Of a DNA stretch of 64,000 nucleotides, positions 1 to 64,000 are shown in pieces. How positions within the stretch are numbered: the stretch's first letter is position 1; every line of letters begins with the position of its first letter. The position numbers were made by a program, and so were the translations under genes. Below the pieces are notes generated by a model. The model searched no databases. It had not been told where the DNA came from and worked only from the letters and a program-made list of their open reading frames with translations. The stretch is from Flavobacteriaceae bacterium. Lineage in GTDB: Bacteria; Bacteroidota; Bacteroidia; Flavobacteriales; Weeksellaceae. The stretch is from NCBI GenBank assembly GCA_030538275.1, contig JAUNUH010000005.1, positions 124,001 to 188,000 on the forward strand, given 5' to 3'.

Positions 1-1766
1 TTCCAAATTTTATTGGCAAAATTTCGACCTTGCAGACACAAATCTTCATCAAAAAGCAGGTCATTTCCTGCAGACGAACTCAGCATCAAGCCTACACGCA
101 CGCCATCAGCGCCATATTTTTCCATCAATTGAATCGGGTCTGGAGAATTTCCCAATGATTTGGACATTTTTCTTCGTTGTTTATCCCGAACAATTCCGGT
201 AAAATACACATTGCTGAATGGTTTTTCTTGTCGGAATTCATAGCCAGCCATCACCATACGAGCCACCCAGAAAAAAATGATATCCGGGCCGGTAACCAAA
301 TCTTGTGTAGGATAATAATATTTTATTTCATCATTATCTGGCTCTAAAATTCCGTTGAAAACAGAAATCGGCCAAATCCAAGACGAAAACCAGGTATCCA
401 AGGCGTCATTATCTTGTCGTAAATCATTTGCAGTCAGATTTTTATCTGATTTTAATTGCGCAAGTTCTAGGGCTTTGTCGGCATTTTCGGCTACGACAAA
501 ATCCTGTGTTCCCTCACCGTAATACCAAGCCGGAATTCGATGCCCCCAATACAATTGTCGTGAAATATTCCAGTCGTGAATATTTTCCAGCCAATGATTC
601 CAAGTGTTTCGATATTTGTCTGGAAATAAATTCACATTACCGTCTGCCACGGCTTTGAGGGCAGGTTGTGTAATTTCGTCCATTTTGAGGAACCATTGAA
701 CCGAAAGTTTAGGCTCAATTACGGCTCCAGTTCGTTCAGAAGTGCCAACTTTATTCTTATAATCTTCTGTTTTCACCAAAAAACCTTTTTCGTCAAGTTC
801 TTTGGCGAATGCTTTTCGGGCTTCGAAGCGGTTCATACCTTTGTAGTGCAAGCCAAATTCGTTCAAATTGGCATCATCGTCTAGAACATCAATTATTTCT
901 AATGCATGTCGTTGACCGATTTCATAATCGTTTACGTCATGCGCAGGTGTGATTTTGAGAGCGCCGGTTCCGAATTCCATATCGACATATTCGTCTGAAA
1001 TTATAGGGATTTCGCGATTGGCAACTGGAACGATTACTGTTTTTCCGATTAAATCACGGTATCTTTCATCATGAGGATTCACGCAAATGGCGGTATCTCC
1101 CAAAATAGTTTCGGGTCGGGTTGTGGCAACGGTAATTTTTTGGTCTGAATCTTTAACCGGATAATTTACAAAGTACAATTTTCCATCCTGTTCTTTGTAA
1201 TTTACTTCTTCATCCGAAATATTGGTTTTTGCTTCTGGATCCCAATTCACCATGCGATAACCGCGATAAATTAAGCCTTTGTTGAATAAATCGACAAAAA
1301 TTTGGGTTACTGAAGCCGAAAGGTCGTCGTCTAGGGTGAATTTGGTGCGTTCCCAATCACAAGAAGCGCCCAATTTTTTGAGCTGATCCAAAATAATTCC
1401 GCCGTGTTCATTGGTCCAATCCCAGGCATGCTGCATGAATTCTTCTCGACTGAGATCGGTTTTGTTGATGCCTTTTTCTTTTAAGCGGGCAACTACTTTG
1501 GCCTCCGTGGCAATAGAAGCATGATCTGTTCCCGGAACCCAGCAAGCATTGAAACCAGACATGCGCGCTTTTCGAATCAAAATATCTTGGATGGTATTGT
1601 TGAGCATGTGGCCCATGTGTAGAACGCCAGTAACGTTGGGCGGCGGAATCACGATGGTGTAGGATGGTCTTTCATCGGGTTCAGAATGAAAAAATCCATG
1701 CTCCAGCCAGTAGTTGTACCATTTGTTTTCGGTGGTAGAGGGTTCATATTTTGATGGGATATTCAT
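1..1766 (-). CDS. valS: valyl-tRNA synthetase, 3' part missing (off left edge)
   Basis: Class I aminoacyl-tRNA synthetase that charges tRNA-Val in the cytoplasm. I translated the minus strand from the ATG at 1766: the protein starts [20 protein letters not shown] and carries the HIGH-type motif [13 protein letters not shown] near residue 45 and the [12 protein letters not shown] signature near residue 532, with the editing domain between ([12 protein letters not shown]). About 588 of the usual 870-880 residues are present; the anticodon-binding and C-terminal coiled-coil parts lie beyond position 1. A -7 promoter box on the minus strand lies 39 bases upstream. The gene is divergent from the DUF1573 gene. 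The identification is firm because both signature motifs are present in order. Confidence 0.97.
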
Positions 1767-1805
1767 GCTTTTGGTATGTATTTTGAATAAAAATAAATGA
1801 AGTTG

Positions 1806-1813
1806 CAAAAATA
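1806..1813 (-). promoter_or_regulatory. -7 promoter box for valS
   Basis: Minus strand reads TATTTTTG, matching the Bacteroidota TAnnTTTG -7 element, 39 bases before the valS ATG. I see no clear -33 TTG at the right distance. Confidence 0.4.
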
Positions 1814-1842
1814 AATATTAAGTTCAGCTAAAAAAAAAATTG

Positions 1843-1850
1843 TAACTTTG
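1843..1850 (+). promoter_or_regulatory. -7 promoter box for the DUF1573 gene
   Basis: TAACTTTG, the same octamer as in the sus and ompA promoters of this window, 32 bases before the ATG at 1883. The -33 region is degenerate. Confidence 0.55.
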
Positions 1851-1882
1851 TATAAATTAAAAATTGAAATAACTACATATAC

Positions 1883-2257
1883 ATGAAAAAATTTTTGTAC
1901 ACAATTTTATTTGCCGGAGCTGGAATGCTAGCATTAACTGCTCAGGAAATTACATTTAATAGTGAGGTGATGGAGTATGGTGATGTTGCCAAAGGTGCTG
2001 ATGGTAACAAAACTTTTACCTTCAAAAATACCGGTGACGCTCCTTTGATTTTGAAATTGGTAAAACCAGCTTGTGGTTGTACGGTTGCTGATTATCCCAA
2101 AGAGCCATTGGCTCCGGGAGAAAGTGGAACTATAAAGGTGGGATATAATACCAATACCGTGGGTGCTTTTAACAAAACTATTGAAGTTCATTCTAATGCC
2201 GTACAAAACGGGAGAAAAATTTTAAGAATTAAAGGTCGTGTTATAGAGCAACTATAA
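1883..2257 (+). CDS. DUF1573 family secreted protein
   Basis: A small exported protein of 124 residues. Residues 1-20 form a signal peptide (basic MKK, hydrophobic core, cut near LTA-Q). The rest is one DUF1573 Ig-like domain with the family hallmarks TFTFKNTGDAPL, the Cys motif ACGCTV and the APGESGTIKV turn. DUF1573 proteins are very common in Bacteroidota envelopes; their molecular role is not established. A longer lipoprotein paralogue lies at 50808-51377 and shares the CGCTV..Y.KEP.APG core. The gene ends inside the last six bases of the convergent protease gene. Monocistronic by position. Confidence 0.85.
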   Translation: MKKFLYTILFAGAGMLALTAQEITFNSEVMEYGDVAKGADGNKTFTFKNTGDAPLILKLVKPACGCTVADYPKEPLAPGESGTIKVGYNTNTVGAFNKTIEVHSNAVQNGRKILRIKGRVIEQL

Positions 2258-3496
2258 TTCGTCTTTTAAAATAAAACTTTTAACAATTTTATTACCATTT
2301 CTCAAAAGGGAAATGGTAATTTTTTTTCCGGGTTTTGATTTGAAAAGTGCATTTACCCAACCGAGTTCTCCTTCTTCTATTTCATTTCCATTGACGCTAG
2401 TGACAAAATCCCCGGGTTTGATGCCTGCGTGATAGGCTGGTGATCCAGGTCTCACATATACAATCTCGAGAAAGGGGAGTAGGGTATAGGTTTTTTGGAG
2501 TTTGATTCCGCTCATATTATAATAAAAATCATCCTTGAAGTTTTTATTAGGCCGAATAAACATATTTTGATTTTTATAATCAAAAATGACATGAAAACGA
2601 CGCAGAATTTCCCCGCCTACACTTCCGTTTCGTCCTTCAAAAGTTACGGCATTTGTGAGCGAAGCACTGTCGGGAAAACTTGTTGTAGGTTTTTCAAACT
2701 CAAAATGGTGAAGGATAAATCGATCGGTTTTGCTTCGAAATCCCGTAACAGGACCATTAATGCTAATTCCCAATGTGTCAGCGATATGTCGTGCAGGAAT
2801 TTGTAAATTAGGTTTCGAATTTTTGAACCACCATACTGCATCCCAACCGCCTGTATCAACAAGAAATCTGGCAGAGTCGATTTGTATATTTTCAGAAATT
2901 ATACTGCCTCGAATATAGGGTTTTCTTTGATGAAATTCGAGTGGGATTTTTTCGAATCGGCTTATTTTTCTCTTTTTTTTCTCATAAAAAAAGTTGTGTT
3001 GATAAAAGGTAATTTGTTTTGCTGGATAATCGATTTCTACCACAAAATCTTTCATAATATCAAAGCCAATAATTCCGTGAACAGGCATTCCGAGATATTT
3101 ACTCAATTTGAGTTTAGAGTCAAGAATTAATATCAAATGAGTGTCATCACGCGTAGCGGCGGCAATTTTCAAATGATTAAATCTGGAGTCATAGGCTTGT
3201 AATTCAAATCCTTGGCCCAGGCCTCCAATGGTCATTTGCCTACCTTTTTTGATGCTAATGTCATTGGTGTAATCAAAATCGATTAATAAAGTGTAGGGAG
3301 AACCCGTGTCTAATATCAGATTAAGATGGGTATCGCCGTTGAGGATTGCCGGGATTACAATAAGATTATTTACTTCTGTGAATCCGGTTTTGAAGTAGTT
3401 GCGTTGGGTATGAAAACTGGCGTGAGATTGACTTTTTCCTTGGTTTGAAAAAATCAGCAATAGAAATAAAAAAAACTTCAATCTATTATCAAGCAT
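2252..3496 (-). CDS. secreted retropepsin-like aspartyl protease with C-terminal PDZ domain
   Basis: Predicted exported protease of 414 residues. It has an N-terminal hydrophobic stretch (residues 6-19) that looks like a signal peptide, then two pseudo-symmetric aspartyl protease halves, the first with DTGS at residues 63-66 and the second with DTGG at 214-217, and a C-terminal PDZ domain (about 335-410) with the typical GSPAYHAGIKPGD and VNG features. Such one-chain protease plus PDZ proteins are widespread in Bacteroidota and unstudied in detail; substrate unknown. The second catalytic motif has Gly in place of the usual Ser/Thr, which is also seen in retropepsin relatives. It overlaps the convergent DUF1573 gene by 6 bases. 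Confidence 0.85.
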   Translation of the reverse strand: MLDNRLKFFLFLLLIFSNQGKSQSHASFHTQRNYFKTGFTEVNNLIVIPAILNGDTHLNLILDTGSPYTLLIDFDYTNDISIKKGRQMTIGGLGQGFELQAYDSRFNHLKIAAATRDDTHLILILDSKLKLSKYLGMPVHGIIGFDIMKDFVVEIDYPAKQITFYQHNFFYEKKKRKISRFEKIPLEFHQRKPYIRGSIISENIQIDSARFLVDTGGWDAVWWFKNSKPNLQIPARHIADTLGISINGPVTGFRSKTDRFILHHFEFEKPTTSFPDSASLTNAVTFEGRNGSVGGEILRRFHVIFDYKNQNMFIRPNKNFKDDFYYNMSGIKLQKTYTLLPFLEIVYVRPGSPAYHAGIKPGDFVTSVNGNEIEEGELGWVNALFKSKPGKKITISLLRNGNKIVKSFILKDEL

Positions 3497-3544
3497 CTAA
3501 TAAAGATAATAGATTGAAGTTGAATGTACACTAAAAAAGTGTGA

Positions 3545-3895
3545 TTAATTCATTTTTTTATGAATATAATTTTGAATCTTGTCCACCACATAAGGAGTGG
3601 CCATAGCGACACCTGCCGTAAGCAGTAATTTCGGAACGGGCCCTAGTCTGAATCTGGTAACAGCTGTACTGGCAACAAGCGTAAGTACTGCCTTTACACC
3701 TTCGTCCATCAATTGATTACGCCCCTCTTCGTTTTTGTCAAAAAATGCCATGGGGCTCGTACTACCACTTGCATATTTACCCAGCAACTGTTTTACAGGC
3801 GTGAACGGATTTTCAAAACCTGATTCCAATTCGCGTTTGAGCATTGCTTTTCTTTGCCTTAGCTCTGCCAGAGTTGTTATTTTGTCGTTTGTCAT
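3545..3895 (-). CDS. conserved small protein of a YtxH/holin-X cluster
   Basis: 116 residues, function unknown. The N-terminal half is charged and helical (TTLAELRQRKAMLKREL), the C-terminal half holds a moderately hydrophobic glycine/alanine stretch (about 70-105) ending in a basic tail, so it could associate with the membrane. It starts 2 bases after the stop of the holin-X-like gene, so it is the last gene of a three-gene unit. I do not recognise a named domain. The arrangement YtxH, holin-X-like, small unknown is one I associate with flavobacterial genomes; this is from memory and not tested. Confidence 0.7.
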   Translation of the reverse strand: MTNDKITTLAELRQRKAMLKRELESGFENPFTPVKQLLGKYASGSTSPMAFFDKNEEGRNQLMDEGVKAVLTLVASTAVTRFRLGPVPKLLLTAGVAMATPYVVDKIQNYIHKKMN

Positions 3896-3897
3896 AA

Positions 3898-4230
3898 TTA
3901 TTCTTCTTCTTTTTTGTCTGAATTATCGGCCATGGCGGATGCTACGGCAATATTCATTAACATGTTCTGAATCGGGGCTTTGAAAATAAAAAATAAAATC
4001 ATCAAAAGTAAATAAATACCTGCCACGATAAGGAATCCCACATATCTTCCATATAATTCACCTAGATAGAATCCTGCGGCGAAACTGGCCAAGAGGATAA
4101 AAAACATTATAAAAATGCCTATCAGTAGAATAAAGATTAATTTGGATGCTACACGACCTACTGCCTCGATGCCTTCTAGTTTCACCAAGGCAATTTGGTC
4201 TTGTATATAATTTTTTACAGATCCGAACAT
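3898..4230 (-). CDS. holin-X-like (phage holin superfamily III type) integral membrane protein
   Basis: 110 residues with an amphipathic N-terminal segment (residues 1-25) and two long hydrophobic helices (about 30-57 and 63-87) separated by a short loop, followed by a charged tail ending KKEEE. This is the layout of the PF07332-like holin-X family, which in bacteria without a nearby phage is thought to be a membrane stress or shaping protein and not a true lysis holin. No lysis gene is nearby, so a phage origin is not supported. It sits between the YtxH gene (19 bases upstream) and the unknown 116-residue gene. Confidence 0.75.
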   Translation of the reverse strand: MFGSVKNYIQDQIALVKLEGIEAVGRVASKLIFILLIGIFIMFFILLASFAAGFYLGELYGRYVGFLIVAGIYLLLMILFFIFKAPIQNMLMNIAVASAMADNSDKKEEE

Positions 4231-4249
4231 GTGTTATTTTTTAAGAGAA

Positions 4250-4519
4250 TTAAACGCCTAACTCGTCTTCGATATCTCTTAACTCTGCTTCAGTTCTGCG
4301 CAGTTTGTCTTCAAGCTCTGCTTTTACTTGTTTAGCCTTGTCGCTAAAGTCGTTTGCGTATTTTTCAATTTCTCTTTTCAACTTATCGGCTTCATCTACC
4401 AATAAATCACGTGTTTCTCTACCACTTTGAGGCGCTAAAAGTAATGCAGCTACAGCACCCGCCAAAGCTCCAATAAATAGACTTCCTATAATTGCTCCTG
4501 TTTCATTGTTACGTCTCAT
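4250..4519 (-). CDS. YtxH domain protein
   Basis: 89 residues: one N-terminal hydrophobic helix (about 9-30, GAIIGSLFIGALAGAVAALL) with the family motif LLAPQSGRETR right after it, then a long charged coiled-coil-like helix to the C-terminus. YtxH proteins are stress-linked membrane-anchored small proteins of unknown mechanism. It is the first gene of the minus-strand trio and is divergent from the aminotransferase gene. Confidence 0.88.
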   Translation of the reverse strand: MRRNNETGAIIGSLFIGALAGAVAALLLAPQSGRETRDLLVDEADKLKREIEKYANDFSDKAKQVKAELEDKLRRTEAELRDIEDELGV

Positions 4520-4577
4520 AATTTTGTAATTTTTTAATGTTTGACTGAAATAAATTTACAAAAACAATACCATTTTG

Positions 4578-4585
4578 TATTTTTG
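4578..4585 (+). promoter_or_regulatory. -7 promoter box for the aminotransferase
   Basis: TATTTTTG, 17 bases before the ATG at 4603, fits the Bacteroidota -7 consensus. Confidence 0.45.
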
Positions 4586-4602
4586 AACTTTAAACTAAGT
4601 GT

Positions 4603-5799
4603 ATGCCACAGTTATCAAAAAAATCGGCTAATATGCCAGCATCTCCTATCCGTAAACTGGTTCCCAGTGCCGATGTCGCTGTACAAAAAGGTCTCAATGT
4701 TTATTATCTGAATATTGGACAGCCCGATATTCCCAGTCCGGTAAACGCATTGGCTGCCTTGCAAGATTGGGATATTCCGGTGATTTCCTATACCCGATCA
4801 GAAGGAACGGTGGAATATAGGGAGGCATTGGTAGATTATTTTCATTCAAAAGGCTTTTCCGACCTAGATATTTCTAATTTTGTGGTGACCAATGGCGGAT
4901 CAGAGGCATTGATGTTTGCACTTGGATTAATAGCCAATCCGGGTGATGAAATCATAATTCCTGAACCTTTTTATGCTAATTATAATGGTTTTGCGGTACA
5001 GAGTGAAGTGAATGTAGTGCCGATATCCTCGGATATTGAATCCGGTTTTGCATTGCCTCCTATCGTAGATTTTGAAAAGAAAATTACCGAAAAAACTCGA
5101 GCCATCGTCATCTGCCATCCGGGAAATCCTACCGGTTATTTGTACTCCAAAGAAGAATTGGATCAGTTGCGAGATTTGGTATTGAAGTATGATTTGTATT
5201 TGATTTCTGATGAGGTGTATCGTGAATTTACGTATGATATTCCACATTATTCTGTATTGAATTATCCTGAATTGAAAAATCATGTAATTGTGATTGATTC
5301 TGAGTCTAAAAGGTTCAGTATGTGTGGAATACGTTTGGGTGCGATGATTTCAAGAAATAAGGAACTCATGGCTGCTGCGCTCAAATTTGCACAAGCTAGA
5401 TTGAGCCCTGTTTTGATTTCACAAGTGATTGCTACAGCTGCACACAAGGATTCTGTCCAATATTTGCAACACGCCAAAGCAGAATATGATAGTAGAAGAA
5501 ATTATATTGTAAAGGCTTTGAACCAAATTCCAGGAGTGTTTGTACCCAAACCACAAGGCGCTTTTTATTGTGTAGCGCGTTTACCCGTCGAGGATGCCGA
5601 GCATTTTGCTCAATGGATGTTAGAAGAATTTGATTATAAAGGAGAAACGGTGATGGTAGCTCCCAATGCAGGATTTTATTCTACTTCTGGCAAAGGTAAA
5701 AACGAAGTAAGGATAGCCTATGTACTTGAAATTGAAGAGCTTGAAAAAGCTGTGGTAGTGCTGGCAGCCGGTCTAGAGGCGTATCAAAATCGGGATTAA
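4603..5799 (+). CDS. PLP-dependent class I/II aminotransferase
   Basis: Cytoplasmic aminotransferase of 398 residues, fold type I. Visible signatures are NPTG at 175-178, the pyridine-contacting Asp203 in SDEVY, and the PLP-binding Lys236 in DSESKRFSMCGIRLG. Length and motif spacing fit the AspC/AlaA-like subgroup; aspartate, alanine or aromatic amino acid substrates are all possible. The neighbourhood gives no pathway clue. The ATG at 4603 is favoured because a -7 box lies just upstream and the sequence MPQLSKKSANMPASPIRKL matches the usual family N-terminus. Confidence 0.92.
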   Translation: MPQLSKKSANMPASPIRKLVPSADVAVQKGLNVYYLNIGQPDIPSPVNALAALQDWDIPVISYTRSEGTVEYREALVDYFHSKGFSDLDISNFVVTNGGSEALMFALGLIANPGDEIIIPEPFYANYNGFAVQSEVNVVPISSDIESGFALPPIVDFEKKITEKTRAIVICHPGNPTGYLYSKEELDQLRDLVLKYDLYLISDEVYREFTYDIPHYSVLNYPELKNHVIVIDSESKRFSMCGIRLGAMISRNKELMAAALKFAQARLSPVLISQVIATAAHKDSVQYLQHAKAEYDSRRNYIVKALNQIPGVFVPKPQGAFYCVARLPVEDAEHFAQWMLEEFDYKGETVMVAPNAGFYSTSGKGKNEVRIAYVLEIEELEKAVVVLAAGLEAYQNRD

Positions 5800-5938
5800 C
5801 TTTCCTAATTTTGCTTTTAAGAAGAATTTTTGCGCAATCTTCAATGAGTTGAAAGGTAGAGATGCTTACGATTATTAAAAAATAAATTTGATTTGAGCGA
5901 TCGAACCCAAGTCTAAACGGTGATTTGCCATTCCAACA

Positions 5939-7659
<1,721 letters not shown>

Positions 7660-8742
7660 TTATTCATTGAAAATATCAATGAGAAGATTTTTTAGTTCTT
7701 CATCATGTTTATTGATTTCTAGGATTTTTCCTTCTGGTGAAATTATGAAGTTTCTGGGAATAAAGGTTATATTATATTTTTTGGCAATTTTGCCTTCAAA
7801 TCCTTTTAGATCCGAAACGTTTTGCCATTGGAAATTCTCTTTTTTGAGCGCTTTTATCAAATCTTCATTTTTTGTATCTAAAGAATAGCTCAATATTTCA
7901 AACCCTTTTTGATTGTATTTCTTGTACAGTTTTTTTAATAATGGAATCTCTTTTCTACAAGGAGCACACCAACTGGCCCAAAAGTCTAATAAAACATATT
8001 TCCCTTTAAAATCTGATAGCTTGATTAATTTATTATTTACATTAAATCCTTCAATTTCTGGTGCTAAATTGCCTATATTCACTGTATTAGGAAATACATA
8101 TAACCTATAATGAATGTCTTTGCCAATGGTATGGTTTTTTAATTCATTCGAGAAATTTTCGAATAGCTTTTTCGAGATGTTGAGAGGGAAAACTTCTATT
8201 TTATCCTTTAACTGTAATAAACTTATAAATGAATTGGGGTTTTTGGAAATGTAACTTTCAGTTGAATCATTAATTAGTTTTGAGTAATAAACATTTTGAT
8301 TTTCATACTTCACAGAATTAATCGAATCATTGTTATTCATTGCTTCCATGGCTTTATCAAAAGAATCATTTAGCATATCATAATAATCCTGGAGACCTTC
8401 ACGAAATGCGCTGTTTTCTTCCATTAACTTAGAACCTGATATTTTTGCAGACCTCATATTTTCTGCATCTGCAATTAGGTTGATATGGCTGTTGTCTAAT
8501 AGAATAGTAGAAATACTTTTGAAATCTTTTACTTTTAAGTAGTGAACATTTGGCTCTGAAAGCTTCCCTTTAAATGTAAAGGAATTATTCCTAATGAGGG
8601 TAGAATCTATTTCAACTTTGGCCGAATTAAGCAAATAAATTGTCTTGTTTTCAGCATTTGAAATTTGACCGGAAATAGTATAGGACTGTGAAAAAATACT
8701 AAATGAACTAAATAATAGTGTGATGAATAAGATTTTCTTCAT
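7660..8742 (-). CDS. TlpA-like thiol-disulfide oxidoreductase with N-terminal DUF4369 domain
   Basis: Predicted periplasmic or cell-surface thioredoxin of 360 residues. Residues 1-19 are a signal peptide (cut after FSIFSQ). A DUF4369-type beta domain (about 20-105) is followed by a helical linker and a thioredoxin/AhpC-TSA domain from about 225, with active-site Cys259 and Cys262 in WASWCAPC and the cis-Pro region FIPRNFII. This two-domain layout is typical for Bacteroidota. It probably reduces envelope disulfides; the partner is unknown. It is monocistronic by position. Confidence 0.9.
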   Translation of the reverse strand: MKKILFITLLFSSFSIFSQSYTISGQISNAENKTIYLLNSAKVEIDSTLIRNNSFTFKGKLSEPNVHYLKVKDFKSISTILLDNSHINLIADAENMRSAKISGSKLMEENSAFREGLQDYYDMLNDSFDKAMEAMNNNDSINSVKYENQNVYYSKLINDSTESYISKNPNSFISLLQLKDKIEVFPLNISKKLFENFSNELKNHTIGKDIHYRLYVFPNTVNIGNLAPEIEGFNVNNKLIKLSDFKGKYVLLDFWASWCAPCRKEIPLLKKLYKKYNQKGFEILSYSLDTKNEDLIKALKKENFQWQNVSDLKGFEGKIAKKYNITFIPRNFIISPEGKILEINKHDEELKNLLIDIFNE

Positions 8743-8834
8743 AAATAAATTTTAAATAACATGCTGTTTTTGAATCTATTAAGCATTGAATCAATAAGGT
8801 TTTTAATCTATTTTTAATATGATTTTCAAACCAA

Positions 8835-9257
8835 TCAATTCAAAAATCTTTCCTTCATTTCTCTTGTGGGAATCATACAATTTTCTTGCTTCCCAAACCA
8901 TTTATATCTGTTCCTGGAGACAAAGTCATATACGCCATTTCGTACAAAGCGCGGAATTACATAAAAAATTTGAGCCAATTTCCCAATTCCGCCCAAATCA
9001 TTCAAAACCTCCAAAGCCGCATCAGACCTAGTGAATAATCTGCCATTTCTGAGGTATAAAAAAGTATTGAATTCTTGCAAATTCAAGGCGTGTTCTCGCA
9101 ATATCGTCTGTCCAATTTCTGATTGAAGAGAAGAAAATTTCAAAACTTTCTTCTTGTCCCATCGAATCAACCGCTGAATCGTGGCATTACACAAATTGCA
9201 AACACCATCAAATAAAACAAGATTATTTTCTATTTTATATTGTTCTCTTTCAGCCAC
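8835..9257 (-). CDS. DCC family (DUF393) thiol-disulfide oxidoreductase-like protein
   Basis: 140 residues with the family signature LFDGVCNLCN, giving Cys20 and Cys23, and the conserved later block SDAALEVLNDLGG and C-terminal YRWFGK. The family is named for its Asp-x-x-Cys-x-x-Cys motif and is predicted to be a thioredoxin-fold protein; no reaction is proven. The only in-frame start is a GTG at 9257, lying inside the 3' end of mltG, so the two genes overlap by 28 bases and are probably translationally coupled. Confidence 0.87.
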   Translation of the reverse strand: MAEREQYKIENNLVLFDGVCNLCNATIQRLIRWDKKKVLKFSSLQSEIGQTILREHALNLQEFNTFLYLRNGRLFTRSDAALEVLNDLGGIGKLAQIFYVIPRFVRNGVYDFVSRNRYKWFGKQENCMIPTREMKERFLN

Positions 9258-10246
9258 TTACGATATTTTGCGGCATTTGCCAAATGTTCGGTGTAACTAT
9301 TGGTAAAACTATGATATCCAGGGCGATCTGGGTCTGCACAAAAGAAAATCATATCATGCGGTTCTGGTGATAATACAGCATCAATCGCGGTTCCATTGGG
9401 CAAAGTAATCGGTGCAGGCGGCAATCCCGTGTTCAAATAGGTATTATATGCCGATGCAGTTTTTAAATGCTTGTGATATACCCGTTGAATTTTTTTATCA
9501 AATCCATGTTCCAGCCTATACGCATACACCGATGTAGGATCGGCTTCCAATCTACGACCTTGCTTCAATCGATTCAAATAAGCCTGAGCCACTTTGGGCT
9601 GTTCATCGGCCTTGGACGCCTCCATTTGCACTATCGAGGCCAAGGTATAAACTTCCAATTCCGTCATACCACTGGCAGCCAACTTCTGTTTTCTCTCATC
9701 ATTCCAGAAGATATCATGCTCTTTGATCATTCTGTCCACAAAAGTCTTACCACTAGTCAACCATAAAAAATTATAAGTATTCGGAATAAAATATATTTTT
9801 GAAGTTTCCAGATCCAAACCTTCTTGTACAAACTGTTCATGCGATAAAATGGCTTCAACAATATCAAGCGAATCGGCAATAATATTTTTGGAAACATCAC
9901 GAGCCAAATGAAAAATCGTGGGCGAATTTTTAACCATTAATTTCACCTCATCTTCTTTACCATTTTTTAATTTCAAAGCCAATTCCTTGTTGGTTTCAGC
10001 CTCAGAAATCAAATAACGACCTGGTTTCACAAATTTATCCATTTCCTCTGCGCGCGCCACTACGTCAAACTGTTTTATATCCTTTACAAAGAGCGATAGA
10101 GAATCCAATACCTGCTGATAGGTAGCATTAGGATAAATATACAAATGCCCCTCTTTGACTACATTTTGCTTATCTGCATAAAAATAAGAACAAGAAGACA
10201 AGCCAGTTACCAAAAGCAACAAAAGGCTATATTGAACGTATTTCAT
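9230..10246 (-). CDS. mltG: endolytic murein transglycosylase MltG (YceG-like), lipoprotein form
   Basis: Cuts nascent glycan strands during peptidoglycan growth. 338 residues. The YceG-like catalytic region is seen around Glu209 in ASIVQMEASKADEQPKVA and the following LNRLKQGRRLEADPTS. Most MltG proteins have an inner-membrane helix at the N-terminus; here the hydrophobic segment ends in a lipobox, LSSC, with Cys19, which predicts a lipoprotein. It lies in a minus-strand operon of unknown gene, dapF, mltG and DCC gene; dapF is 6 bases upstream, which fits a cell-wall theme. Confidence 0.92.
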   Translation of the reverse strand: MKYVQYSLLLLLVTGLSSCSYFYADKQNVVKEGHLYIYPNATYQQVLDSLSLFVKDIKQFDVVARAEEMDKFVKPGRYLISEAETNKELALKLKNGKEDEVKLMVKNSPTIFHLARDVSKNIIADSLDIVEAILSHEQFVQEGLDLETSKIYFIPNTYNFLWLTSGKTFVDRMIKEHDIFWNDERKQKLAASGMTELEVYTLASIVQMEASKADEQPKVAQAYLNRLKQGRRLEADPTSVYAYRLEHGFDKKIQRVYHKHLKTASAYNTYLNTGLPPAPITLPNGTAIDAVLSPEPHDMIFFCADPDRPGYHSFTNSYTEHLANAAKYRKWLKENNIK

Positions 10247-10252
10247 AAATTT

Positions 10253-11020
10253 TCAAATTTGAAACTTTCCCTTAAAAACGAACTCTGCAGGCCCAATCAG
10301 AAAAATCTTTGAAAAAGAATTGCCATTTCTGTTGAAAAATACTTGCAAATTTCCACCACGGGTTTTTACTTTTATTTCATTATCATGAGACCTGCCCAGT
10401 ATAGACAAAGATAATGCCGCAGCCGTAACACCCGTGCCGCAACTCAAAGTCTCGTTTTCTACACCACGCTCATAAGTCCTCATTTCTAGTCGGTTAGGTG
10501 ATAATTGGTGAATAAAATTTACATTCACACCCTCTGGATATGCCGCAGAATAACGCACCTCTGCACCACGTTTTTGAACGTCTAAATCATTCAGGTTTTC
10601 CTCAAAAATTACATGATGTGGGGAGCCAGTATTTACAAAAATGTGATTATCAAATACATTTACCTCTTCCACATCAGACATTTGTAATTTCACATATTCA
10701 TGTAATAATTCCGCATAGTGCATGCCATCTGCCGCCAAAAAGCTCACAGAATCTTCCATCAACCCCAAATCGCTCAAAAACCGAACAAAGCATCTGCCGC
10801 CATTACCACACATGCTGCTTGGCCTGCCATCAGAATTATAGTAAACCATCTCAAAAATCCCGGCATTCTCTTGCAAAAGAATCAATCCATCCGCACCAAT
10901 CCCAAATCTGCGATGGCACATACGTTGAATCAACTCCTCACTCGCCGCAAAAGTCTTCTTGCGGTCATCAATCATTATAAAATCGTTGCCCGTTCCTTGA
11001 TATTTAAAAAATTTAATCAC
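10253..11020 (-). CDS. dapF: diaminopimelate epimerase
   Basis: Converts LL- to meso-diaminopimelate for lysine and peptidoglycan synthesis in the cytoplasm. 255 residues, slightly short for the family (about 260-280). The two catalytic cysteines are visible: Cys71 in SSMCGNGGRC and Cys194 in ETLSCGTGVTAAA. The start is a GTG at 11020 followed by MIKFFKYQGTGNDF, the expected N-terminus. It lies between an unknown acidic protein (6 bases upstream) and mltG. Confidence 0.95.
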   Translation of the reverse strand: MIKFFKYQGTGNDFIMIDDRKKTFAASEELIQRMCHRRFGIGADGLILLQENAGIFEMVYYNSDGRPSSMCGNGGRCFVRFLSDLGLMEDSVSFLAADGMHYAELLHEYVKLQMSDVEEVNVFDNHIFVNTGSPHHVIFEENLNDLDVQKRGAEVRYSAAYPEGVNVNFIHQLSPNRLEMRTYERGVENETLSCGTGVTAAALSLSILGRSHDNEIKVKTRGGNLQVFFNRNGNSFSKIFLIGPAEFVFKGKFQI

Positions 11021-11026
11021 AAAAAA

Positions 11027-11524
11027 TCAGTCTTCAACGATAATTTTCCTGTCCACCAAGGCACAATTCACCTCAAATGAAATCATATCATCCGTAGCCT
11101 CGGTAAAATCTTCCACCTCACCCGTCCACATAATACAAAGCTCACCTTTAGCATTGCGCGAAAACTCCAATCGATTAGAATTCAACTCCCAATCCTCCTC
11201 ATTTACCTGCAAATTCGTATAGTAAATCTCAATCAACTCACCATCCTCGTCCTCAATTTCGGCCGTACCAATAGGTATGTCAAATCGCTTACCGGCCAAT
11301 TGACGCTTGTCCTGTACCGATATCGGAAAATCATCGATATTCAAAATAACTTTCGGAAACTCGTTCTGCAACGAATCCTCATCCAAATGCTCAATATCAT
11401 CGTTAGACTCTATCTCAAGAACCAGACAGTTCTTCTTTTTCAGGTAAACAACTTTGCAAAATGACTGCTCTACCTTATAAACAAACGTTTCTTCCGGGTG
11501 AAAGAATTTTATCGTTCCGCTCAT
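11027..11524 (-). CDS. acidic protein of unknown function, first gene of the dapF-mltG operon
   Basis: 165 residues, strongly acidic, no signal peptide or membrane segment, so probably cytoplasmic. I recognise no domain. Alternating short hydrophobic and acidic stretches suggest a mostly beta fold. It ends 6 bases before the dapF GTG, so it is very likely co-transcribed with cell-wall genes. The ATG at 11524 is the only reasonable start. Confidence 0.7.
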   Translation of the reverse strand: MSGTIKFFHPEETFVYKVEQSFCKVVYLKKKNCLVLEIESNDDIEHLDEDSLQNEFPKVILNIDDFPISVQDKRQLAGKRFDIPIGTAEIEDEDGELIEIYYTNLQVNEEDWELNSNRLEFSRNAKGELCIMWTGEVEDFTEATDDMISFEVNCALVDRKIIVED

Positions 11525-11663
11525 GGGTTGCTATTGAAAATAAATTTAAAATTAATGCTGCGAATATATATAAAATCATTGATAATAAGCACAAAAATAA
11601 ATTTTCTCAACAGAATTTACATCAACAAACCCAATGATAAATCAGTAATTACAATTTTTATAT

Positions 11664-11810
11664 GGCGCCCTATGCCGCTTTCCGTTATATCCCACAGCCT
11701 GTATGCTTAGAAAATCCGGCATGCGGGCAGTTCCATTCCATTCCACTACCCGCATACCGCATTTTCTCATCGCATACAGGCTGCGTGATGCCACTACAAT
11801 CGGCGGTCGG
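11664..11810. repeat. palindromic intergenic element, copy E1
   Basis: A long imperfect hairpin in the divergent region between the acidic gene and the tlpA gene. Outer arms CAGCCTGTATGC (11695-11706) and GCATACAGGCTG (11772-11783) pair perfectly; inner arms AGAAAAT (11709-11715) and ATTTTCT (11761-11767) follow, then a near-perfect inner stem closing on a loop TCCATTCCATTCC. Flanks are CGCTTTCCGTTATATCCC on the left and GATGCCACTACAATCG on the right. The same architecture recurs at 17531-17691 and 52431-52646. The rest of the 11525-11894 gap is AT-rich with nothing else recognised. Small open frames inside are translations of the palindrome. Confidence 0.8.
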
Positions 11811-11894
11811 CTTCGGACTATCACAATTCCCAAAGTTGAGTAACCCTGGTTTCGTATAAACCCATTCCAAATAACTAAATTTGCAACTCCAATT

Positions 11895-12455
11895 ATGAAA
11901 AAAATTCTCCAAAAACGCTGGTCAGATATACTCATCGGTATATTTTTGCTCCTCATGCTCATACCGCAAACACGCCAACCTGTACAAGTTGCCATTCAAC
12001 GCATGATCGCTTTTTCACCCAAAACCATCGAAAAACAAGACCAAAAACAACTGCAGAGCTACGAAATGTTGATGCAGAACCCCTCCAGACAAACCATTAA
12101 TCTCTCGCAATCCAAAGGAAAAGTTGCTCTTGTCAACTTTTGGGCTACCTGGTGCCCACCTTGTATTGCAGAAATGCCCGATTTTCAAAAATTACATCAA
12201 GATTATCAAAATCAAATCGATTTTTTCTTTGTTACTCAAGATTCATGGGAAAAAGTAGAAAAATTTGAACAAAAACGCGCATACCAATTACCGTATTTTC
12301 AACTCATTCAACCCGGGAAAGAATTTAATTATACACAACTTCCTACAACTTATCTTATTGATAAAGAAGGTAATATAGTGCTGGAAAAAACAGGAATCGC
12401 CAGCTGGAACAGTGACAAATTCAGACAAACCCTCGACCAACTTATCGCACAATGA
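11895..12455 (+). CDS. membrane-anchored TlpA-like thioredoxin
   Basis: 186 residues. A single N-terminal hydrophobic helix (about 11-24) anchors a periplasmic thioredoxin domain with active-site Cys87 and Cys90 in FWATWCPPC and the cis-Pro loop LPTTYLID. Such proteins reduce disulfides in envelope proteins or cytochrome maturation factors; no cytochrome genes are near. Its last four bases overlap the start of the dehydrogenase gene (ATGA), so the two form an operon although their functions look unrelated. Confidence 0.9.
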   Translation: MKKILQKRWSDILIGIFLLLMLIPQTRQPVQVAIQRMIAFSPKTIEKQDQKQLQSYEMLMQNPSRQTINLSQSKGKVALVNFWATWCPPCIAEMPDFQKLHQDYQNQIDFFFVTQDSWEKVEKFEQKRAYQLPYFQLIQPGKEFNYTQLPTTYLIDKEGNIVLEKTGIASWNSDKFRQTLDQLIAQ

Positions 12456-13399
12456 AAATTCTTTGCATAGACCGCAATCACCCTTTGCTCATCGAGCAAT
12501 TGAAACAACACAATTTCCAAATTGTCGAGGATTATACATCCACCAAACCGCAAATCGAAAAAATAATCCATGATTTCGACGGTATAATAATACGTAGTCG
12601 ATTCCCATTGGACAAGGAATTTTTATCCCAAGCCCAATCGCTAAAATTTATAGGAAGAGTAGGAGCAGGTCTGGAAAATATAGATACAGATTTTGCCCAA
12701 ACAAAGGGAATTCTTCTTTTCAACGCGCCAGAGGGAAATCGAGATGCAGTAGGCGAGCATAGCCTAGGAATGCTGCTCGCTATTATGAATCTTTTCCGAA
12801 AGTCAGACAATGAAGTGAGAAATGGTATTTGGCTACGAGAAGAAAATCGAGGCGAAGAAATCAAAGGAAAAACGGTGGCCATCATCGGTTACGGAAATAT
12901 GGGAAAAGCTTTTGCCCAAAGACTTCAAGGATTTGAATGTAATGTCATTTGTTATGATATCAAACCCAATGTGGGCGACAAAAACTGCCGACAAACAAGC
13001 ATGAAAGAGATTTTTAATTCCACAGATATTTTGAGTTTGCATATTCCACAAACGCCGGAAACTATAGCTTTGGTGGATGCAAATTACATTAATCAATTCC
13101 AAAAACCTTTTTATTTATTGAACACCGCTCGTGGTAAATCTGTTGTAACCAAAGATTTGGTCATCGCCTTGAAATCCGGGAAAATAAAAGCTGCCGCTTT
13201 GGACGTATTCGAATTCGAGAAGGCATCATTTGAATCTTTGCAAGAATTTTCGAGTGATTTCCAATATTTGGTTGAATCTGATCGTGTTTTGCTCACGCCT
13301 CATATTGCCGGCTGGACACATGAATCCAAAATCAAACTTGCCCAAACTATTGTGAACAAAATTTTAGCACATTTTAATCCATTGGAAAATAAATTGTAA
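12452..13399 (+). CDS. D-2-hydroxyacid dehydrogenase (phosphoglycerate dehydrogenase-like)
   Basis: NAD-dependent dehydrogenase of 315 residues. The Rossmann motif is GYGNMG (146-151); catalytic residues are Arg227 in NTARG, an acidic residue near 254-256 and His284 in LTPHIAG. Without the ACT domain of full-length SerA, it matches the short form common in Bacteroidota, often annotated as 3-phosphoglycerate dehydrogenase; other 2-hydroxyacids cannot be excluded. No serC is adjacent. The start overlaps the tlpA stop. Confidence 0.88.
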   Translation: MKILCIDRNHPLLIEQLKQHNFQIVEDYTSTKPQIEKIIHDFDGIIIRSRFPLDKEFLSQAQSLKFIGRVGAGLENIDTDFAQTKGILLFNAPEGNRDAVGEHSLGMLLAIMNLFRKSDNEVRNGIWLREENRGEEIKGKTVAIIGYGNMGKAFAQRLQGFECNVICYDIKPNVGDKNCRQTSMKEIFNSTDILSLHIPQTPETIALVDANYINQFQKPFYLLNTARGKSVVTKDLVIALKSGKIKAAALDVFEFEKASFESLQEFSSDFQYLVESDRVLLTPHIAGWTHESKIKLAQTIVNKILAHFNPLENKL

Positions 13400-13551
13400 T
13401 TCAGAAAAAAATCAATTTCTACCAGCGAATATCACCCGTTTTTCTGAAGACCATGCCAGAAAAGGATATTTCTGATTGAATGTGCTTATTTCATTTCATT
13501 TAATATCAATAGAATCAATACGATTTACCAATTTTTCCATAAGCAAAATCG

Positions 13552-13559
13552 TAAATTTG
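13552..13559 (+). promoter_or_regulatory. -7 promoter box for the 67-residue protein
   Basis: TAAATTTG, 26 bases before the ATG at 13586, matches the Bacteroidota -7 consensus. Confidence 0.45.
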
Positions 13560-13585
13560 CACCGAAACTATAAATTAAATCAATA

Positions 13586-13789
13586 ATGAATTTTTTCAAG
13601 CCAATTAAAATCAGTAGAAAAACAAAGCAAGAAGTAAGGTATCATCCCAATATGGGTTCACTTTCGACCCGAGTTACCCGAATATATAAAACCATTTTTG
13701 GTTTTCATTTGAAAACCTTGCACGAGTATAGAAAAACCTATCACGGAAAAGTTAAAAGCACCGCAGATTGTAATTTGGCCAAAATTTAA
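13586..13789 (+). CDS. small basic conserved protein of unknown function
   Basis: 67 residues, rich in Lys, Arg and Tyr, no signal peptide, with a Cys near the end. The spacing from the -7 box and the strongly basic, aromatic composition (STRVTRIYKTIFGF) make it look like a real gene and not random. I do not recognise a domain; nucleic-acid binding would be a guess from charge alone. Confidence 0.6.
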   Translation: MNFFKPIKISRKTKQEVRYHPNMGSLSTRVTRIYKTIFGFHLKTLHEYRKTYHGKVKSTADCNLAKI

Positions 13790-13819
13790 GGGTCAAATTT
13801 TTATTTTTTTCTATTTTTT

Positions 13820-13995
13820 CTTTAAAAAAGCATTCGGTACAAATCTGCTACTGTACCCAAGGTTTCTACCCGAATTTGGTGGTTAGAAGTTTTGATTTTA
13901 TTAAATTTTGAAATATAAATAACATCATATCCCAATTTTTCAGCCTCTACAATACGTTGCTCTACACGGTTGACGGGTCTTATTTCTCTGCTCAC
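13820..13995 (-). pseudogene. second copy of the radA 3' end (radA fragment)
   Basis: This 176-bp stretch matches 14627-14802, the last 58 codons and stop of radA, with no gaps and about 5 mismatches (offset 807). In frame it encodes EIRPVNRVEQRIVEAEKLGY and onward to ADLYRMLF and the stop, so the frame is intact, but no upstream radA domains are attached. An open frame reaching 14049 adds about 19 unrelated residues and overlaps the uma2 stop; it is not likely a functional gene. The copy brackets the uma2 gene with the genuine radA 3' end. Confidence 0.9.
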
Positions 13996-14026
13996 TATTT
14001 TCAAAAGGTTTTTTAAATAAGGTGGT

Positions 14027-14614
14027 TTAAAAAATAAGTGCAAGTTCAAATTTCAGTTCCGGAAATATAAAACTTGAGAGGATATCGCCTTCGGTTACCG
14101 GTTTTTTACCGATAAATTTGCCGTTTTCTGCAACATAAATAAGAACGGATTTGTCGCTTGGATCAATAATCCAGTATTCACGAACACCATTTTCTTCATA
14201 TAAATCGAACTTCAGCGTCTTGTCTTTTTTTGAAGTGCCTGGTGAAAGGATTTCTACAATTAAATCGGGTGCAGCAATTCCGCCTTGATAATCTGTTTTA
14301 TTTTCGCCACAAAAAATGCAGAAATCCGGTTGAACTACTGTTGTTATAAATTCATTACTCTCATTGGTTTTACCCAGCCTCAAGTCAAATGGTGCGGCAA
14401 ATACTTCACACCCTTTTTGATATACCGAATTATAAAAAATACCACTAAGTGCAAATGAAATTTGTTGATGATATTTTGTCGGAGCAGGGCTCATTCTGAA
14501 AATCTGGCCCCGAATCAGTTCCACTCTTTCCTCAAACCGCCAACGCAAATAGTCTGCATAGGAATACAGTTTGTTAAAATCCAGCTCGTTGATATCGTAG
14601 ATTAATTCAGACAT
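14027..14614 (-). CDS. Uma2 family (DUF820) PD-(D/E)XK nuclease-like protein
   Basis: 195 residues matching the Uma2/DUF820 family, which has a restriction-endonuclease-like fold. The core block PDLIVEILSPGTSKKDKTLK (about residues 112-131) carries the Asp and Glu of the predicted active site, followed by the family motif GVREYWIIDP. No substrate is proven for the family. The gene is flanked by two copies of the radA 3' end, with its own -7 box squeezed into the few bases between its ATG and the stop of radA. This placement suggests that it arrived as an insertion at the radA end. Confidence 0.88.
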   Translation of the reverse strand: MSELIYDINELDFNKLYSYADYLRWRFEERVELIRGQIFRMSPAPTKYHQQISFALSGIFYNSVYQKGCEVFAAPFDLRLGKTNESNEFITTVVQPDFCIFCGENKTDYQGGIAAPDLIVEILSPGTSKKDKTLKFDLYEENGVREYWIIDPSDKSVLIYVAENGKFIGKKPVTEGDILSSFIFPELKFELALIF

Positions 14615-14618
14615 AGAA

Positions 14619-14626
14619 CAAATATA
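14619..14626 (-). promoter_or_regulatory. -7 promoter box of uma2 (leaderless type)
   Basis: Minus strand TATATTTG ends 4 bases before the uma2 ATG and lies between that ATG and the repeat edge at 14627. A -7 box this close predicts transcription starting at about the ATG. Confidence 0.5.
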
Positions 14627-14628
14627 CT

Positions 14629-15984
14629 TTAAAAAAGCATTCGGTACAAATCTGCTACCGTACCCAGGGTTTCTACCCGAATTTGGTGGTTAGAAGTTTT
14701 GAATTTATTAAATTTTGAAATAAAAATAACATCATATCCCAATTTTTCAGCCTCTACAATACGTTGCTCTACACGGTTGACGGGTCTTATTTCTCCGCTC
14801 AAACCCACTTCGGCTGCAAAACAGCAATTATCGGGTAATGCTTGATTTTCGTAAGAAGATAACACGGCGCAAATAACCGCCAAATCAATAGCGGGGTCAT
14901 CCACCCGAATGCCACCTGTGATATTGAGAAAAACGTCTTTGGCGCCCAATTGAAATCCGGCGCGTTTTTCTAAAACGGCGAGTAACATATTTAGTCTTTT
15001 GGTATCAAATCCGGTAGTAGAACGTTGTGGAGTTCCATATACTGCGGTACTCACCAATGCTTGAATTTCGATCAACATCGGACGAATTCCTTCCATGGTG
15101 GCGGCGATGGCATTTCCGCTAAGGGCATGGTCTTTGGCAGAAATTAGTACTTCAGACGGATTAGAAACTTCTCTCAACCCGTTGCCTTGCATTTCATAAA
15201 TTCCTAATTCAGAGGTGGATCCAAAACGGTTTTTTTGAGCACGTAAAAGTCGATAAATATGATTGCGTTCGCCTTCAAACTGTAAAACCACATCTACCAT
15301 GTGTTCCAAAATTTTGGGGCCTGCAATCGTCCCTTCCTTGGTAATATGCCCTACAACAATCACCGGCGTGTTGGTTTCTTTGGCGTATTTGATCAATTCT
15401 GCAGTACATTGACGAATTTGTGAAACACTTCCCGGGGCAGATTCAACATAGTGTGATTCAAGGGTTTGAATAGAATCTATTATCAGAATGTCCGGCTTTA
15501 TGTTTTTGGCTTGTTTAAAGATTTTCTGCGTTTGTGTTTCCGTCAAAATATAGCATTCTTCAGTTTGAATTCCAATACGTTCGGCACGTAATTTTATCTG
15601 CGAAGCGCTTTCTTCGCCGGAAATATAGAGTACTTTTTGTTGAGGTAAACTCAAGGCAACTTGCAGCAAGAGCGTTGATTTTCCGATTCCGGGTTCGCCG
15701 CCGAGTAATATGACAGAGCCCAGTACAATTCCACCGCCCAAAACCCGGTCTAGTTCATGGTTTTGCGTAACAATGCGCATTTCACCCGTTTGTGGAATTT
15801 CATGTATATTAAACAAAACAGGTGTCTTGGATTGCTCTTCTTGCCAAGGTTTTTCCTGAACATTTTTTTCCACAACTTCTTCTACAATTGTGTTCCATTG
15901 GCCGCAATTGTTGCATTTGCCCATCCACGTAGCGTGTTGGGTGCCGCAATTTTGACAATAATAAATGGTTTTTGCCTTTGCCAT
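14629..15984 (-). CDS. radA: DNA repair protein RadA (Sms)
   Basis: ATP-dependent DNA branch-migration protein used in recombination. 451 residues, full length. An N-terminal C4 zinc finger (Cys10, 13, 24, 27), Walker A GGEPGIGKS (95-103), the RadA-specific KNRFG motif near 250 and a C-terminal Lon protease-like domain are all present. Residues about 395-451 are encoded by the segment duplicated at 13820-13995. A -7 box ends 4 bases before the ATG, predicting a leaderless mRNA. The gene itself looks intact despite the neighbouring insertion. Confidence 0.96.
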   Translation of the reverse strand: MAKAKTIYYCQNCGTQHATWMGKCNNCGQWNTIVEEVVEKNVQEKPWQEEQSKTPVLFNIHEIPQTGEMRIVTQNHELDRVLGGGIVLGSVILLGGEPGIGKSTLLLQVALSLPQQKVLYISGEESASQIKLRAERIGIQTEECYILTETQTQKIFKQAKNIKPDILIIDSIQTLESHYVESAPGSVSQIRQCTAELIKYAKETNTPVIVVGHITKEGTIAGPKILEHMVDVVLQFEGERNHIYRLLRAQKNRFGSTSELGIYEMQGNGLREVSNPSEVLISAKDHALSGNAIAATMEGIRPMLIEIQALVSTAVYGTPQRSTTGFDTKRLNMLLAVLEKRAGFQLGAKDVFLNITGGIRVDDPAIDLAVICAVLSSYENQALPDNCCFAAEVGLSGEIRPVNRVEQRIVEAEKLGYDVIFISKFNKFKTSNHQIRVETLGTVADLYRMLF

Positions 15985-15988
15985 GTAG

Positions 15989-15996
15989 CAAAGATA
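15989..15996 (-). promoter_or_regulatory. -7 promoter box of radA (leaderless type)
   Basis: Minus strand TATCTTTG, ending 4 bases before the radA ATG. Confidence 0.55.
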
Positions 15997-16093
15997 ATGG
16001 TTTTAGGAAAAGAGAAACGCGAAATAAATCATAAGGAATATTTATAAAAATCGGGTTTTGCCAAGATTTTTACTCCTTTATGTCGTAAATATA

Positions 16094-17128
16094 TTATAAT
16101 TTTATTAATTCGACACGTCGGTTTTTTGCTTTGCCTTCTTCGTTGTCGTTGGTTGCAATGGGTTTTGTATCACCCAAGTCTTTTGATTCTAATCGGTTGG
16201 CGTCAATTCCTTCTAGAATTAATTCATTCAATACGGTTTTGGCTCTATTTTCTGAAAGTTGGTGATTGTGCGCCACACTTCCCGAATTATCGGTATGTCC
16301 CTGAATTTCAATCTTGAGCGATGGGTTGTTTTGTAAAACTTTTGTGATTTCGGCAACCGCTTTTTTTCCATCATCTTTTAAGCTGGCTTTATTGGTGTCA
16401 AAATGGATGTGAAGCACTGCTTTTCCTTTTTCAATCAACTCTTTTTGAATCTGTTCTGAAGGAATGATAGAGATGGTTTGGACAAAATCTTCACTTTCGA
16501 TCACAGTTATACTGCCATAAGCCATGTTGGATGCAATGATGAAGTACACCTCTTTTCCGTTGTGGTTCAATCCATAAATTTGTTGATTTTCTTGTATAGC
16601 AGCTGAAGAATATTTAAATGAATATTGATCATTGTTATTTTTTTGGTTCAAGTCTTCAAAGGCATCCCAAGGTGATGTTCCTTCCCAAATTTTTTTTGCT
16701 CCTAAACTTTCAAAATGATCGGAAAATGACTTGCTAAACTTGTATTCATTCCATTTTTGATCTTGCTCTTTCATGTTAAAGTTCAAAATATTCACGCGGC
16801 CTTCTACAGTATGAAAACTGTTTCCAGTAAATATTTCATATTTAGAAAAATCCAACTCGCCATCGGTTGAGTACCCGCCTGCCTTCAACCATTCTGGTGT
16901 GGTATAGTAGGGGAATTTGCCTAATTCTGCGGTGGAAGTTGGTAATGTATTGGGGTCAAAAATTGTTGATTTATGTGTGGTTTGGCTTTCTGGTTCGGAA
17001 GATGTTGTTGCTTCTTGAATTTCGGAATCTTGTACGGGTTGTGTTGTAGTTTTTGTGGTGGAAGTTTCTTTTTGGCATGCTGTGATGCAAATGAAGAGAA
17101 TTCCTGATAGCAAAAAGAATTTTTTCAT
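16094..17128 (-). CDS. OmpA-family peptidoglycan-binding lipoprotein
   Basis: 344 residues. Lipobox ICITAC with Cys18, then a Thr/Ser/Glu-rich linker, a middle region of unknown fold (about 75-225) and a C-terminal OmpA domain (about 235-344) with the peptidoglycan-contacting pattern GHTDNSG and LSENRAKTV. It probably tethers the outer membrane to the cell wall. Monocistronic; its -7 box lies 19 bases upstream. Confidence 0.88.
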   Translation of the reverse strand: MKKFFLLSGILFICITACQKETSTTKTTTQPVQDSEIQEATTSSEPESQTTHKSTIFDPNTLPTSTAELGKFPYYTTPEWLKAGGYSTDGELDFSKYEIFTGNSFHTVEGRVNILNFNMKEQDQKWNEYKFSKSFSDHFESLGAKKIWEGTSPWDAFEDLNQKNNNDQYSFKYSSAAIQENQQIYGLNHNGKEVYFIIASNMAYGSITVIESEDFVQTISIIPSEQIQKELIEKGKAVLHIHFDTNKASLKDDGKKAVAEITKVLQNNPSLKIEIQGHTDNSGSVAHNHQLSENRAKTVLNELILEGIDANRLESKDLGDTKPIATNDNEEGKAKNRRVELIKL

Positions 17129-17147
17129 GATTTCTTTGGTTTAAGGC

Positions 17148-17155
17148 CAAAAGTA
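17148..17155 (-). promoter_or_regulatory. -7 promoter box of the OmpA lipoprotein gene
   Basis: Minus strand TACTTTTG, 19 bases before the ATG. Confidence 0.45.
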
Positions 17156-17156
17156 T

Positions 17157-17530
17157 TAAGTATTGAGAAATAGGGTTTTAATTAATCGTTAAATTTTTTC
17201 ATATCATTCTTTCTATTTACTCGTTTTGCATTATCAATTGTAATATAAGCTGCTAAATTTCAGGATATTAATTTATGCCACGGAATCGAAGATTTGACGG
17301 AGTCAATACACGAATTAGACATTATTAGAATTTCATCAATGAAGTAACACAAAATCAATAACTTGAATACAAATCATTCGTTTAAGCGGGTAAATTTTAA
17401 AAAATATTTGTCGTTTTTATAGAAATTCGTGCATTCGGGTCAAATATAGGATGCGTTACGAGTTACTATTTATGATTTTCTATAAATTTTGATGCGTTGT
17501 AGGCTTGATAAGTGGATTGGTGGAGAAGCT
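17157..17530. other. gene-free stretch
   Basis: AT-rich intergenic DNA between the ompA-type gene and the palindromic element; I see no gene, tRNA or repeat in it. Confidence 0.4.
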
Positions 17531-17691
17531 TGGGCGCGGTCTGCGACAGCGATAGAAACGGCATCCCGACCTCTGTATGCGACAAGAAAAAGCGGCATAC
17601 AAGTAGTGGGAATGGAATGGAACTACTTGTATGCCGACTTTTTCTAAGCATACAGAGGTTGGGATATTGTGAATAGCGCGTTTGTCGCCCA
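17531..17691. repeat. palindromic intergenic element, copy E2 (inverted relative to E1)
   Basis: Ends are the inverted repeat TGGGCG (17531-17536) and CGCCCA (17686-17691). The main hairpin arms run from 17567-17580 (CGACCTCTGTATGC) to 17648-17661 (GCATACAGAGGTTG) and enclose an inner stem and the loop GGAATGGAATGGAA, the complement of the E1 loop. Read on the opposite strand it lines up with E1 throughout, with paired base changes in the stem. It lies between divergent promoters of the ompA-type gene and sucC. Confidence 0.8.
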
Positions 17692-17761
17692 AAAAAAGAG
17701 AAAAATATGATTTGTTAACGTAATTTTATGTTGATACTGCCTAATTTATATTTAGTTTGGT

Positions 17762-17769
17762 TACTTTTG
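17762..17769 (+). promoter_or_regulatory. -7 promoter box of sucC
   Basis: TACTTTTG, 27 bases before the ATG at 17797; no well-placed -33 TTG seen. Confidence 0.4.
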
Positions 17770-17796
17770 TAGGAAATCTTAAAATTTAAAACTTTC

Positions 17797-18990
17797 ATGA
17801 ATCTTCACGAATATCAAGGTAAGGAATTATTGAGTAAATACGGCGTTAAAATTCAGCGCGGAATTGTGGCCAGAACGCCTCAACAGGCGGTAGAAGCGGC
17901 AAAAGAACTCACACGCGAAACGGGCACACAGTGGCATGTTGTAAAGGCACAGATACATGCGGGTGGTCGTGGAAAAGGTGGCGGGGTGAAGTTGGCAAAA
18001 TCGCTTGATGAAGTTGAGCAGCGTGCCAATCAAATAATTGGGATGCAGCTTGTGACGCCTCAAACGCCTCCAGAGGGTAAGAAAGTGCATCAGGTTTTGA
18101 TTGCCGAGGATGTTTATTATCCTGGCGAGAGCGAGACGCAAGAATTTTATATGTCTGTATTGTTGAATCGAGCTACGGGTCGTAATATGATTATGTATTC
18201 TCCAGAAGGTGGGATGGATATTGAGGAGGTTGCGGAAACGATGCCTGATAAGATATTTACGGAAGAGATTGATCCTGCATTTGGGGTTCAAGGTTTTCAG
18301 GCGCGTAAAATTGCTTTTAATCTGGGATTGAGTGGGCAGGCTTTTAAGGAAATGGTGAAGTTTGTACATGCTTTGTACAATGCGTATATAGGTTCGGATG
18401 CGTCTATGTTTGAGATAAATCCTGTTTTGAAGACGTCTGATAATCAGATTATGGCGGTTGACAGTAAGGTGACATTGGATGGTAATGGTCTTTTCCGTCA
18501 CAAGGATTTGGCGGAGTTGCGTGATGTGCGCGAAGAGGATGCTACCGAGGTGGAGGCTGGTGCTGCAGGATTGAATTTTGTAAAATTGGACGGAAATGTG
18601 GGCTGTATGGTAAACGGTGCGGGTCTTGCGATGGCTACGATGGATATGATCAAGCAATCTGGGGGTTCGCCGGCCAACTTTTTGGATGTTGGTGGAACCG
18701 CAGATGCAGAAAGAGTAGAAAAGGCTTTTAGAATTATTTTGAAAGATGAAAATGTAGATGCTATTCTGGTGAATATTTTTGGTGGAATTGTGCGTTGTGA
18801 TCGTGTTGCACAAGGTGTAATTGATGCTTATAAAAATATGGGAGATGCCATAAAAGTTCCGATTATTGTGCGTTTACAGGGTACGAATGCAGAGGAGGCC
18901 AAAAAGATGATTGACGAATCTGGATTGAAAGTTCACTCGGCGATAACGCTTGAAGAAGCGGCTAAAAAGGTAGAAGAAGTTTTGTCTTGA
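17797..18990 (+). CDS. sucC: succinate-CoA ligase (ADP-forming) subunit beta
   Basis: Beta subunit of the TCA-cycle enzyme that makes ATP (or GTP) from succinyl-CoA. 397 residues, normal length. ATP-grasp features: MNLHEYQGKELLSKYGV at the start, AQIHAGGRGKGGGVKL, EINPV near 206-210, and the C-terminal CoA-ligase part with NGAGLAMATMD, NFLDVGG and NIFGGI. sucD is not adjacent, as is common in this phylum. A rho-independent terminator follows, so it is a single-gene transcript. Confidence 0.97.
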   Translation: MNLHEYQGKELLSKYGVKIQRGIVARTPQQAVEAAKELTRETGTQWHVVKAQIHAGGRGKGGGVKLAKSLDEVEQRANQIIGMQLVTPQTPPEGKKVHQVLIAEDVYYPGESETQEFYMSVLLNRATGRNMIMYSPEGGMDIEEVAETMPDKIFTEEIDPAFGVQGFQARKIAFNLGLSGQAFKEMVKFVHALYNAYIGSDASMFEINPVLKTSDNQIMAVDSKVTLDGNGLFRHKDLAELRDVREEDATEVEAGAAGLNFVKLDGNVGCMVNGAGLAMATMDMIKQSGGSPANFLDVGGTADAERVEKAFRIILKDENVDAILVNIFGGIVRCDRVAQGVIDAYKNMGDAIKVPIIVRLQGTNAEEAKKMIDESGLKVHSAITLEEAAKKVEEVLS

Positions 18991-19009
18991 TATATTGTTG
19001 TAAAAAACT

Positions 19010-19038
19010 AATAGCCATCCGTTTGGGTGGCTTTTTTT
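19010..19038 (+). terminator. rho-independent terminator of sucC
   Basis: Stem AGCCATCC (19013-19020) with GGGTGGCT (19025-19032), one G-T pair, 4-base loop, followed by a T run. Confidence 0.85.
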
Positions 19039-19193
19039 ATGGGTTGAATTTTCATTTTGGTATTTTTATGGGGTTTTTGTTGGGATTTATTATAGGAAAA
19101 AGAAATAATTAGCCCATATAGAGGGTGATTTATATTAAAAAAGCGTTAAGAGTGGGAGATGTAGTATAAAATCATTGGGGTGAGAAGAGTCAT

Positions 19194-19259
19194 GTATAAT
19201 TTACACTAATGAACTACAAGGTATTGATAATCAATGATTATATATAGTGTACAAAATAC
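19194..19259. promoter_or_regulatory. inverted-repeat operator candidate upstream of the sus operon
   Basis: Two 15-base arms, GTATAATTTACACTA (19194-19208) and TAGTGTACAAAATAC (19245-19259), are inverted repeats with 3 mismatches, and the inner seven bases (TACACTA/TAGTGTA) are perfect. Between them lies the perfect palindrome ATTGATAATCAAT (19223-19235). All sit just upstream of the -33 box at 19270, a position suited to an activator. The binding protein is unknown. Confidence 0.5.
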
Positions 19260-19269
19260 AATTAATTCA

Positions 19270-19299
19270 TTGTGTTTTCAATTCTTTATTTTAACTTTG
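19270..19299 (+). promoter_or_regulatory. promoter of the sus operon
   Basis: TTG (19270-19272), 19 bases, TAACTTTG (19292-19299): a full match to the Bacteroidota -33/-7 consensus, 46 bases before the susC-like ATG. Confidence 0.75.
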
Positions 19300-19345
19300 T
19301 AGCGTAAAAATTACAAAATGTTAATGATAAAATAACATAAAGAGC

Positions 19346-22279
19346 ATGAGAAATATTTTAATGAAATATGCCTTGGCTGTTTGTTTGTTGGTGGGTGCCA
19401 CTTCTATTTTGCAAGCGCAAATGATAGTAGAGGGTACTGTAAATGATTCCAGCGGCTTTCCAGCTTTAAGTGCATTGGTTAGGGCTGGCGAATCTGAGGC
19501 AGAGACCGACTTTGATGGTTATTATGAGCTTGAGGTTGGCAGTACAGACGCTATTGGCGGGAATGTAACGCTTATAGTAGTGGGTATCGATGGTAGTGAA
19601 GCCACGGTTGTAATTCCATATCAAGAGGGTGGGCGAGTGACTCAGAACTTTGATTTGGGTGCGATTCAGCTATCAGAGGTTGTTGCCATAGGTTATGGAA
19701 CCATTAGAAAAAGTGATGTCACAGGTGCTGTTGATTTATTGACGGCAGAGGACTTCAACCAAGGTCCTGTAATTTCTGCACAACAGATGATTCAAGGAAA
19801 GTCAGCTGGTGTTCAGGTAACTTCTGGCGGTGGTGGACCTGGTGAAGGGCAGAATATCCGTATTCGTGGTATTGGTTCACTTTCATTAAATTCAGAGCCG
19901 TTAATCGTTGTCGATGGTGTGCCGATTTCTGAAGGAAATGTAGGTGGTTCACGTAATATTTTGAACAGCATCAACCCGAATGATATCGAAAGTATTTCTG
20001 TATTAAAAGATGCTTCTGCTACTGCGATTTATGGTTCGCGTGGTGGTAATGGTGTTATCATTATCGAAACCAAAAAAGGGCGTAAAGGAGGTTTGAAATA
20101 TCAACTTTCATCGCAGGTTTCCTTTAGTGAAGTCATTGATTATGTGGATGTGTTGACAGGAGATCAGGTTCGGGATTTTGTAAATCAATTTGGTACTGCG
20201 GCACAGATTGCGCAGCTAGGAACGGCTAATACCAATTGGCAGGAGCAAATATTTCAGAATGCCATCGGTTGGGATAATAATTTAAGTGTTCGCGGAGGGT
20301 TATTTGGAATTCCTTTCAGAGCATCTGTGGGTTATGCCACGAATGAGGGTATTTTGAAAACGGATCAACTCGATCGATATACTGGTAGTTTGAGTTTAAC
20401 ACCAAAATTATTTGATGATGCTCTTTCTATTGAAATGAACGTAAAAGGATCTTATATAGAAAATCAGTTTGCAGACAGGGGTGCTATAGGGCAGGCTGTA
20501 GGCTTTGACCCGACACAGTCTATCCGTATGGATGATGGCCGCTACTGGAACTGGTACCGAGATAATACCAATCAATTGTTGAGCGACGTGGTAAACATCA
20601 ACCCGCTGGCCTTGCTGGAATATCGCGATGATACTTCTGAGGTAAGGAGAATGATTGCTAATTCTAAATTTGATTATGCATTACCTTGGGTGAGTGGTTT
20701 GAACGCTGTTTTGAACCTAGGCTATGATGTAACCAATTCACATGGTAGAGTTATTTTGCCAGCTGAATTTCCATCACATCTAGCGGGTTGGGCAGGTAAT
20801 TTTTCAAACTACGGAAACGCGCGTATCAACAAATTATTAGACGCCTATTTAGTGTATGACAAAGAATTGTGGACAGATAGTAAACTTACCTTTACTTCGG
20901 GTTATTCCTACCAAAATTTCTATGGCAGAAATAATTCTTATGAAATCAGATATCAAGACAATGAGGAGGCTACTTCAATGGATACTTGGCAATCGAATCT
21001 GCAATCTTTCTTTGGACGTATGATTTTTGATTTAAACCAAAAATATATATTAACTGCTACTTTAAGAGCAGATGCATCGTCTAAATTAAATCCTAACAAC
21101 CGTTGGGGAATATTCCCATCTTTTGCGATTGGTTGGAATTTACACAAAGAGGATATGTTCAATACCATTCCATGGTTGTCAAATTTAAAGCTTAGAGCTG
21201 GATATGGTAAAGTTGGTAACGTAAACGGATTGGGTGATTACAACTTCTTGGTAAGATATCAAGGAAATATTCAAGGAGCCTATTATCCGTTTGGAAGTGA
21301 ATTTTATAATACTTATCGTCCAGAGGTATATAATCCTGATTTGCGTTGGGAAATCAGTAATACAACCAATATTGCTTTGGATTATGGATTGTTTAATAAT
21401 CGCTTGAATGGTTATATTGATTTCTATATCAGAAATTCAGAAGATTTAATCGCTTCTACGATTATCGATCCTTTCACCAATTTTGGAAACGTGGTGAATT
21501 ATAATTTTGGTAATATGAAAAACAGAGGTGTGGAATTCGCTTTGAATTATGATATCATCAAATCACAAGAGTTTAAGTGGAATATTGGATATAATATCAA
21601 TGTTAATGACAATGAAATTACCAAGTTGAATACACCTACAATGACAGGAGGGATTTCTGGCGGAACTGGAAATAATATTCAAATTCAAAATGAAGGATTC
21701 TCGGCAAATTCATTCTATGTTTACCAACAATTGTACGATCAAGACGGTAAGCCTGTGGATAATGCCGTAGTAGATAGAAATGGCGACGGTCAAATTAATG
21801 ACAATGACCGCTATTTATATAAAGATCCATTTGCAGATATCACAATGGGCATTAACACCTCTTTTAGTTACAAAAACTTTGATTTCAGTGCAGTGTCGAG
21901 AGTGAGTTTAGGCAACTACGTATATAATAATACTGCATCAGCCAATTCTTATCGAGGTCGATTATTCGAAAACGGAATTATCAGAAACGTTCACGCTGAC
22001 TTTGTAAATACAGGATTTATAGCCATGGAAGAAGAAGTTCTGATGAGTGATTATTATATAGAAGACGCATCTTTTTTCAAATTGGATAATATTACTTTGG
22101 GTTATACTTTGCCATCTGCATGGTTGAATAATGTAGATATGCGTGTATTTGGTACAGTGAACAATGTATTGACGGTTACAGATTATTCTGGATTGGATCC
22201 AGAAGTTTTTGGAGGAATTGATAATAACTTCTATCCAAGGCCTCGAATCTGGAGTTTTGGTGTAAATGTTAACTTTTAA
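19346..22279 (+). CDS. SusC/RagA-type TonB-dependent outer-membrane transporter
   Basis: 977 residues. Signal peptide 1-25 (cut after ILQAQ), a carboxypeptidase-regulatory-like Ig domain (about 27-100), the SusC signature and TonB plug from about 113 (VAIGYGTIRKSDVTGAV, then IRIRGIGSL, VLKDASATAIYGSRG) and a 22-strand barrel to the C-terminus, which ends in aromatic FGVNVNF as expected for an outer-membrane protein. It imports a glycan or peptide oligomer together with the SusD-like lid encoded 11 bases downstream. Substrate is not visible from the sequence; the two SusE/F-type proteins favour a glycan of the starch or glucan type. Confidence 0.96.
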   Translation: MRNILMKYALAVCLLVGATSILQAQMIVEGTVNDSSGFPALSALVRAGESEAETDFDGYYELEVGSTDAIGGNVTLIVVGIDGSEATVVIPYQEGGRVTQNFDLGAIQLSEVVAIGYGTIRKSDVTGAVDLLTAEDFNQGPVISAQQMIQGKSAGVQVTSGGGGPGEGQNIRIRGIGSLSLNSEPLIVVDGVPISEGNVGGSRNILNSINPNDIESISVLKDASATAIYGSRGGNGVIIIETKKGRKGGLKYQLSSQVSFSEVIDYVDVLTGDQVRDFVNQFGTAAQIAQLGTANTNWQEQIFQNAIGWDNNLSVRGGLFGIPFRASVGYATNEGILKTDQLDRYTGSLSLTPKLFDDALSIEMNVKGSYIENQFADRGAIGQAVGFDPTQSIRMDDGRYWNWYRDNTNQLLSDVVNINPLALLEYRDDTSEVRRMIANSKFDYALPWVSGLNAVLNLGYDVTNSHGRVILPAEFPSHLAGWAGNFSNYGNARINKLLDAYLVYDKELWTDSKLTFTSGYSYQNFYGRNNSYEIRYQDNEEATSMDTWQSNLQSFFGRMIFDLNQKYILTATLRADASSKLNPNNRWGIFPSFAIGWNLHKEDMFNTIPWLSNLKLRAGYGKVGNVNGLGDYNFLVRYQGNIQGAYYPFGSEFYNTYRPEVYNPDLRWEISNTTNIALDYGLFNNRLNGYIDFYIRNSEDLIASTIIDPFTNFGNVVNYNFGNMKNRGVEFALNYDIIKSQEFKWNIGYNINVNDNEITKLNTPTMTGGISGGTGNNIQIQNEGFSANSFYVYQQLYDQDGKPVDNAVVDRNGDGQINDNDRYLYKDPFADITMGINTSFSYKNFDFSAVSRVSLGNYVYNNTASANSYRGRLFENGIIRNVHADFVNTGFIAMEEEVLMSDYYIEDASFFKLDNITLGYTLPSAWLNNVDMRVFGTVNNVLTVTDYSGLDPEVFGGIDNNFYPRPRIWSFGVNVNF

Positions 22280-22290
22280 ATTAACCAATA

Positions 22291-23901
22291 ATGAAAATAA
22301 ATAAATTCAAATTATATGCAATTGCAATTATTATTGCGTTGAGTACGACCTCGTGTCTGGACGATTTAGATCAAACTCCAATCGATCCTGATTCATTTAC
22401 CGAGTTGGATGTATATGCCAATGAGGCTATGGCAAAAAGTGCATTGGCAAAATTGTATGCCGCACTTGCCCTTACAGGTCAACAAGGAGCAACCGGACAG
22501 CCCGACATTGCCGGTATTGATGAAGGAACTTCACAATTTACACGGATGTACTATACCCATCAAGTATTAACGACAGATGAGGCAGTAGTAGGCTGGGGAG
22601 ACCCAGGTCTTCCAGATTTTCACGCCATGAATTGGAGTTCGGGAAATGACTTTGTAAATGGCTTATGGTCTAGATTGGCACAAGAAGTATCTTTCTGTAA
22701 CTCATTTATAGAAAAAGCGGCACAACTAGACAGTGATGAAACAAATAATTTCATAGCAGAAGCTAGATTTTTAAGAGCTTATTCCTATTCTGTTTTGATG
22801 GATGTATTTGGTTCTGTACCAGTGGTAACACAAGTTTCTGCAGAATTGCCAACTCAAAATTCAAGAACGGAAGTCTTTAATTTTATTGAATCTGAATTGT
22901 TGGATTTGGTTTCCAATCTCAAAGAACCTGGAACCAACGAATATGGCCGTGTCGATAAAGCTGCTGCTTGGGCTTTGTTGTCGAGAATTTATCTCAATGC
23001 AGAAGTTTATACCGGTACGCCAAAATGGAACGAAGCTGCGCAATTTGCCCAAATGGCAATCAATACTTCGTATCAGATTAATATGAATGATGCAAATGGT
23101 AACGGAACGGCTTATGACGAATTGTTTTTGGCCGATAACAATACGAATGGTGCTCAGAATGAATTTATTTTCCCTATTCAATTCGATGGAATTCAATCCA
23201 GAACTTATGGTGGAACTACATTTTTGATTAATGGTTCTATCGGTGGAAATATGACTCCGGCAGATTTGGGTGTGGATGGCGGATGGGGCGGTATGCGTAC
23301 CACCAAAGCACTTGTTTCTAAATTCCAAGCATCACAATACGATGGAGATGGAGCTCCTATTGCATGGACAGATAAACGTGCTATGTTCTTTACCGATGGC
23401 CAATCTTATGAAATAAATGTTATTCCTAACGCATTTGAAGAGGGTTATGCTGTAACCAAATTCAAAAATGTAAAAAGTAACGGTACCCGTGGAAGTGACG
23501 GCACCTTTGCTGATACAGATTTAGCAGCAATACGCATGGCAGAAGTTTATTTGAACTATGCAGAAGCAGTGTTGAGAGGAGGTTCTGGAGATTTGGGTAC
23601 AGCCGTGAATTTGGTAAATGAATTGAGAACAAGAGCTTACGGAAACAGTAGTGGCAACATCAATTCAACAAGTCTCACATTGGACTTTGTTTTGGACGAA
23701 AGAGCGAGAGAGCTGTATTGGGAAGGGTTCAGAAGAACAGATTTGATTCGCTATGGATTATTTACCAGTGGTGCATATCTATGGCCTTTCAAAGGCGGAG
23801 TTCCTACAGGAACTTCTGTACCTTCATATCGACAATTGTTCCCGATTCCAGCCGATGCCATCGTGGCAAATCCGAATTATGTTCAAAATACTGGCTATTA
23901 A
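22291..23901 (+). CDS. SusD/RagB-type outer-membrane lipoprotein
   Basis: 536 residues. Lipobox ending in the Cys of STTSCLDDLDQTP (about residue 22). TPR-rich SusD fold: family patterns AEARFLRAYSYSVLMDVFG near 155-172, AAWALLSRIYLNA near 225, DLAAIRMAEVYLNYAEA near 410-425, and the C-terminal LDFVLDERARELYWEGFRRTDLIRYG typical of the family. It forms the substrate-binding lid on the SusC-like barrel. Second gene of the operon. Confidence 0.96.
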   Translation: MKINKFKLYAIAIIIALSTTSCLDDLDQTPIDPDSFTELDVYANEAMAKSALAKLYAALALTGQQGATGQPDIAGIDEGTSQFTRMYYTHQVLTTDEAVVGWGDPGLPDFHAMNWSSGNDFVNGLWSRLAQEVSFCNSFIEKAAQLDSDETNNFIAEARFLRAYSYSVLMDVFGSVPVVTQVSAELPTQNSRTEVFNFIESELLDLVSNLKEPGTNEYGRVDKAAAWALLSRIYLNAEVYTGTPKWNEAAQFAQMAINTSYQINMNDANGNGTAYDELFLADNNTNGAQNEFIFPIQFDGIQSRTYGGTTFLINGSIGGNMTPADLGVDGGWGGMRTTKALVSKFQASQYDGDGAPIAWTDKRAMFFTDGQSYEINVIPNAFEEGYAVTKFKNVKSNGTRGSDGTFADTDLAAIRMAEVYLNYAEAVLRGGSGDLGTAVNLVNELRTRAYGNSSGNINSTSLTLDFVLDERARELYWEGFRRTDLIRYGLFTSGAYLWPFKGGVPTGTSVPSYRQLFPIPADAIVANPNYVQNTGY

Positions 23902-23917
23902 TTTAAATTAATTTGAT

Positions 23918-25057
23918 ATGAAAAATATTTTAAAATATATTGGGATTTTGCTACCCATGCTTTTTATATTCTCTTGTGAGGATGATAAAGAACTAACTTA
24001 TGCCATTCCCACTAATGCGCCAATAGTACTCGAAGCTGAAAATACTTCTGTGAATTTGGATGCTAATTATAAGAATACGCCTGCCTTGACCTTGGTTTGG
24101 TCGCATGCAGATTATAATGTGCAAACATTACCTAGTTATACGATTCAATTTGGACTTAATTCCAATTTTGAAAATGCCGTGGATGTAATTACACTTTCAA
24201 ACCGGTCTTATACTTGGACAGTAGAGCAATTGAATAATCAAGTTCAAGCCATGGGAATGCCACCGAATGAGATTGGGAATTTATTCATAAGAGTAGTTTC
24301 TTCTTTAGGAAATCAACAACAATTACCTATGACATCAAATGTGGTGTCATTTGACATGGTTCCGTATGTAACTTATGCATTTGATGATTATTACATGGTA
24401 GGAAATGCTACAGCTGCAGGTTGGAACCCGAACAACAACAATCAGGCACTTTTTAGAGATCCGAATAATGAGAATTTATTCCACTTTACGGGTTATTTTG
24501 ACAGTGCTGATGCCGGAAATATAAATGAAGGTAGATTCAAATTAATCGAAATTCTCGGAATGTGGCAACCACAATGGGGTGACAAGAGACCAGAAGGTGA
24601 GGATACTATTGTGGCCGTAGGTGAAGTTGCAGGAAATCCAGCAACCCAAGGTGGTGATCCGGGTAGATTTGGCGTGCCAGCATCAGGTTACTATACATTC
24701 GGAATCAATTTTGAAACATTATCTTATACTGTAACACCCTACGACGCATCAGGCGCAGCAGTGTATAATACTATAGGAATTATAGGTGACGCTACTCCAA
24801 ACGGTTGGGATTCAGATATTAACATGATGCGAAATGAAGCCCACGATCCCCATAATTGGTATGCACAAAACGTAACCTTGGTCAATGGCGCTATTAAATT
24901 CAGAGCCAATGACGATTGGGATGTGAATTGGGGCGGAACGACAGCTTATAGCGGTACAGGAACTCTTGGCGGTGATAATATTACTGTAACTTCTGGCGTG
25001 TACAATATATGGTTTAATGATTTGACAGGTGATTATCAATTAATTCCTCAAGATTAA
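23918..25057 (+). CDS. SusE/SusF-like surface glycan-binding lipoprotein (first copy)
   Basis: 379 residues. Lipobox FIFSCED, then a SusE N-terminal domain (about 30-145; LVWSHADYN, YTIQFGLN) and two tandem carbohydrate-binding-like modules (about 155-280 and 285-379), each starting with a G-x-A-T-x-x-GW pattern (YYMVGNATAAGWNPNNNNQ; IGIIGDATPNGWDSD). Tryptophans in these loops are the kind used to bind sugar rings. It is a paralogue of the next gene, very similar over the C-terminal half. Third gene of the operon. Confidence 0.88.
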   Translation: MKNILKYIGILLPMLFIFSCEDDKELTYAIPTNAPIVLEAENTSVNLDANYKNTPALTLVWSHADYNVQTLPSYTIQFGLNSNFENAVDVITLSNRSYTWTVEQLNNQVQAMGMPPNEIGNLFIRVVSSLGNQQQLPMTSNVVSFDMVPYVTYAFDDYYMVGNATAAGWNPNNNNQALFRDPNNENLFHFTGYFDSADAGNINEGRFKLIEILGMWQPQWGDKRPEGEDTIVAVGEVAGNPATQGGDPGRFGVPASGYYTFGINFETLSYTVTPYDASGAAVYNTIGIIGDATPNGWDSDINMMRNEAHDPHNWYAQNVTLVNGAIKFRANDDWDVNWGGTTAYSGTGTLGGDNITVTSGVYNIWFNDLTGDYQLIPQD

Positions 25058-25061
25058 TACA

Positions 25062-26486
25062 ATGAAAAACATTTTTAAAATATTCACATTCCTGTTCATC
25101 CCATTTTTAATTGTGGGATGCTCAGATGACGAGATTGCTCCTATCATTGAAGCAAGTGATCTAAGGTTGGTCGACCCGGGTATTACAACTCTTACCCTCA
25201 ATCTAAATACGCCTGATGTAAACGCTCTGGTTCTATCATGGGACGATTTTTCGGGTTATACGGGTCAATATTCAGTGCAAATTGCAAAAGATGCCTCTTT
25301 TGAGAATTGGATTGAATTGGGAACGACTTCCAATAATAATTTCGCATTGAATATGGCTCATTTTAATGCTATAATTAATCAATTAGACATTACACCATAT
25401 TTGGCTTCTACCGTATATATTCGGGTAAACAATGGTGCTCTCACCTCCAACAGTATTTTCTTTAATGTAAAATCATATCCATTGTCTGGACCGGTAATCA
25501 CCACACCACAAGGTGGATTGGAAATTGCAATTAATTCAGAAACTCCCAATGATCAAGCCATTCAAATTTCATGGGACGACTATGGATATGGAAGTACTGA
25601 TGCCAATGTGACTTACATTGTTCAAATGGCTTTGGCTGGAACCAATTTTGCCAATCCTGTAGTGTTGAGCAATACATCAAACACCAGTATCACTATTTCA
25701 CATGCAGATTTGAATAACTATGCAATGGCAGCAGGAATCGGTGAGTTGAGCACAGCCGAAGTAGAAATTAGAGTGCTATCTATGATAAATGCCACAACAG
25801 GCGAAACCTTACAGTTTGTAAGTGTTTCTGTAAGCGTGAGCATTACCACGGCAGAAGGAGGAATCCAATATTTTTACCTAGTAGGTGAAGCTGTGGCAGC
25901 GGGTTGGAATCCGAATAATAATAATCAACCATTGTTTAATGACGCTGCTAATCCAGCTACAGCATACTTCACAGGTAGATTTTTGCCAGGTGGATTCAAA
26001 GTCATTGAAGAATTAGGAAATTGGCAGCCACAATGGGGATCTAATGATGGTTCAACGCTTGCTCTCAACGATGGAAGCGGAAATGACCCAGATGTGTTTT
26101 CGACTCCGTCTGAGGGTTATTATACTTTTACCTTTAATTCTCAAGGTAGTGGTGGAACTTTTAGCCTCACACCGTTTGATGCCAGTGGCGCAGCAACCTA
26201 TTCCACTATTGGAATTATAGGTGATGCTACTGCCGACGGATGGAACAGCGACCAGGATATGACGCAATCTGATTTTGACCCGCATATTTGGTATGCGCAT
26301 AATGTGAATTTGAGCGGTGGCGAAATCAAATTCAGAGCAGAGAATGGTTGGGATATTAATTGGGGCGCAAATACTCCATTATTTGGTCAGGGAACACCAG
26401 GTGGGCCAAATATTCCTGTTGATGCAGGGGTTTATCATATCTGGTTCAATGACTTAGATGGTAGATATATTTTAATTGCGCAATAG
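25062..26486 (+). CDS. SusE/SusF-like surface glycan-binding lipoprotein (second copy)
   Basis: 474 residues, starting 5 bases after the previous stop. Lipobox LIVGCSDD. It carries one extra Ig-like SusE-type domain (about 140-265; IQISWDDYGYG) compared with the first copy, then the same pair of binding modules (YYLVGEAVAAGWNPNNNNQ-like and IGIIGDATADGWNSD) to the C-terminus. The near-equal module sequences show a tandem duplication. Last gene of the operon; a terminator follows. No glycoside hydrolase, transporter or regulator gene follows, so the enzyme must be encoded elsewhere. Confidence 0.87.
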   Translation: MKNIFKIFTFLFIPFLIVGCSDDEIAPIIEASDLRLVDPGITTLTLNLNTPDVNALVLSWDDFSGYTGQYSVQIAKDASFENWIELGTTSNNNFALNMAHFNAIINQLDITPYLASTVYIRVNNGALTSNSIFFNVKSYPLSGPVITTPQGGLEIAINSETPNDQAIQISWDDYGYGSTDANVTYIVQMALAGTNFANPVVLSNTSNTSITISHADLNNYAMAAGIGELSTAEVEIRVLSMINATTGETLQFVSVSVSVSITTAEGGIQYFYLVGEAVAAGWNPNNNNQPLFNDAANPATAYFTGRFLPGGFKVIEELGNWQPQWGSNDGSTLALNDGSGNDPDVFSTPSEGYYTFTFNSQGSGGTFSLTPFDASGAATYSTIGIIGDATADGWNSDQDMTQSDFDPHIWYAHNVNLSGGEIKFRAENGWDINWGANTPLFGQGTPGGPNIPVDAGVYHIWFNDLDGRYILIAQ

Positions 26487-26512
26487 AAATTAATTTATAT
26501 AAATTTTTAAAC

Positions 26513-26543
26513 AAAAAAGCCGCTTATCATGAGCGGTTTTTTT
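26513..26543 (+). terminator. terminator of the sus operon
   Basis: CCGCT (26520-26524) pairs with AGCGG around a short loop, flanked by A and T runs. Confidence 0.8.
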
Positions 26544-26593
26544 GTTTGAAAATAGAAATAAAAGATTTATCCAGCTCATTTTTTAAAATTTCC

Positions 26594-26627
26594 TTGAATC
26601 AAGAGTAATAGCAATTGTGTATTTTTG
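26594..26627 (+). promoter_or_regulatory. promoter of era (leaderless type)
   Basis: TTG at 26594-26596 and TATTTTTG at 26620-26627 (spacer 23, longer than usual). The -7 box ends 4 bases before the ATG at 26632, and would overlap any longer N-terminus. Confidence 0.5.
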
Positions 26628-26631
26628 TCTG

Positions 26632-27516
26632 ATGCAAGAAAAATTTAAATCAGGTTTTGTCAATATTATCGGGAATCCCAATGTCGGTAAATCGACACTC
26701 ATGAACCAATTGGTTGGCGAGCGACTTTCTATCATCACCAATAAAGTTCAGACCACTCGACACCGTATTCTGGGCATTGTAACCACTGCCGAAATGCAAA
26801 TTGTTTTTTCGGATACGCCTGGAATCCTCAATCCAGCTTATGAACTCCAATCCAAAATGATGGATTTTGTTTATGAGGCATTTAAGGATGCAGATATTAT
26901 ATTATATGTGGTTGAGCCTGATGAAAAACAATTGCTGAATGAAGAATTCAATGAAAAATTAAAAAAATTGAAAGTTCCTGTGATTGTTTTGATTAATAAA
27001 ATCGATACAATAGGCCAATCGAATCTTGAAGAAATTGTAAACTATTGGCATCAACAGTTGCCAGAGGCCGAAATTTTACCAATTTCTGCATTGAATGGCT
27101 TTAATACAGATTTTTTATTGAATAAAATCAAAAATTTGTTACCAGAAGGGCCAATGTACTTTCCAGAGGACCAACTCACAGACAAATCCGAACGCTTTAT
27201 TGTGAACGAAGTGGTAAGAGAGCGCATTTTAGAAAATTACCAACAAGAGATTCCTTATGCGGTAGAGGTAGTGACCGAACGATTTATAGAAGAAGATGAT
27301 ATTATCAAAATAGATGCAGATATTTACGTAGAACGTGATTCACAAAAGGGAATTTTAATTGGTCACAAAGGCACTTCATTGAGCAAAGTGGGTAAAGAAG
27401 CACGAGAGGAGCTTGAAAAGTTTTTTGGAAAAAAAATTTACCTCAAATTATTTGTCAAAGTGAAGAAAAACTGGCGTAAAAAAGACTCAGATTTACGAAA
27501 ATTCGGTTATAATTAA
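26632..27516 (+). CDS. era: GTPase Era
   Basis: Ribosome assembly GTPase acting on 16S rRNA. 294 residues from the ATG at 26632; an in-frame TTG 15 bases upstream is rejected because the promoter -7 box lies there. G1 is GNPNVGKST, G3 DTPG, G4 NKID, G5 ISALNG; the C-terminal KH domain has GHKGTSLSKVGKEAREELE. The gene is convergent with der, 28 bases apart. All expected elements are present. Confidence 0.97.
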   Translation: MQEKFKSGFVNIIGNPNVGKSTLMNQLVGERLSIITNKVQTTRHRILGIVTTAEMQIVFSDTPGILNPAYELQSKMMDFVYEAFKDADIILYVVEPDEKQLLNEEFNEKLKKLKVPVIVLINKIDTIGQSNLEEIVNYWHQQLPEAEILPISALNGFNTDFLLNKIKNLLPEGPMYFPEDQLTDKSERFIVNEVVRERILENYQQEIPYAVEVVTERFIEEDDIIKIDADIYVERDSQKGILIGHKGTSLSKVGKEAREELEKFFGKKIYLKLFVKVKKNWRKKDSDLRKFGYN

Positions 27517-27544
27517 TCGATATAGCCGATCATTGATAAATTTT

Positions 27545-28852
27545 TTATTTCTGCCTGAAATAAACTTCTATAGGCACACCAGTAAAATCAAAATTTTTGC
27601 GCAATTGATTTTCAATAAATCTTTTATAAGGTTCTTTGATATATTGGGGTAAATTGGCAAAGAATGCAAACTGCGGCGTGCGGGTAGGCAGTTGAGTTGC
27701 GTATTTGATTTTGATATATTTTCCTTTGACAGCAGGTGGTGGTGTGTGTTCAATTATGGGTATCATTACTTCTATGAGCTTGCTTGTTTTGATTCGTTTT
27801 GAACGATTTTCATACACCATCATTGCTGTTTCTACAGCTTTATGAATCCGCTGTTTGGTAAGAGCAGAAATGAATAAAATAGGCACATCGGTAAAGGGAG
27901 CTATTTTGCTCCTAATTTCTTCTTCAAATTTTTTCATTGTGGCATTATCTTTTTCTACCGTATCCCATTTATTTACCAAAATCAAAATGCCCTTGCGGTT
28001 GCGTTGTACCAATTGAAAAATCTTCATATCCTGCGACTCTATTCCCTGTTGGGCGTCTATCATAAGTATTACAACATCCGAATCTTCTATAGCTCGCACG
28101 GCACGCATGACCGAGTAGAACTCCAAATCCTCATCTACATTACGTTTTTTACGCATTCCTGCCGTATCAATCAAAACAAATTCTTGTCCGAACTTATTAT
28201 AAACAGTTTCAATAGAATCGCGGGTAGTTCCTGCAATATTTGTTACGATGTTGCGATCCTCGCCCAGCAAGGCATTGGTGAAGGTCGATTTACCCACATT
28301 GGGTCGTCCTGCAATGGTGATTTTGGGTAATCCTTCATAAGGGTCTTGATGTATTTCATCACCAAAATAACTCACAATTTTGTCTAATAAATCCCCCGTT
28401 CCGCTACCATCCATAGCAGATATTGTATAGTAGGTCTCATGTCCCAATTCGTAGAATTCTACAGCATCCAGCAGATTTTTGTTGGTTTCTACCTTGTTCA
28501 CGGCAAGAATTACCGGTTTGTCTGTGCGTTGTAATAGACGATTCACCTCTCGATCCATGTCGGTGAGTCCGATTTGATTGTCCACTACAAATACGATGAC
28601 ATTGGCTTCTTCTATGGCCAATTCTACTTGTTTACGAATTTCAGCTTCAAAAATATCATCAGATCCTTCTATATATCCACCCGTATCTATCACGGTAAAT
28701 TCACGCCCGTTCCAGTCTGATTTTCCATAATGCCGGTCACGTGTTACACCAGGAACACTATCCACAATGGCTTCACGTTTTCTAAGCAATCTGTTAAAAA
28801 GTGTTGATTTACCTACATTTGGCCTTCCAACCAGTGCAACAATATTTGCCAT
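27545..28852 (-). CDS. der: GTPase Der (EngA)
   Basis: Double GTPase required for 50S subunit assembly. 435 residues from the ATG at 28852. First G domain starts [19 protein letters not shown], second at about residue 176 with [17 protein letters not shown]; both have DTGG/DTAG G3 and NKVE/NKWD G4 motifs. A C-terminal KH-like domain ends the protein. An upstream in-frame TTG at 28867 is rejected since the -7 box TACCTTTG covers it. Confidence 0.97.
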
Positions 28853-28864
28853 ACAAAATTTTTG

Positions 28865-28872
28865 CAAAGGTA
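28865..28872 (-). promoter_or_regulatory. -7 promoter box of der
   Basis: Minus strand TACCTTTG, 12 bases before the ATG; it overlaps the alternative TTG start and so decides the start. Confidence 0.5.
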
Positions 28873-28935
28873 ATCATTCGTCATGAAAACCTGATATTGG
28901 GCTAATTTTAAAAATTCAGTTTTATTGGTATTTAA

Positions 28936-28976
28936 ACAAAAAAAAACCTGTCATTTGAATAAATAAACAGGTTTTA
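28936..28976 (-). terminator. terminator of sppA
   Basis: Inverted repeat AAAACCTG (28943-28950) and CAGGTTTT (28968-28975) with a T run on the minus strand, just after the sppA stop. Confidence 0.7.
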
Positions 28977-29000
28977 ATTCGTATAAAATTTTATTTTTTC

Positions 29001-30746
29001 TTATTTAATTTTCATTTCATAAGGCCATAAAACCTGAACTCCATTTAGACTTTTGAGTTGCTCAACACGCATATACATTTTTAATATTTCAGGATCCATC
29101 GAGCTTCTGATTTCGTTTTTAACTTCGGCCGTCAAATTCATTTCCTTCAATAATGTTTCAAGATCATTTTTCTTTTGAGGAAAAGATTTCAATTGATAGT
29201 TTTCAATACCTGCTTTTTCTGCAGCATATTTTATGGCATCTTGTAAAGAGCCCAATTCATCAACCAACCCATTTCGCTTGGCCTCCATACCGGTATAGAC
29301 TCTGCCACCGCCCAATGCATCAATTTCGGCATAGGATTTTTTGCGATTGTTGGCAACATGATTCACGAATATGGAATAGATACTTTCTGTAGATTCTGTA
29401 ATTACTTTTTTTCCATCTGCGGTGAGACCCTGGAAAGGGCTATAATATACCGTGTTGGCGTTGGTTTGAACAAAATCGGTTGTAATACCTATATTATTTG
29501 CCAAACCTTTGAAATTGGGAATCATGCCCAATACGCCAATAGAGCCGGTGATGGTATAGGGTTCTGCAAAAATATAATCTGCATGTGTGGCAATATAGTA
29601 GCCACCGCTGGCTGCAACTTCGCCAAAGGAAGCAATGATGGGAATATCAGAATTAATTTTGCTAATTTCATGTAAAATTTCTTCAGACGTATTGGCGTCT
29701 CCTCCTCCTGAATTGATTCGAAGTACTATTGCTTTGATTTTGTCATCTTTGGCAATTTGTTGAATAGCTTCTTTATAGGTTTCAGATTGAATTCCGTATT
29801 GGCTTTCACCGGGCATAATCATGCCATTGGCGTAAAGTACAGCAATTTTGTCTGAATTAAATTTATTTTCGACGGTTTTGGAATATTCTGTTAAATTAAT
29901 GCTTTTTAATTTTTTACTTTTTTCCGAGCCCAATTTTGATTTCAAAAAATCATGATAATCGCTTTGTTGAATCAAAACGTCTATTAATTTATTTTTCAAA
30001 GCATTTTCGGCATTAAAAGAAATCAAGCTATCGGTAAATTGATTGAATTGCTGTTGCGGAATCGAACGAGATGCAGCCATTTTACTTGACATTTCATTCC
30101 AAATTTGCGTGATTATTTGGGTTAATTGTTCACGATTTTCCTCAGAAAGATTTTCTCTCATAAAGGGTTCTACAGCAGATTTGTAATCGCCATGCCGAAT
30201 AATTTCGAACTCTACACCATATTTTTCGCCTAGGTTTTTGAAAAACATAATTTCTGAAGAAAGACCTTTAATTTCAATCATTCCCAACGGATTATGAAAA
30301 ATTGAATCGGCTACAGACGCAAGGTAATAATCACTTTGCAAAGCACGATTGGTGTACGCATAGACGAATTTACCCGAACTTTTGAACTTTTCTATTTCAT
30401 TTCGTAATAATTCAATCTGTGAAATATCAAACTCTTCAGACGTATCCAATTCTATACTTATACCTTTAATTTTATCATCTTTTCCAGCATTTTCAATAGC
30501 TTTTAACATGTGAAGTAGTTGTGGGGAATCTTCTTTTCCCAGATTGAAGATAGAAGTTTCGACCTCCATATTACTTTCTATGACAGGGTCGTTCAGATCA
30601 ATTGTTAAAACAGAACCTGAGGAAACCTTCACTTTTTCTTCACCTCCCAAGGCTGCGCCTATCACAGAGAAAAAGATGAGGCATAAAATCAGAAACAGAG
30701 CAATTCCGAAAACGACAGCGATTACTCTACCAAAAAATGTTTTCAT
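29001..30746 (-). CDS. sppA: signal peptide peptidase SppA, 67 kDa type
   Basis: Inner-membrane serine protease that digests cleaved signal peptides. 581 residues with one N-terminal membrane helix (about 8-33). Two tandem S49 domains: the catalytic Lys189 lies in RHGDYKSAVEPF of the first half and the nucleophile Ser380 in GEVAASGGYY of the second, matching the Ser/Lys dyad layout of the long SppA. Its start is divergent from folK with only 28 bases between. A terminator follows. Confidence 0.94.
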   Translation of the reverse strand: MKTFFGRVIAVVFGIALFLILCLIFFSVIGAALGGEEKVKVSSGSVLTIDLNDPVIESNMEVETSIFNLGKEDSPQLLHMLKAIENAGKDDKIKGISIELDTSEEFDISQIELLRNEIEKFKSSGKFVYAYTNRALQSDYYLASVADSIFHNPLGMIEIKGLSSEIMFFKNLGEKYGVEFEIIRHGDYKSAVEPFMRENLSEENREQLTQIITQIWNEMSSKMAASRSIPQQQFNQFTDSLISFNAENALKNKLIDVLIQQSDYHDFLKSKLGSEKSKKLKSINLTEYSKTVENKFNSDKIAVLYANGMIMPGESQYGIQSETYKEAIQQIAKDDKIKAIVLRINSGGGDANTSEEILHEISKINSDIPIIASFGEVAASGGYYIATHADYIFAEPYTITGSIGVLGMIPNFKGLANNIGITTDFVQTNANTVYYSPFQGLTADGKKVITESTESIYSIFVNHVANNRKKSYAEIDALGGGRVYTGMEAKRNGLVDELGSLQDAIKYAAEKAGIENYQLKSFPQKKNDLETLLKEMNLTAEVKNEIRSSMDPEILKMYMRVEQLKSLNGVQVLWPYEMKIK

Positions 30747-30774
30747 TGTAATTTAATTTAATACTTTTACACAT

Positions 30775-31212
30775 ATGTCGAAATCAAATGTCATTTTGTT
30801 ACTCGGAAGTGATTTAGGTAATAAAGCTTCCAACTTGAATCAAGCCAGGCAGTATATTGCACAAGAATTTGGCGGCATACACAAATTTGGTAATATTACA
30901 GAAACTCAACCTGTGGAATTCACCTCAGATACCACATTTCTGAATCAGATTATCGCCATCCAAACCGCACTCAGCCCAATGATGGTGCTAAAAAAAGTTA
31001 AGGAGATAGAAATGGTAATGGGAAGGGTATATTCCCAACCTTTGGCAGGTGAAAAATATGTTTCTAGAAAGATAGATATCGATATATTGATGTTTGAAAG
31101 CATTATTTTCAAATCTGAAATTCTTGTAATTCCTCATAATCAAATTTTTAAGCGTGAATTTGTGAAGGATATGCTTCAGGCTTTTTTTCAGGAATCATCT
31201 ATTGTTAAATAA
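30775..31212 (+). CDS. folK: 2-amino-4-hydroxy-6-hydroxymethyldihydropteridine pyrophosphokinase
   Basis: Transfers pyrophosphate from ATP to the pterin in folate synthesis. 145 residues, at the short end of the family. Visible motifs are LLGSDLGNKASNL at the start, PVEFTSDTTFLNQI, and SRKIDIDILMF corresponding to the R-x-I-D-x-D-I-L metal/ATP motif. No other folate gene is adjacent. The C-terminal part is slightly shortened but the catalytic motifs are complete. Confidence 0.9.
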   Translation: MSKSNVILLLGSDLGNKASNLNQARQYIAQEFGGIHKFGNITETQPVEFTSDTTFLNQIIAIQTALSPMMVLKKVKEIEMVMGRVYSQPLAGEKYVSRKIDIDILMFESIIFKSEILVIPHNQIFKREFVKDMLQAFFQESSIVK

Positions 31213-31231
31213 AAATTTTAATGCGAATAAA

Positions 31232-31262
31232 TTTGCAATTGATAAATCAAATTTTAACTTTG
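31232..31262 (+). promoter_or_regulatory. strong promoter of the OmpA-like gene
   Basis: TTTG (31232-31235), 19 bases, TAACTTTG (31255-31262): textbook Bacteroidota promoter. Confidence 0.75.
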
Positions 31263-31297
31263 CAGTCAGAAACTAATGAAATTAAAACGTTAAACTT

Positions 31298-32755
31298 ATG
31301 AAGCAACTAAATTATTTTACATTGCTTGCCTTTTTATTTTGCGCTATGCCTTTGTTTGCGCAGGAAGAGGAGACAGTTGTTGTTATTACAGACACTGCTG
31401 TAGAATCGGATACCTTGACGGCTCAGGAATACTTTGACAACAAGTATTACGGAATGAACCAAAATTATGTGGACTTTACCTCAGATCAAAAGAAATTTAA
31501 TGACTGGAGTTTAGGAGTTTATGGAGGTATTAACTTAGTACAGGGAGCTGATTTGAATTCCTGGACGAGTGATGATAGATTTTCAAATCTATGGAGTTAT
31601 GATGTACAAGGAGTTCTTACCAAGCAAATTACACATGCTTTTGGTTTAGGAGCTCAGTTCAACTGGGGTAGAACAGAGCAGCAATCAGTAAATTACCGTG
31701 CACATACAAAATACTGGATGTGGTCATTAATTGGAGACATCAACTTCAGTATGCTATTCAGACGTGTAGATAATAAATCAAGATTTGGATGGGCTTTACA
31801 CGGATATGGAGGTATCGGTACATTGCAATATGAAGCATTTATTCGAGATAAAAGAAATGAAGGAGAATTCTTTAAAGCAGCAAATGCGGGTGGATCAGGA
31901 TCTATCTACATCAATGGTGGTGGTGGTTTACGTTATAAATTAAACCAAGATTTTGATATTGAGGCAAAAGCGATGTACTACTTTACTGGTGATGAGGAAT
32001 TTGATGGTTCTGGAGCGCATGGTCCTATTGCCGATATTGAAGAAGGTAAAGATGATGGTTTATTTACCCTTTCTTTAGGACTTCTTTGGAAAATTGGAAA
32101 ACATCACGAGCATTTATCATGGGCAGATCCATTAGCAGATATTTATCCTGGACCAACACCAGAAGAACTTCAAAATATGCTAGTAGTTTGTGCCTCTGGT
32201 GATAAGGATGATGATGGTGTTTGTGATGACTGGGATCGTGAGTTGGATACGCCTCTAGGAGCAAGAGTTGATGGTGCTGGACGTGCATTGGATACGGATC
32301 TAGACGGTATTATCGACCTATACGACGAATGTGTTACATTGCCTGGTCCTGCTAGCAATAACGGATGTCCAGAAGGTGGAAGAGCAGAAGAATTGTTGAG
32401 CCTTGCTATTGCAAATCTTGAATTCTCTCTAGATTCTGATGTGATTTCTCCAAATTACTATCCATTATTGGATGAGGCTTCTAGATATTTGAAATACTTC
32501 TCAGACAAATCATTTGATGTAGTTGGACATACTGATACTCGTGCATCTGATGCTTACAACATGGATTTATCTAGAAGACGTGCAACCAATGTGAAAAACT
32601 ATTTGGTTGAGAAACACGGAATTCCTGCTAGCCAGTTGAACGTTGTAGCCATGGGAGAAAGAGATCTTAGATTCCCAGAATGTGAACCAGCAACTAAATG
32701 TCCTGAGTGGAAAAACCACGCCAACAGACGAGTTGTGTTCGTAGAGAAAAGATAA
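31298..32755 (+). CDS. OmpA family outer-membrane protein with thrombospondin type 3-like repeats
   Basis: 485 residues. Signal peptide 1-22 (cut after PLFAQ), a predicted beta-barrel region (about 65-275), an acidic calcium-binding-type segment with DKDDDGVCDDWD and DTDLDGIIDLYDEC (about 305-355), then an OmpA peptidoglycan-binding domain (about 370-485) with GHTDTRASDAYN and LSRRRATNVKNYL. This is the classical major OmpA-like protein of flavobacteria, and the strong promoter and terminator suggest high expression. It links outer membrane and cell wall. Confidence 0.93.
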   Translation: MKQLNYFTLLAFLFCAMPLFAQEEETVVVITDTAVESDTLTAQEYFDNKYYGMNQNYVDFTSDQKKFNDWSLGVYGGINLVQGADLNSWTSDDRFSNLWSYDVQGVLTKQITHAFGLGAQFNWGRTEQQSVNYRAHTKYWMWSLIGDINFSMLFRRVDNKSRFGWALHGYGGIGTLQYEAFIRDKRNEGEFFKAANAGGSGSIYINGGGGLRYKLNQDFDIEAKAMYYFTGDEEFDGSGAHGPIADIEEGKDDGLFTLSLGLLWKIGKHHEHLSWADPLADIYPGPTPEELQNMLVVCASGDKDDDGVCDDWDRELDTPLGARVDGAGRALDTDLDGIIDLYDECVTLPGPASNNGCPEGGRAEELLSLAIANLEFSLDSDVISPNYYPLLDEASRYLKYFSDKSFDVVGHTDTRASDAYNMDLSRRRATNVKNYLVEKHGIPASQLNVVAMGERDLRFPECEPATKCPEWKNHANRRVVFVEKR

Positions 32756-32773
32756 AATGTTATAAATTATATA

Positions 32774-32802
32774 AAAAGCCGGCCGAAAGACCGGCTTTTT
32801 TT
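32774..32802 (+). terminator. terminator of the OmpA-like gene
   Basis: AAGCCGG (32776-32782) and CCGGCTT (32791-32797) form the stem, followed by a T run. Confidence 0.88.
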
Positions 32803-33059
32803 GATTTTTCCAATGATTAAATAAGCGAATTTTAGAAATGAAATTATAATATTTTCTAAATAAATATTAGCAGTCTTTAATTTCATTAAAATTGGAAGTA
32901 AAAAATAATCGTTTTTGCCTTGTAAATAAATGTTTGCTCAATCGAATTGATCGTTCGTGATTTTTATTAAAAATGCATGGATTCCAATAATTGCGATTTA
33001 TCCAAATTCGATGAAAAATCATTTTTTTGAGTTTATTAATTTCTCATTACATTTAACTC
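32803..33059. other. gene-free AT-rich stretch
   Basis: No gene, repeat or RNA recognised between the terminator and the GNAT gene; promoter elements here are not clear. Confidence 0.4.
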
Positions 33060-33578
33060 ATGAAAATAATTCTCGAAACAGAAAGATTAGTATTACGCAC
33101 ATTTACGCCAGATGATGCACAAATGTTTTTTGATTTAAACAAAGATTTAGAAATACTGGAATGGATAGATGAAAAACCGTTGAAGACATTGGAAGAAGCT
33201 GAAACTGTTTTATCAGAAAAAATTTTGAAAGGGCAATATGACGTCACGGGTTATGGACGCTGGGCTATCCATATCAAAAAAAACGGCTTGTTCATTGGGT
33301 ATTGTGGATTAAAAAATGTGGAAGGCGAATTGGATTTAGGCTTTAGATTGAAAAAGAAATTTCGCGGAAAAGGCTTTGCTACAGAAGCTGCGCTAGCTGT
33401 AATAGATTATGGTTTTCAACAATTAGACGCAAACCGTATTGTTGCCCGTGTGAAAGCCCAAAACAAAGCATGTATTGCTGTTTTAGAGAAAGCTGGAATG
33501 CAAAGCACAGAAGAAAAACCCAGTGTTTTTTATGATTTAATCTTTGAGATCAAGCGACAGGATTGGCTTCAACGCTGA
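33060..33578 (+). CDS. GNAT family N-acetyltransferase (RimJ/RimL-like)
   Basis: 172 residues with the N-terminal ETERLVLRTFTPDDA pattern of RimJ/RimL-like acetyltransferases, the acetyl-CoA loop FRGKGFATEAALAVIDYGF (about 101-119) and the C-terminal RVKAQNKACIAVLEKAGM. Substrate unknown; small molecules or protein N-termini are both possible. Convergent with the DUF4136 gene, 8 bases between the stops. Confidence 0.9.
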   Translation: MKIILETERLVLRTFTPDDAQMFFDLNKDLEILEWIDEKPLKTLEEAETVLSEKILKGQYDVTGYGRWAIHIKKNGLFIGYCGLKNVEGELDLGFRLKKKFRGKGFATEAALAVIDYGFQQLDANRIVARVKAQNKACIAVLEKAGMQSTEEKPSVFYDLIFEIKRQDWLQR

Positions 33579-33586
33579 TTAAAAAA

Positions 33587-34105
33587 TTATTTGGGTGGAA
33601 ATTTGCTGAAAATCTTGGCAATGGCATCACTTATAAATTTATCACGATTGGCGTTGGGTGAAGTAGTTTTGTCATATACGCCCTGCCAAATCATATGCTG
33701 GTTAGACGCATCCACCATTTCGATAACGATTTGTTTATCAGACTTTTTAGTTCGAATCGGAATCCCTACCGAACCTCCCACACTAACGCCTCTTCCCCAA
33801 TTTCCGCCACCCACACGCACCGACGAAGACGTACTTTTATATTCTCTTTCCTTGGGTTGAATGTCGATAATCAACTGTGGATTTTCACTCTTGGTAAAGC
33901 CTTTTTGCGCCATTTGTTGATCAATTGCCGTTGTCATGCGTCGCGCATCTAGCTCAGAAAATTCTCCCATTTTCATATCGGTGAAATAATTGTAGGTTTT
34001 GTATTGTGAAAAATTTACACTACGGTCGTAATCACTTTTAACTGAACCACATGACACGAGAAAAGTTAAAATTACAGCTACAAAAGATAGGTTTATAAAT
34101 TTCAT
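33587..34105 (-). CDS. DUF4136 domain lipoprotein
   Basis: 172 residues from the ATG at 34105 (an in-frame TTG two codons earlier is less likely). Lipobox FLVSC with Cys19, then the DUF4136 domain with its start pattern DYDRSVNFSQYKTYNYF. Family function is unknown; it is frequent in Bacteroidota envelopes. A central Gly/Ser-rich strand (VRVGGGNWGRGVSVGGSV) is typical. Confidence 0.87.
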   Translation of the reverse strand: MKFINLSFVAVILTFLVSCGSVKSDYDRSVNFSQYKTYNYFTDMKMGEFSELDARRMTTAIDQQMAQKGFTKSENPQLIIDIQPKEREYKSTSSSVRVGGGNWGRGVSVGGSVGIPIRTKKSDKQIVIEMVDASNQHMIWQGVYDKTTSPNANRDKFISDAIAKIFSKFPPK

Positions 34106-34145
34106 TTTCAATTTATTAGTAAATTCTAATTCTTATGTAAAGAAA

Positions 34146-35159
34146 TCAGATGATGTTTACCTCTCGCTCTAATTTTATGCCAAATTTCTGCTTAATGTCT
34201 TGTAAAATCATTTCTGAAAGATCAAAAATATCCTGACCAGAGCCGTGATTATGATTTATCAACACCAATGCCTGTTTTTCATGTACGCCCACTGTTTCAT
34301 TTCGAAACCCTTTCCAACCAGCTTTTTCAATCAGCCAACCTGCTGGAACTTTAGTAAAACCATTGCCCACCTCATAGCCCGGAATTCCTGGGAATTCTTG
34401 CTGCAAAAGATGATATTTCTCGTTCAAAATCGTTGGATTTTTGAAAAAAGACCCGCAATTTGGAATTTCTTTGGGATGGGGTAATTTACTTTCTCGAATG
34501 GCAATCACTGCGCGTGAAACATCCTGGATTGTAGGATTTTCAATATGAAATTCAGCTAATTGTTGTTGAATTGCGCCGTATTCCGTTTTGATTTTATGAT
34601 TTTTTTTTGTTAATCGAAAAGTTACAGAAGTTATAATAAATTTATCCTTTAATTCATTTTTAAAAACGGATTCCCGATATCCGAATGCACAATCTAGGGC
34701 ATTGAATTTTCGGATTTTTCCCGTGGAAATCTCAACGGCCTCCAATTCCTCAAAAACATCTTTGATTTCGACGCCATAAGCACCGATATTCTGCATGGGT
34801 GAAGCGCCTACTTTTCCCGGAATCAGGGATAAATTCTCTAATCCGCCAAAATCATTTTGTAATGCCCACAGAACAAATTCATGCCAGTTTTCGCCTGCAT
34901 TTGCCTTTACACAAACCTGATTTTCATCTTCTTTTACAATTTCTTTCCCATGAATATTGATATGTAAAATCGTACCTTCAAAATCCTTGAGAAATACAAT
35001 GTTACTTCCGCCCCCAAGAATATACAAGGGTTTTTGCCAATCGTTTGCGGTTATATATTGAATTAAATTATCATGCGATTCAATCGAAACAAAATTCTGC
35101 GCCGAAACATCCAAATGCATGGTATTGAATTTAAGGAGCGAATAATCTGCACGTAACAT
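34146..35159 (-). CDS. murB: UDP-N-acetylmuramate dehydrogenase
   Basis: FAD enzyme making UDP-MurNAc from its enolpyruvyl form in the cytoplasm. 337 residues from the ATG at 35159; the frame is open 87 bases further upstream but LKFNTMHLDVSAQ is the expected N-terminal sequence. FAD-binding GGGSN, NIGAYGVEIKDVF, GYRESVFK (E. coli-like type), catalytic Ser in NCGSFFKNP, and a C-terminal NHNHGSGQDI are visible. No mur cluster is nearby. Confidence 0.94.
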   Translation of the reverse strand: MLRADYSLLKFNTMHLDVSAQNFVSIESHDNLIQYITANDWQKPLYILGGGSNIVFLKDFEGTILHINIHGKEIVKEDENQVCVKANAGENWHEFVLWALQNDFGGLENLSLIPGKVGASPMQNIGAYGVEIKDVFEELEAVEISTGKIRKFNALDCAFGYRESVFKNELKDKFIITSVTFRLTKKNHKIKTEYGAIQQQLAEFHIENPTIQDVSRAVIAIRESKLPHPKEIPNCGSFFKNPTILNEKYHLLQQEFPGIPGYEVGNGFTKVPAGWLIEKAGWKGFRNETVGVHEKQALVLINHNHGSGQDIFDLSEMILQDIKQKFGIKLEREVNII

Positions 35160-35327
35160 GTCGAATAATTTATCGCAAATATAACCCAAATATGAGTGAA
35201 TGCAATTTCGAATTTCATGCTTAATTTCCAATAAAATAGCTCTCAAATCTCAAATTTTAGAAATCGACAGCCCATTGAATGGATAAATTATTTAAATATT
35301 TTTAAAATGAAACAGATTTAAATTTGG

Positions 35328-35343
35328 CTTAATTTTTCCTTAA
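35328..35343 (+). promoter_or_regulatory. possible degenerate CTTAA direct-repeat site
   Basis: CTTAA at 35328-35332 and 35339-35343, start-to-start 11 bases, upstream of the PAP2 gene. The spacing equals that of the two TCTTAAG repeats further on, but the sequence match is partial and the region is AT-rich. Confidence 0.3.
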
Positions 35344-35404
35344 TTTTAGATTAATAGGTTGGCAACCCTTTAAAAATCTACTACATTTGATAGAAATTCA
35401 AAAT

Positions 35405-36148
35405 ATGAAATACTTCATTTTGATTTTGCTTTTTTGGGGCTTACATGGAGTCGCACAAACATCTTCAGACAGTCTGCAATTAAAAGACAACGCAATTCTG
35501 TTCAAACCCAAAAAACTCATTATTCCCTCAACGCTCATCACGTTTGGAATTGTAGGCCTTGAAAGCCATTCGCTTAAAGATTTGAACGGTGAAATTCGTG
35601 AAGAAATAAACGAACATATCGACGAAAAAATAACGATTGATGATTTTTTGCAATACGCGCCTTTTGCAGCAACTTTTGCTTTGGATTGGGCTGGAATTCC
35701 AGCAAAACACACATTAAAAGAGCGAATTTTGGTAGCCGCCACATCCCACGTAATTATGTCAGCTACCGTCATAAGTATTAAAAAAACAGGAAGAGTAATG
35801 CGTCCAGATGGTTCGGCCAATAATTCATTCCCTTCGGGACACACCGCCACGGCGTTTGCAGGTGCAGAGATGGCTTGGCAAGAATATAAAGATGTTTCAC
35901 CTTGGTATGGTATCGGCGCGTTCACACTTGCGGCTGGAACTGGTTTTTTTCGAATGTACAATGACCGTCATTGGCTTACCGACGTGGCTGCAGGTGCGGG
36001 AATCGGCATACTTTCAACCAAAATTGCATATTGGACTTTGTCTTTGACCCAAGAAATATTTTTTAAGAATAAACAAGAATTTACTGGCATCATCACACCT
36101 TTTTACCAAGAAAACGGTGGTGGATTGTCCATGATGCTTCAATATTAA
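35405..36148 (+). CDS. PAP2 family membrane phosphatase
   Basis: 247 residues from the ATG at 35405, with a signal-type hydrophobic start. The three PAP2 signatures are present: K-KTGRVM-RP, the PSGH box in SFPSGHTATAF, and R-MYNDR-H-WLT-D. Such enzymes dephosphorylate lipid phosphates such as undecaprenyl pyrophosphate or phosphatidyl-phosphates. It starts an apparent two-gene operon with the VIT transporter, 11 bases apart. Confidence 0.9.
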   Translation: MKYFILILLFWGLHGVAQTSSDSLQLKDNAILFKPKKLIIPSTLITFGIVGLESHSLKDLNGEIREEINEHIDEKITIDDFLQYAPFAATFALDWAGIPAKHTLKERILVAATSHVIMSATVISIKKTGRVMRPDGSANNSFPSGHTATAFAGAEMAWQEYKDVSPWYGIGAFTLAAGTGFFRMYNDRHWLTDVAAGAGIGILSTKIAYWTLSLTQEIFFKNKQEFTGIITPFYQENGGGLSMMLQY

Positions 36149-36159
36149 ATTTAATTCAC

Positions 36160-37260
36160 ATGATTGAAAAAAAACATATTCAAACGGAAGTGGACGCTGC
36201 TTTTCTCTATCAAAAATTAGCTGAAAAAGAAGAAGATCCTACCATCGCCAAAGTTTTTGTCGAAATGAGCGATATCGAAAAAAGTCATGCTTTGGCGTTT
36301 CTTTCGGCTAATCACATGAACGAAGACCAATTACCCCAACCTTCTTCCAGAGCCAGATTTACCTTACTATTAGGTAAAATTTTCGGTTATGAATTAATTT
36401 TGGGACAATTGCTGGATGTAGAAAAAAACTTGGCAAATGCTACCTTAAAAAATAAATCCAAATTGGGTCTTGCGGCAGACGGTCAAGAAAAAAATCATGT
36501 CACTATTTTAGAAAATCTTATCAAAACCGGTAACAAAGTTTCTCCACATCAATTTTCACGCTTTGAACGTCGTCACAAAACCATGGGTGGCAACGCCTTG
36601 CGCGCAGCAGTTTTGGGCGGAAACGACGGATTGTTGTCCAATTTCTCTTTGGTGATGGGTGTTGCAGGCGCTACCACTGGCGGAAATGAGGTTTTATTGG
36701 CCGGAAGCGCTGGGCTATTAGCCGGTGCACTTTCGATGGCATTGGGTGAATGGATTTCGGTGAAAAGTTCACAAGAATTGAGTGAAAATCAAATGGAAAT
36801 CGAAATGAATGAGCTGATTGCCAATCCTGAAGGGGAAAAACGTGAATTGAAGCTTATTTATATGACCAAAGGCATCGACGAAATGCGTGCAGCTGAAATG
36901 GCAGAAGAAACCATGAAAGACATTAACCATGCGCATCAAATTTTGGTAAAAGAGGAATTGGGCATTATGCCCGATGAAATAGAAGGACAGGCTTGGCAAG
37001 CGGCAATTTATTCTTTTTTGATGTTTGCTGTAGGCGCGATTATTCCATTAATTCCTTTTATTTTGAGTTCAGGTGCAAAAGCGATTGGGGCAAGCATTAT
37101 TCTTAGTGGATTGGGCCTATTTTTTATTGGTAGTATAATTACCTTATTCACCGGGAAAAGTGTGTGGTACAGCGGATTCAGGCAAGTTTTGTTTGGTTTT
37201 GCCGCAGCTGGAATCACCTATGGTATTGGTCATTTTATAGGCGTATCGCTGGCTGGATAA
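36160..37260 (+). CDS. ferritin-like domain fused to VIT1/CCC1 family transporter
   Basis: 366 residues. The first about 135 form a rubrerythrin-like helical domain (EVDAAFLYQKLAEKE, DIEKSHALAFL) with Glu and His residues suited to bind Fe or Mn. The rest is a VIT1/CCC1 transporter: GGNALRAAVLGGNDGLLSNFSLVMG, then SLxxGEWISVKS-like motif near 200 and three further helices at the C-terminus. The fused form is known in bacteria (membrane-bound ferritin type, MbfA-like) and is thought to export iron. Its metal in this organism is unproven. Confidence 0.9.
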   Translation: MIEKKHIQTEVDAAFLYQKLAEKEEDPTIAKVFVEMSDIEKSHALAFLSANHMNEDQLPQPSSRARFTLLLGKIFGYELILGQLLDVEKNLANATLKNKSKLGLAADGQEKNHVTILENLIKTGNKVSPHQFSRFERRHKTMGGNALRAAVLGGNDGLLSNFSLVMGVAGATTGGNEVLLAGSAGLLAGALSMALGEWISVKSSQELSENQMEIEMNELIANPEGEKRELKLIYMTKGIDEMRAAEMAEETMKDINHAHQILVKEELGIMPDEIEGQAWQAAIYSFLMFAVGAIIPLIPFILSSGAKAIGASIILSGLGLFFIGSIITLFTGKSVWYSGFRQVLFGFAAAGITYGIGHFIGVSLAG

Positions 37261-37278
37261 TCTTAAGCAATTCTTAAG
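37261..37278 (+). promoter_or_regulatory. TCTTAAG direct repeat, operator candidate (site 1)
   Basis: TCTTAAG at 37261-37267 and 37272-37278, start to start 11 bases, upstream of the DUF2231-RR-HK operon. The same pair recurs at 39898-39915. An 11-base direct repeat is what dimers of OmpR-family regulators contact. Confidence 0.6.
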
Positions 37279-37333
37279 TTATTTATTTTTCAATAAAAAA
37301 AATTTCAGCCTACATTTGAATCAAAATTAAGTC

Positions 37334-37822
37334 ATGAACGATGCACATTATCATTTGATTGTAAATCACCTACCTATTATTTTTCCAATGGTCGGAGTGA
37401 TTGTTTTGATTTGTAGTTGGATTTTCAATTCGCCCATTCTCAGAAGAATGGCTTATGGAATTCTGATTCTGGGGGCCATATCTGTAATTCCTGTAATGGA
37501 AACAGGAGAAGGAGCGGAGAAAGTCGTTGAAAATTTGCCTGGAATGAACGAGAATTATATTCAAATTCATGAAGAAAATGCGGAAGTTTTTGCACTACTG
37601 GGCTATATTCTTGGTGGTTTGGCAGCTGTTGGATTATTTTTGAACTGGAAATCAGTTCCATTTGAGCGTATTTTTTCGATAATGGTTTTCATTTTTACGT
37701 TTGTCGTGTTATATTATGCCAAAGAAACAGGAACCAGCGGAGGTGAAATCAGACACACAGAAATCAGAGCAGGAAGTGTCCAAATCCAGACGCAGCCGCT
37801 TAATTTGACCGACGATGACTGA
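37334..37822 (+). CDS. DUF2231-like membrane protein
   Basis: 162 residues with four hydrophobic helices (about 14-30, 38-52, 84-102, 112-128) and the N-terminal pattern HLIVNHLPIIFPMVG, matching the DUF2231/COG4244 family that is predicted to bind heme through histidines near the first helix. It is the first gene of the two-component operon and its stop overlaps the regulator start by 8 bases. Role unknown; a sensor accessory for metals is possible. Confidence 0.75.
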   Translation: MNDAHYHLIVNHLPIIFPMVGVIVLICSWIFNSPILRRMAYGILILGAISVIPVMETGEGAEKVVENLPGMNENYIQIHEENAEVFALLGYILGGLAAVGLFLNWKSVPFERIFSIMVFIFTFVVLYYAKETGTSGGEIRHTEIRAGSVQIQTQPLNLTDDD

Positions 37823-38498
37823 GCCTGAGGTGAAAATACTGTTAATTGAAGATGAACCCGGTATTGCAGGATTTATTCGGCAAGGATTGCAGGAAGAAAA
37901 TTATATAGTAACTTGGGAGGCAGATGGTAATAGAGGAGCTCGGCTTGCGGTTGAAGAGGAATTTGATTTGTTTTTGTTGGATTGGGTGCTTCCTGGTGTG
38001 TCTGGGATAGATATTTGTCGGTTAATTAGAAATAAAGGAAAAGAAACGCCTGTCATCTTCATCACAGCCAAAGATACAGTTCAAGACACGGTCGAAGCCT
38101 TGAAGTCAGGCGCAGACGATTACATCAAAAAACCCTTTCATTTTGAAGAATTAATGGCTCGTATTGACGTTCAGTTGAGAAAAAATATAATTTCTAATAA
38201 GGAATTGAGATTAAATCATATATTGTTAATCCCTAATAAAAGAGAAGTGTTTGTGAACGAGGTTTTAGTGCATCTCACAGTCAAAGAATTTGATTTACTT
38301 CATTATTTAATTAGCAATAAAAATCAAGTTTGTGAACGAAAAAAAATCATAGAAGAGGTCTGGGATATCCATTTTGACTATGATACATCTGTTTTGGATG
38401 TTTATATGAACTCGATTCGCAAGAAACTGGGTTTGAACAAAGAAGACGAAATCTTGCAAACCATACGCGGTGTTGGCTATATGGCCAAAGAAAAATAA
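37815..38498 (+). CDS. OmpR-family response regulator (CusR-like)
   Basis: 227 residues. Receiver domain with acidic pair in LIEDE, phospho-acceptor Asp56 in FLLDWVLPG, and Lys106 in IKKPF; C-terminal winged-helix domain with VHLTVKEFDLLHYL and TIRGVGYM. The pairing with a histidine kinase and a CusAB-type pump suggests that it controls heavy-metal efflux. It may bind the TCTTAAG repeats found at the two flanking promoters. Confidence 0.93.
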   Translation: MTEPEVKILLIEDEPGIAGFIRQGLQEENYIVTWEADGNRGARLAVEEEFDLFLLDWVLPGVSGIDICRLIRNKGKETPVIFITAKDTVQDTVEALKSGADDYIKKPFHFEELMARIDVQLRKNIISNKELRLNHILLIPNKREVFVNEVLVHLTVKEFDLLHYLISNKNQVCERKKIIEEVWDIHFDYDTSVLDVYMNSIRKKLGLNKEDEILQTIRGVGYMAKEK

Positions 38499-38511
38499 AA
38501 AATTGGCTAGA

Positions 38512-39876
38512 ATGAAATTCAAAACTCGCATTTCTTTGTATTATTTGGTTGCTAATGCGGTGATTATGGCTCTGGTTTTTTTGTTTTTGTACTTTTTGGT
38601 GAGGCATAGTATTTATAATCAGTTGGATAATTATCTCGAAATCGAAGCCCAAAAACATGTCGATGAAATTGGAATTGATAATACCGGCATTCATTTTTTG
38701 AACAAAAAAGAATGGGAAGAGCGTGAACATCGTGTAACAGAGGTGAATCCGGTATTTATACAAGTGCTCGATGCTGATAAAAAAGTGGCTGACCGCTCGC
38801 CCAACCTCAAAATGGATAGTATGCAGATGAATGAATCTGTTGCTTATGGTACGTCATATGATGCACAGCTCAATGCAAAGCCCGTTCGTCAAATGAATAT
38901 GAAAATTGAAAAAGACGATATGGTTCATGGTTATATCATTTCAGGAATTCCGATGAGCGGCCAATTAGAAACTTTGATCAAACTCCGAAACACACTTCTT
39001 GTTCTTTTTCCCATCATTTTGATTGGATTGTTTTTTATTTCTCGTTTTCTGGCTGGAAAAAGTATCAATCCTATCAATGATATCATTTTGGCAACCAATC
39101 GAATCACCAATAATAATCTAGATGAACGAGTTCCTGAACCCAAAAATAAAGATGAATTATACCAACTGTCTGCCGCCATCAACGAATTGCTAGCGCGTAT
39201 AGAAAATGCGGTAAAGCGCGAAAAACAATTTACATCTGATGCCTCACACGAGTTAAGAACACCATTGGCTGTACTCAAAGGAACTTTTGAGGTTTTGTTG
39301 CGTAAACCGCGCACAGAAGAGCAGTATAAAGAAAAAATCAGTTTTGCCTTGAACGAAATCAATCAAATATCACTTCTCACAGAGCAATTGCTCACTATGG
39401 CAAGACTGGATCCAGGTCAAATTACCAATACGCTTGTGTCTTTGGATGAATTGCTGGAAAACCTTTTTAAACTTCATCAAAATGAAATTCAAAATAAAAA
39501 TTTAAAAATAATAATGCAAAATGAGCTCAGAGAAACCCCAGAAGTGAATTTATATCTGAGCCAACTCATTTTAGGCAATGTTTTGTCAAATGCCATAAAA
39601 TTTTCTCCTTCACTCGGTAAAATTCTTTTACAAATCAAACCCGCATTGAATCATGTAACCATTGAGGTACAAGATGATGGGCCAGGAATTAATGAAGAAG
39701 ATATGAATTTGATTTTCAATCCGTTCTATCGGTCCATGCAAAATGTACATGTACCTGGCAGTGGTTTGGGTTTGTCTATTGCCAAAAAAGCAGCAGATAT
39801 TTTAGGTGCAGAAATTCGGTATTTTAATTTAGAATCTGGGGGAACACTTGTATATATCAATATTCCGTTCATTTGA
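38512..39876 (+). CDS. sensor histidine kinase (CusS-like)
   Basis: 454 residues from the ATG at 38512 (an upstream in-frame TTG overlapping the regulator is less likely). Two membrane helices (about 10-30 and 160-180) enclose a periplasmic sensor of about 130 residues, then HAMP, the HisKA box ASHELRTPLAVLKG with His246, and an ATPase domain with NAIKFSP, DDGPGI and GSGLGLSI. The periplasmic part has several Met residues (MDSMQMNES and RQMNMK), consistent with Cu or Ag sensing, which is inference. Confidence 0.93.
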   Translation: MKFKTRISLYYLVANAVIMALVFLFLYFLVRHSIYNQLDNYLEIEAQKHVDEIGIDNTGIHFLNKKEWEEREHRVTEVNPVFIQVLDADKKVADRSPNLKMDSMQMNESVAYGTSYDAQLNAKPVRQMNMKIEKDDMVHGYIISGIPMSGQLETLIKLRNTLLVLFPIILIGLFFISRFLAGKSINPINDIILATNRITNNNLDERVPEPKNKDELYQLSAAINELLARIENAVKREKQFTSDASHELRTPLAVLKGTFEVLLRKPRTEEQYKEKISFALNEINQISLLTEQLLTMARLDPGQITNTLVSLDELLENLFKLHQNEIQNKNLKIIMQNELRETPEVNLYLSQLILGNVLSNAIKFSPSLGKILLQIKPALNHVTIEVQDDGPGINEEDMNLIFNPFYRSMQNVHVPGSGLGLSIAKKAADILGAEIRYFNLESGGTLVYINIPFI

Positions 39877-39897
39877 TTTTAATTTAAGATAAAACAA

Positions 39898-39915
39898 TCT
39901 TAAGCATATCTTAAG
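39898..39915 (+). promoter_or_regulatory. TCTTAAG direct repeat, operator candidate (site 2)
   Basis: TCTTAAG at 39898-39904 and 39909-39915, same 11-base spacing as site 1, 64 bases before the RND pump ATG. Confidence 0.6.
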
Positions 39916-39978
39916 GATTTGAATTCCTTTTCTGAATTGAAAAGTAATAACTTTGATGCTGTAAATATAAAAAGCAGG

Positions 39979-42900
39979 ATGAAACAAATAATCAGGTACA
40001 GTTTACAAAACAAACTCATTATCTTATTATTTACTGCTGCAATTGTCGGTTTTGGGATATATGCAGCCATAAGACTTCCGATAGGCGCAGTGCCAGATAT
40101 CACCAACAATCAGGTGCAAGTCATTACAACTTCGCGCAATCTTTCTACCCTGGATGTAGAGAAATTCCTTACTTATCCAGTAGAATTGGAAATGACCAAT
40201 TTACCTGGAGTGAAAGAAATTCGTTCAGTTTCCAAATTCGGTTTGTCGGTGGTAACAGTTGTTTTTGAAGAAAATATGGGTACTTATCTGCCACGACAAT
40301 TAATCGCAGAAAAACTCAAAACGGCTGAAGAGAATATTCCACAAGGATTTGGTACTCCGTTTATGGGACCTATTTCTACAGGATTAGGCGAAATTTATCA
40401 ATATATTCTTGATGTTGAACCCGAATATGAAGATAAATACACCACCACAGATTTGCGCAGCATTCAAGATTGGATCGTTCTCAGGCAATTGTCTGGAATT
40501 GATGGAGTGGTTGAAGTAAATACTTGGGGTGGATTTCTGAAACAATATGAAGTAGCCGTAAACCCCAATCGTTTGAGGTCTATGAATATTTCTCTGGAAG
40601 AAATATATCAAGCGCTGGAAAGTAACAATAGTATTGCGGGTGGTGGCTATATTGAAAAAGGAAATGAAGCCTTTTTTATTCGTGGTGAGGGTTTAGCCAA
40701 CAGTTTAGATGACATCAAAAATATCGTTGTTTCTTCAAGAAACGGAATTCCCATTTACATTCGCGATGTGGCCCAGGTAGGATTTGGTCATGCTACCCGT
40801 TTTGGCGCAATTACAGGAAACGGCGAGGGAGAGAAAGTGCTTGGGCAGGTAATGATGTTGAAGGATGCCAATACCAAAACAACAATAAATAATGTAAAAA
40901 AGCGTGTTGCTGAAATAGAAAAATCGCTTCCGCCTGGGGTTCATATCAATCCATTTTTGGAGCGCAGTGAATTGTTGAACAAAACAACATTTACCATTTC
41001 AGAAAACCTGATTCTGGGCTGTTTGATTGTAATTTTTGTTGTCGTTTTATTACTAGGAAATTTACGTTCAGGTTTAGTTGTGGCGTCTGTGATTCCGTTG
41101 AGTCTATTGTTTGCGCTGGGATTGATGCATATCTTCAAGGTAGATGCAAATCTCATGAGTCTTGGTGCCATCGACTTTGGGATTATAATTGATGGCGCCG
41201 TAATTATTGTAGAATTTATCGCCTTCCAAATCAACACACAGCTTCATAAAATAACGAATTTACCCTCTACACAACGCCGTTCTATTATTGACAAAATTAC
41301 AGAAGAGGCATCTTATCGTATGATGCATTCGGCATTTTTTGGTCAAATTATTATTCTTATTGTATTTATCCCGATTCTTTCACTGAGTGGTGTAGAGGGC
41401 AAAATGTTCAGGCCTATGGCTTTGGTATTCAGTTTTGCCCTTGTTGGAGCAATTATTTTATGTTTTACTTGGGTTCCAGTAATTTCATCATTGGTATTGA
41501 AGCCTCAAAAATCAAACAAAAAAAATATATCAAATCGATTAATACGTTGGATTCAAGACAGATATAAGCCAACTATATTTTTCGCTTTAAGAAATAAAAA
41601 AGCGGTTCTAGCAAGCTCAGTTCTGTTATTGATAATCGCGTTTTTTATTTTTAGCAAAATGGGCGGTGAATTTGTACCCACTCTAGACGAGGGTGATTTT
41701 GTAATTCAACCGGTGTATAAAACGGGAACATCTTTGGAAAAAACGATTGAACTGGCAACAGAAATGGAATTAATTCTAAAGGAATTTCCAGAGGTGAACC
41801 AAGTTGTAACGCGAATTGGAGCCGCAGAAGTACCTACAGACCCGATGTCTATGGAAGAAACGGATGTGATAATCACCTTGTTTCCTAAAAAAAATTGGAC
41901 AACCGCCTCTACCAAAGATGGATTGGCAGATGCCTTCAAAGAAGCTATTCAAAACAAAATGCCAGGGGTTGAAATTGAATTTACTCAGCCTATTGAGATG
42001 AGATTTAATGAGTTGATTACAGGTGTTCGCTCCGATTTGGCCATTAAGGTTTTTGGTGAAGATTTGGATGTACTTTATAAAAAAGCCAATGAAATCGAAA
42101 AAGCCATTGCAAATGTACCTGGTGCTGCCGATATTTTGGTAGAGAAAATTGCAGGTTTACCCGAAATGAGTGTTACCTACAATAGAAACAAAATTGCTAT
42201 GTATGGATTGAATATTGCCGATGTAAACGATGTTTTACAAGCAGGTTTTGGTGGGAAAACTGCAGGACGAATTTTTGAGGGCGAAAAACAATTTGATTTG
42301 GTCGTTAGATACGATGCATCTCATCGTAGAAGTATCGAAAATCTACGCAATGCGTTTGTAACTTCGCCTACAGGTATGCAAATTCCCTTGAGTGAATTGG
42401 CCGAAATAAATTATACCAAAGGACCTGCCCAAATTTCTCGCGACGAGGCCAAGCGCAGAGTAGTGGTAGGGGTAAATGTAAGAAATCGAGATCTGGAAAG
42501 CGTTGTAAATGATGTAAAACAAATTGTAAATGATCAAATTGATATTCCTACGGGTTATAATATTGAATATGGGGGACAATTCGAAAATCTGAGATCTGCT
42601 CGCAATAGGTTATTGGTGGCTGTTCCCATTGCCTTATTGCTGATTTTTATCTTGCTCAACTTTGCATTTGATTCGATAAAAGATGCTTTATTAATATTTA
42701 CGGCAATTCCATTTTCTGCCGTGGGTGGTATATTTTTTCTATGGTTGCGCGGTATGCATTTTAGCATTTCAGCCGGCGTAGGATTTATTGCACTATTTGG
42801 TATTGCCGTGTTGAATGGAATTGTGTTAATCGAGCATTTCAAAGAATTAAAAGAACAGGGCTACAACAATCTACATCGTAGAATAATTACAGGAACGCGA

Positions 42901-44292
42901 GACAGAATGCGCCCAGTATTGCTCACTGCCACGGCCGCTGCACTCGGATTTTTTCCTATGGCAATTTCTACCTCTGCAGGTGCAGAAGTGCAGAAACCCT
43001 TGGCAACAGTAGTTATCGGTGGATTGGTGACATCTACAATGCTTACGCTCATCGTATTGCCTGTACTTTATTCAATCTTCGATTCCAAAAAAATTAAAAT
43101 GATTCCCAAAAAAGCGGTTATCACAGTTCTGTTTTTAGGTGGCAGCATTAGCCTTTTTAGTCAAAGTAAAAACCTACAAGAAATGCAGGAAATTGCCATC
43201 GAAAACAATTTGAGCATATTGGCACAAAAAGAAAAAGTAAAAGCAGACAAGGCTTTGATTCAGTCAACAAATTCATTTCAGCCCACAGATTTTTATTATA
43301 ATTTCGACCAAGCCAATCGTGATATGGACAACAAAATTCTGCATGTGGCTGGAGTTTCACAAAGCATGAAATGGCCGTCTTATGCCAAAGCACAAAAGGC
43401 ACTTTATGAAAGTAAGGCCCATCTTTCTGAAAGTGAAATCGCCTTACTCGAAAGACAAATCATGTTTGAAATTGCTAAATCCTACTACGGCATCAGATAT
43501 ACGCAAGAAGTGGAAAAAGTGTATCAAACTTTGGATAGTTTGTATGAAAGATTTGCCTATGGTGCTCAGCGTAAATTTGAACTGGGAGAAAGTAATAATT
43601 TAGAAAAAATTACAGCCCAAGCCAAAAGGCAAGAATTGGCTGTGAAATTAAAGCAAATTCAAATTGAAAGAGAAAAATTCTATTTTCTATTACAGCAATG
43701 GCAGCAAACTCCAGAACGATTTTTGGTGGACTCAAACAGCTCGGTAAAAGTTGAGGTATTGAATTTTATTCCAACTCAACATCCATACAATCAATACCTT
43801 GAACAGTCTCAAAAAGTCTTGGAAAACACCAAAACGCTTCAACAGAAAGAAAAATTACCCGATCTGCACGGAGAAGTATTCTCATCAATTAATAATCTTT
43901 TTTCTAAAAAACCCTATTCAGGTTTTCAAGTAGGTGTGGGGATTCCGTTGTGGGGCAACAAGGCCGTTGCTGCACAAGTTGAATCAACCGAAATTGAAAT
44001 GAAAGTGCTGGAATATCAAAAAGAAAATTTTGAAAAACAACTGAATTCCAGATTCAACGCTTTACAACAAGATATTCAAAAATATGAAGAGGCTATCCAT
44101 TATTATGAAGATTCGGGGAAAAATTTAGCTTCGGAAATCCTTCGATCCGCCAATTTAGCCTACAAAAACGGGGAAATCGACTTTCTGGAATTTGCTATCT
44201 TACTCGATAATGCAAAACAAATTGAAATTAATTATTTAGAAAATTTAAATTTATACAATCAAAGCGTAATTGAACTGAATTATTTGAATTAA
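39979..44292 (+). CDS. cusA: CusA/CzcA-type heavy-metal RND pump fused to a TolC-like outer-membrane factor
   Basis: 1437 residues from the ATG at 39979. The first about 1035 residues are a complete HME-type RND pump: PIGAVPDITNNQVQVIT at the start, the charged helix GAIDFGIIIDGAVIIVE used for proton coupling, and the second half with DEGDFVIQPV and a duplicated set of helices. After the last RND helix comes a basic, hydrophobic segment that looks like a leftover signal peptide (KKAVITVLFLGGSISLFSQ), then about 380 residues with OEP/TolC-type coiled coils. Such fusions are known in Bacteroidota. The CusB adaptor is the next gene. Substrate likely Cu, Ag, Co, Zn or Cd. Confidence 0.93.
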   Translation: MKQIIRYSLQNKLIILLFTAAIVGFGIYAAIRLPIGAVPDITNNQVQVITTSRNLSTLDVEKFLTYPVELEMTNLPGVKEIRSVSKFGLSVVTVVFEENMGTYLPRQLIAEKLKTAEENIPQGFGTPFMGPISTGLGEIYQYILDVEPEYEDKYTTTDLRSIQDWIVLRQLSGIDGVVEVNTWGGFLKQYEVAVNPNRLRSMNISLEEIYQALESNNSIAGGGYIEKGNEAFFIRGEGLANSLDDIKNIVVSSRNGIPIYIRDVAQVGFGHATRFGAITGNGEGEKVLGQVMMLKDANTKTTINNVKKRVAEIEKSLPPGVHINPFLERSELLNKTTFTISENLILGCLIVIFVVVLLLGNLRSGLVVASVIPLSLLFALGLMHIFKVDANLMSLGAIDFGIIIDGAVIIVEFIAFQINTQLHKITNLPSTQRRSIIDKITEEASYRMMHSAFFGQIIILIVFIPILSLSGVEGKMFRPMALVFSFALVGAIILCFTWVPVISSLVLKPQKSNKKNISNRLIRWIQDRYKPTIFFALRNKKAVLASSVLLLIIAFFIFSKMGGEFVPTLDEGDFVIQPVYKTGTSLEKTIELATEMELILKEFPEVNQVVTRIGAAEVPTDPMSMEETDVIITLFPKKNWTTASTKDGLADAFKEAIQNKMPGVEIEFTQPIEMRFNELITGVRSDLAIKVFGEDLDVLYKKANEIEKAIANVPGAADILVEKIAGLPEMSVTYNRNKIAMYGLNIADVNDVLQAGFGGKTAGRIFEGEKQFDLVVRYDASHRRSIENLRNAFVTSPTGMQIPLSELAEINYTKGPAQISRDEAKRRVVVGVNVRNRDLESVVNDVKQIVNDQIDIPTGYNIEYGGQFENLRSARNRLLVAVPIALLLIFILLNFAFDSIKDALLIFTAIPFSAVGGIFFLWLRGMHFSISAGVGFIALFGIAVLNGIVLIEHFKELKEQGYNNLHRRIITGTRDRMRPVLLTATAAALGFFPMAISTSAGAEVQKPLATVVIGGLVTSTMLTLIVLPVLYSIFDSKKIKMIPKKAVITVLFLGGSISLFSQSKNLQEMQEIAIENNLSILAQKEKVKADKALIQSTNSFQPTDFYYNFDQANRDMDNKILHVAGVSQSMKWPSYAKAQKALYESKAHLSESEIALLERQIMFEIAKSYYGIRYTQEVEKVYQTLDSLYERFAYGAQRKFELGESNNLEKITAQAKRQELAVKLKQIQIEREKFYFLLQQWQQTPERFLVDSNSSVKVEVLNFIPTQHPYNQYLEQSQKVLENTKTLQQKEKLPDLHGEVFSSINNLFSKKPYSGFQVGVGIPLWGNKAVAAQVESTEIEMKVLEYQKENFEKQLNSRFNALQQDIQKYEEAIHYYEDSGKNLASEILRSANLAYKNGEIDFLEFAILLDNAKQIEINYLENLNLYNQSVIELNYLN

Positions 44293-44429
44293 ATTAAAAA
44301 GAATGAAGCAGATAATTTATAAATCGGAAGCATTGATTGTAAAGGAAAAATGAAATGAAGAAAAATAGGTGAAAATTAGATTAAACTTAAAATTTTCTGT
44401 TTAATCATACTTTTATCAAAATTAACGAA

Positions 44430-45557
44430 ATGAAAAAAACAATTATATTTTTATCTTTCATCATTGCGGTGGCCTGTTCCCAACAAGAAAAAACGCAAGA
44501 AACTACTGAAAATGAATCGGTTGAAAACACGGACGAAATCAGTCTTTCGCAAGAACAGTTTAGCGCCGGTAAAATGGAATTAGGCCGAATTTCTGAGCAA
44601 GAATTTCATAATTATATTACGACAACCGGCAGTTTAGAAGTTCCGCCGCAAAATCGTGCAGATGTCAGTGCTTATTATGGTGGATATGTAAAAAGCCTAA
44701 ATTTAATACAAGGACAATGGGTAAATGCAGGCCAGACCCTTTTTAGTTTAGAAAATCCTGAATTCATAGAAACACAACAAGAATATTTGGAAGCCAAGAG
44801 CCAATTAGATTTTTTGCGTCAGGATTATGAGCGACAACGTATTCTGGCAAAAGAAGAAATTGTTTCGCAAAAAAAGTTTCAACGATCACAAGCAGATTAT
44901 AATCTCGTGCGAACACAAGTAGATGTTTTGGGTAGAAAATTGCAAATGATGAAAATCAATCCAAAATCCGTAAGTAGTGGAAATTTGCGTTCACAAATCA
45001 GTATTACTGCACCTATAAGCGGCTATGTGAGCGATATTATGGCAGTGAAAGGTCAATTTCTAGGATCACAAGATGTGGCACTTTCTATAGTAAATACGCA
45101 CCAAATGAATTTGAAATTGGCCGTATTTGAAAAGGATTTGCCTTTGATTCACCCAAAAATGCCAGTGGAATTTCGCTTACAAGAAAATCCTGATTCTATA
45201 TATGTAGCAGAAATTCAATTGATTGGAAAAAATATAGACCCAGTGCGACGTACGGTAGATGTCAATTGCAAAATCCTTTCTGCGCCTCAACATTTATCAT
45301 CGGGAATGTTTGCAGAAGCACGAATAAAAACAGATTTTCAAAAAAAATATGCTCTTCCACAAGATGCTGTGTTGGAATTGGAGGATGAAAAATGGGTTTT
45401 GGTAAAAGAATCCAACGCTGGTGAGCGGTTGGTATTCAAAAAACAAAACGTGAATACCGGAATAGAAAATGAAAATTTTGTTGAAATAACAAATACTTCG
45501 GATTTTTCACCTCAAGATGAAATATTAATCAAGGGCGGTTTTCAATTAATACAGTAG
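44430..45557 (+). CDS. cusB: RND efflux periplasmic adaptor lipoprotein (CusB-like)
   Basis: 375 residues. Lipobox IAVACS places it on a lipid anchor. A membrane-fusion-protein layout follows: lipoyl half-motif (GGYVKSLNLIQGQWVNAGQTLF), coiled-coil hairpin (about 110-175), second lipoyl half (ISITAPISGYVSDIMAVKGQFL), beta-barrel domain and a C-terminal QDEILIKGGFQL block. It connects the CusA-like pump to its fused outer-membrane part. 137 bases separate it from the pump gene. Confidence 0.93.
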   Translation: MKKTIIFLSFIIAVACSQQEKTQETTENESVENTDEISLSQEQFSAGKMELGRISEQEFHNYITTTGSLEVPPQNRADVSAYYGGYVKSLNLIQGQWVNAGQTLFSLENPEFIETQQEYLEAKSQLDFLRQDYERQRILAKEEIVSQKKFQRSQADYNLVRTQVDVLGRKLQMMKINPKSVSSGNLRSQISITAPISGYVSDIMAVKGQFLGSQDVALSIVNTHQMNLKLAVFEKDLPLIHPKMPVEFRLQENPDSIYVAEIQLIGKNIDPVRRTVDVNCKILSAPQHLSSGMFAEARIKTDFQKKYALPQDAVLELEDEKWVLVKESNAGERLVFKKQNVNTGIENENFVEITNTSDFSPQDEILIKGGFQLIQ

Positions 45558-45626
45558 CTGGCATCATAAAATTTGATATTTTTTTAAATAAAATTCTTAT
45601 TTTTAGCGAGAATAAATTTGTCGCTG

Positions 45627-46199
45627 ATGAAAAAGTTTTTCACCATCTTTTTGTGTATCTTTCTATTTGCAGGTTGTAATGAAAAAGAAAAAGAATATCT
45701 CGAAAAATTGCAACGGCTAGAGGACCGTGAAAAACGATTGAACGAGCGAGAAATAGAAATGGCGGTAAAACTGGCTGATTATGATTTGCTCAAAAGTAAA
45801 TTTGACAGCATTAGCACGGCAGAAAGTGATAGCTTGAAGATGCATAGCCAAAATGTTTTGGGAGAATGGTCATCTTCAATGGTTTGTACATCAAGCTCTT
45901 GTACTGGTTTTGCCATTGGTGATGTTCGAACAGGAAACTGGAAATTCAGTAAAAAAGAAGATAGAATAGAAGCAGAATCTTATGATGCCAAAGGTAAATT
46001 GATTCGAACCTATTACGGCAATTTTCAAAACAATGATTTGTTTTTGCGCAGCGTACCCGATACGGATTCTCTATCTCGCAATACCATGGAATTGGTAATT
46101 AATGATATACAGTCTCGCAGAATGCGCGGATATAGAAAAATTTCGCAGCAGAATTGTGAAGTTTTTTTCTCAATCGATTTAAACCGAGTTAATCCATGA
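45627..46199 (+). CDS. coiled-coil lipoprotein of unknown function
   Basis: 190 residues from the ATG at 45627. Lipobox LFAGC, then a charged helix (about 20-70; EKLQRLEDREKRLNEREIEMA) likely to form a coiled coil, and a C-terminal beta-rich domain with two closely spaced cysteines (CTSSSC). No named family recognised. Its last four bases overlap the antiporter start (ATGA), so the two are co-translated and may work together at the envelope. Confidence 0.72.
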   Translation: MKKFFTIFLCIFLFAGCNEKEKEYLEKLQRLEDREKRLNEREIEMAVKLADYDLLKSKFDSISTAESDSLKMHSQNVLGEWSSSMVCTSSSCTGFAIGDVRTGNWKFSKKEDRIEAESYDAKGKLIRTYYGNFQNNDLFLRSVPDTDSLSRNTMELVINDIQSRRMRGYRKISQQNCEVFFSIDLNRVNP

Positions 46200-48313
46200 T
46201 TCTCTCTAATATTTTCGAAACTACTCTGCCTTTTGAGAATCCAGTACTTAAATTTCTTATTGTATTGGTCATAATTCTTGCGGCACCTTTACTGCTCAAC
46301 AAGATTAAAATTCCGCATTTGATTGGGCTTATTATAGCTGGTGCTGCTATAGGTCCGAATGGTTTCAATATCTTACCAAGAGACAGTAATATTGTGGTTA
46401 CAGGTACTACAGGTCTGCTTTATATTATGTTTTTGGCTGGTTTAGAAATAGATTTGGCTGAATTCAAAAAAAACAGCGGAAAAGGTCTAGCCTTTGGTAT
46501 GTACACTTTCCTTATTCCCATGGGTATCGGAATTCTTGCCAGCTATTATCTACTTGATTTTAATTTAATGACATCCGTTTTGCTGGCCAGTATGTTTGCC
46601 TCTCATACTTTGCTTGCCTATCCGATAGTGAGTAAAATGGGTGTTACACGAGACTTGTCGGTAAATGTAGCTGTAGGCGGCACCATGATTACCGACACGC
46701 TGGCTCTTATCGTTTTGGCCGTAATCGTGGGGATGACACGTGGCGAGGTGAATGCGGAGTTTTGGATTAGACTTTCAGTTTCTATTTTGATATTTGGTGC
46801 TGTAGTATTATTACTGTTTCCCATATTGGGTAGATGGTTTTTCAAAACGGTAGAAGATAAGATTTCTCAATATATTTTTGTTTTGGTCATGGTGTTTTTC
46901 GGCGCATTGCTTGCTGAGTTGGCTGGTATTGAGGCGATTATAGGTGCTTTCCTAGCCGGGTTGTCGCTCAATAGACTCATTCCGCACACTTCACCTCTCA
47001 TGAATCGCGTAGAATTTGTGGGAAATGCCTATTTTATTCCGTTTTTCCTGATTAGTGTTGGAATGCTCATCGATTTCAGAACTTTTATCAGTGATATTCA
47101 AACCATTAAAGTAGCTGTTGTGATGACGGTGGTGGCTATTGTAGCCAAATATATCGCAGCCATGGCGACTCGCTTTACATTCAATTTCAATAGGGCGCAG
47201 GGTAATATGATATTTGCACTGAGTTCTGCACAAGCAGCGGCAACGCTTGCGGCGGTGTTGGTCGGATTTAATATTATTATTTCAGAAACTCCTGAAGGAG
47301 AGCCTATTAGGTTATTAGATGAAAGTGTTTTGAACGGTACTATTCTTATGATTTTGGTGACATCCACGATTTCATCGCTGGTTGCACAAAAAAGTGCAGA
47401 AAAACTTGCAGAACAAGCCACATCAGAAAATGATGAAATGGATTCTGGTAAAGAATCTTTTCTCATAGCACTCAATCACCGCTCCAATACAGAAGAGCTT
47501 GTTGGCTTGGCCATTCACCTCAAAGACCATAAACATCAACATTTATACGCGCTGAATGTTTTTAACGAATCCCAAACCAACGAAGAAACCAAATCTGCCA
47601 ATAAACAAATACAATTGGCCAAAGATATTGGCGCATCTGCCGATATAGATATTACCGAAATTTTCAGACATGACAGCAAATTTACAAAAGGAATTTCGGC
47701 AGTGATTCGTGAGAAAAAGATTTCTGATGTGTTTTTAGGAATATCCAAAGACAAAGGGATTTCGAGTAATTTAAATGAAAATATCAAAGAAATTATTTCA
47801 GACAATCACGAGCAGAATTTTTATTTTCTTAAATCTGTTCAACCTCTTTCAACCATTACCAAAATTGTTCTGGTAATTCCACAAAAAGCAGAACATCATG
47901 AAGAATTCCTATATTGGTTGCAGAAAGTATGGAAAATTGCCAAACATATTGGTGCCAAAATTCAGATTTTTGCCCATTCCAGCGCAATGGAATTTATCTC
48001 TGCCATTCAAAAGGAATCCTCTGTTCCCAGTGAACTGCACTTTTTGAACGACTTACAAGACTTTTTACTTATTTCCAGAAGTCTCGGAATAGATAGTTTG
48101 CTCATTGTAGCCATGGCACGCGAAAATACTTTGCAATTTCATAGATATATGCACAGAATACCGCATCTGCTCAATGATTATTTTAAAGATAGTAACTATG
48201 TGCTTCTTTATCCCAAAGAACCCGAAAACCCAAGTTCCTCACTTTTACATCCCATTCTCTATCCCAAAGATGTGAAAGCTTTGGATAAAATTATCAAAAC
48301 AATGTTTAAATAA
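46196..48313 (+). CDS. CPA2 family cation:proton antiporter with C-terminal UspA-like domain
   Basis: 705 residues. The N-terminal 400 form a KefB/NapA-type antiporter of about 12 helices (IPHLIGLIIAGAAIGPNGFN, FLAGLEIDLAEF, GTMITDTLALIVLAV with the TD motif, GAFLAGLSLNRLI). The C-terminal 290 residues are soluble and resemble tandem universal-stress-protein domains (LIALNHRSNTEELVGLAIHL). It probably exchanges Na or K for protons. It overlaps the upstream lipoprotein gene by 4 bases. Confidence 0.9.
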   Translation: MILSNIFETTLPFENPVLKFLIVLVIILAAPLLLNKIKIPHLIGLIIAGAAIGPNGFNILPRDSNIVVTGTTGLLYIMFLAGLEIDLAEFKKNSGKGLAFGMYTFLIPMGIGILASYYLLDFNLMTSVLLASMFASHTLLAYPIVSKMGVTRDLSVNVAVGGTMITDTLALIVLAVIVGMTRGEVNAEFWIRLSVSILIFGAVVLLLFPILGRWFFKTVEDKISQYIFVLVMVFFGALLAELAGIEAIIGAFLAGLSLNRLIPHTSPLMNRVEFVGNAYFIPFFLISVGMLIDFRTFISDIQTIKVAVVMTVVAIVAKYIAAMATRFTFNFNRAQGNMIFALSSAQAAATLAAVLVGFNIIISETPEGEPIRLLDESVLNGTILMILVTSTISSLVAQKSAEKLAEQATSENDEMDSGKESFLIALNHRSNTEELVGLAIHLKDHKHQHLYALNVFNESQTNEETKSANKQIQLAKDIGASADIDITEIFRHDSKFTKGISAVIREKKISDVFLGISKDKGISSNLNENIKEIISDNHEQNFYFLKSVQPLSTITKIVLVIPQKAEHHEEFLYWLQKVWKIAKHIGAKIQIFAHSSAMEFISAIQKESSVPSELHFLNDLQDFLLISRSLGIDSLLIVAMARENTLQFHRYMHRIPHLLNDYFKDSNYVLLYPKEPENPSSSLLHPILYPKDVKALDKIIKTMFK

Positions 48314-48404
48314 ACCAATGAGAATCAATTTGTAATTTTCAGTCTGGCGTAGTAAAAAATGAACGAATTGCTACGATTTTGGAATCAATAATATTCAATA
48401 ATTT

Positions 48405-49496
48405 TTAAACATTGAACCTGAAGTGCATGACATCCCCGTCTTGTACTACATATTCTTTTCCTTCTACGGATAATTTGCCGGCTTCTCTTGCTTTAGATTC
48501 TGAGCCGTATTTTTCATAATCAGAAAAATGAATTACTTCTGCACGAATAAAGCCTTTTTCAAAATCAGAGTGAATCACACCTGCTGCCTGTGGAGCCGTA
48601 TCACCTTTGCGTATTGTCCACGCACGAATTTCCTTTTCGCCGGCAGTGAAATAGGTTTGTAAATGCAATAAATCATAAGCGGCTCGTATCAATCGATTTA
48701 CACCCGGTTCATCGAGTTCAAGCTCATCTAGAAACATCTGTCGCTCCTCATAAGATTCAAGCTCCATGATGTCTGCTTCTATTTGCGCTGCCAGCATTAT
48801 AATTTGAGCATCTTCATTCTGCACAGCTTGTTTTACAGATTCAACATGCTTATTACCCGTTTTTACCGAAGCCTCGTCCACATTACAAACATACAAGACA
48901 GGTTTGGCTGTCAATAATTGCAAATCATCAAAAATCTCTTGTTCCGCATCGTTCCACTTTAATTGACGTGCATTTTTTCCTTCTTCTAAATGCTTCAAAG
49001 TCTTTTCAAAAACATCTGCTACAAGTTTTGCTTCCTTATCGCCAGTTTTTGCCGCTTTATTTACCTTTTCAAAACGCTTTTCTACCGTTTCTAAATCTTT
49101 GAACTGTAATTCGGTGTCTATAATTTCTTTATCTCGAATGGGGTCAATGCTGCCCTCGACATGTGTTATATTATCATTGTCAAAACAACGTAATACATGA
49201 ATTATAGCCTGGCATTCACGAATATTGGCCAGAAACTGATTACCAAGTCCTTCTCCCTTACTAGCACCTTTTACCAATCCAGCAATGTCCACAATCTCTA
49301 CGACGGCAGGCACCACACGCTGTGGATTTACAAATCGCTCCAATACCTCCAAACGCGGATCAGGAACCTGTACCGTGCCTAGATTCGGCTCTATAGTACA
49401 AAACGGATAATTCGCCGATTGCGCTTTGGCACTTGATAAACTATTGAAAAGAGTAGATTTTCCTACGTTTGGCAATCCAACAATTCCACACTTCAT
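48405..49496 (-). CDS. ychF: redox-responsive ATPase YchF
   Basis: Obg-family P-loop protein that hydrolyses ATP. 363 residues, standard length. Signature start [38 protein letters not shown], the NxxE-type G4 equivalent (NVDE) that marks ATP preference, and the C-terminal TGS domain ending VQDGDVMHFRFNV. Single-gene transcript with its own -7 box. Confidence 0.97.
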   Translation of the reverse strand: MKCGIVGLPNVGKSTLFNSLSSAKAQSANYPFCTIEPNLGTVQVPDPRLEVLERFVNPQRVVPAVVEIVDIAGLVKGASKGEGLGNQFLANIRECQAIIHVLRCFDNDNITHVEGSIDPIRDKEIIDTELQFKDLETVEKRFEKVNKAAKTGDKEAKLVADVFEKTLKHLEEGKNARQLKWNDAEQEIFDDLQLLTAKPVLYVCNVDEASVKTGNKHVESVKQAVQNEDAQIIMLAAQIEADIMELESYEERQMFLDELELDEPGVNRLIRAAYDLLHLQTYFTAGEKEIRAWTIRKGDTAPQAAGVIHSDFEKGFIRAEVIHFSDYEKYGSESKAREAGKLSVEGKEYVVQDGDVMHFRFNV

Positions 49497-49517
49497 TTTT
49501 CTGTATTTTTAAGGCTG

Positions 49518-49525
49518 CAAAGGTA
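49518..49525 (-). promoter_or_regulatory. -7 promoter box of ychF
   Basis: Minus strand TACCTTTG, 21 bases before the ATG. Confidence 0.55.
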
Positions 49526-49803
49526 TCAATTTTATACTGATTTCAACCTAAATTAAAACTTGTCATTTTTTCATTTTCTAGTAAAGCATCAAAAGAATTG
49601 AAGCCGAATTTACCAAGGAATTTCAAAACATTTTTTTCTATTAAAAATTCATGCCTTCTTTCAAAAAATTCATCCTATGGACTAAAAACAACATATTACT
49701 TTTCTATTGGGTGTAATTTTTTTATGAAAACCATTCCAACAGATATTCAATTTCAGTTTATAAATATTATTTGAAAAGTGGTATTTTTACGCAAAACAAC
49801 ATT
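49526..49803. other. gene-free stretch between ychF and purE
   Basis: AT-rich, holds the divergent promoters; no gene or repeat recognised. An in-frame TTG at 49771 lies in it but is not the purE start. Confidence 0.4.
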
Positions 49804-50334
49804 ATGCATGTAGAAAAACCTTTGGTAAGTATCGTCATGGGAAGCCGTAGCGACCTTGCTGTAATGAAAGAAGCTGAAGAAATATTGCAGCAATTGGGAA
49901 TCCGTTATGAACTCACGCTCGTTTCTGCGCATCGTACCCCAGATAGAATGTTCGAATATGCCAAAACTGCACACGAAAGAGGTATCAAAATAATTATAGC
50001 TGGCGCAGGCGGTGCAGCCCATCTACCAGGTATGATTGCTGCGCTCACTATGCTTCCGGTGATAGGAGTCCCCGTCAAATCTTCCAATTCTATCGATGGC
50101 TGGGACAGCATTTTGTCTATTCTGCAAATGCCCAATGGAATCCCTGTGGCAACCGTTGCACTCAATGCTTCGCGTAATGCCGCTCTGCTGGCAGCACAAA
50201 TGATTGGTGCTTTTGAACCCGATATTCTCGAAAACCTTATCGAATATAGAAATTTATTAACCGCCAAAGTCAACGAAAATATAGAAGATTTGCGCAGGCA
50301 TCATCCCAATGGATTTGATTCCGTCAAAGAGTAA
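49804..50334 (+). CDS. purE: N5-carboxyaminoimidazole ribonucleotide mutase
   Basis: Purine synthesis enzyme of the cytoplasm. 176 residues from the ATG at 49804. Class I PurE motifs [37 protein letters not shown] and the substrate loop [23 protein letters not shown] are visible (each quoted in part). purK is not adjacent. The N-terminus [14 protein letters not shown] fits the family. A bidirectional terminator follows. Confidence 0.96.
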
Positions 50335-50430
50335 TTGTTTTGTAAACACTATTTTATGCCATCTGTAGCCTTGTCGTAGAGCATACTATGATTTTTGAAT
50401 AGATTCTAAAGCCGATAAATTACAACAAAC

Positions 50431-50461
50431 AAAAAATCCCGGAACATCCGGGATTTTTATT
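50431..50461. terminator. bidirectional terminator between purE and yajC
   Basis: AAAAATCCCGG (50432-50442) and CCGGGATTTTT (50448-50458), a perfect 11-base inverted repeat with A and T runs on both sides. Confidence 0.88.
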
Positions 50462-50474
50462 AAATTATTAATCG

Positions 50475-50789
50475 TTATTTCTGAGCAGCTTTGCCGTAAC
50501 GCGCATTTGTGAGTTCCTGTGAAACAGCAGATTTTTCGAACCTGATTTTTCCCGCATTGGTTTCAATAGTTACAACATCGTCTGTAATTTCCGATATCTT
50601 GCCATGTATGCCAGAAGTGGTAACCACTCTTTCTCCAACTTTCATAGCCTCTTGAAACTGTTTTTCCCTCTTTTGACGCTGCATTTGAGGTCGGATCATA
50701 AAAAAATACATGATCATAAACATCAATCCGATAAAAACAAAACTCATCATGCCTTCACCGCCACCAAACTGCAAAAATATACTTAACAT
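50475..50789 (-). CDS. yajC: preprotein translocase subunit YajC
   Basis: 104 residues; small Sec accessory protein of the inner membrane. One helix (about 13-32, FVFIGLMFMIMYFFMI) is followed by the family motif RPQMQRQKREKQFQEAM and VGERVVTTSGIHGKI. The gene order nusB, DUF1573 gene, yajC is familiar in flavobacteria. Confidence 0.95.
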   Translation of the reverse strand: MLSIFLQFGGGEGMMSFVFIGLMFMIMYFFMIRPQMQRQKREKQFQEAMKVGERVVTTSGIHGKISEITDDVVTIETNAGKIRFEKSAVSQELTNARYGKAAQK

Positions 50790-50807
50790 TCAGTTCTAAA
50801 TTATAAA

Positions 50808-51377
50808 TTACTGTCCCAAATTTGGTGCAGGTAGTTCTCTAGGTGCTTGTTGTATTGGCATTGGAGGTTGAGGAGCAGAATTTCCGCCTACCACATTCGA
50901 CGTTATCATAAAACGCTCAGAACCCGAAGCCGTATTGGTAGTTAAAGTAACAGTTTTGGTTTGTTTACCGTTTGTATTTGGAGCTTTATAAGATACCTTC
51001 ATTGAACCTTTAGCACCTGGAGCAATGGGCTCTTTAGAATATTCTGGAACAGTACAACCACAAGTCGCTTTCGCATTGGTAATTACCAAAGGTGAATTCC
51101 CTGTGTTGGTAAACTCAATGATGCGTTCTGTTGTTGAATTTGCCTGAACATCACCAAAATCATATGTCTCAGAAGAAAGAGTTAATACAGGAGCATCAGC
51201 CGCATTTGTTGTAGTAGCTACAGGCGTTGCCATTTCAATGCCGCCATTGGTATTTGCAGGCGCAGTCGATACTTCTGCAGTCTCAAGACCTGTTTCTGTA
51301 ATCGTTTCGCTTTTTTTGTCGCAAGAAACTACCAATAAAGTAGCCATTGCTAAAAATGTTAATTTCAATGTTTTCAT
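50808..51377 (-). CDS. DUF1573 family lipoprotein
   Basis: 189 residues. Lipobox LLVVSC, a Thr/Ala-rich linker, one DUF1573 domain (about 65-165) with ACGCTVPEYSKEPIAPG, and a Pro-rich tail (PQPPMPIQQAPREL). Same domain as the smaller protein at 1883-2257. It lies 18 bases upstream of yajC and 36 bases after nusB; these three are likely one transcript. Confidence 0.88.
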   Translation of the reverse strand: MKTLKLTFLAMATLLVVSCDKKSETITETGLETAEVSTAPANTNGGIEMATPVATTTNAADAPVLTLSSETYDFGDVQANSTTERIIEFTNTGNSPLVITNAKATCGCTVPEYSKEPIAPGAKGSMKVSYKAPNTNGKQTKTVTLTTNTASGSERFMITSNVVGGNSAPQPPMPIQQAPRELPAPNLGQ

Positions 51378-51413
51378 AATTCAAAAATATTTAGATTTAC
51401 AAAATTATACAAT

Positions 51414-52349
51414 TTACATTAGACCACGAGCACTTTTTCTTATTTTCCCTTCTGTTTTTAAATCTTTTAACGTTTTGTCTAAAATTCCGTTAACAAAAGT
51501 CTTGCTCTTTGGCGTAGAATAACTTTTCGACATTTCTACATATTCATTAATAGTCACTTTCGGTGGAATACTGGGGAAATATAAAAATTCAGCCAATGCC
51601 ATTTGTAATATAATTCTGTCAATCAAGGCAATACGTTCAAAATCCCAATTTTGAGCCTTCTCATCAATCAGTTCTGTCAACTCCTTTTCGTGATGTACAC
51701 TCAATCGTAACAGCTCCCGCGTGAAATCCAAATGCTCCTCATCCAATAACAAGGTGAAAAGAGCATTCGCTCCCTCTTCCTGAAAACTCTTTATCGTATT
51801 CAGTACCATGGTGTTAGCAATATGTAAATCATCAGCCCAACTCAATTGTTGTTGCTCCAAAAAGTTAAAAATCTCTTCACTTTGTGCTACATAATTCGTG
51901 AAAATATACATCATCAATTTTTTATCCTCCTCAAAGCTACGCTCATCAGACAACATATATTTTATAAACTTCTTATCCTCCAATAATTCCTTCAAAATCT
52001 TGGAAGGATAAACATCCTCAACAGACCAGTCCAATTGCTTATTACGCGTAGTAAAATCACTCAAATCAGACCGACTATCTAAAATTCTGAAAATGGCATT
52101 TTCAACAAATTTACGATTAGGATTTAATTCTTCTTCCGTTGGGAAATTCTTTTGTAAACCAATTTCTATACGTTTTTCAGCCTCACTTTTCAGCGCAATT
52201 AATACCGTAAGCAGCGCATAGTATAGTTTTTCTACCTCATAAACACTTCGCACCATGTTTTTTTCAACAAGAAGCAAATCCTTATTTCCTCTGTAATAAG
52301 CGTATAAAGCTTGCATAGCCTTGGCTCTCAGTTGCCTTCTCCCTAACAT
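51414..52349 (-). CDS. nusB: transcription antitermination factor NusB (long Bacteroidota form)
   Basis: 311 residues, twice the size of E. coli NusB; the long form is normal for this phylum. N-terminal RRQLRAKAMQALYAYY, and the C-terminal part has the conserved IALIDRIILQMALAEFLY and VTINEYVEMSKSYSTPKS blocks. It binds boxA RNA with NusE/S10 during rRNA transcription. First gene of a unit with the DUF1573 gene and yajC; a -7 box lies 18 bases upstream. Confidence 0.93.
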   Translation of the reverse strand: MLGRRQLRAKAMQALYAYYRGNKDLLLVEKNMVRSVYEVEKLYYALLTVLIALKSEAEKRIEIGLQKNFPTEEELNPNRKFVENAIFRILDSRSDLSDFTTRNKQLDWSVEDVYPSKILKELLEDKKFIKYMLSDERSFEEDKKLMMYIFTNYVAQSEEIFNFLEQQQLSWADDLHIANTMVLNTIKSFQEEGANALFTLLLDEEHLDFTRELLRLSVHHEKELTELIDEKAQNWDFERIALIDRIILQMALAEFLYFPSIPPKVTINEYVEMSKSYSTPKSKTFVNGILDKTLKDLKTEGKIRKSARGLM

Positions 52350-52367
52350 TCAGAACTAATTTTACCG

Positions 52368-52375
52368 CAAAAATA
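52368..52375 (-). promoter_or_regulatory. -7 promoter box of nusB
   Basis: Minus strand TATTTTTG, 18 bases before the ATG. Confidence 0.45.
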
Positions 52376-52430
52376 AGATAATTTCAACAAGAATTCCCAT
52401 AGTCTGCTCAATCTCTGTATTTCTTTTTTT

Positions 52431-52646
52431 TTGGGCGCATCTCGTCTCGATAAAAGATTATTTGGATTTTTTGATTTAAACATTTTTATCGAGACGAGAC
52501 CACGCTTTCCGTTCCTATCTTTGTTGCAAAGCCGCGCAAGCTCACAGCAGAGCCTTTATTCTATAGATGCACAATCCTTTTTGTAAACTCTTCTTTGTTT
52601 GGCAACAAAGGATATCCACTACAATCGTTTGCGCAGTTAGCCCCTG
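52431..52646. repeat. palindromic intergenic element, composite copy E3
   Basis: Starts TTGGGCG, like the end of E2. A perfect 16-base inverted repeat (TCTCGTCTCGATAAAA at 52440-52455, complement at 52484-52499) is followed by the conserved flank ACGCTTTCCGTT (from 52502), then a second stem CTTTGTTGC (52519-52527) with GCAACAAAG (52602-52610), then the conserved flank GATATCCACTACAATCG (from 52611). It therefore has the E1 frame with a different inner hairpin and one extra outer hairpin. The open frame at 52542-52736 lies in it and is not a gene. Confidence 0.72.
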
Positions 52647-52900
52647 ATAGCCTCGCCAAAGTATAGGGCAGGAGTTGCTGGTTTTTTGAAAGATTTGTAA
52701 CACCCAGTTTACACACCACTTGGTAATAACAACCATGTCATCCTATGTTTGCAAAATGATAATAATAGGTTACAAATTTTCATTTTGAAGTCGTTGCGCT
52801 TGGTTTAAAACTGAAAATTCACTCAGAGTGACAGACAAGTTCCTGCGTTCATTTGACGGAATGATACTCACAAGGACTTTTTGGGTAAGGGAAAATAGAT
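52647..52900. other. gene-free stretch
   Basis: Between the E3 element and the terminator of the type IX secreted protein gene. No gene or RNA recognised; it may contain decayed repeat sequence. Confidence 0.35.
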
Positions 52901-52930
52901 AAAAAAAAAGCCGCTCAATGAGCGGCTTTG
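52901..52930 (-). terminator. terminator of the type IX secreted protein gene
   Basis: AAAGCCGCT (52907-52915) and AGCGGCTTT (52921-52929) with a long T run on the minus strand. Confidence 0.88.
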
Positions 52931-52951
52931 AAAATGTATTGTGAATTAGAA

Positions 52952-54391
52952 TTACTTCTTAACCACTTTGAAAGATTTTACATTACCTTTTGCGTCAACT
53001 GCATTGATAACATAGTTACCAGGAGTTAAGTTAGAGATGTTGATTTCTCCGTTTACTACGTTTAGGGTAGTCATTGTTCTTCCAGTATAGTTCATTACTT
53101 GTGCAGATACTGCGTCAAATCCTTCGAATTTCACTAAACCATGGGTTGGGTTAGGAGAAACTTTAGCAGACTCTGTAATGTCTTCGTGAAGATTAATGGT
53201 ATATGGCCCCATCCATTCAGATGTTCCTCCGGCTGGGCATGATTTTCTTACCCAATAATCATAGGTTCTGAATTCATTTAATCCTTCTTGAACAAATGGT
53301 AAAGAGATGTTATCAATATGAATTGATGCACTTGAGAATGGAGCTCCATGAGAACCTGCGCGGAAATCATAAATTCCTTCAGTATCAGTTGAGGTTATTC
53401 TTACCTCTCTTGGTCCAGTACGAACTACATTGAAATGGATTTCATTTGGATCACAAGTAACAATTTCTTCATATACAGGCAAGTAGAAAGGTCCAGCCCA
53501 TTCTGAGAATAATCCATCACCACAATCAGTTCTAAACCATACATCATAATCAAATGCAGCAACTAAATTTTCTTGTGTATGCGGCATTGTCATCGCTTCC
53601 ATTCCGTACATTGGATAAGGACGTAAAGCTCTTCCAGCGCGGTTAGCTGTACCTTGGTAGGTAAATGCTGGATCAGCACCATCTACTGTAGCAGTTGTAT
53701 CGCTGGTTCTGGTAAGTGTTACACCTTCTGGCGCATTACATACGGGAGCAGGCTCTTCATATAAAGGAATGGTGAAAGGACCAGTCCATTCAGAAACCTG
53801 AGAAACATTACACTGCTTACGGAAATATACATCATAAGAAAAAGATGCAACTAAATCAGTTCTTTGGTGTGGCCATTGAACATCATTTCTACCGTTATGG
53901 TTCGGTCCAGTCCAATTACCTGCAGGTGCGATACCTCCTTCCAATACTACATAATAGTCATAAATACCTTCAGTGTCAGCTGATGTAAACTCAGCAGTTT
54001 CATGTCCAGTTCTTACAACGTTAACGTCTGCAGGAGCTTCACATGCTACATAAGGAGCGATGTAATACGGTCCAGTCCAAGCTGAAGTGCCGTCAGCACA
54101 TTGTGAACGTACATACAAGTCATATCCAAAAGCACCTAGTAATACATTGGAGGTGTAAGGGAAAGCCAAATCATTGAACCCTGGACGGGGTGCAGTAGCA
54201 GCCGTTGGGGCAGGATCACCTGCTGGTTTAATGTACAAATCGTACAAATCACTACCTGTACCATTGATGGTGGCATGCGTAACGCTTGTACGCTGAATTT
54301 GGATGTTTGTGGGTTCTGCGCAATTCTGTGCTTGAACACCGGCACTGGCAAAAAGTGTAAATGCCAAAGCAGATAATAAATAATTTTTCAT
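52952..54391 (-). CDS. secreted repeat protein with type IX secretion C-terminal domain
   Basis: 479 residues. Signal peptide 1-21 (cut after GVQA), then four related modules of about 100 residues, each starting at a Cys-x-x-P-type segment (CAEPTNIQIQRTS, CEAPADVNVVRTG, CNAPEGVTLTRTS, CDPNEIHFNVVRTG) and ending in SEWxGPY/F, resembling fibronectin III-like folds. The C-terminus (about 405-479) is a Por secretion-tail domain (VSPNPTHGLVKFEG, ISNLTPGNYVINA, SFKVVKK) that directs export by the type IX system. Function unknown; possibly surface adhesion. Own promoter and terminator. Confidence 0.88.
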   Translation of the reverse strand: MKNYLLSALAFTLFASAGVQAQNCAEPTNIQIQRTSVTHATINGTGSDLYDLYIKPAGDPAPTAATAPRPGFNDLAFPYTSNVLLGAFGYDLYVRSQCADGTSAWTGPYYIAPYVACEAPADVNVVRTGHETAEFTSADTEGIYDYYVVLEGGIAPAGNWTGPNHNGRNDVQWPHQRTDLVASFSYDVYFRKQCNVSQVSEWTGPFTIPLYEEPAPVCNAPEGVTLTRTSDTTATVDGADPAFTYQGTANRAGRALRPYPMYGMEAMTMPHTQENLVAAFDYDVWFRTDCGDGLFSEWAGPFYLPVYEEIVTCDPNEIHFNVVRTGPREVRITSTDTEGIYDFRAGSHGAPFSSASIHIDNISLPFVQEGLNEFRTYDYWVRKSCPAGGTSEWMGPYTINLHEDITESAKVSPNPTHGLVKFEGFDAVSAQVMNYTGRTMTTLNVVNGEINISNLTPGNYVINAVDAKGNVKSFKVVKK

Positions 54392-54420
54392 AGTTATAAA
54401 ATATGTTTAAAGTTGTGATA

Positions 54421-54428
54421 CAAAGATA
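54421..54428 (-). promoter_or_regulatory. -7 promoter box of the type IX secreted protein gene
   Basis: Minus strand TATCTTTG, 29 bases before the ATG. Confidence 0.55.
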
Positions 54429-54516
54429 AAATTAATTTTTCATTACCAAAATTAAATGGCAACATTTTTAAGTATTTTCAAATACCATGCAAAAAAATGT
54501 TAAAACTATAATTTTC

Positions 54517-55626
54517 TCATTTTTTTAATTCCTGATAAATTTCATGAATTTTTTTTACGTAAATCTCTTGTGTGAAATTTTGTAAATAGTTATGTCTTGC
54601 ATTTTGCGCCAATTCATTGCGAAGATCCCTGTCAAACAATAATTTTTGCACATATTGCTTTATTTCCATTGGATTATATGATATTACGAATCCGTTGCGC
54701 CCATGTTGTACAATATCTTTGAGGCCGCCGGTATTGCTTACAACTACCGGCAAGCTATGGGACATGGCTTCAACAACACTTAGTCCAAATCCTTCGCTTC
54801 TGGGTAAGCTCAGATATATATCCATAATTTGATAATATTTATTTGAGTCGGATTGGAAATCGGTAAAAATTACTTGATCTTCTATTTTCAAAGTTTTGGC
54901 CAATTGTTTATATTCTTCCAATAATTTTCCCCCTCCTACAATGAGTAATTTTGTTTCTGTTTTTGTGAATTGAATTAAACTAAACGTATATAATATACGA
55001 TCAAATCCTTTGACATCGTTCTCCATTCTGCCTACCGAACCTATAACCAGGGCGTCAAGAGGAATTCCGAGTTTGCTTTTTAATGTATTTTTTTCTAATT
55101 CCGAAATTTTGTTTGGAGTTTTCACACCATTATATATCATTCGTATTTTTTTTTCCGGAATTCCAGTTTTTTCTATTAAATAATTTTTAACTGATGGCGA
55201 TATTGCAATACAATGATGCGAAATTTGAGCATAAAATTTGAGCAAAAGATTGGCTTTTTTGCTACGTGTGATGGGATAGGAAGTTTCTTCTATGATGCGC
55301 ACGGGCACACTATATAGCCAACCATCCAGAGCAGCAATCGTCATTCCTTCAAAAATACTTCCGTGGATAATATCGGGTTTATAATCTTTTATGATTTTGA
55401 GTGCTTTTTTGTGAATGGAAATATCGAATGGATGACGCAAATTTCCAATTTCAAAAACCTCGCAATTCGCTTGTTCAAACAATTGTTTTAAATGTTTATT
55501 TGCAGAGGAACAGATTATTTTTTGTTCAAACACCAAATGAGAGAGATATTTTGCCAATAACAATTTTCTTTGTTCGACCCCACCGCTATGCATTTCTTCA
55601 ATGACATGTAATATTTTAATTTTCAT
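54517..55626 (-). CDS. GT4-like glycosyltransferase
   Basis: 369 residues, GT-B fold. N-terminal HVIEEMHSGGVEQRKLLLA, C-terminal half with GSVGRMENDVKGFDR and the E-x7-E motif EGFGLSVVE near 285-293, followed by VVSNTGGLKDIV. It is probably a retaining transferase of a polysaccharide pathway. Last gene of the long minus-strand cluster; it overlaps the preceding gene by 11 bases. Confidence 0.92.
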   Translation of the reverse strand: MKIKILHVIEEMHSGGVEQRKLLLAKYLSHLVFEQKIICSSANKHLKQLFEQANCEVFEIGNLRHPFDISIHKKALKIIKDYKPDIIHGSIFEGMTIAALDGWLYSVPVRIIEETSYPITRSKKANLLLKFYAQISHHCIAISPSVKNYLIEKTGIPEKKIRMIYNGVKTPNKISELEKNTLKSKLGIPLDALVIGSVGRMENDVKGFDRILYTFSLIQFTKTETKLLIVGGGKLLEEYKQLAKTLKIEDQVIFTDFQSDSNKYYQIMDIYLSLPRSEGFGLSVVEAMSHSLPVVVSNTGGLKDIVQHGRNGFVISYNPMEIKQYVQKLLFDRDLRNELAQNARHNYLQNFTQEIYVKKIHEIYQELKK

Positions 55627-56851
55627 ACAAGCTTTCCAAAATCTTGGTTTGGGTTTTATAGGTCATGCAATTTAAAATGTAGGATCTTGTATTGGCATAT
55701 TTTTCAGCATAATATGGATAATTTTCAATAGCACGATTCAAGGTTTTTATTAGGCTTTCTAAACTAGAAGGGGAATAGCCTAGGGAAAGTATTTCATTTT
55801 CATTGATTTCCAGCACACTTTTGAAATTCCCATTGATAACTACTTTATTTGCTAAAAGGGCATCGAGATATTTGTAGTGAACAATTAAATGTGAGAAAAC
55901 ATTATCATCATCAGGGCAAATTAATAAATGAGACAAGTCTTGATAAGAATGCAATTCATTATAAGGTGTCATTCCAGTAAAAAACACTTTATCTTTCAAC
56001 TTAGAATTATGCACAAATTGTTGAGCTTCGGGCATTAGAGGACCATCTCCAATCATTATTAATCTGAGGTTTAGATGTTGTTGACTGATTACATCAAAGG
56101 CATGTAAAAGCTTGAGTATGCCTGAGCTTTTTTTAAATCCACCTGCAAATAATAAAACAAAATCTGATTTTTGTATTTGAAGTTCGGTACTGATTTTTTC
56201 TGAAATTAAAGGATTTGGGGGTATATAGTCGTCTGGATGGGAAAGCACATTAGGCAAAATAATGTGGTTGATTTTTTTAATTGCTGGGTATTTATTGATA
56301 AAATAATCACGCATGGCTTTTGCAGGAACAATTAGTTTTGCTGCATTTTCAAAAACTTTTTGATCTAGTTTTTTGGCTGTATGTATTTTGAATTTAATTT
56401 TTACTCTTTCTTTCAAATTCTTTTCTTTATGGAGTTGAAATTGAAATTCTTCTGAAGCAATGCCATGAATATCATTAATGTATCCACCAATAATTTGATT
56501 TTGTTTTAACCAATAGCCAATTGAATTGTCAAGATATTCAAAGAAAATAACATTCGTTTTCTTATACGGTTTGAATATGGATTTGCATTTTTCAAGTAGT
56601 TTCCGGTAGTAAAAATTGTGGAGTTCTATAGGCAGATATGTTAGTAGAAACTGGAATTTCCTTTTGGAATAGGCATTGATTGGATGATTAAGTGGAAAAT
56701 GAAGAATGTTGGGATGAAATTCTGAATAATCAGATGCGTTTGAAATAAAAATCACTTGATTTCCGTTTTCAGCCAACGCGTTCAGAATACCATACATACG
56801 AATAGTGCCACCACTAGTTGTTTTGAAGTCATTGGCCGAAAAAAACACCAT
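55616..56851 (-). CDS. glycosyltransferase (GT-B, atypical C-terminus)
   Basis: 411 residues. N-terminal FFSANDFKTTSGGTIRMYG and a C-terminal nucleotide-sugar domain with FAGGFKKSSGILKLLHAF and MIGDGPLMPEAQQF. The usual E-x7-E motif is not obvious; the equivalent loop reads CPDDDNVFSHLIVHYKYLDA. Substrate unknown. It overlaps the downstream glycosyltransferase gene by 11 bases and starts 35 bases after the stop of the next upstream gene. Confidence 0.83.
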   Translation of the reverse strand: MVFFSANDFKTTSGGTIRMYGILNALAENGNQVIFISNASDYSEFHPNILHFPLNHPINAYSKRKFQFLLTYLPIELHNFYYRKLLEKCKSIFKPYKKTNVIFFEYLDNSIGYWLKQNQIIGGYINDIHGIASEEFQFQLHKEKNLKERVKIKFKIHTAKKLDQKVFENAAKLIVPAKAMRDYFINKYPAIKKINHIILPNVLSHPDDYIPPNPLISEKISTELQIQKSDFVLLFAGGFKKSSGILKLLHAFDVISQQHLNLRLIMIGDGPLMPEAQQFVHNSKLKDKVFFTGMTPYNELHSYQDLSHLLICPDDDNVFSHLIVHYKYLDALLANKVVINGNFKSVLEINENEILSLGYSPSSLESLIKTLNRAIENYPYYAEKYANTRSYILNCMTYKTQTKILESLYEN

Positions 56852-56886
56852 GGATTTTATGAATTGATATTGATAAAGTTACTAAT

Positions 56887-58053
56887 TTATTTGGTAACAG
56901 TAGAGTTTAATAAATTTTTATAAAACGCCTGCATTTCAGACCAAATAAAATCTCGTGAATAATTTTGAACGATTTGGTTCCTGCAACGCCTGCGCATATA
57001 CGTATATAGGTCACGATTTGCATATAGGTTCTGCATGGCCAATCGCAAGTCGATAGCATTTTTAACCGGGATAATCAACCCGTTTTCACCCTCCTGAATG
57101 ATTTCGTTACAGCCATTAATATCAGAAACGATGGCGGGTAGTTCCATAGCTCCCGCCTGCATCACTACATTCGGGAAGCCTTCGCGGTAGCTGGGGAATG
57201 TGAGAACGTTGCTAATAGCCAAATACGGCCGCACATCTTGTTGCCAACCGGTGGTAATGATATTGGGGTTGTTTTCAATATCGTTAAGCGTTTCTTTGGA
57301 AAGAGGATCCAGTTCAGGCTCCAAGGGACCCACCAACAGCAGTTTGGTTTGCGGTTCATTGAGTTGGCTGAAAGCTGTAACCAATTCTTCAATACCTTTG
57401 TCTTTTACCAATCGACCTACAAAAATATATACAAAATCATCATTTTGAATTCCCAGTTGAGCTTTTAATTTTGTCTTTTCCTCTTGGGTAAAAAGAGTAG
57501 GATCAAAATATTCGGTATTGATGCCGTTAGAGCTTCCTTTCCCTATGACGTAGAGTTTGTTGGCTTTTGTAAATCCGGCATTGAGAATAATTTCTTTCAA
57601 TCCATTCGAATTAGGCAGAACATGTGTGGCTGCGGCATAGGTCATTTTTTCTACCGCATTCAGGAGTTTTCGTTTGTTGCCTGTGGTTTCCATGAGAGGC
57701 AATCCGGCAACAGTATGTAAACGAATGGGAACACCTGCAATTTTTGCCGCCCACATGCCGATGGTGCCGGCTTTGGGCGTATGGCTGTGGACGATGTATG
57801 GTTTTTCGTTTTTCAGAAATTTCACCATCTGATAGAGTGCCTTCAAATCCTGAATCGGTGTTATGGCACGGGTAAGCTCCACAGCGTGATGGCGGACCCC
57901 TTCGCGTCGTGCCACACTTTCCAGTTTGCCGTTATCATCGGCAGAAACGGCAATTACTTCGTAGGAATTTGACATATAGTTCAGCTGTCCTTCGAGCAAT
58001 TTGTCCAATGATATTGGGACTGTTGTGATACGTATGAGTTTAGGTTTTATCAT
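56887..58053 (-). CDS. GT4 family glycosyltransferase
   Basis: 388 residues. HSHTPKAGTIGMWAAKIAGV in the N-terminal half, then VGRLVKDKGIEELVTAF and the E-x7-E motif in SYREGFPNVVMQAGA, followed by ENGLIIPV. Resembles the family that adds the second or third sugar of bacterial repeat units (PglA/WbjE-type). Its start overlaps the stop of the next upstream gene by 14 bases. Confidence 0.93.
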   Translation of the reverse strand: MIKPKLIRITTVPISLDKLLEGQLNYMSNSYEVIAVSADDNGKLESVARREGVRHHAVELTRAITPIQDLKALYQMVKFLKNEKPYIVHSHTPKAGTIGMWAAKIAGVPIRLHTVAGLPLMETTGNKRKLLNAVEKMTYAAATHVLPNSNGLKEIILNAGFTKANKLYVIGKGSSNGINTEYFDPTLFTQEEKTKLKAQLGIQNDDFVYIFVGRLVKDKGIEELVTAFSQLNEPQTKLLLVGPLEPELDPLSKETLNDIENNPNIITTGWQQDVRPYLAISNVLTFPSYREGFPNVVMQAGAMELPAIVSDINGCNEIIQEGENGLIIPVKNAIDLRLAMQNLYANRDLYTYMRRRCRNQIVQNYSRDFIWSEMQAFYKNLLNSTVTK

Positions 58054-59134
58054 TTTTTTTAAGGTTTAAATAGGTTTGCATCCAATATGCAGATAGCAGC
58101 AGCATAAAGGGTAAACTCTGTACTTTCATGCGGGATATGAGACCAAAATTGGAGTATGCCATGCTCAAAACTATGGCTAAGAAAAAGAAAAATAGGAGGA
58201 TAGTCCATTCCTGTAGGTTGGGTTTGTAATTATATCGAAAAAGGAGCAAAAGTAATGCGCTAAATCCACCCAAGACGACAAATTGTGTAAAAATATTTTC
58301 CAATGCCATAGCCCAACCCCAAAGGTTGGAAATTTCACCGGGAAACGGACGAAAATAAAAGCTGTACAGTTTATACGGCCAAGAATAGGTTTCAAGCGGA
58401 ACGTAGGTATTGGATTGGCTTAACTGTGTATGATGAATTTCCAAAACCCGCTGAAATCCCGTCCATGACAAACCTGGAATCCAGTGGCTTTGCAGCAGAA
58501 TAAATCCAAAGGCAGCCAAAATCAAAGCCATTAATGGTATCAACCAGAGATTTAGTTTTTTTGCGGTGAGAAGATAGCCCCCAAAAGCCGCTAGCAGCAA
58601 GATGGCAGCTACATGCGGTCGAATAAGTCCAGTAATAATAAATCCGGTTATGAACAAACTTCTGAAACGTTTGAAGTTTTTCATACTCAAGATTACCAGC
58701 GCAATCCCCAGGAACATGACGGGTTCTTTACCTATCATAGCGGTCCAGAAATGCATGCTCGGTAATAACAGAACCGCAGCATAAACAAGTAGAAGCGCTG
58801 GAGTTGTAAAAAAAGACAGGGGAAACGCACGGTAGAGCAAATAAATTCCTGCCATTCCCACGGCGCTGTACAGCACAAATCCAACCCAAAGCGGTAAATC
58901 CAAAATTACAGCCGGCAAATAGTTGATGTAATAAAGTAGGTACTCGCGTAATGGGAGTGGAGCCTTTTGTAAGAATTTTTCGGGGGATTGGGTGATGAAC
59001 CAGTATTTGTTGGCATCTCCACGAAAACGTATTACAAATAAAAAAGCTATCCAAGCTGATAGCAGATGAATGAATGATACAATGCCTAAGAATAGTTTAG
59101 AATAAATACCGTATGAAGTCTTAAGATTCTTCAT
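58040..59134 (-). CDS. polytopic membrane protein, EpsG/Wzy-like (copy A)
   Basis: 364 residues with about ten hydrophobic helices and no signal peptide. Blocks GDANKYWF, YYINYLPAVILDL, LLPSMHFWTAMIGKE and LIRPHVAA correspond one to one with GDATNYWFF, LNYFPSKVLNL, FLPNFHFWSAGVGKD and TIRPHILLF of the next upstream gene. Size, topology and place in a sugar cluster suggest a polysaccharide polymerase or a related factor. It overlaps both neighbours by 14 bases. Confidence 0.7.
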   Translation of the reverse strand: MKNLKTSYGIYSKLFLGIVSFIHLLSAWIAFLFVIRFRGDANKYWFITQSPEKFLQKAPLPLREYLLYYINYLPAVILDLPLWVGFVLYSAVGMAGIYLLYRAFPLSFFTTPALLLVYAAVLLLPSMHFWTAMIGKEPVMFLGIALVILSMKNFKRFRSLFITGFIITGLIRPHVAAILLLAAFGGYLLTAKKLNLWLIPLMALILAAFGFILLQSHWIPGLSWTGFQRVLEIHHTQLSQSNTYVPLETYSWPYKLYSFYFRPFPGEISNLWGWAMALENIFTQFVVLGGFSALLLLLFRYNYKPNLQEWTILLFFFFLAIVLSMAYSNFGLISRMKVQSLPFMLLLSAYWMQTYLNLKKNDKT

Positions 59135-60374
59135 GGATTACGCTATTATCCTGAATTGCATTTTGCTTGTTTTTATCCCATTCCATTTTTTTAATATAGT
59201 AAAACCATTCAAATTTTTTGAATTTATTGGTATAGGCTAAACCTGCGACAGCAAAAATAATGAATGCCGGTAAGAACATATTTCGTTGCCGAATAATGAT
59301 GCCCAGATTACTCAAGGAGGGTGCAAACGCAAGTGCCCCTATAATCCAGAAAAGAAAAGATCCTAATATTATATATGAAGTATTTTTGAAAATGTGAATA
59401 GGCTTGTTTCTTAAAAATACAATGGTAAGGGTTAGCCAAATGACATTTTCCACAGAAGCCATTAACCCCAGCACATTAGGCGCATCGAAAAACAATGGAC
59501 GATAGAGAAAAGTTAGAACTTGTAAGGGGTAGGGAAGTCCAGAAATGTCAATGCCGGAACCTGCTCGTCGGGATAAATGACCTGATTTCGTTTCACTAAA
59601 TTCTGTAAAAGAATCAACGCTGGCCTCATCCATTTGAGCAAATGCTAAAACATTATCCAATAAAGGTAAGAAAGCAACAAAAGCAATTCCAATTATAATT
59701 GACTTCTGAAAAATCAAAAGTCGGCTTTTCAAAATAAATGAAGCAAAAAAACCTGCTGCAAGAAATAATAGAATATGTGGTCGAATTGTATAAGAAATTA
59801 AGAATATAGGTATAAAAATAAACCATCTTTTTTTGACATTATTCAAAACATAAATAAATGCGCAAACACAAAAGAATAATAAAGTGTCTTTACCTACCCC
59901 TGCCGACCAAAAATGAAAGTTGGGCAGAAAAAATATACCCGGATAAATTGGGAAATTCAATACTTTAAAATGTTTCAAATGATGAAGTAAAGGTATGTTT
60001 TCTTTCAGGCTTACAACCATGAAAATAATTCCCCAATAACCCAATACACCATATATTATACATCCTGTAAAAAATTCAAGATTGAGAACCTTTGACGGAA
60101 AATAATTCAGAAAATATAAATAATAAGACGGACTTCCTTTTCCGGATGAAAGGATTTCCCATAATTGATCGAATTCATATTTGCGCGGAAAAAACCAGTA
60201 ATTCGTAGCATCCCCTCCATCAAAAGATATATATAAGAAAAAAATAAAGGACATAATCATATGGTAAAAGAACAATTGATCTAGAAGAACATGTTCATTA
60301 CCGCTCAAAATACGATATCGGGTTTTCAAGAAAAAACCGAAAATCAAAACGAGTATTACAATTATATAGTCCAA
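59121..60374 (-). CDS. polytopic membrane protein, EpsG/Wzy-like (copy B)
   Basis: 417 residues, about ten to eleven helices, paralogue of copy A with the same conserved blocks and an extra soluble tail. The start is a TTG at 60374, two bases after the stop of the upstream glycosyltransferase; no ATG is available near it and a stop lies just upstream in frame. Two polymerase-like genes in tandem could make two linkages, or one could be a partner or a decayed copy. Confidence 0.7.
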   Translation of the reverse strand: MDYIIVILVLIFGFFLKTRYRILSGNEHVLLDQLFFYHMIMSFIFFLYISFDGGDATNYWFFPRKYEFDQLWEILSSGKGSPSYYLYFLNYFPSKVLNLEFFTGCIIYGVLGYWGIIFMVVSLKENIPLLHHLKHFKVLNFPIYPGIFFLPNFHFWSAGVGKDTLLFFCVCAFIYVLNNVKKRWFIFIPIFLISYTIRPHILLFLAAGFFASFILKSRLLIFQKSIIIGIAFVAFLPLLDNVLAFAQMDEASVDSFTEFSETKSGHLSRRAGSGIDISGLPYPLQVLTFLYRPLFFDAPNVLGLMASVENVIWLTLTIVFLRNKPIHIFKNTSYIILGSFLFWIIGALAFAPSLSNLGIIIRQRNMFLPAFIIFAVAGLAYTNKFKKFEWFYYIKKMEWDKNKQNAIQDNSVIHEES

Positions 60375-60376
60375 TA

Positions 60377-61555
60377 TTATTTTTTAATAGATTTTAATGC
60401 ACAAAAGTACACATTTGAAGCACATTTAAGCGAAATGTTTTTCATTGCATCCTCTGATATTGCTTTTCTATCTGAATTATTAATTAAATCATGGGCGTTT
60501 TGCACCCAATCCGTAGTGCTATTTGGTTCAATGGAGAGGATTAAAGAATTGAGATTCGTTTTCAAAAAATTCAAATCGGAAAAAAACTTATTGGTAATCA
60601 CAGGTAAGCCTGCCAGAAGATATTCGTTTATTTTTACCGGATGTACTGCTTTCATACTTTCCGTAGGATGAAGTAGGCAAAATCCAGCATCGGCCGCGTT
60701 CAAATACGCATTAACATCATTGTGCGGTACGTGTAACAAATCAATATGCGTTTTTAATTTCCCAGGAATCATGTTATTTATCTCTTCCAAAAAATGACTT
60801 AAAATGAGTAATCTGGAACCGGGATAGCATGAATTGAATTGATCAAAATAATCGAGCGTTTGATTTAATCCATATTTAGCTCCTATGGAGCCTATATAAA
60901 TAAAAAGGCTTTGATTTTCGGATAATCCTAAATTTTTACGCATTCCTGCTCGTAATTCAGAAGAAAAGAAAAAAATGCGAGCATCGGTTCCGTTGGGTAC
61001 GACTTTGAATTTTTTATGTTGAAGGCTTTTATATTGTTCTTTGTACCAGTTGATGGCATATTCAGTGCGTGTTAAAATTAAATTGCTTTTTTTTATAATA
61101 GCCCATTCAATAAAACGAATGAATTGAAGTTGTAAAAAAGACTTACCGGTTTCTTTTTTTTCTAAATAAGCCAATCCGTCGGCATCGTAAATCAAGGGGA
61201 ATTGGATATTGGAACAAAGGCAAATCAATCCAGGGATATAGGAGCGCGGCATGACATAATTGATGGAATTTTGTTTGATAAATGACTTAAGGATATGCCG
61301 GGATTTTAAAATAATTTTAAATTTGGAAAGAATTGTATTGGTAAAAGAAACCATCTTTAATTCGATTCCTAATGATTGTGCCTTTTCTTTTCGTAATTGA
61401 ATCACATCCTTTTCTGCCCAGGTAAATTGAATAACATGAAATTGGTAACCTTTTTTTTTCTGAATTTCAGCAAATAGCGGTATATACAAGTTTTCGAGAT
61501 AAGATGTATTGCCAGCGTCCCAAGTAATAAACAAAATATTTTTCTTCTTGTCCAA
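60377..61555 (-). CDS. glycosyltransferase (GT-B type)
   Basis: 392 residues. N-terminal LFITWDAGNTSYLENLYIPL, a central LIYDADGLAYLEKKE block and C-terminal sugar-nucleotide part with YIGSIGAKYGLNQTLDYF and HPTESMKAVHPVKINEYLLA. Start appears to be a TTG at 61555, 8 bases after the stop of the beta-helix gene. Likely one step of repeat-unit assembly. Confidence 0.85.
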   Translation of the reverse strand: MDKKKNILFITWDAGNTSYLENLYIPLFAEIQKKKGYQFHVIQFTWAEKDVIQLRKEKAQSLGIELKMVSFTNTILSKFKIILKSRHILKSFIKQNSINYVMPRSYIPGLICLCSNIQFPLIYDADGLAYLEKKETGKSFLQLQFIRFIEWAIIKKSNLILTRTEYAINWYKEQYKSLQHKKFKVVPNGTDARIFFFSSELRAGMRKNLGLSENQSLFIYIGSIGAKYGLNQTLDYFDQFNSCYPGSRLLILSHFLEEINNMIPGKLKTHIDLLHVPHNDVNAYLNAADAGFCLLHPTESMKAVHPVKINEYLLAGLPVITNKFFSDLNFLKTNLNSLILSIEPNSTTDWVQNAHDLINNSDRKAISEDAMKNISLKCASNVYFCALKSIKK

Positions 61556-61563
61556 AACTTTTT

Positions 61564-62895
61564 TTATTTGGTTTTGGCATTGGTGGTCGAAATGCGCGGT
61601 TTGTTATTACCCGAAGATTCGATTCGGTTGTTTTTATACAATTTTACTTCCTCAATCAAACCATCAACTCTTTTTCCTTTTATTTTATCGCCTGGGATTT
61701 TGATTACATTATTGGTAAAAGACAAGCCGGGCATCCGAATATAGGGAAAATAACGTTCAATTACCTCTTTACCTGTGTATTCCAATATGCAATTATCAAC
61801 GATTACAGTACTATTGGGATTAAAAGAAACCGCCAGAATTCCTGCATCCCCGCTTTTAATGTAGCAATTATAAAATCCGGCACTGCTTCCATCTTTGTGC
61901 CATGTAGGATAGATACTGCCGTTCGGAAAAACAAATGTACAATCATGAAAATTCACATTTTTGGCATTGACAATGATTTCCCATTTTCTACTGCTGTCGG
62001 GTGATGATTCAAAATGACAATGTTTGAATACAACCCCATCCGTGGTGCTGATGTGGTTGATAACTGCTTCGCTTCCCATATTATTTTTAAAAGTACAATT
62101 TTCAAAAGTGATATTTTTTACTTTTTGAAATTCTCTATTAGGTTCAATATCCAAACCAGCTGCCGGTGCATGATGACCATAATTTCCTTCTGTAATGCCA
62201 GTGTAGCTAAATTCACTGTTTTTAATCATTACATCCTGTGCATAACCAATGGTCAAAGCTTGACGTCCATTATTTCGTGAAATTACACGATCTATGGTTA
62301 TTTCCATTGAAGGAATATTATTTCCACCCAATACCAAACCGTCTGACATGGCATGGTGCAGTTCAAGATTATATAAAACGACATTACGACTTTCTCTAAT
62401 CATCACTAAATGTCCAGCCGCTTCAACTATGCTTGCATCTCTCGACATTTGATCTACATTTCCATCGATAACCAAGTTTGAAATACGTACATCTTTGCAA
62501 TTTTGAATTAAAAGCGGAACCAGACTTCTGTCGGTGCTGAATTTATGCTTCGCACCTGTACGCGTAACTTTCCTATGAAAATCACCCTTTAATTCCATAA
62601 TGCTGTTATTTCCTTCAATTTCCAGCTGCTTACAATTCTGAAAGACGAGAGACTTATCTTCTTTTCCTGTAGAATAAGTGTTGAGCAAATAATGACCTAA
62701 AGGAATTTCAAGTTTGCCTCCTCCTTGCTTATTAATGGCTTCCACGGCATTTTTAAATGATAAATAATCATTAGTAATTCCGTCTCCTTTTGCCCCAAAA
62801 TCTTTGACATTAATGACTTTTTGACTTGTAGTTTTTATGGGTGTAGAAGCACAAGCGGTGAATAGAATGAATACTATGGGCAAAATTACATTCAA
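61564..62895 (-). CDS. parallel beta-helix lipoprotein (pectate lyase 3-like)
   Basis: 443 residues. Lipobox LFTAC, then NVKDFGAKGDGITND, the start of the pectate-lyase-3 type right-handed beta-helix, and many short repeats (ISNLVIDGNVD, VKNITFENCTFKNNMG) to near the C-terminus. Enzymes with this fold cut, epimerise or bind polysaccharides, so it may trim or modify the exported polymer at the surface. The start is a TTG sharing bases with the TGA stop of the CapK-like gene (TTGA). Catalytic residues cannot be assigned from the sequence alone. Confidence 0.82.
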   Translation of the reverse strand: MNVILPIVFILFTACASTPIKTTSQKVINVKDFGAKGDGITNDYLSFKNAVEAINKQGGGKLEIPLGHYLLNTYSTGKEDKSLVFQNCKQLEIEGNNSIMELKGDFHRKVTRTGAKHKFSTDRSLVPLLIQNCKDVRISNLVIDGNVDQMSRDASIVEAAGHLVMIRESRNVVLYNLELHHAMSDGLVLGGNNIPSMEITIDRVISRNNGRQALTIGYAQDVMIKNSEFSYTGITEGNYGHHAPAAGLDIEPNREFQKVKNITFENCTFKNNMGSEAVINHISTTDGVVFKHCHFESSPDSSRKWEIIVNAKNVNFHDCTFVFPNGSIYPTWHKDGSSAGFYNCYIKSGDAGILAVSFNPNSTVIVDNCILEYTGKEVIERYFPYIRMPGLSFTNNVIKIPGDKIKGKRVDGLIEEVKLYKNNRIESSGNNKPRISTTNAKTK

Positions 62896-64000
62896 TCGAT
62901 AAGATGTTTAATGTTATTTTTTACAATTCTAAACTTCCCACTGGCTTCATGTGCAATAGAATCTGTTTTTATCAACTGTATTTTCATGCTTTCTCCAACA
63001 CGTTCGCGCCAGTTTTGAAGAAAAATGCCTTCTATTTTATCCGAGTATAATTTTGGATCTGTTTCAATAAGTACGGTGATTTTATCCAACTCATCTTGAA
63101 TGGCCTGAAACTTAATGATGCCATCCGTGTTTTTGAGGGTGTTGGAAACATTTCCCAAATTGATTTTTCCGTTTTCAGGTGAATAAATATAATCATCTAT
63201 TCTGCCTTCAATCCGTGCGATTACCGGATTTTGGTTTCCGCAGTTACAACTTTCATCAGAAAGCGTTAAAACATCACCGATATCATAGCGAACCAAAGGT
63301 GTACCATGTGTGGTAAAAGAAGTCAGCACCAGTCTGCCACTTTCAGTAGGTTGGTTTTGTTCATCCAAGACTTCAAAAACGCCGCTTTGAAGTTCAAGAT
63401 GTAATTTGTGATTTTTGCATTCGAAGATGAAAGGAGCTCCTTCACTACTGGCGTATTGGTCATACACATCCGTCTTGAAAAATTCCGAAATCAGTCTGCG
63501 GGTTTCATCGGTTACTGTTTCGGCTGTGGGAAAAACCGCTTTGATTCCTTTGGGAAAATCAATATTATTTTTGAGGCCGTATTTAGCTATTTCGAGCATA
63601 GAAGAAGGAAATCCTACCATGTATTCTGGCTTGAATTTCTTCAGGTTTTCAATATAATAGGGCATATATTCCGTCTTGATATGAAAAGTGGAATAATATT
63701 TCACTTTATGCCAATAATCTGTTTTCCAGAATCGATTTACCTGTATATCTTTTTCATTGAGCAAAGTTTTGCCAGAAAACCAAGCGGTTTTTTTACCTAA
63801 CTCATAGCCAAAACGGGAACGAAAATCATCCAAAAATGCAAATCTCTTTTGCATATCGTCATAGGTATAATACACTTTTAATGACTTACCGGTGGTTCCA
63901 CCGGTTTTGGAAATAATAGCTTCATTGGGATCAATGGTTATAAAAGATTTGATATCTTTTCTGAAATCTTCTTTGGATACAATGGGATAGGCTGTGAGAT
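62892..64000 (-). CDS. phenylacetate-CoA ligase/CapK-like adenylating enzyme, 5' part off right edge
   Basis: I followed the frame past the GTG at 63875 to the window edge: it stays open and encodes TAYPIVSKEDFRKDIKSF, then the adenylate-forming motif SKTGGTTGKSLKVYYT, so the GTG is not the start. Downstream are YASSEGAPFIFECKN, LTSFTTHGTPLVRYDIGD and a C-terminal subdomain. About 369 residues are visible of the usual 430-460. CapK-like proteins are typical of capsule clusters; they may activate an acid that decorates the sugar, but the substrate is unknown. It overlaps the beta-helix gene by 4 bases. Confidence 0.9.
   Translation of the reverse strand, partial: LTAYPIVSKEDFRKDIKSFITIDPNEAIISKTGGTTGKSLKVYYTYDDMQKRFAFLDDFRSRFGYELGKKTAWFSGKTLLNEKDIQVNRFWKTDYWHKVKYYSTFHIKTEYMPYYIENLKKFKPEYMVGFPSSMLEIAKYGLKNNIDFPKGIKAVFPTAETVTDETRRLISEFFKTDVYDQYASSEGAPFIFECKNHKLHLELQSGVFEVLDEQNQPTESGRLVLTSFTTHGTPLVRYDIGDVLTLSDESCNCGNQNPVIARIEGRIDDYIYSPENGKINLGNVSNTLKNTDGIIKFQAIQDELDKITVLIETDPKLYSDKIEGIFLQNWRERVGESMKIQLIKTDSIAHEASGKFRIVKNNIKHLID

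Follow-up and report, generated by a model that had tools for sequence, protein, structure and literature searches.

A solitary uma2 gene in the genome of a Flavobacteriaceae bacterium lies between two copies of the 3′ end of radA, and this arrangement is not a one-off: brackets around lone uma2 genes recur in Bacteroidota. Genes for defence and toxin–antitoxin functions turn over fast, yet many of them are solitary, embedded in core DNA that shows no mobile element nearby. A bracket of core-gene ends would be a readable scar of the arrival of such genes, and the repeat would also offer them a ready exit route. We consider it likely that lone predicted defence-type genes enter genomes by way of core-gene ends and without an integrase of their own. 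As to the route, we favor, with a probability of about 0.5, the arrival of uma2 as a small circle composed of the radA 3′ end and uma2, which would have been taken up by one homologous crossover with the resident radA.

The radA–uma2 locus

The window, by which we mean the whole 64-kb stretch of DNA that was analyzed, carries the locus on its minus strand, in the order radA (15984-14629), 12 bp, uma2 (14614-14027), 31 bp, and copy 1 of the radA end (13995-13820). The target gene, radA (14629..15984), is intact and encodes 451 amino acids with AAA/Lon-type domains; RadA matches were found in 58 of the 59 genomes searched. Its own 3′ end, together with the stop codon and two further bases, forms copy 2 (14627..14802); the start of uma2 is 12 bp away from it, and 31 bp separate the uma2 stop from copy 1 (13820..13995). 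The preliminary description had reported a gapless 176-bp repeat of the radA end with about five differences and nothing except uma2 in the 631 bases between the copies, and both statements were confirmed. The direct repeat (13820-13994 / 14627-14801) aligns without gaps over 175 nt at 97% identity with five internal differences, which become six when the edge base included in the 176 nt is added, and the 631-bp insert (13996..14626) contains uma2 (14027-14614, PF05685) as its sole content. In a self-BLAST of the 64-kb window (E ≤ 1e-6), the radA-end repeat was the only direct repeat of more than 80% identity within 6 kb, and its E value of 1.9e-79 excludes a chance origin. A second direct repeat in the window (24723-24808 / 26158-26243, 86 nt, 71%) is probably a repeated domain within or between genes. 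The neighboring proteins scanned comprised RadA, a 2-hydroxyacid dehydrogenase, an OmpA-family protein, and a 67-aa ORF without a match.

The junction itself may matter for expression. Directly at it, on the minus strand, stands TATATTTG (14619..14626), which fits the consensus of the Bacteroidota −7 box, and the partner motif TTTG (14647-14650) lies 20 nt upstream. Since the box falls within the 12 bp before the uma2 ATG and TTTG falls inside the radA end, the promoter of uma2 could be a hybrid made by the junction, part radA end and part insert.

The two radA ends are not equivalent. Codon 397 specifies Arg in copy 1 but Gly in the 28 radA homologues printed, and codon 421 specifies Tyr in copy 1 but Phe in six relatives. 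Copy 1 departs from the homologues at these two codons; copy 2 is the working end of radA and copy 1 a decaying remnant. Codon 428 differs in the opposite sense: copy 1 reads ATC, like two of the six relatives, and copy 2 reads TTC, a codon that all six lack. Both copies have probably been altered since the duplication.

Uma2, a predicted nuclease of 195 amino acids with the PD-(D/E)XK fold, matched PF05685 with E 2.8e-32 and 112 bits, against a curated Pfam cut-off of 27, and the PADLOC candidate family PDC-S03 with E 4.5e-47; the NCBIfam search with Uma2 gave no match. A profile built from 14 relatives found three solved sequences (9y1l, 6okh, and 3ot2). The columns that do not vary in the alignment of the 14 sequences include D97, E121, and K135, which we assign to a PD-(D/E)XK-like site as its conserved acidic residues and its lysine; they are candidates for catalysis. 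The nearest relative in a large protein database is 89% identical, and the others among the 120 matches listed reach at most 60%. Within the family, 34 of 320 genomes, counting this one, gave a match; the other two genomes of the genus (G001 and G002) lack the gene. Several uma2 copies in its own genome had been considered, and a single one was found. Elsewhere, tandem copies occur: one genome (G026 C1:50455-52802; L048, L052, L054, L056, L057) carries three closely similar tandem uma2 genes plus fragments with a period of ~0.61 kb, and tandem pairs are present in G103 and G174.

Recurrence of brackets around lone genes

For the survey, uma2 loci were gathered by searching the relatives, the family, the order, and the class, plus GTDB contigs, one of the searches contributing the best 80 of 573 matches. 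A gene was counted as bracketed when a two-copy direct repeat of 30–350 bp lay at most 600 bp from it on each side. This was the case for 12 of 212 unique Bacteroidota uma2 genes, leaving 200 without a clean bracket; four more uma2 genes (L173, L234, L279, and L280) have repeats with further copies. As a control we used 411 other ORFs of 100–400 aa from uma2 loci and DinB_2 loci, and only two of them were bracketed, both mobile- or toxin-type genes. One (L136) is a PIN-like gene, its PIN match below the cut-off, that adjoins a UPF0175 gene (E 1.9e-20), and the other (L213) resembles REP-associated transposases, just below that family's cut-off. The excess at uma2 was significant by a one-sided Fisher test (p 8.7e-5), also when L274 was removed and L087 was merged with L089 (10/211, p 5.7e-4), and it partly mirrors the fact that most ORFs are old residents rather than equally recent gains. 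An earlier, looser control gave 9 of 138 uma2 ORFs and 2 of 310 other ORFs. The DinB_2 genes, meant as a patchy control, turned out to be present in 136 of 149 genomes and are thus a weak one; none of their 28 loci was bracketed, and the comparison of uma2 with DinB_2 alone, which involves too few loci, was not significant (p 0.22). Among 38 UPF0175–PIN loci, five were bracketed within 600 bp and seven within 1000 bp, and L373 has a repeat with a further partner.

We count eight firm independent uma2 events: L001, L072 with L094, L087 with L089 (one shared event), L098, L113, L130, L282, and L296. Several candidates were dropped or set apart. In L274 and L286 the repeat is itself uma2-like sequence, a piece of it in the former and coding sequence in the latter; L128 is a tandem uma2 pair; in L176 uma2 is broken; and in L145, a bracketed GxxExxY gene of the looser control, the repeat is built of repeated units. 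GxxExxY genes (PF13366) were tried as a third bracketed family and left uncounted, with one clean and ten multi-copy brackets among 31, since most of the printed repeats consist of short palindrome-like units in series and are thus different in kind. These nuclease genes (L239, L240, L249, L250, L252, L262, and others) sit between multi-copy units such as CCACGGAGAACACAGAG; such arrays recall REP elements and their transposase, and may represent a separate phenomenon. At L136:1932-2934, the UPF0175 and PIN-like genes are bracketed by a 100-bp, 95% repeat and directly adjoin a uma2 gene, as if insertions accumulated there.

The bracketing repeats range from 34 to 181 bp and vary in sequence and in target gene. 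Around uma2, the repeat is the radA 3′ end at the present locus, the sufD 3′ end (SufBD domains) in two Flavobacterium records (L087 and L089), the 5′ end of a response-regulator-like gene, presumably porX, in L296, part of a SnoaL/DUF4440 gene in L113, a hairpin-like sequence behind a gene in L072/L094 and in L130, and an intergenic segment in L282. In L098 it is a promoter-like sequence that belongs to the downstream gene, repeated perfectly over 34 bp, and uma2 would thereby gain a copy of a promoter. Around UPF0175, it is the 3′ end of a 304-aa gene in L347, of another gene in L353, and of a presumably methylmalonyl-CoA mutase-like gene in L372; in L373 it lies at the end of a presumably amidase-like gene, and in L340 and L343 it is intergenic. 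L350 and L354 (G740 and G937), two genomes of one genus, share the 3′ end of the same gene, presumably ettA-like, around UPF0175–PIN pairs that have diverged, and this gene end is possibly an insertion hot spot.

Eight of the cases concern a coding 3′ end (radA, sufD, L347, L350, L353, L354, L372, and L373), and in six of them the outer edge of the repeat lies no more than 3 nt from the stop codon. At sufD, L353, and L372 the copies diverge inside the stop, as TA|G on the cargo side versus TA|A on the native side; at L347 the stop diverges as T|AA versus T|GA; at L350 the first difference comes directly after TGA; and at radA the edge is two bases past TAA. Of the other two, L354 continues ~60 bp beyond, across a hairpin-like sequence, and the aligned repeat in L373 stops ~10 nt short of the stop codon. 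The inner edge falls at varying positions within the gene from case to case.

The sister species G001 offers a parallel at the other end of radA. Its locus (L058) contains the radA 5′ end three times, at 6648-6694 (47 nt), at 7563-7783, and in the working gene at 8994-9220. Between the copies lie a 305-aa ORF, the largest, and two further small ORFs. For the 305-aa ORF, Pfam and NCBIfam gave no match and PADLOC gave only a weak one (LeoBC, E 4.7e-5). This series upstream of radA (L058:6648-9220) suggests that two insertions struck the gene end in succession; within the genus, radA ends have probably captured DNA on more than one occasion, and a nuclease need not be involved. In G009 (C1:23161-23829), radA matches in only two pieces (residues 1-176 and 405-451), and the gene seems to be internally deleted.

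Routes into a core-gene end

A matched empty site exists at sufD. In Flavobacterium G682 (L188), sufD is followed ~0.18 kb on by a DUF5995 gene, without uma2. L087 and L089 match L188 on the left side up to the sufD stop; L087 has its uma2 unit, ~0.72 kb, after this stop, and in both records the L188 sequence restarts ~76 bp before the sufD end and continues into DUF5995. Owing to a few chance matches past the stop, the BLAST joins show an overlap of 84 bp. The empty and the filled state are one step apart, insertion plus duplication, and for L188 itself the reverse, deletion between the repeats, is also conceivable. The L087 unit opens with a hairpin behind the sufD stop that differs in sequence from the native L188 hairpin there; this would fit the donor's own sufD end. 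In L086, sufD–uma2 is followed on the right by other DNA and no second sufD copy, which is equally consistent with a donor-like state and with loss of the second copy. It is also the partial counterpart, at sufD, of a configuration that the preliminary description had set against its own reading, namely relatives with uma2 at a single radA end. An exact empty site at radA, as that description had proposed to look for, was not found: G001 and G002 have a single radA 3′ end and no uma2, and the DNA downstream does not match the flank in the window.

From the bracket with its functional and its decayed copy, the recurrence, the one matched empty site, and the edges at stop codons, we infer the following route. 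A linear piece of DNA from a related cell, with one break within radA and the other shortly after uma2, would have entered the cell, and its ends would have been joined into a circle of ~0.8 kb, which RecA-type recombination could then have put into the radA end. Such an event would leave radA whole, uma2 behind the radA stop codon, and one copy of the radA end displaced downstream. The inner repeat edge would be a random break and hence variable, and the outer edge would mark the end of the match between donor and recipient, which for donors of other species would be the stop codon. Neither an integrase nor any activity of Uma2 would be needed, and the kind of cargo observed would be explained if selection favors a nuclease that is selfish or defensive. 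Since G001 repeats the radA 5′ end three times around other ORFs, the largest of which matches neither Pfam nor NCBIfam, the route looks independent of the cargo and Uma2 need not be its agent. The earlier suggestion that Uma2 itself is involved thus appears unnecessary, the same signature being found at UPF0175–PIN loci as well as around the G001 ORFs. What remains of the preliminary reading is an integrase-free insertion that keeps the 3′ end of its target, or else recombination with a radA end from elsewhere, both in line with the recurrence and the sufD empty site.

Against capture of a circle stand the radA copies themselves, which are 97% alike, as a donor of the same species should match past the stop codon too. 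A radA–uma2 donor was not found either: the radA C-terminus lies beside none of the 216 other fetched uma2 loci, some of which overlap, and an exact empty radA site is likewise missing. Moreover, 200 of the 212 uma2 genes lack a clean bracket, and some repeats are hairpin-like, promoter-like, or intergenic rather than gene ends. It is here that a true target duplication, in which a break with long overhangs is filled around the cargo as for restriction–modification genes, has its strength, for the 34-bp promoter-like and the hairpin-like repeats then require no homologous donor. The bracketed cargo is mostly nuclease or toxin–antitoxin genes, and the signature agrees with the long, variable duplications of ~100 bp described for restriction–modification genes (PMC3874152, PMC1643837). 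This explanation is a possible one, to which we give clearly less weight than to the circle. It accounts for the edges at stop codons by selection only, and the bracketed ORFs of G001 include the 305-aa one that matches neither Pfam nor NCBIfam. The varied inner edge, the stop-codon outer edge, the L087 hairpin, L086, and G001 together lead us to prefer the single crossover.

The remaining explanations are improbable to different degrees. Tandem duplication of a radA end–uma2 segment, at a time when uma2 was already behind radA, with later loss of the second uma2, is unlikely. Tandem uma2 arrays do exist (G026, L128), but the right sufD copy passes gapless into the flank of the empty site with no uma2 remnant between, and none was detected next to copy 1 within the 64-kb window. 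The geometry, with the target 3′ end left whole, would suit a site-specific integrative element whose att sites lay in the radA end and whose integrase has been lost; however, the 631-bp insert carries one gene and no integrase, and the other brackets, judged from the sequences printed, share neither a common core nor a common target. As repeats, lengths, and targets all differ, we regard this part of the preliminary reading as very improbable. An assembly artefact hardly deserves credence, even in a draft of 20 contigs, given that the copies differ at five internal sites and that independent genomes share the architecture.

A bolder extension of the circle route is that solitary defence-type nucleases and toxin–antitoxin pairs are minimal, recombinase-free mobile units, each made of cargo plus a core-gene 3′ end, that circle out via the repeat and, with the help of host recombination, enter a new cell's copy of that gene at its stop codon, with the radA and sufD ends as general attachment sites. 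We put this forward as a speculation and rather doubt it.

Relation to known systems

If general, the bracket would extend a signature of restriction–modification genes to Uma2 (PADLOC PDC-S03) and UPF0175–PIN (PDC-S70) genes, and simply scanning genomes would be enough to test how single integrase-free genes spread, a long-standing question. Insertion with long target duplication was reportedly described for restriction–modification genes of Helicobacter pylori by Nobusato et al. 2000 and Furuta et al. 2010. The long flanking duplication is present here (175 bp, 97%) and the restriction–modification cargo is not; none of the neighboring ORFs examined encodes a methyltransferase. By analogy, the uma2 unit would work like these insertions, and we do not class it as a mobile restriction–modification system. 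Restriction–modification inserts are flanked by long, variable target duplications of ~100 bp (PMC3874152, PMC1643837). Common to both are long variable direct repeats of the target and moves unlinked to a known mobile element, whereas in our cases the cargo is a lone uma2 gene or, elsewhere, a UPF0175–PIN pair, the hosts are Bacteroidota, and the edge lies at stop codons.

The Uma2 family (COG4636) has been described as a likely solo toxin that occurs mostly in cassettes of paralogues (PMC2701414). The present gene belongs to the same protein family and is solitary, with tandem copies in G026, and the passage that describes the family is silent on how the genes insert. No title among those listed in a literature search on Uma2 concerned its mobility, and no paper was found for PDC-S03.

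Two recombination systems come close to the proposed route. When linear DNA was circularized and integrated into E. coli by a single crossover, a PCR product of gene-end duplication was obtained in 56 of 60 clones, and the duplications in the 14 sequenced were 109–950 bp long (PMC3240628). A partial duplication of the homologous gene end around the cargo is likewise present at radA, at sufD, and in the other 3′-end cases. Both situations thus share such a duplication around incoming DNA without an integrase, but the E. coli experiment used laboratory plasmid DNA, whereas ours would be a natural insertion by a putative circle. In Vibrio cholerae, gene ends at T6SS and Rhs loci are displaced by homology-facilitated illegitimate recombination (PMC5361080). 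There too, homology anchors one end and old parts are pushed downstream, serially as at radA of G001; the coding end is swapped for a different one in V. cholerae, however, whereas in the present cases it is duplicated unchanged.
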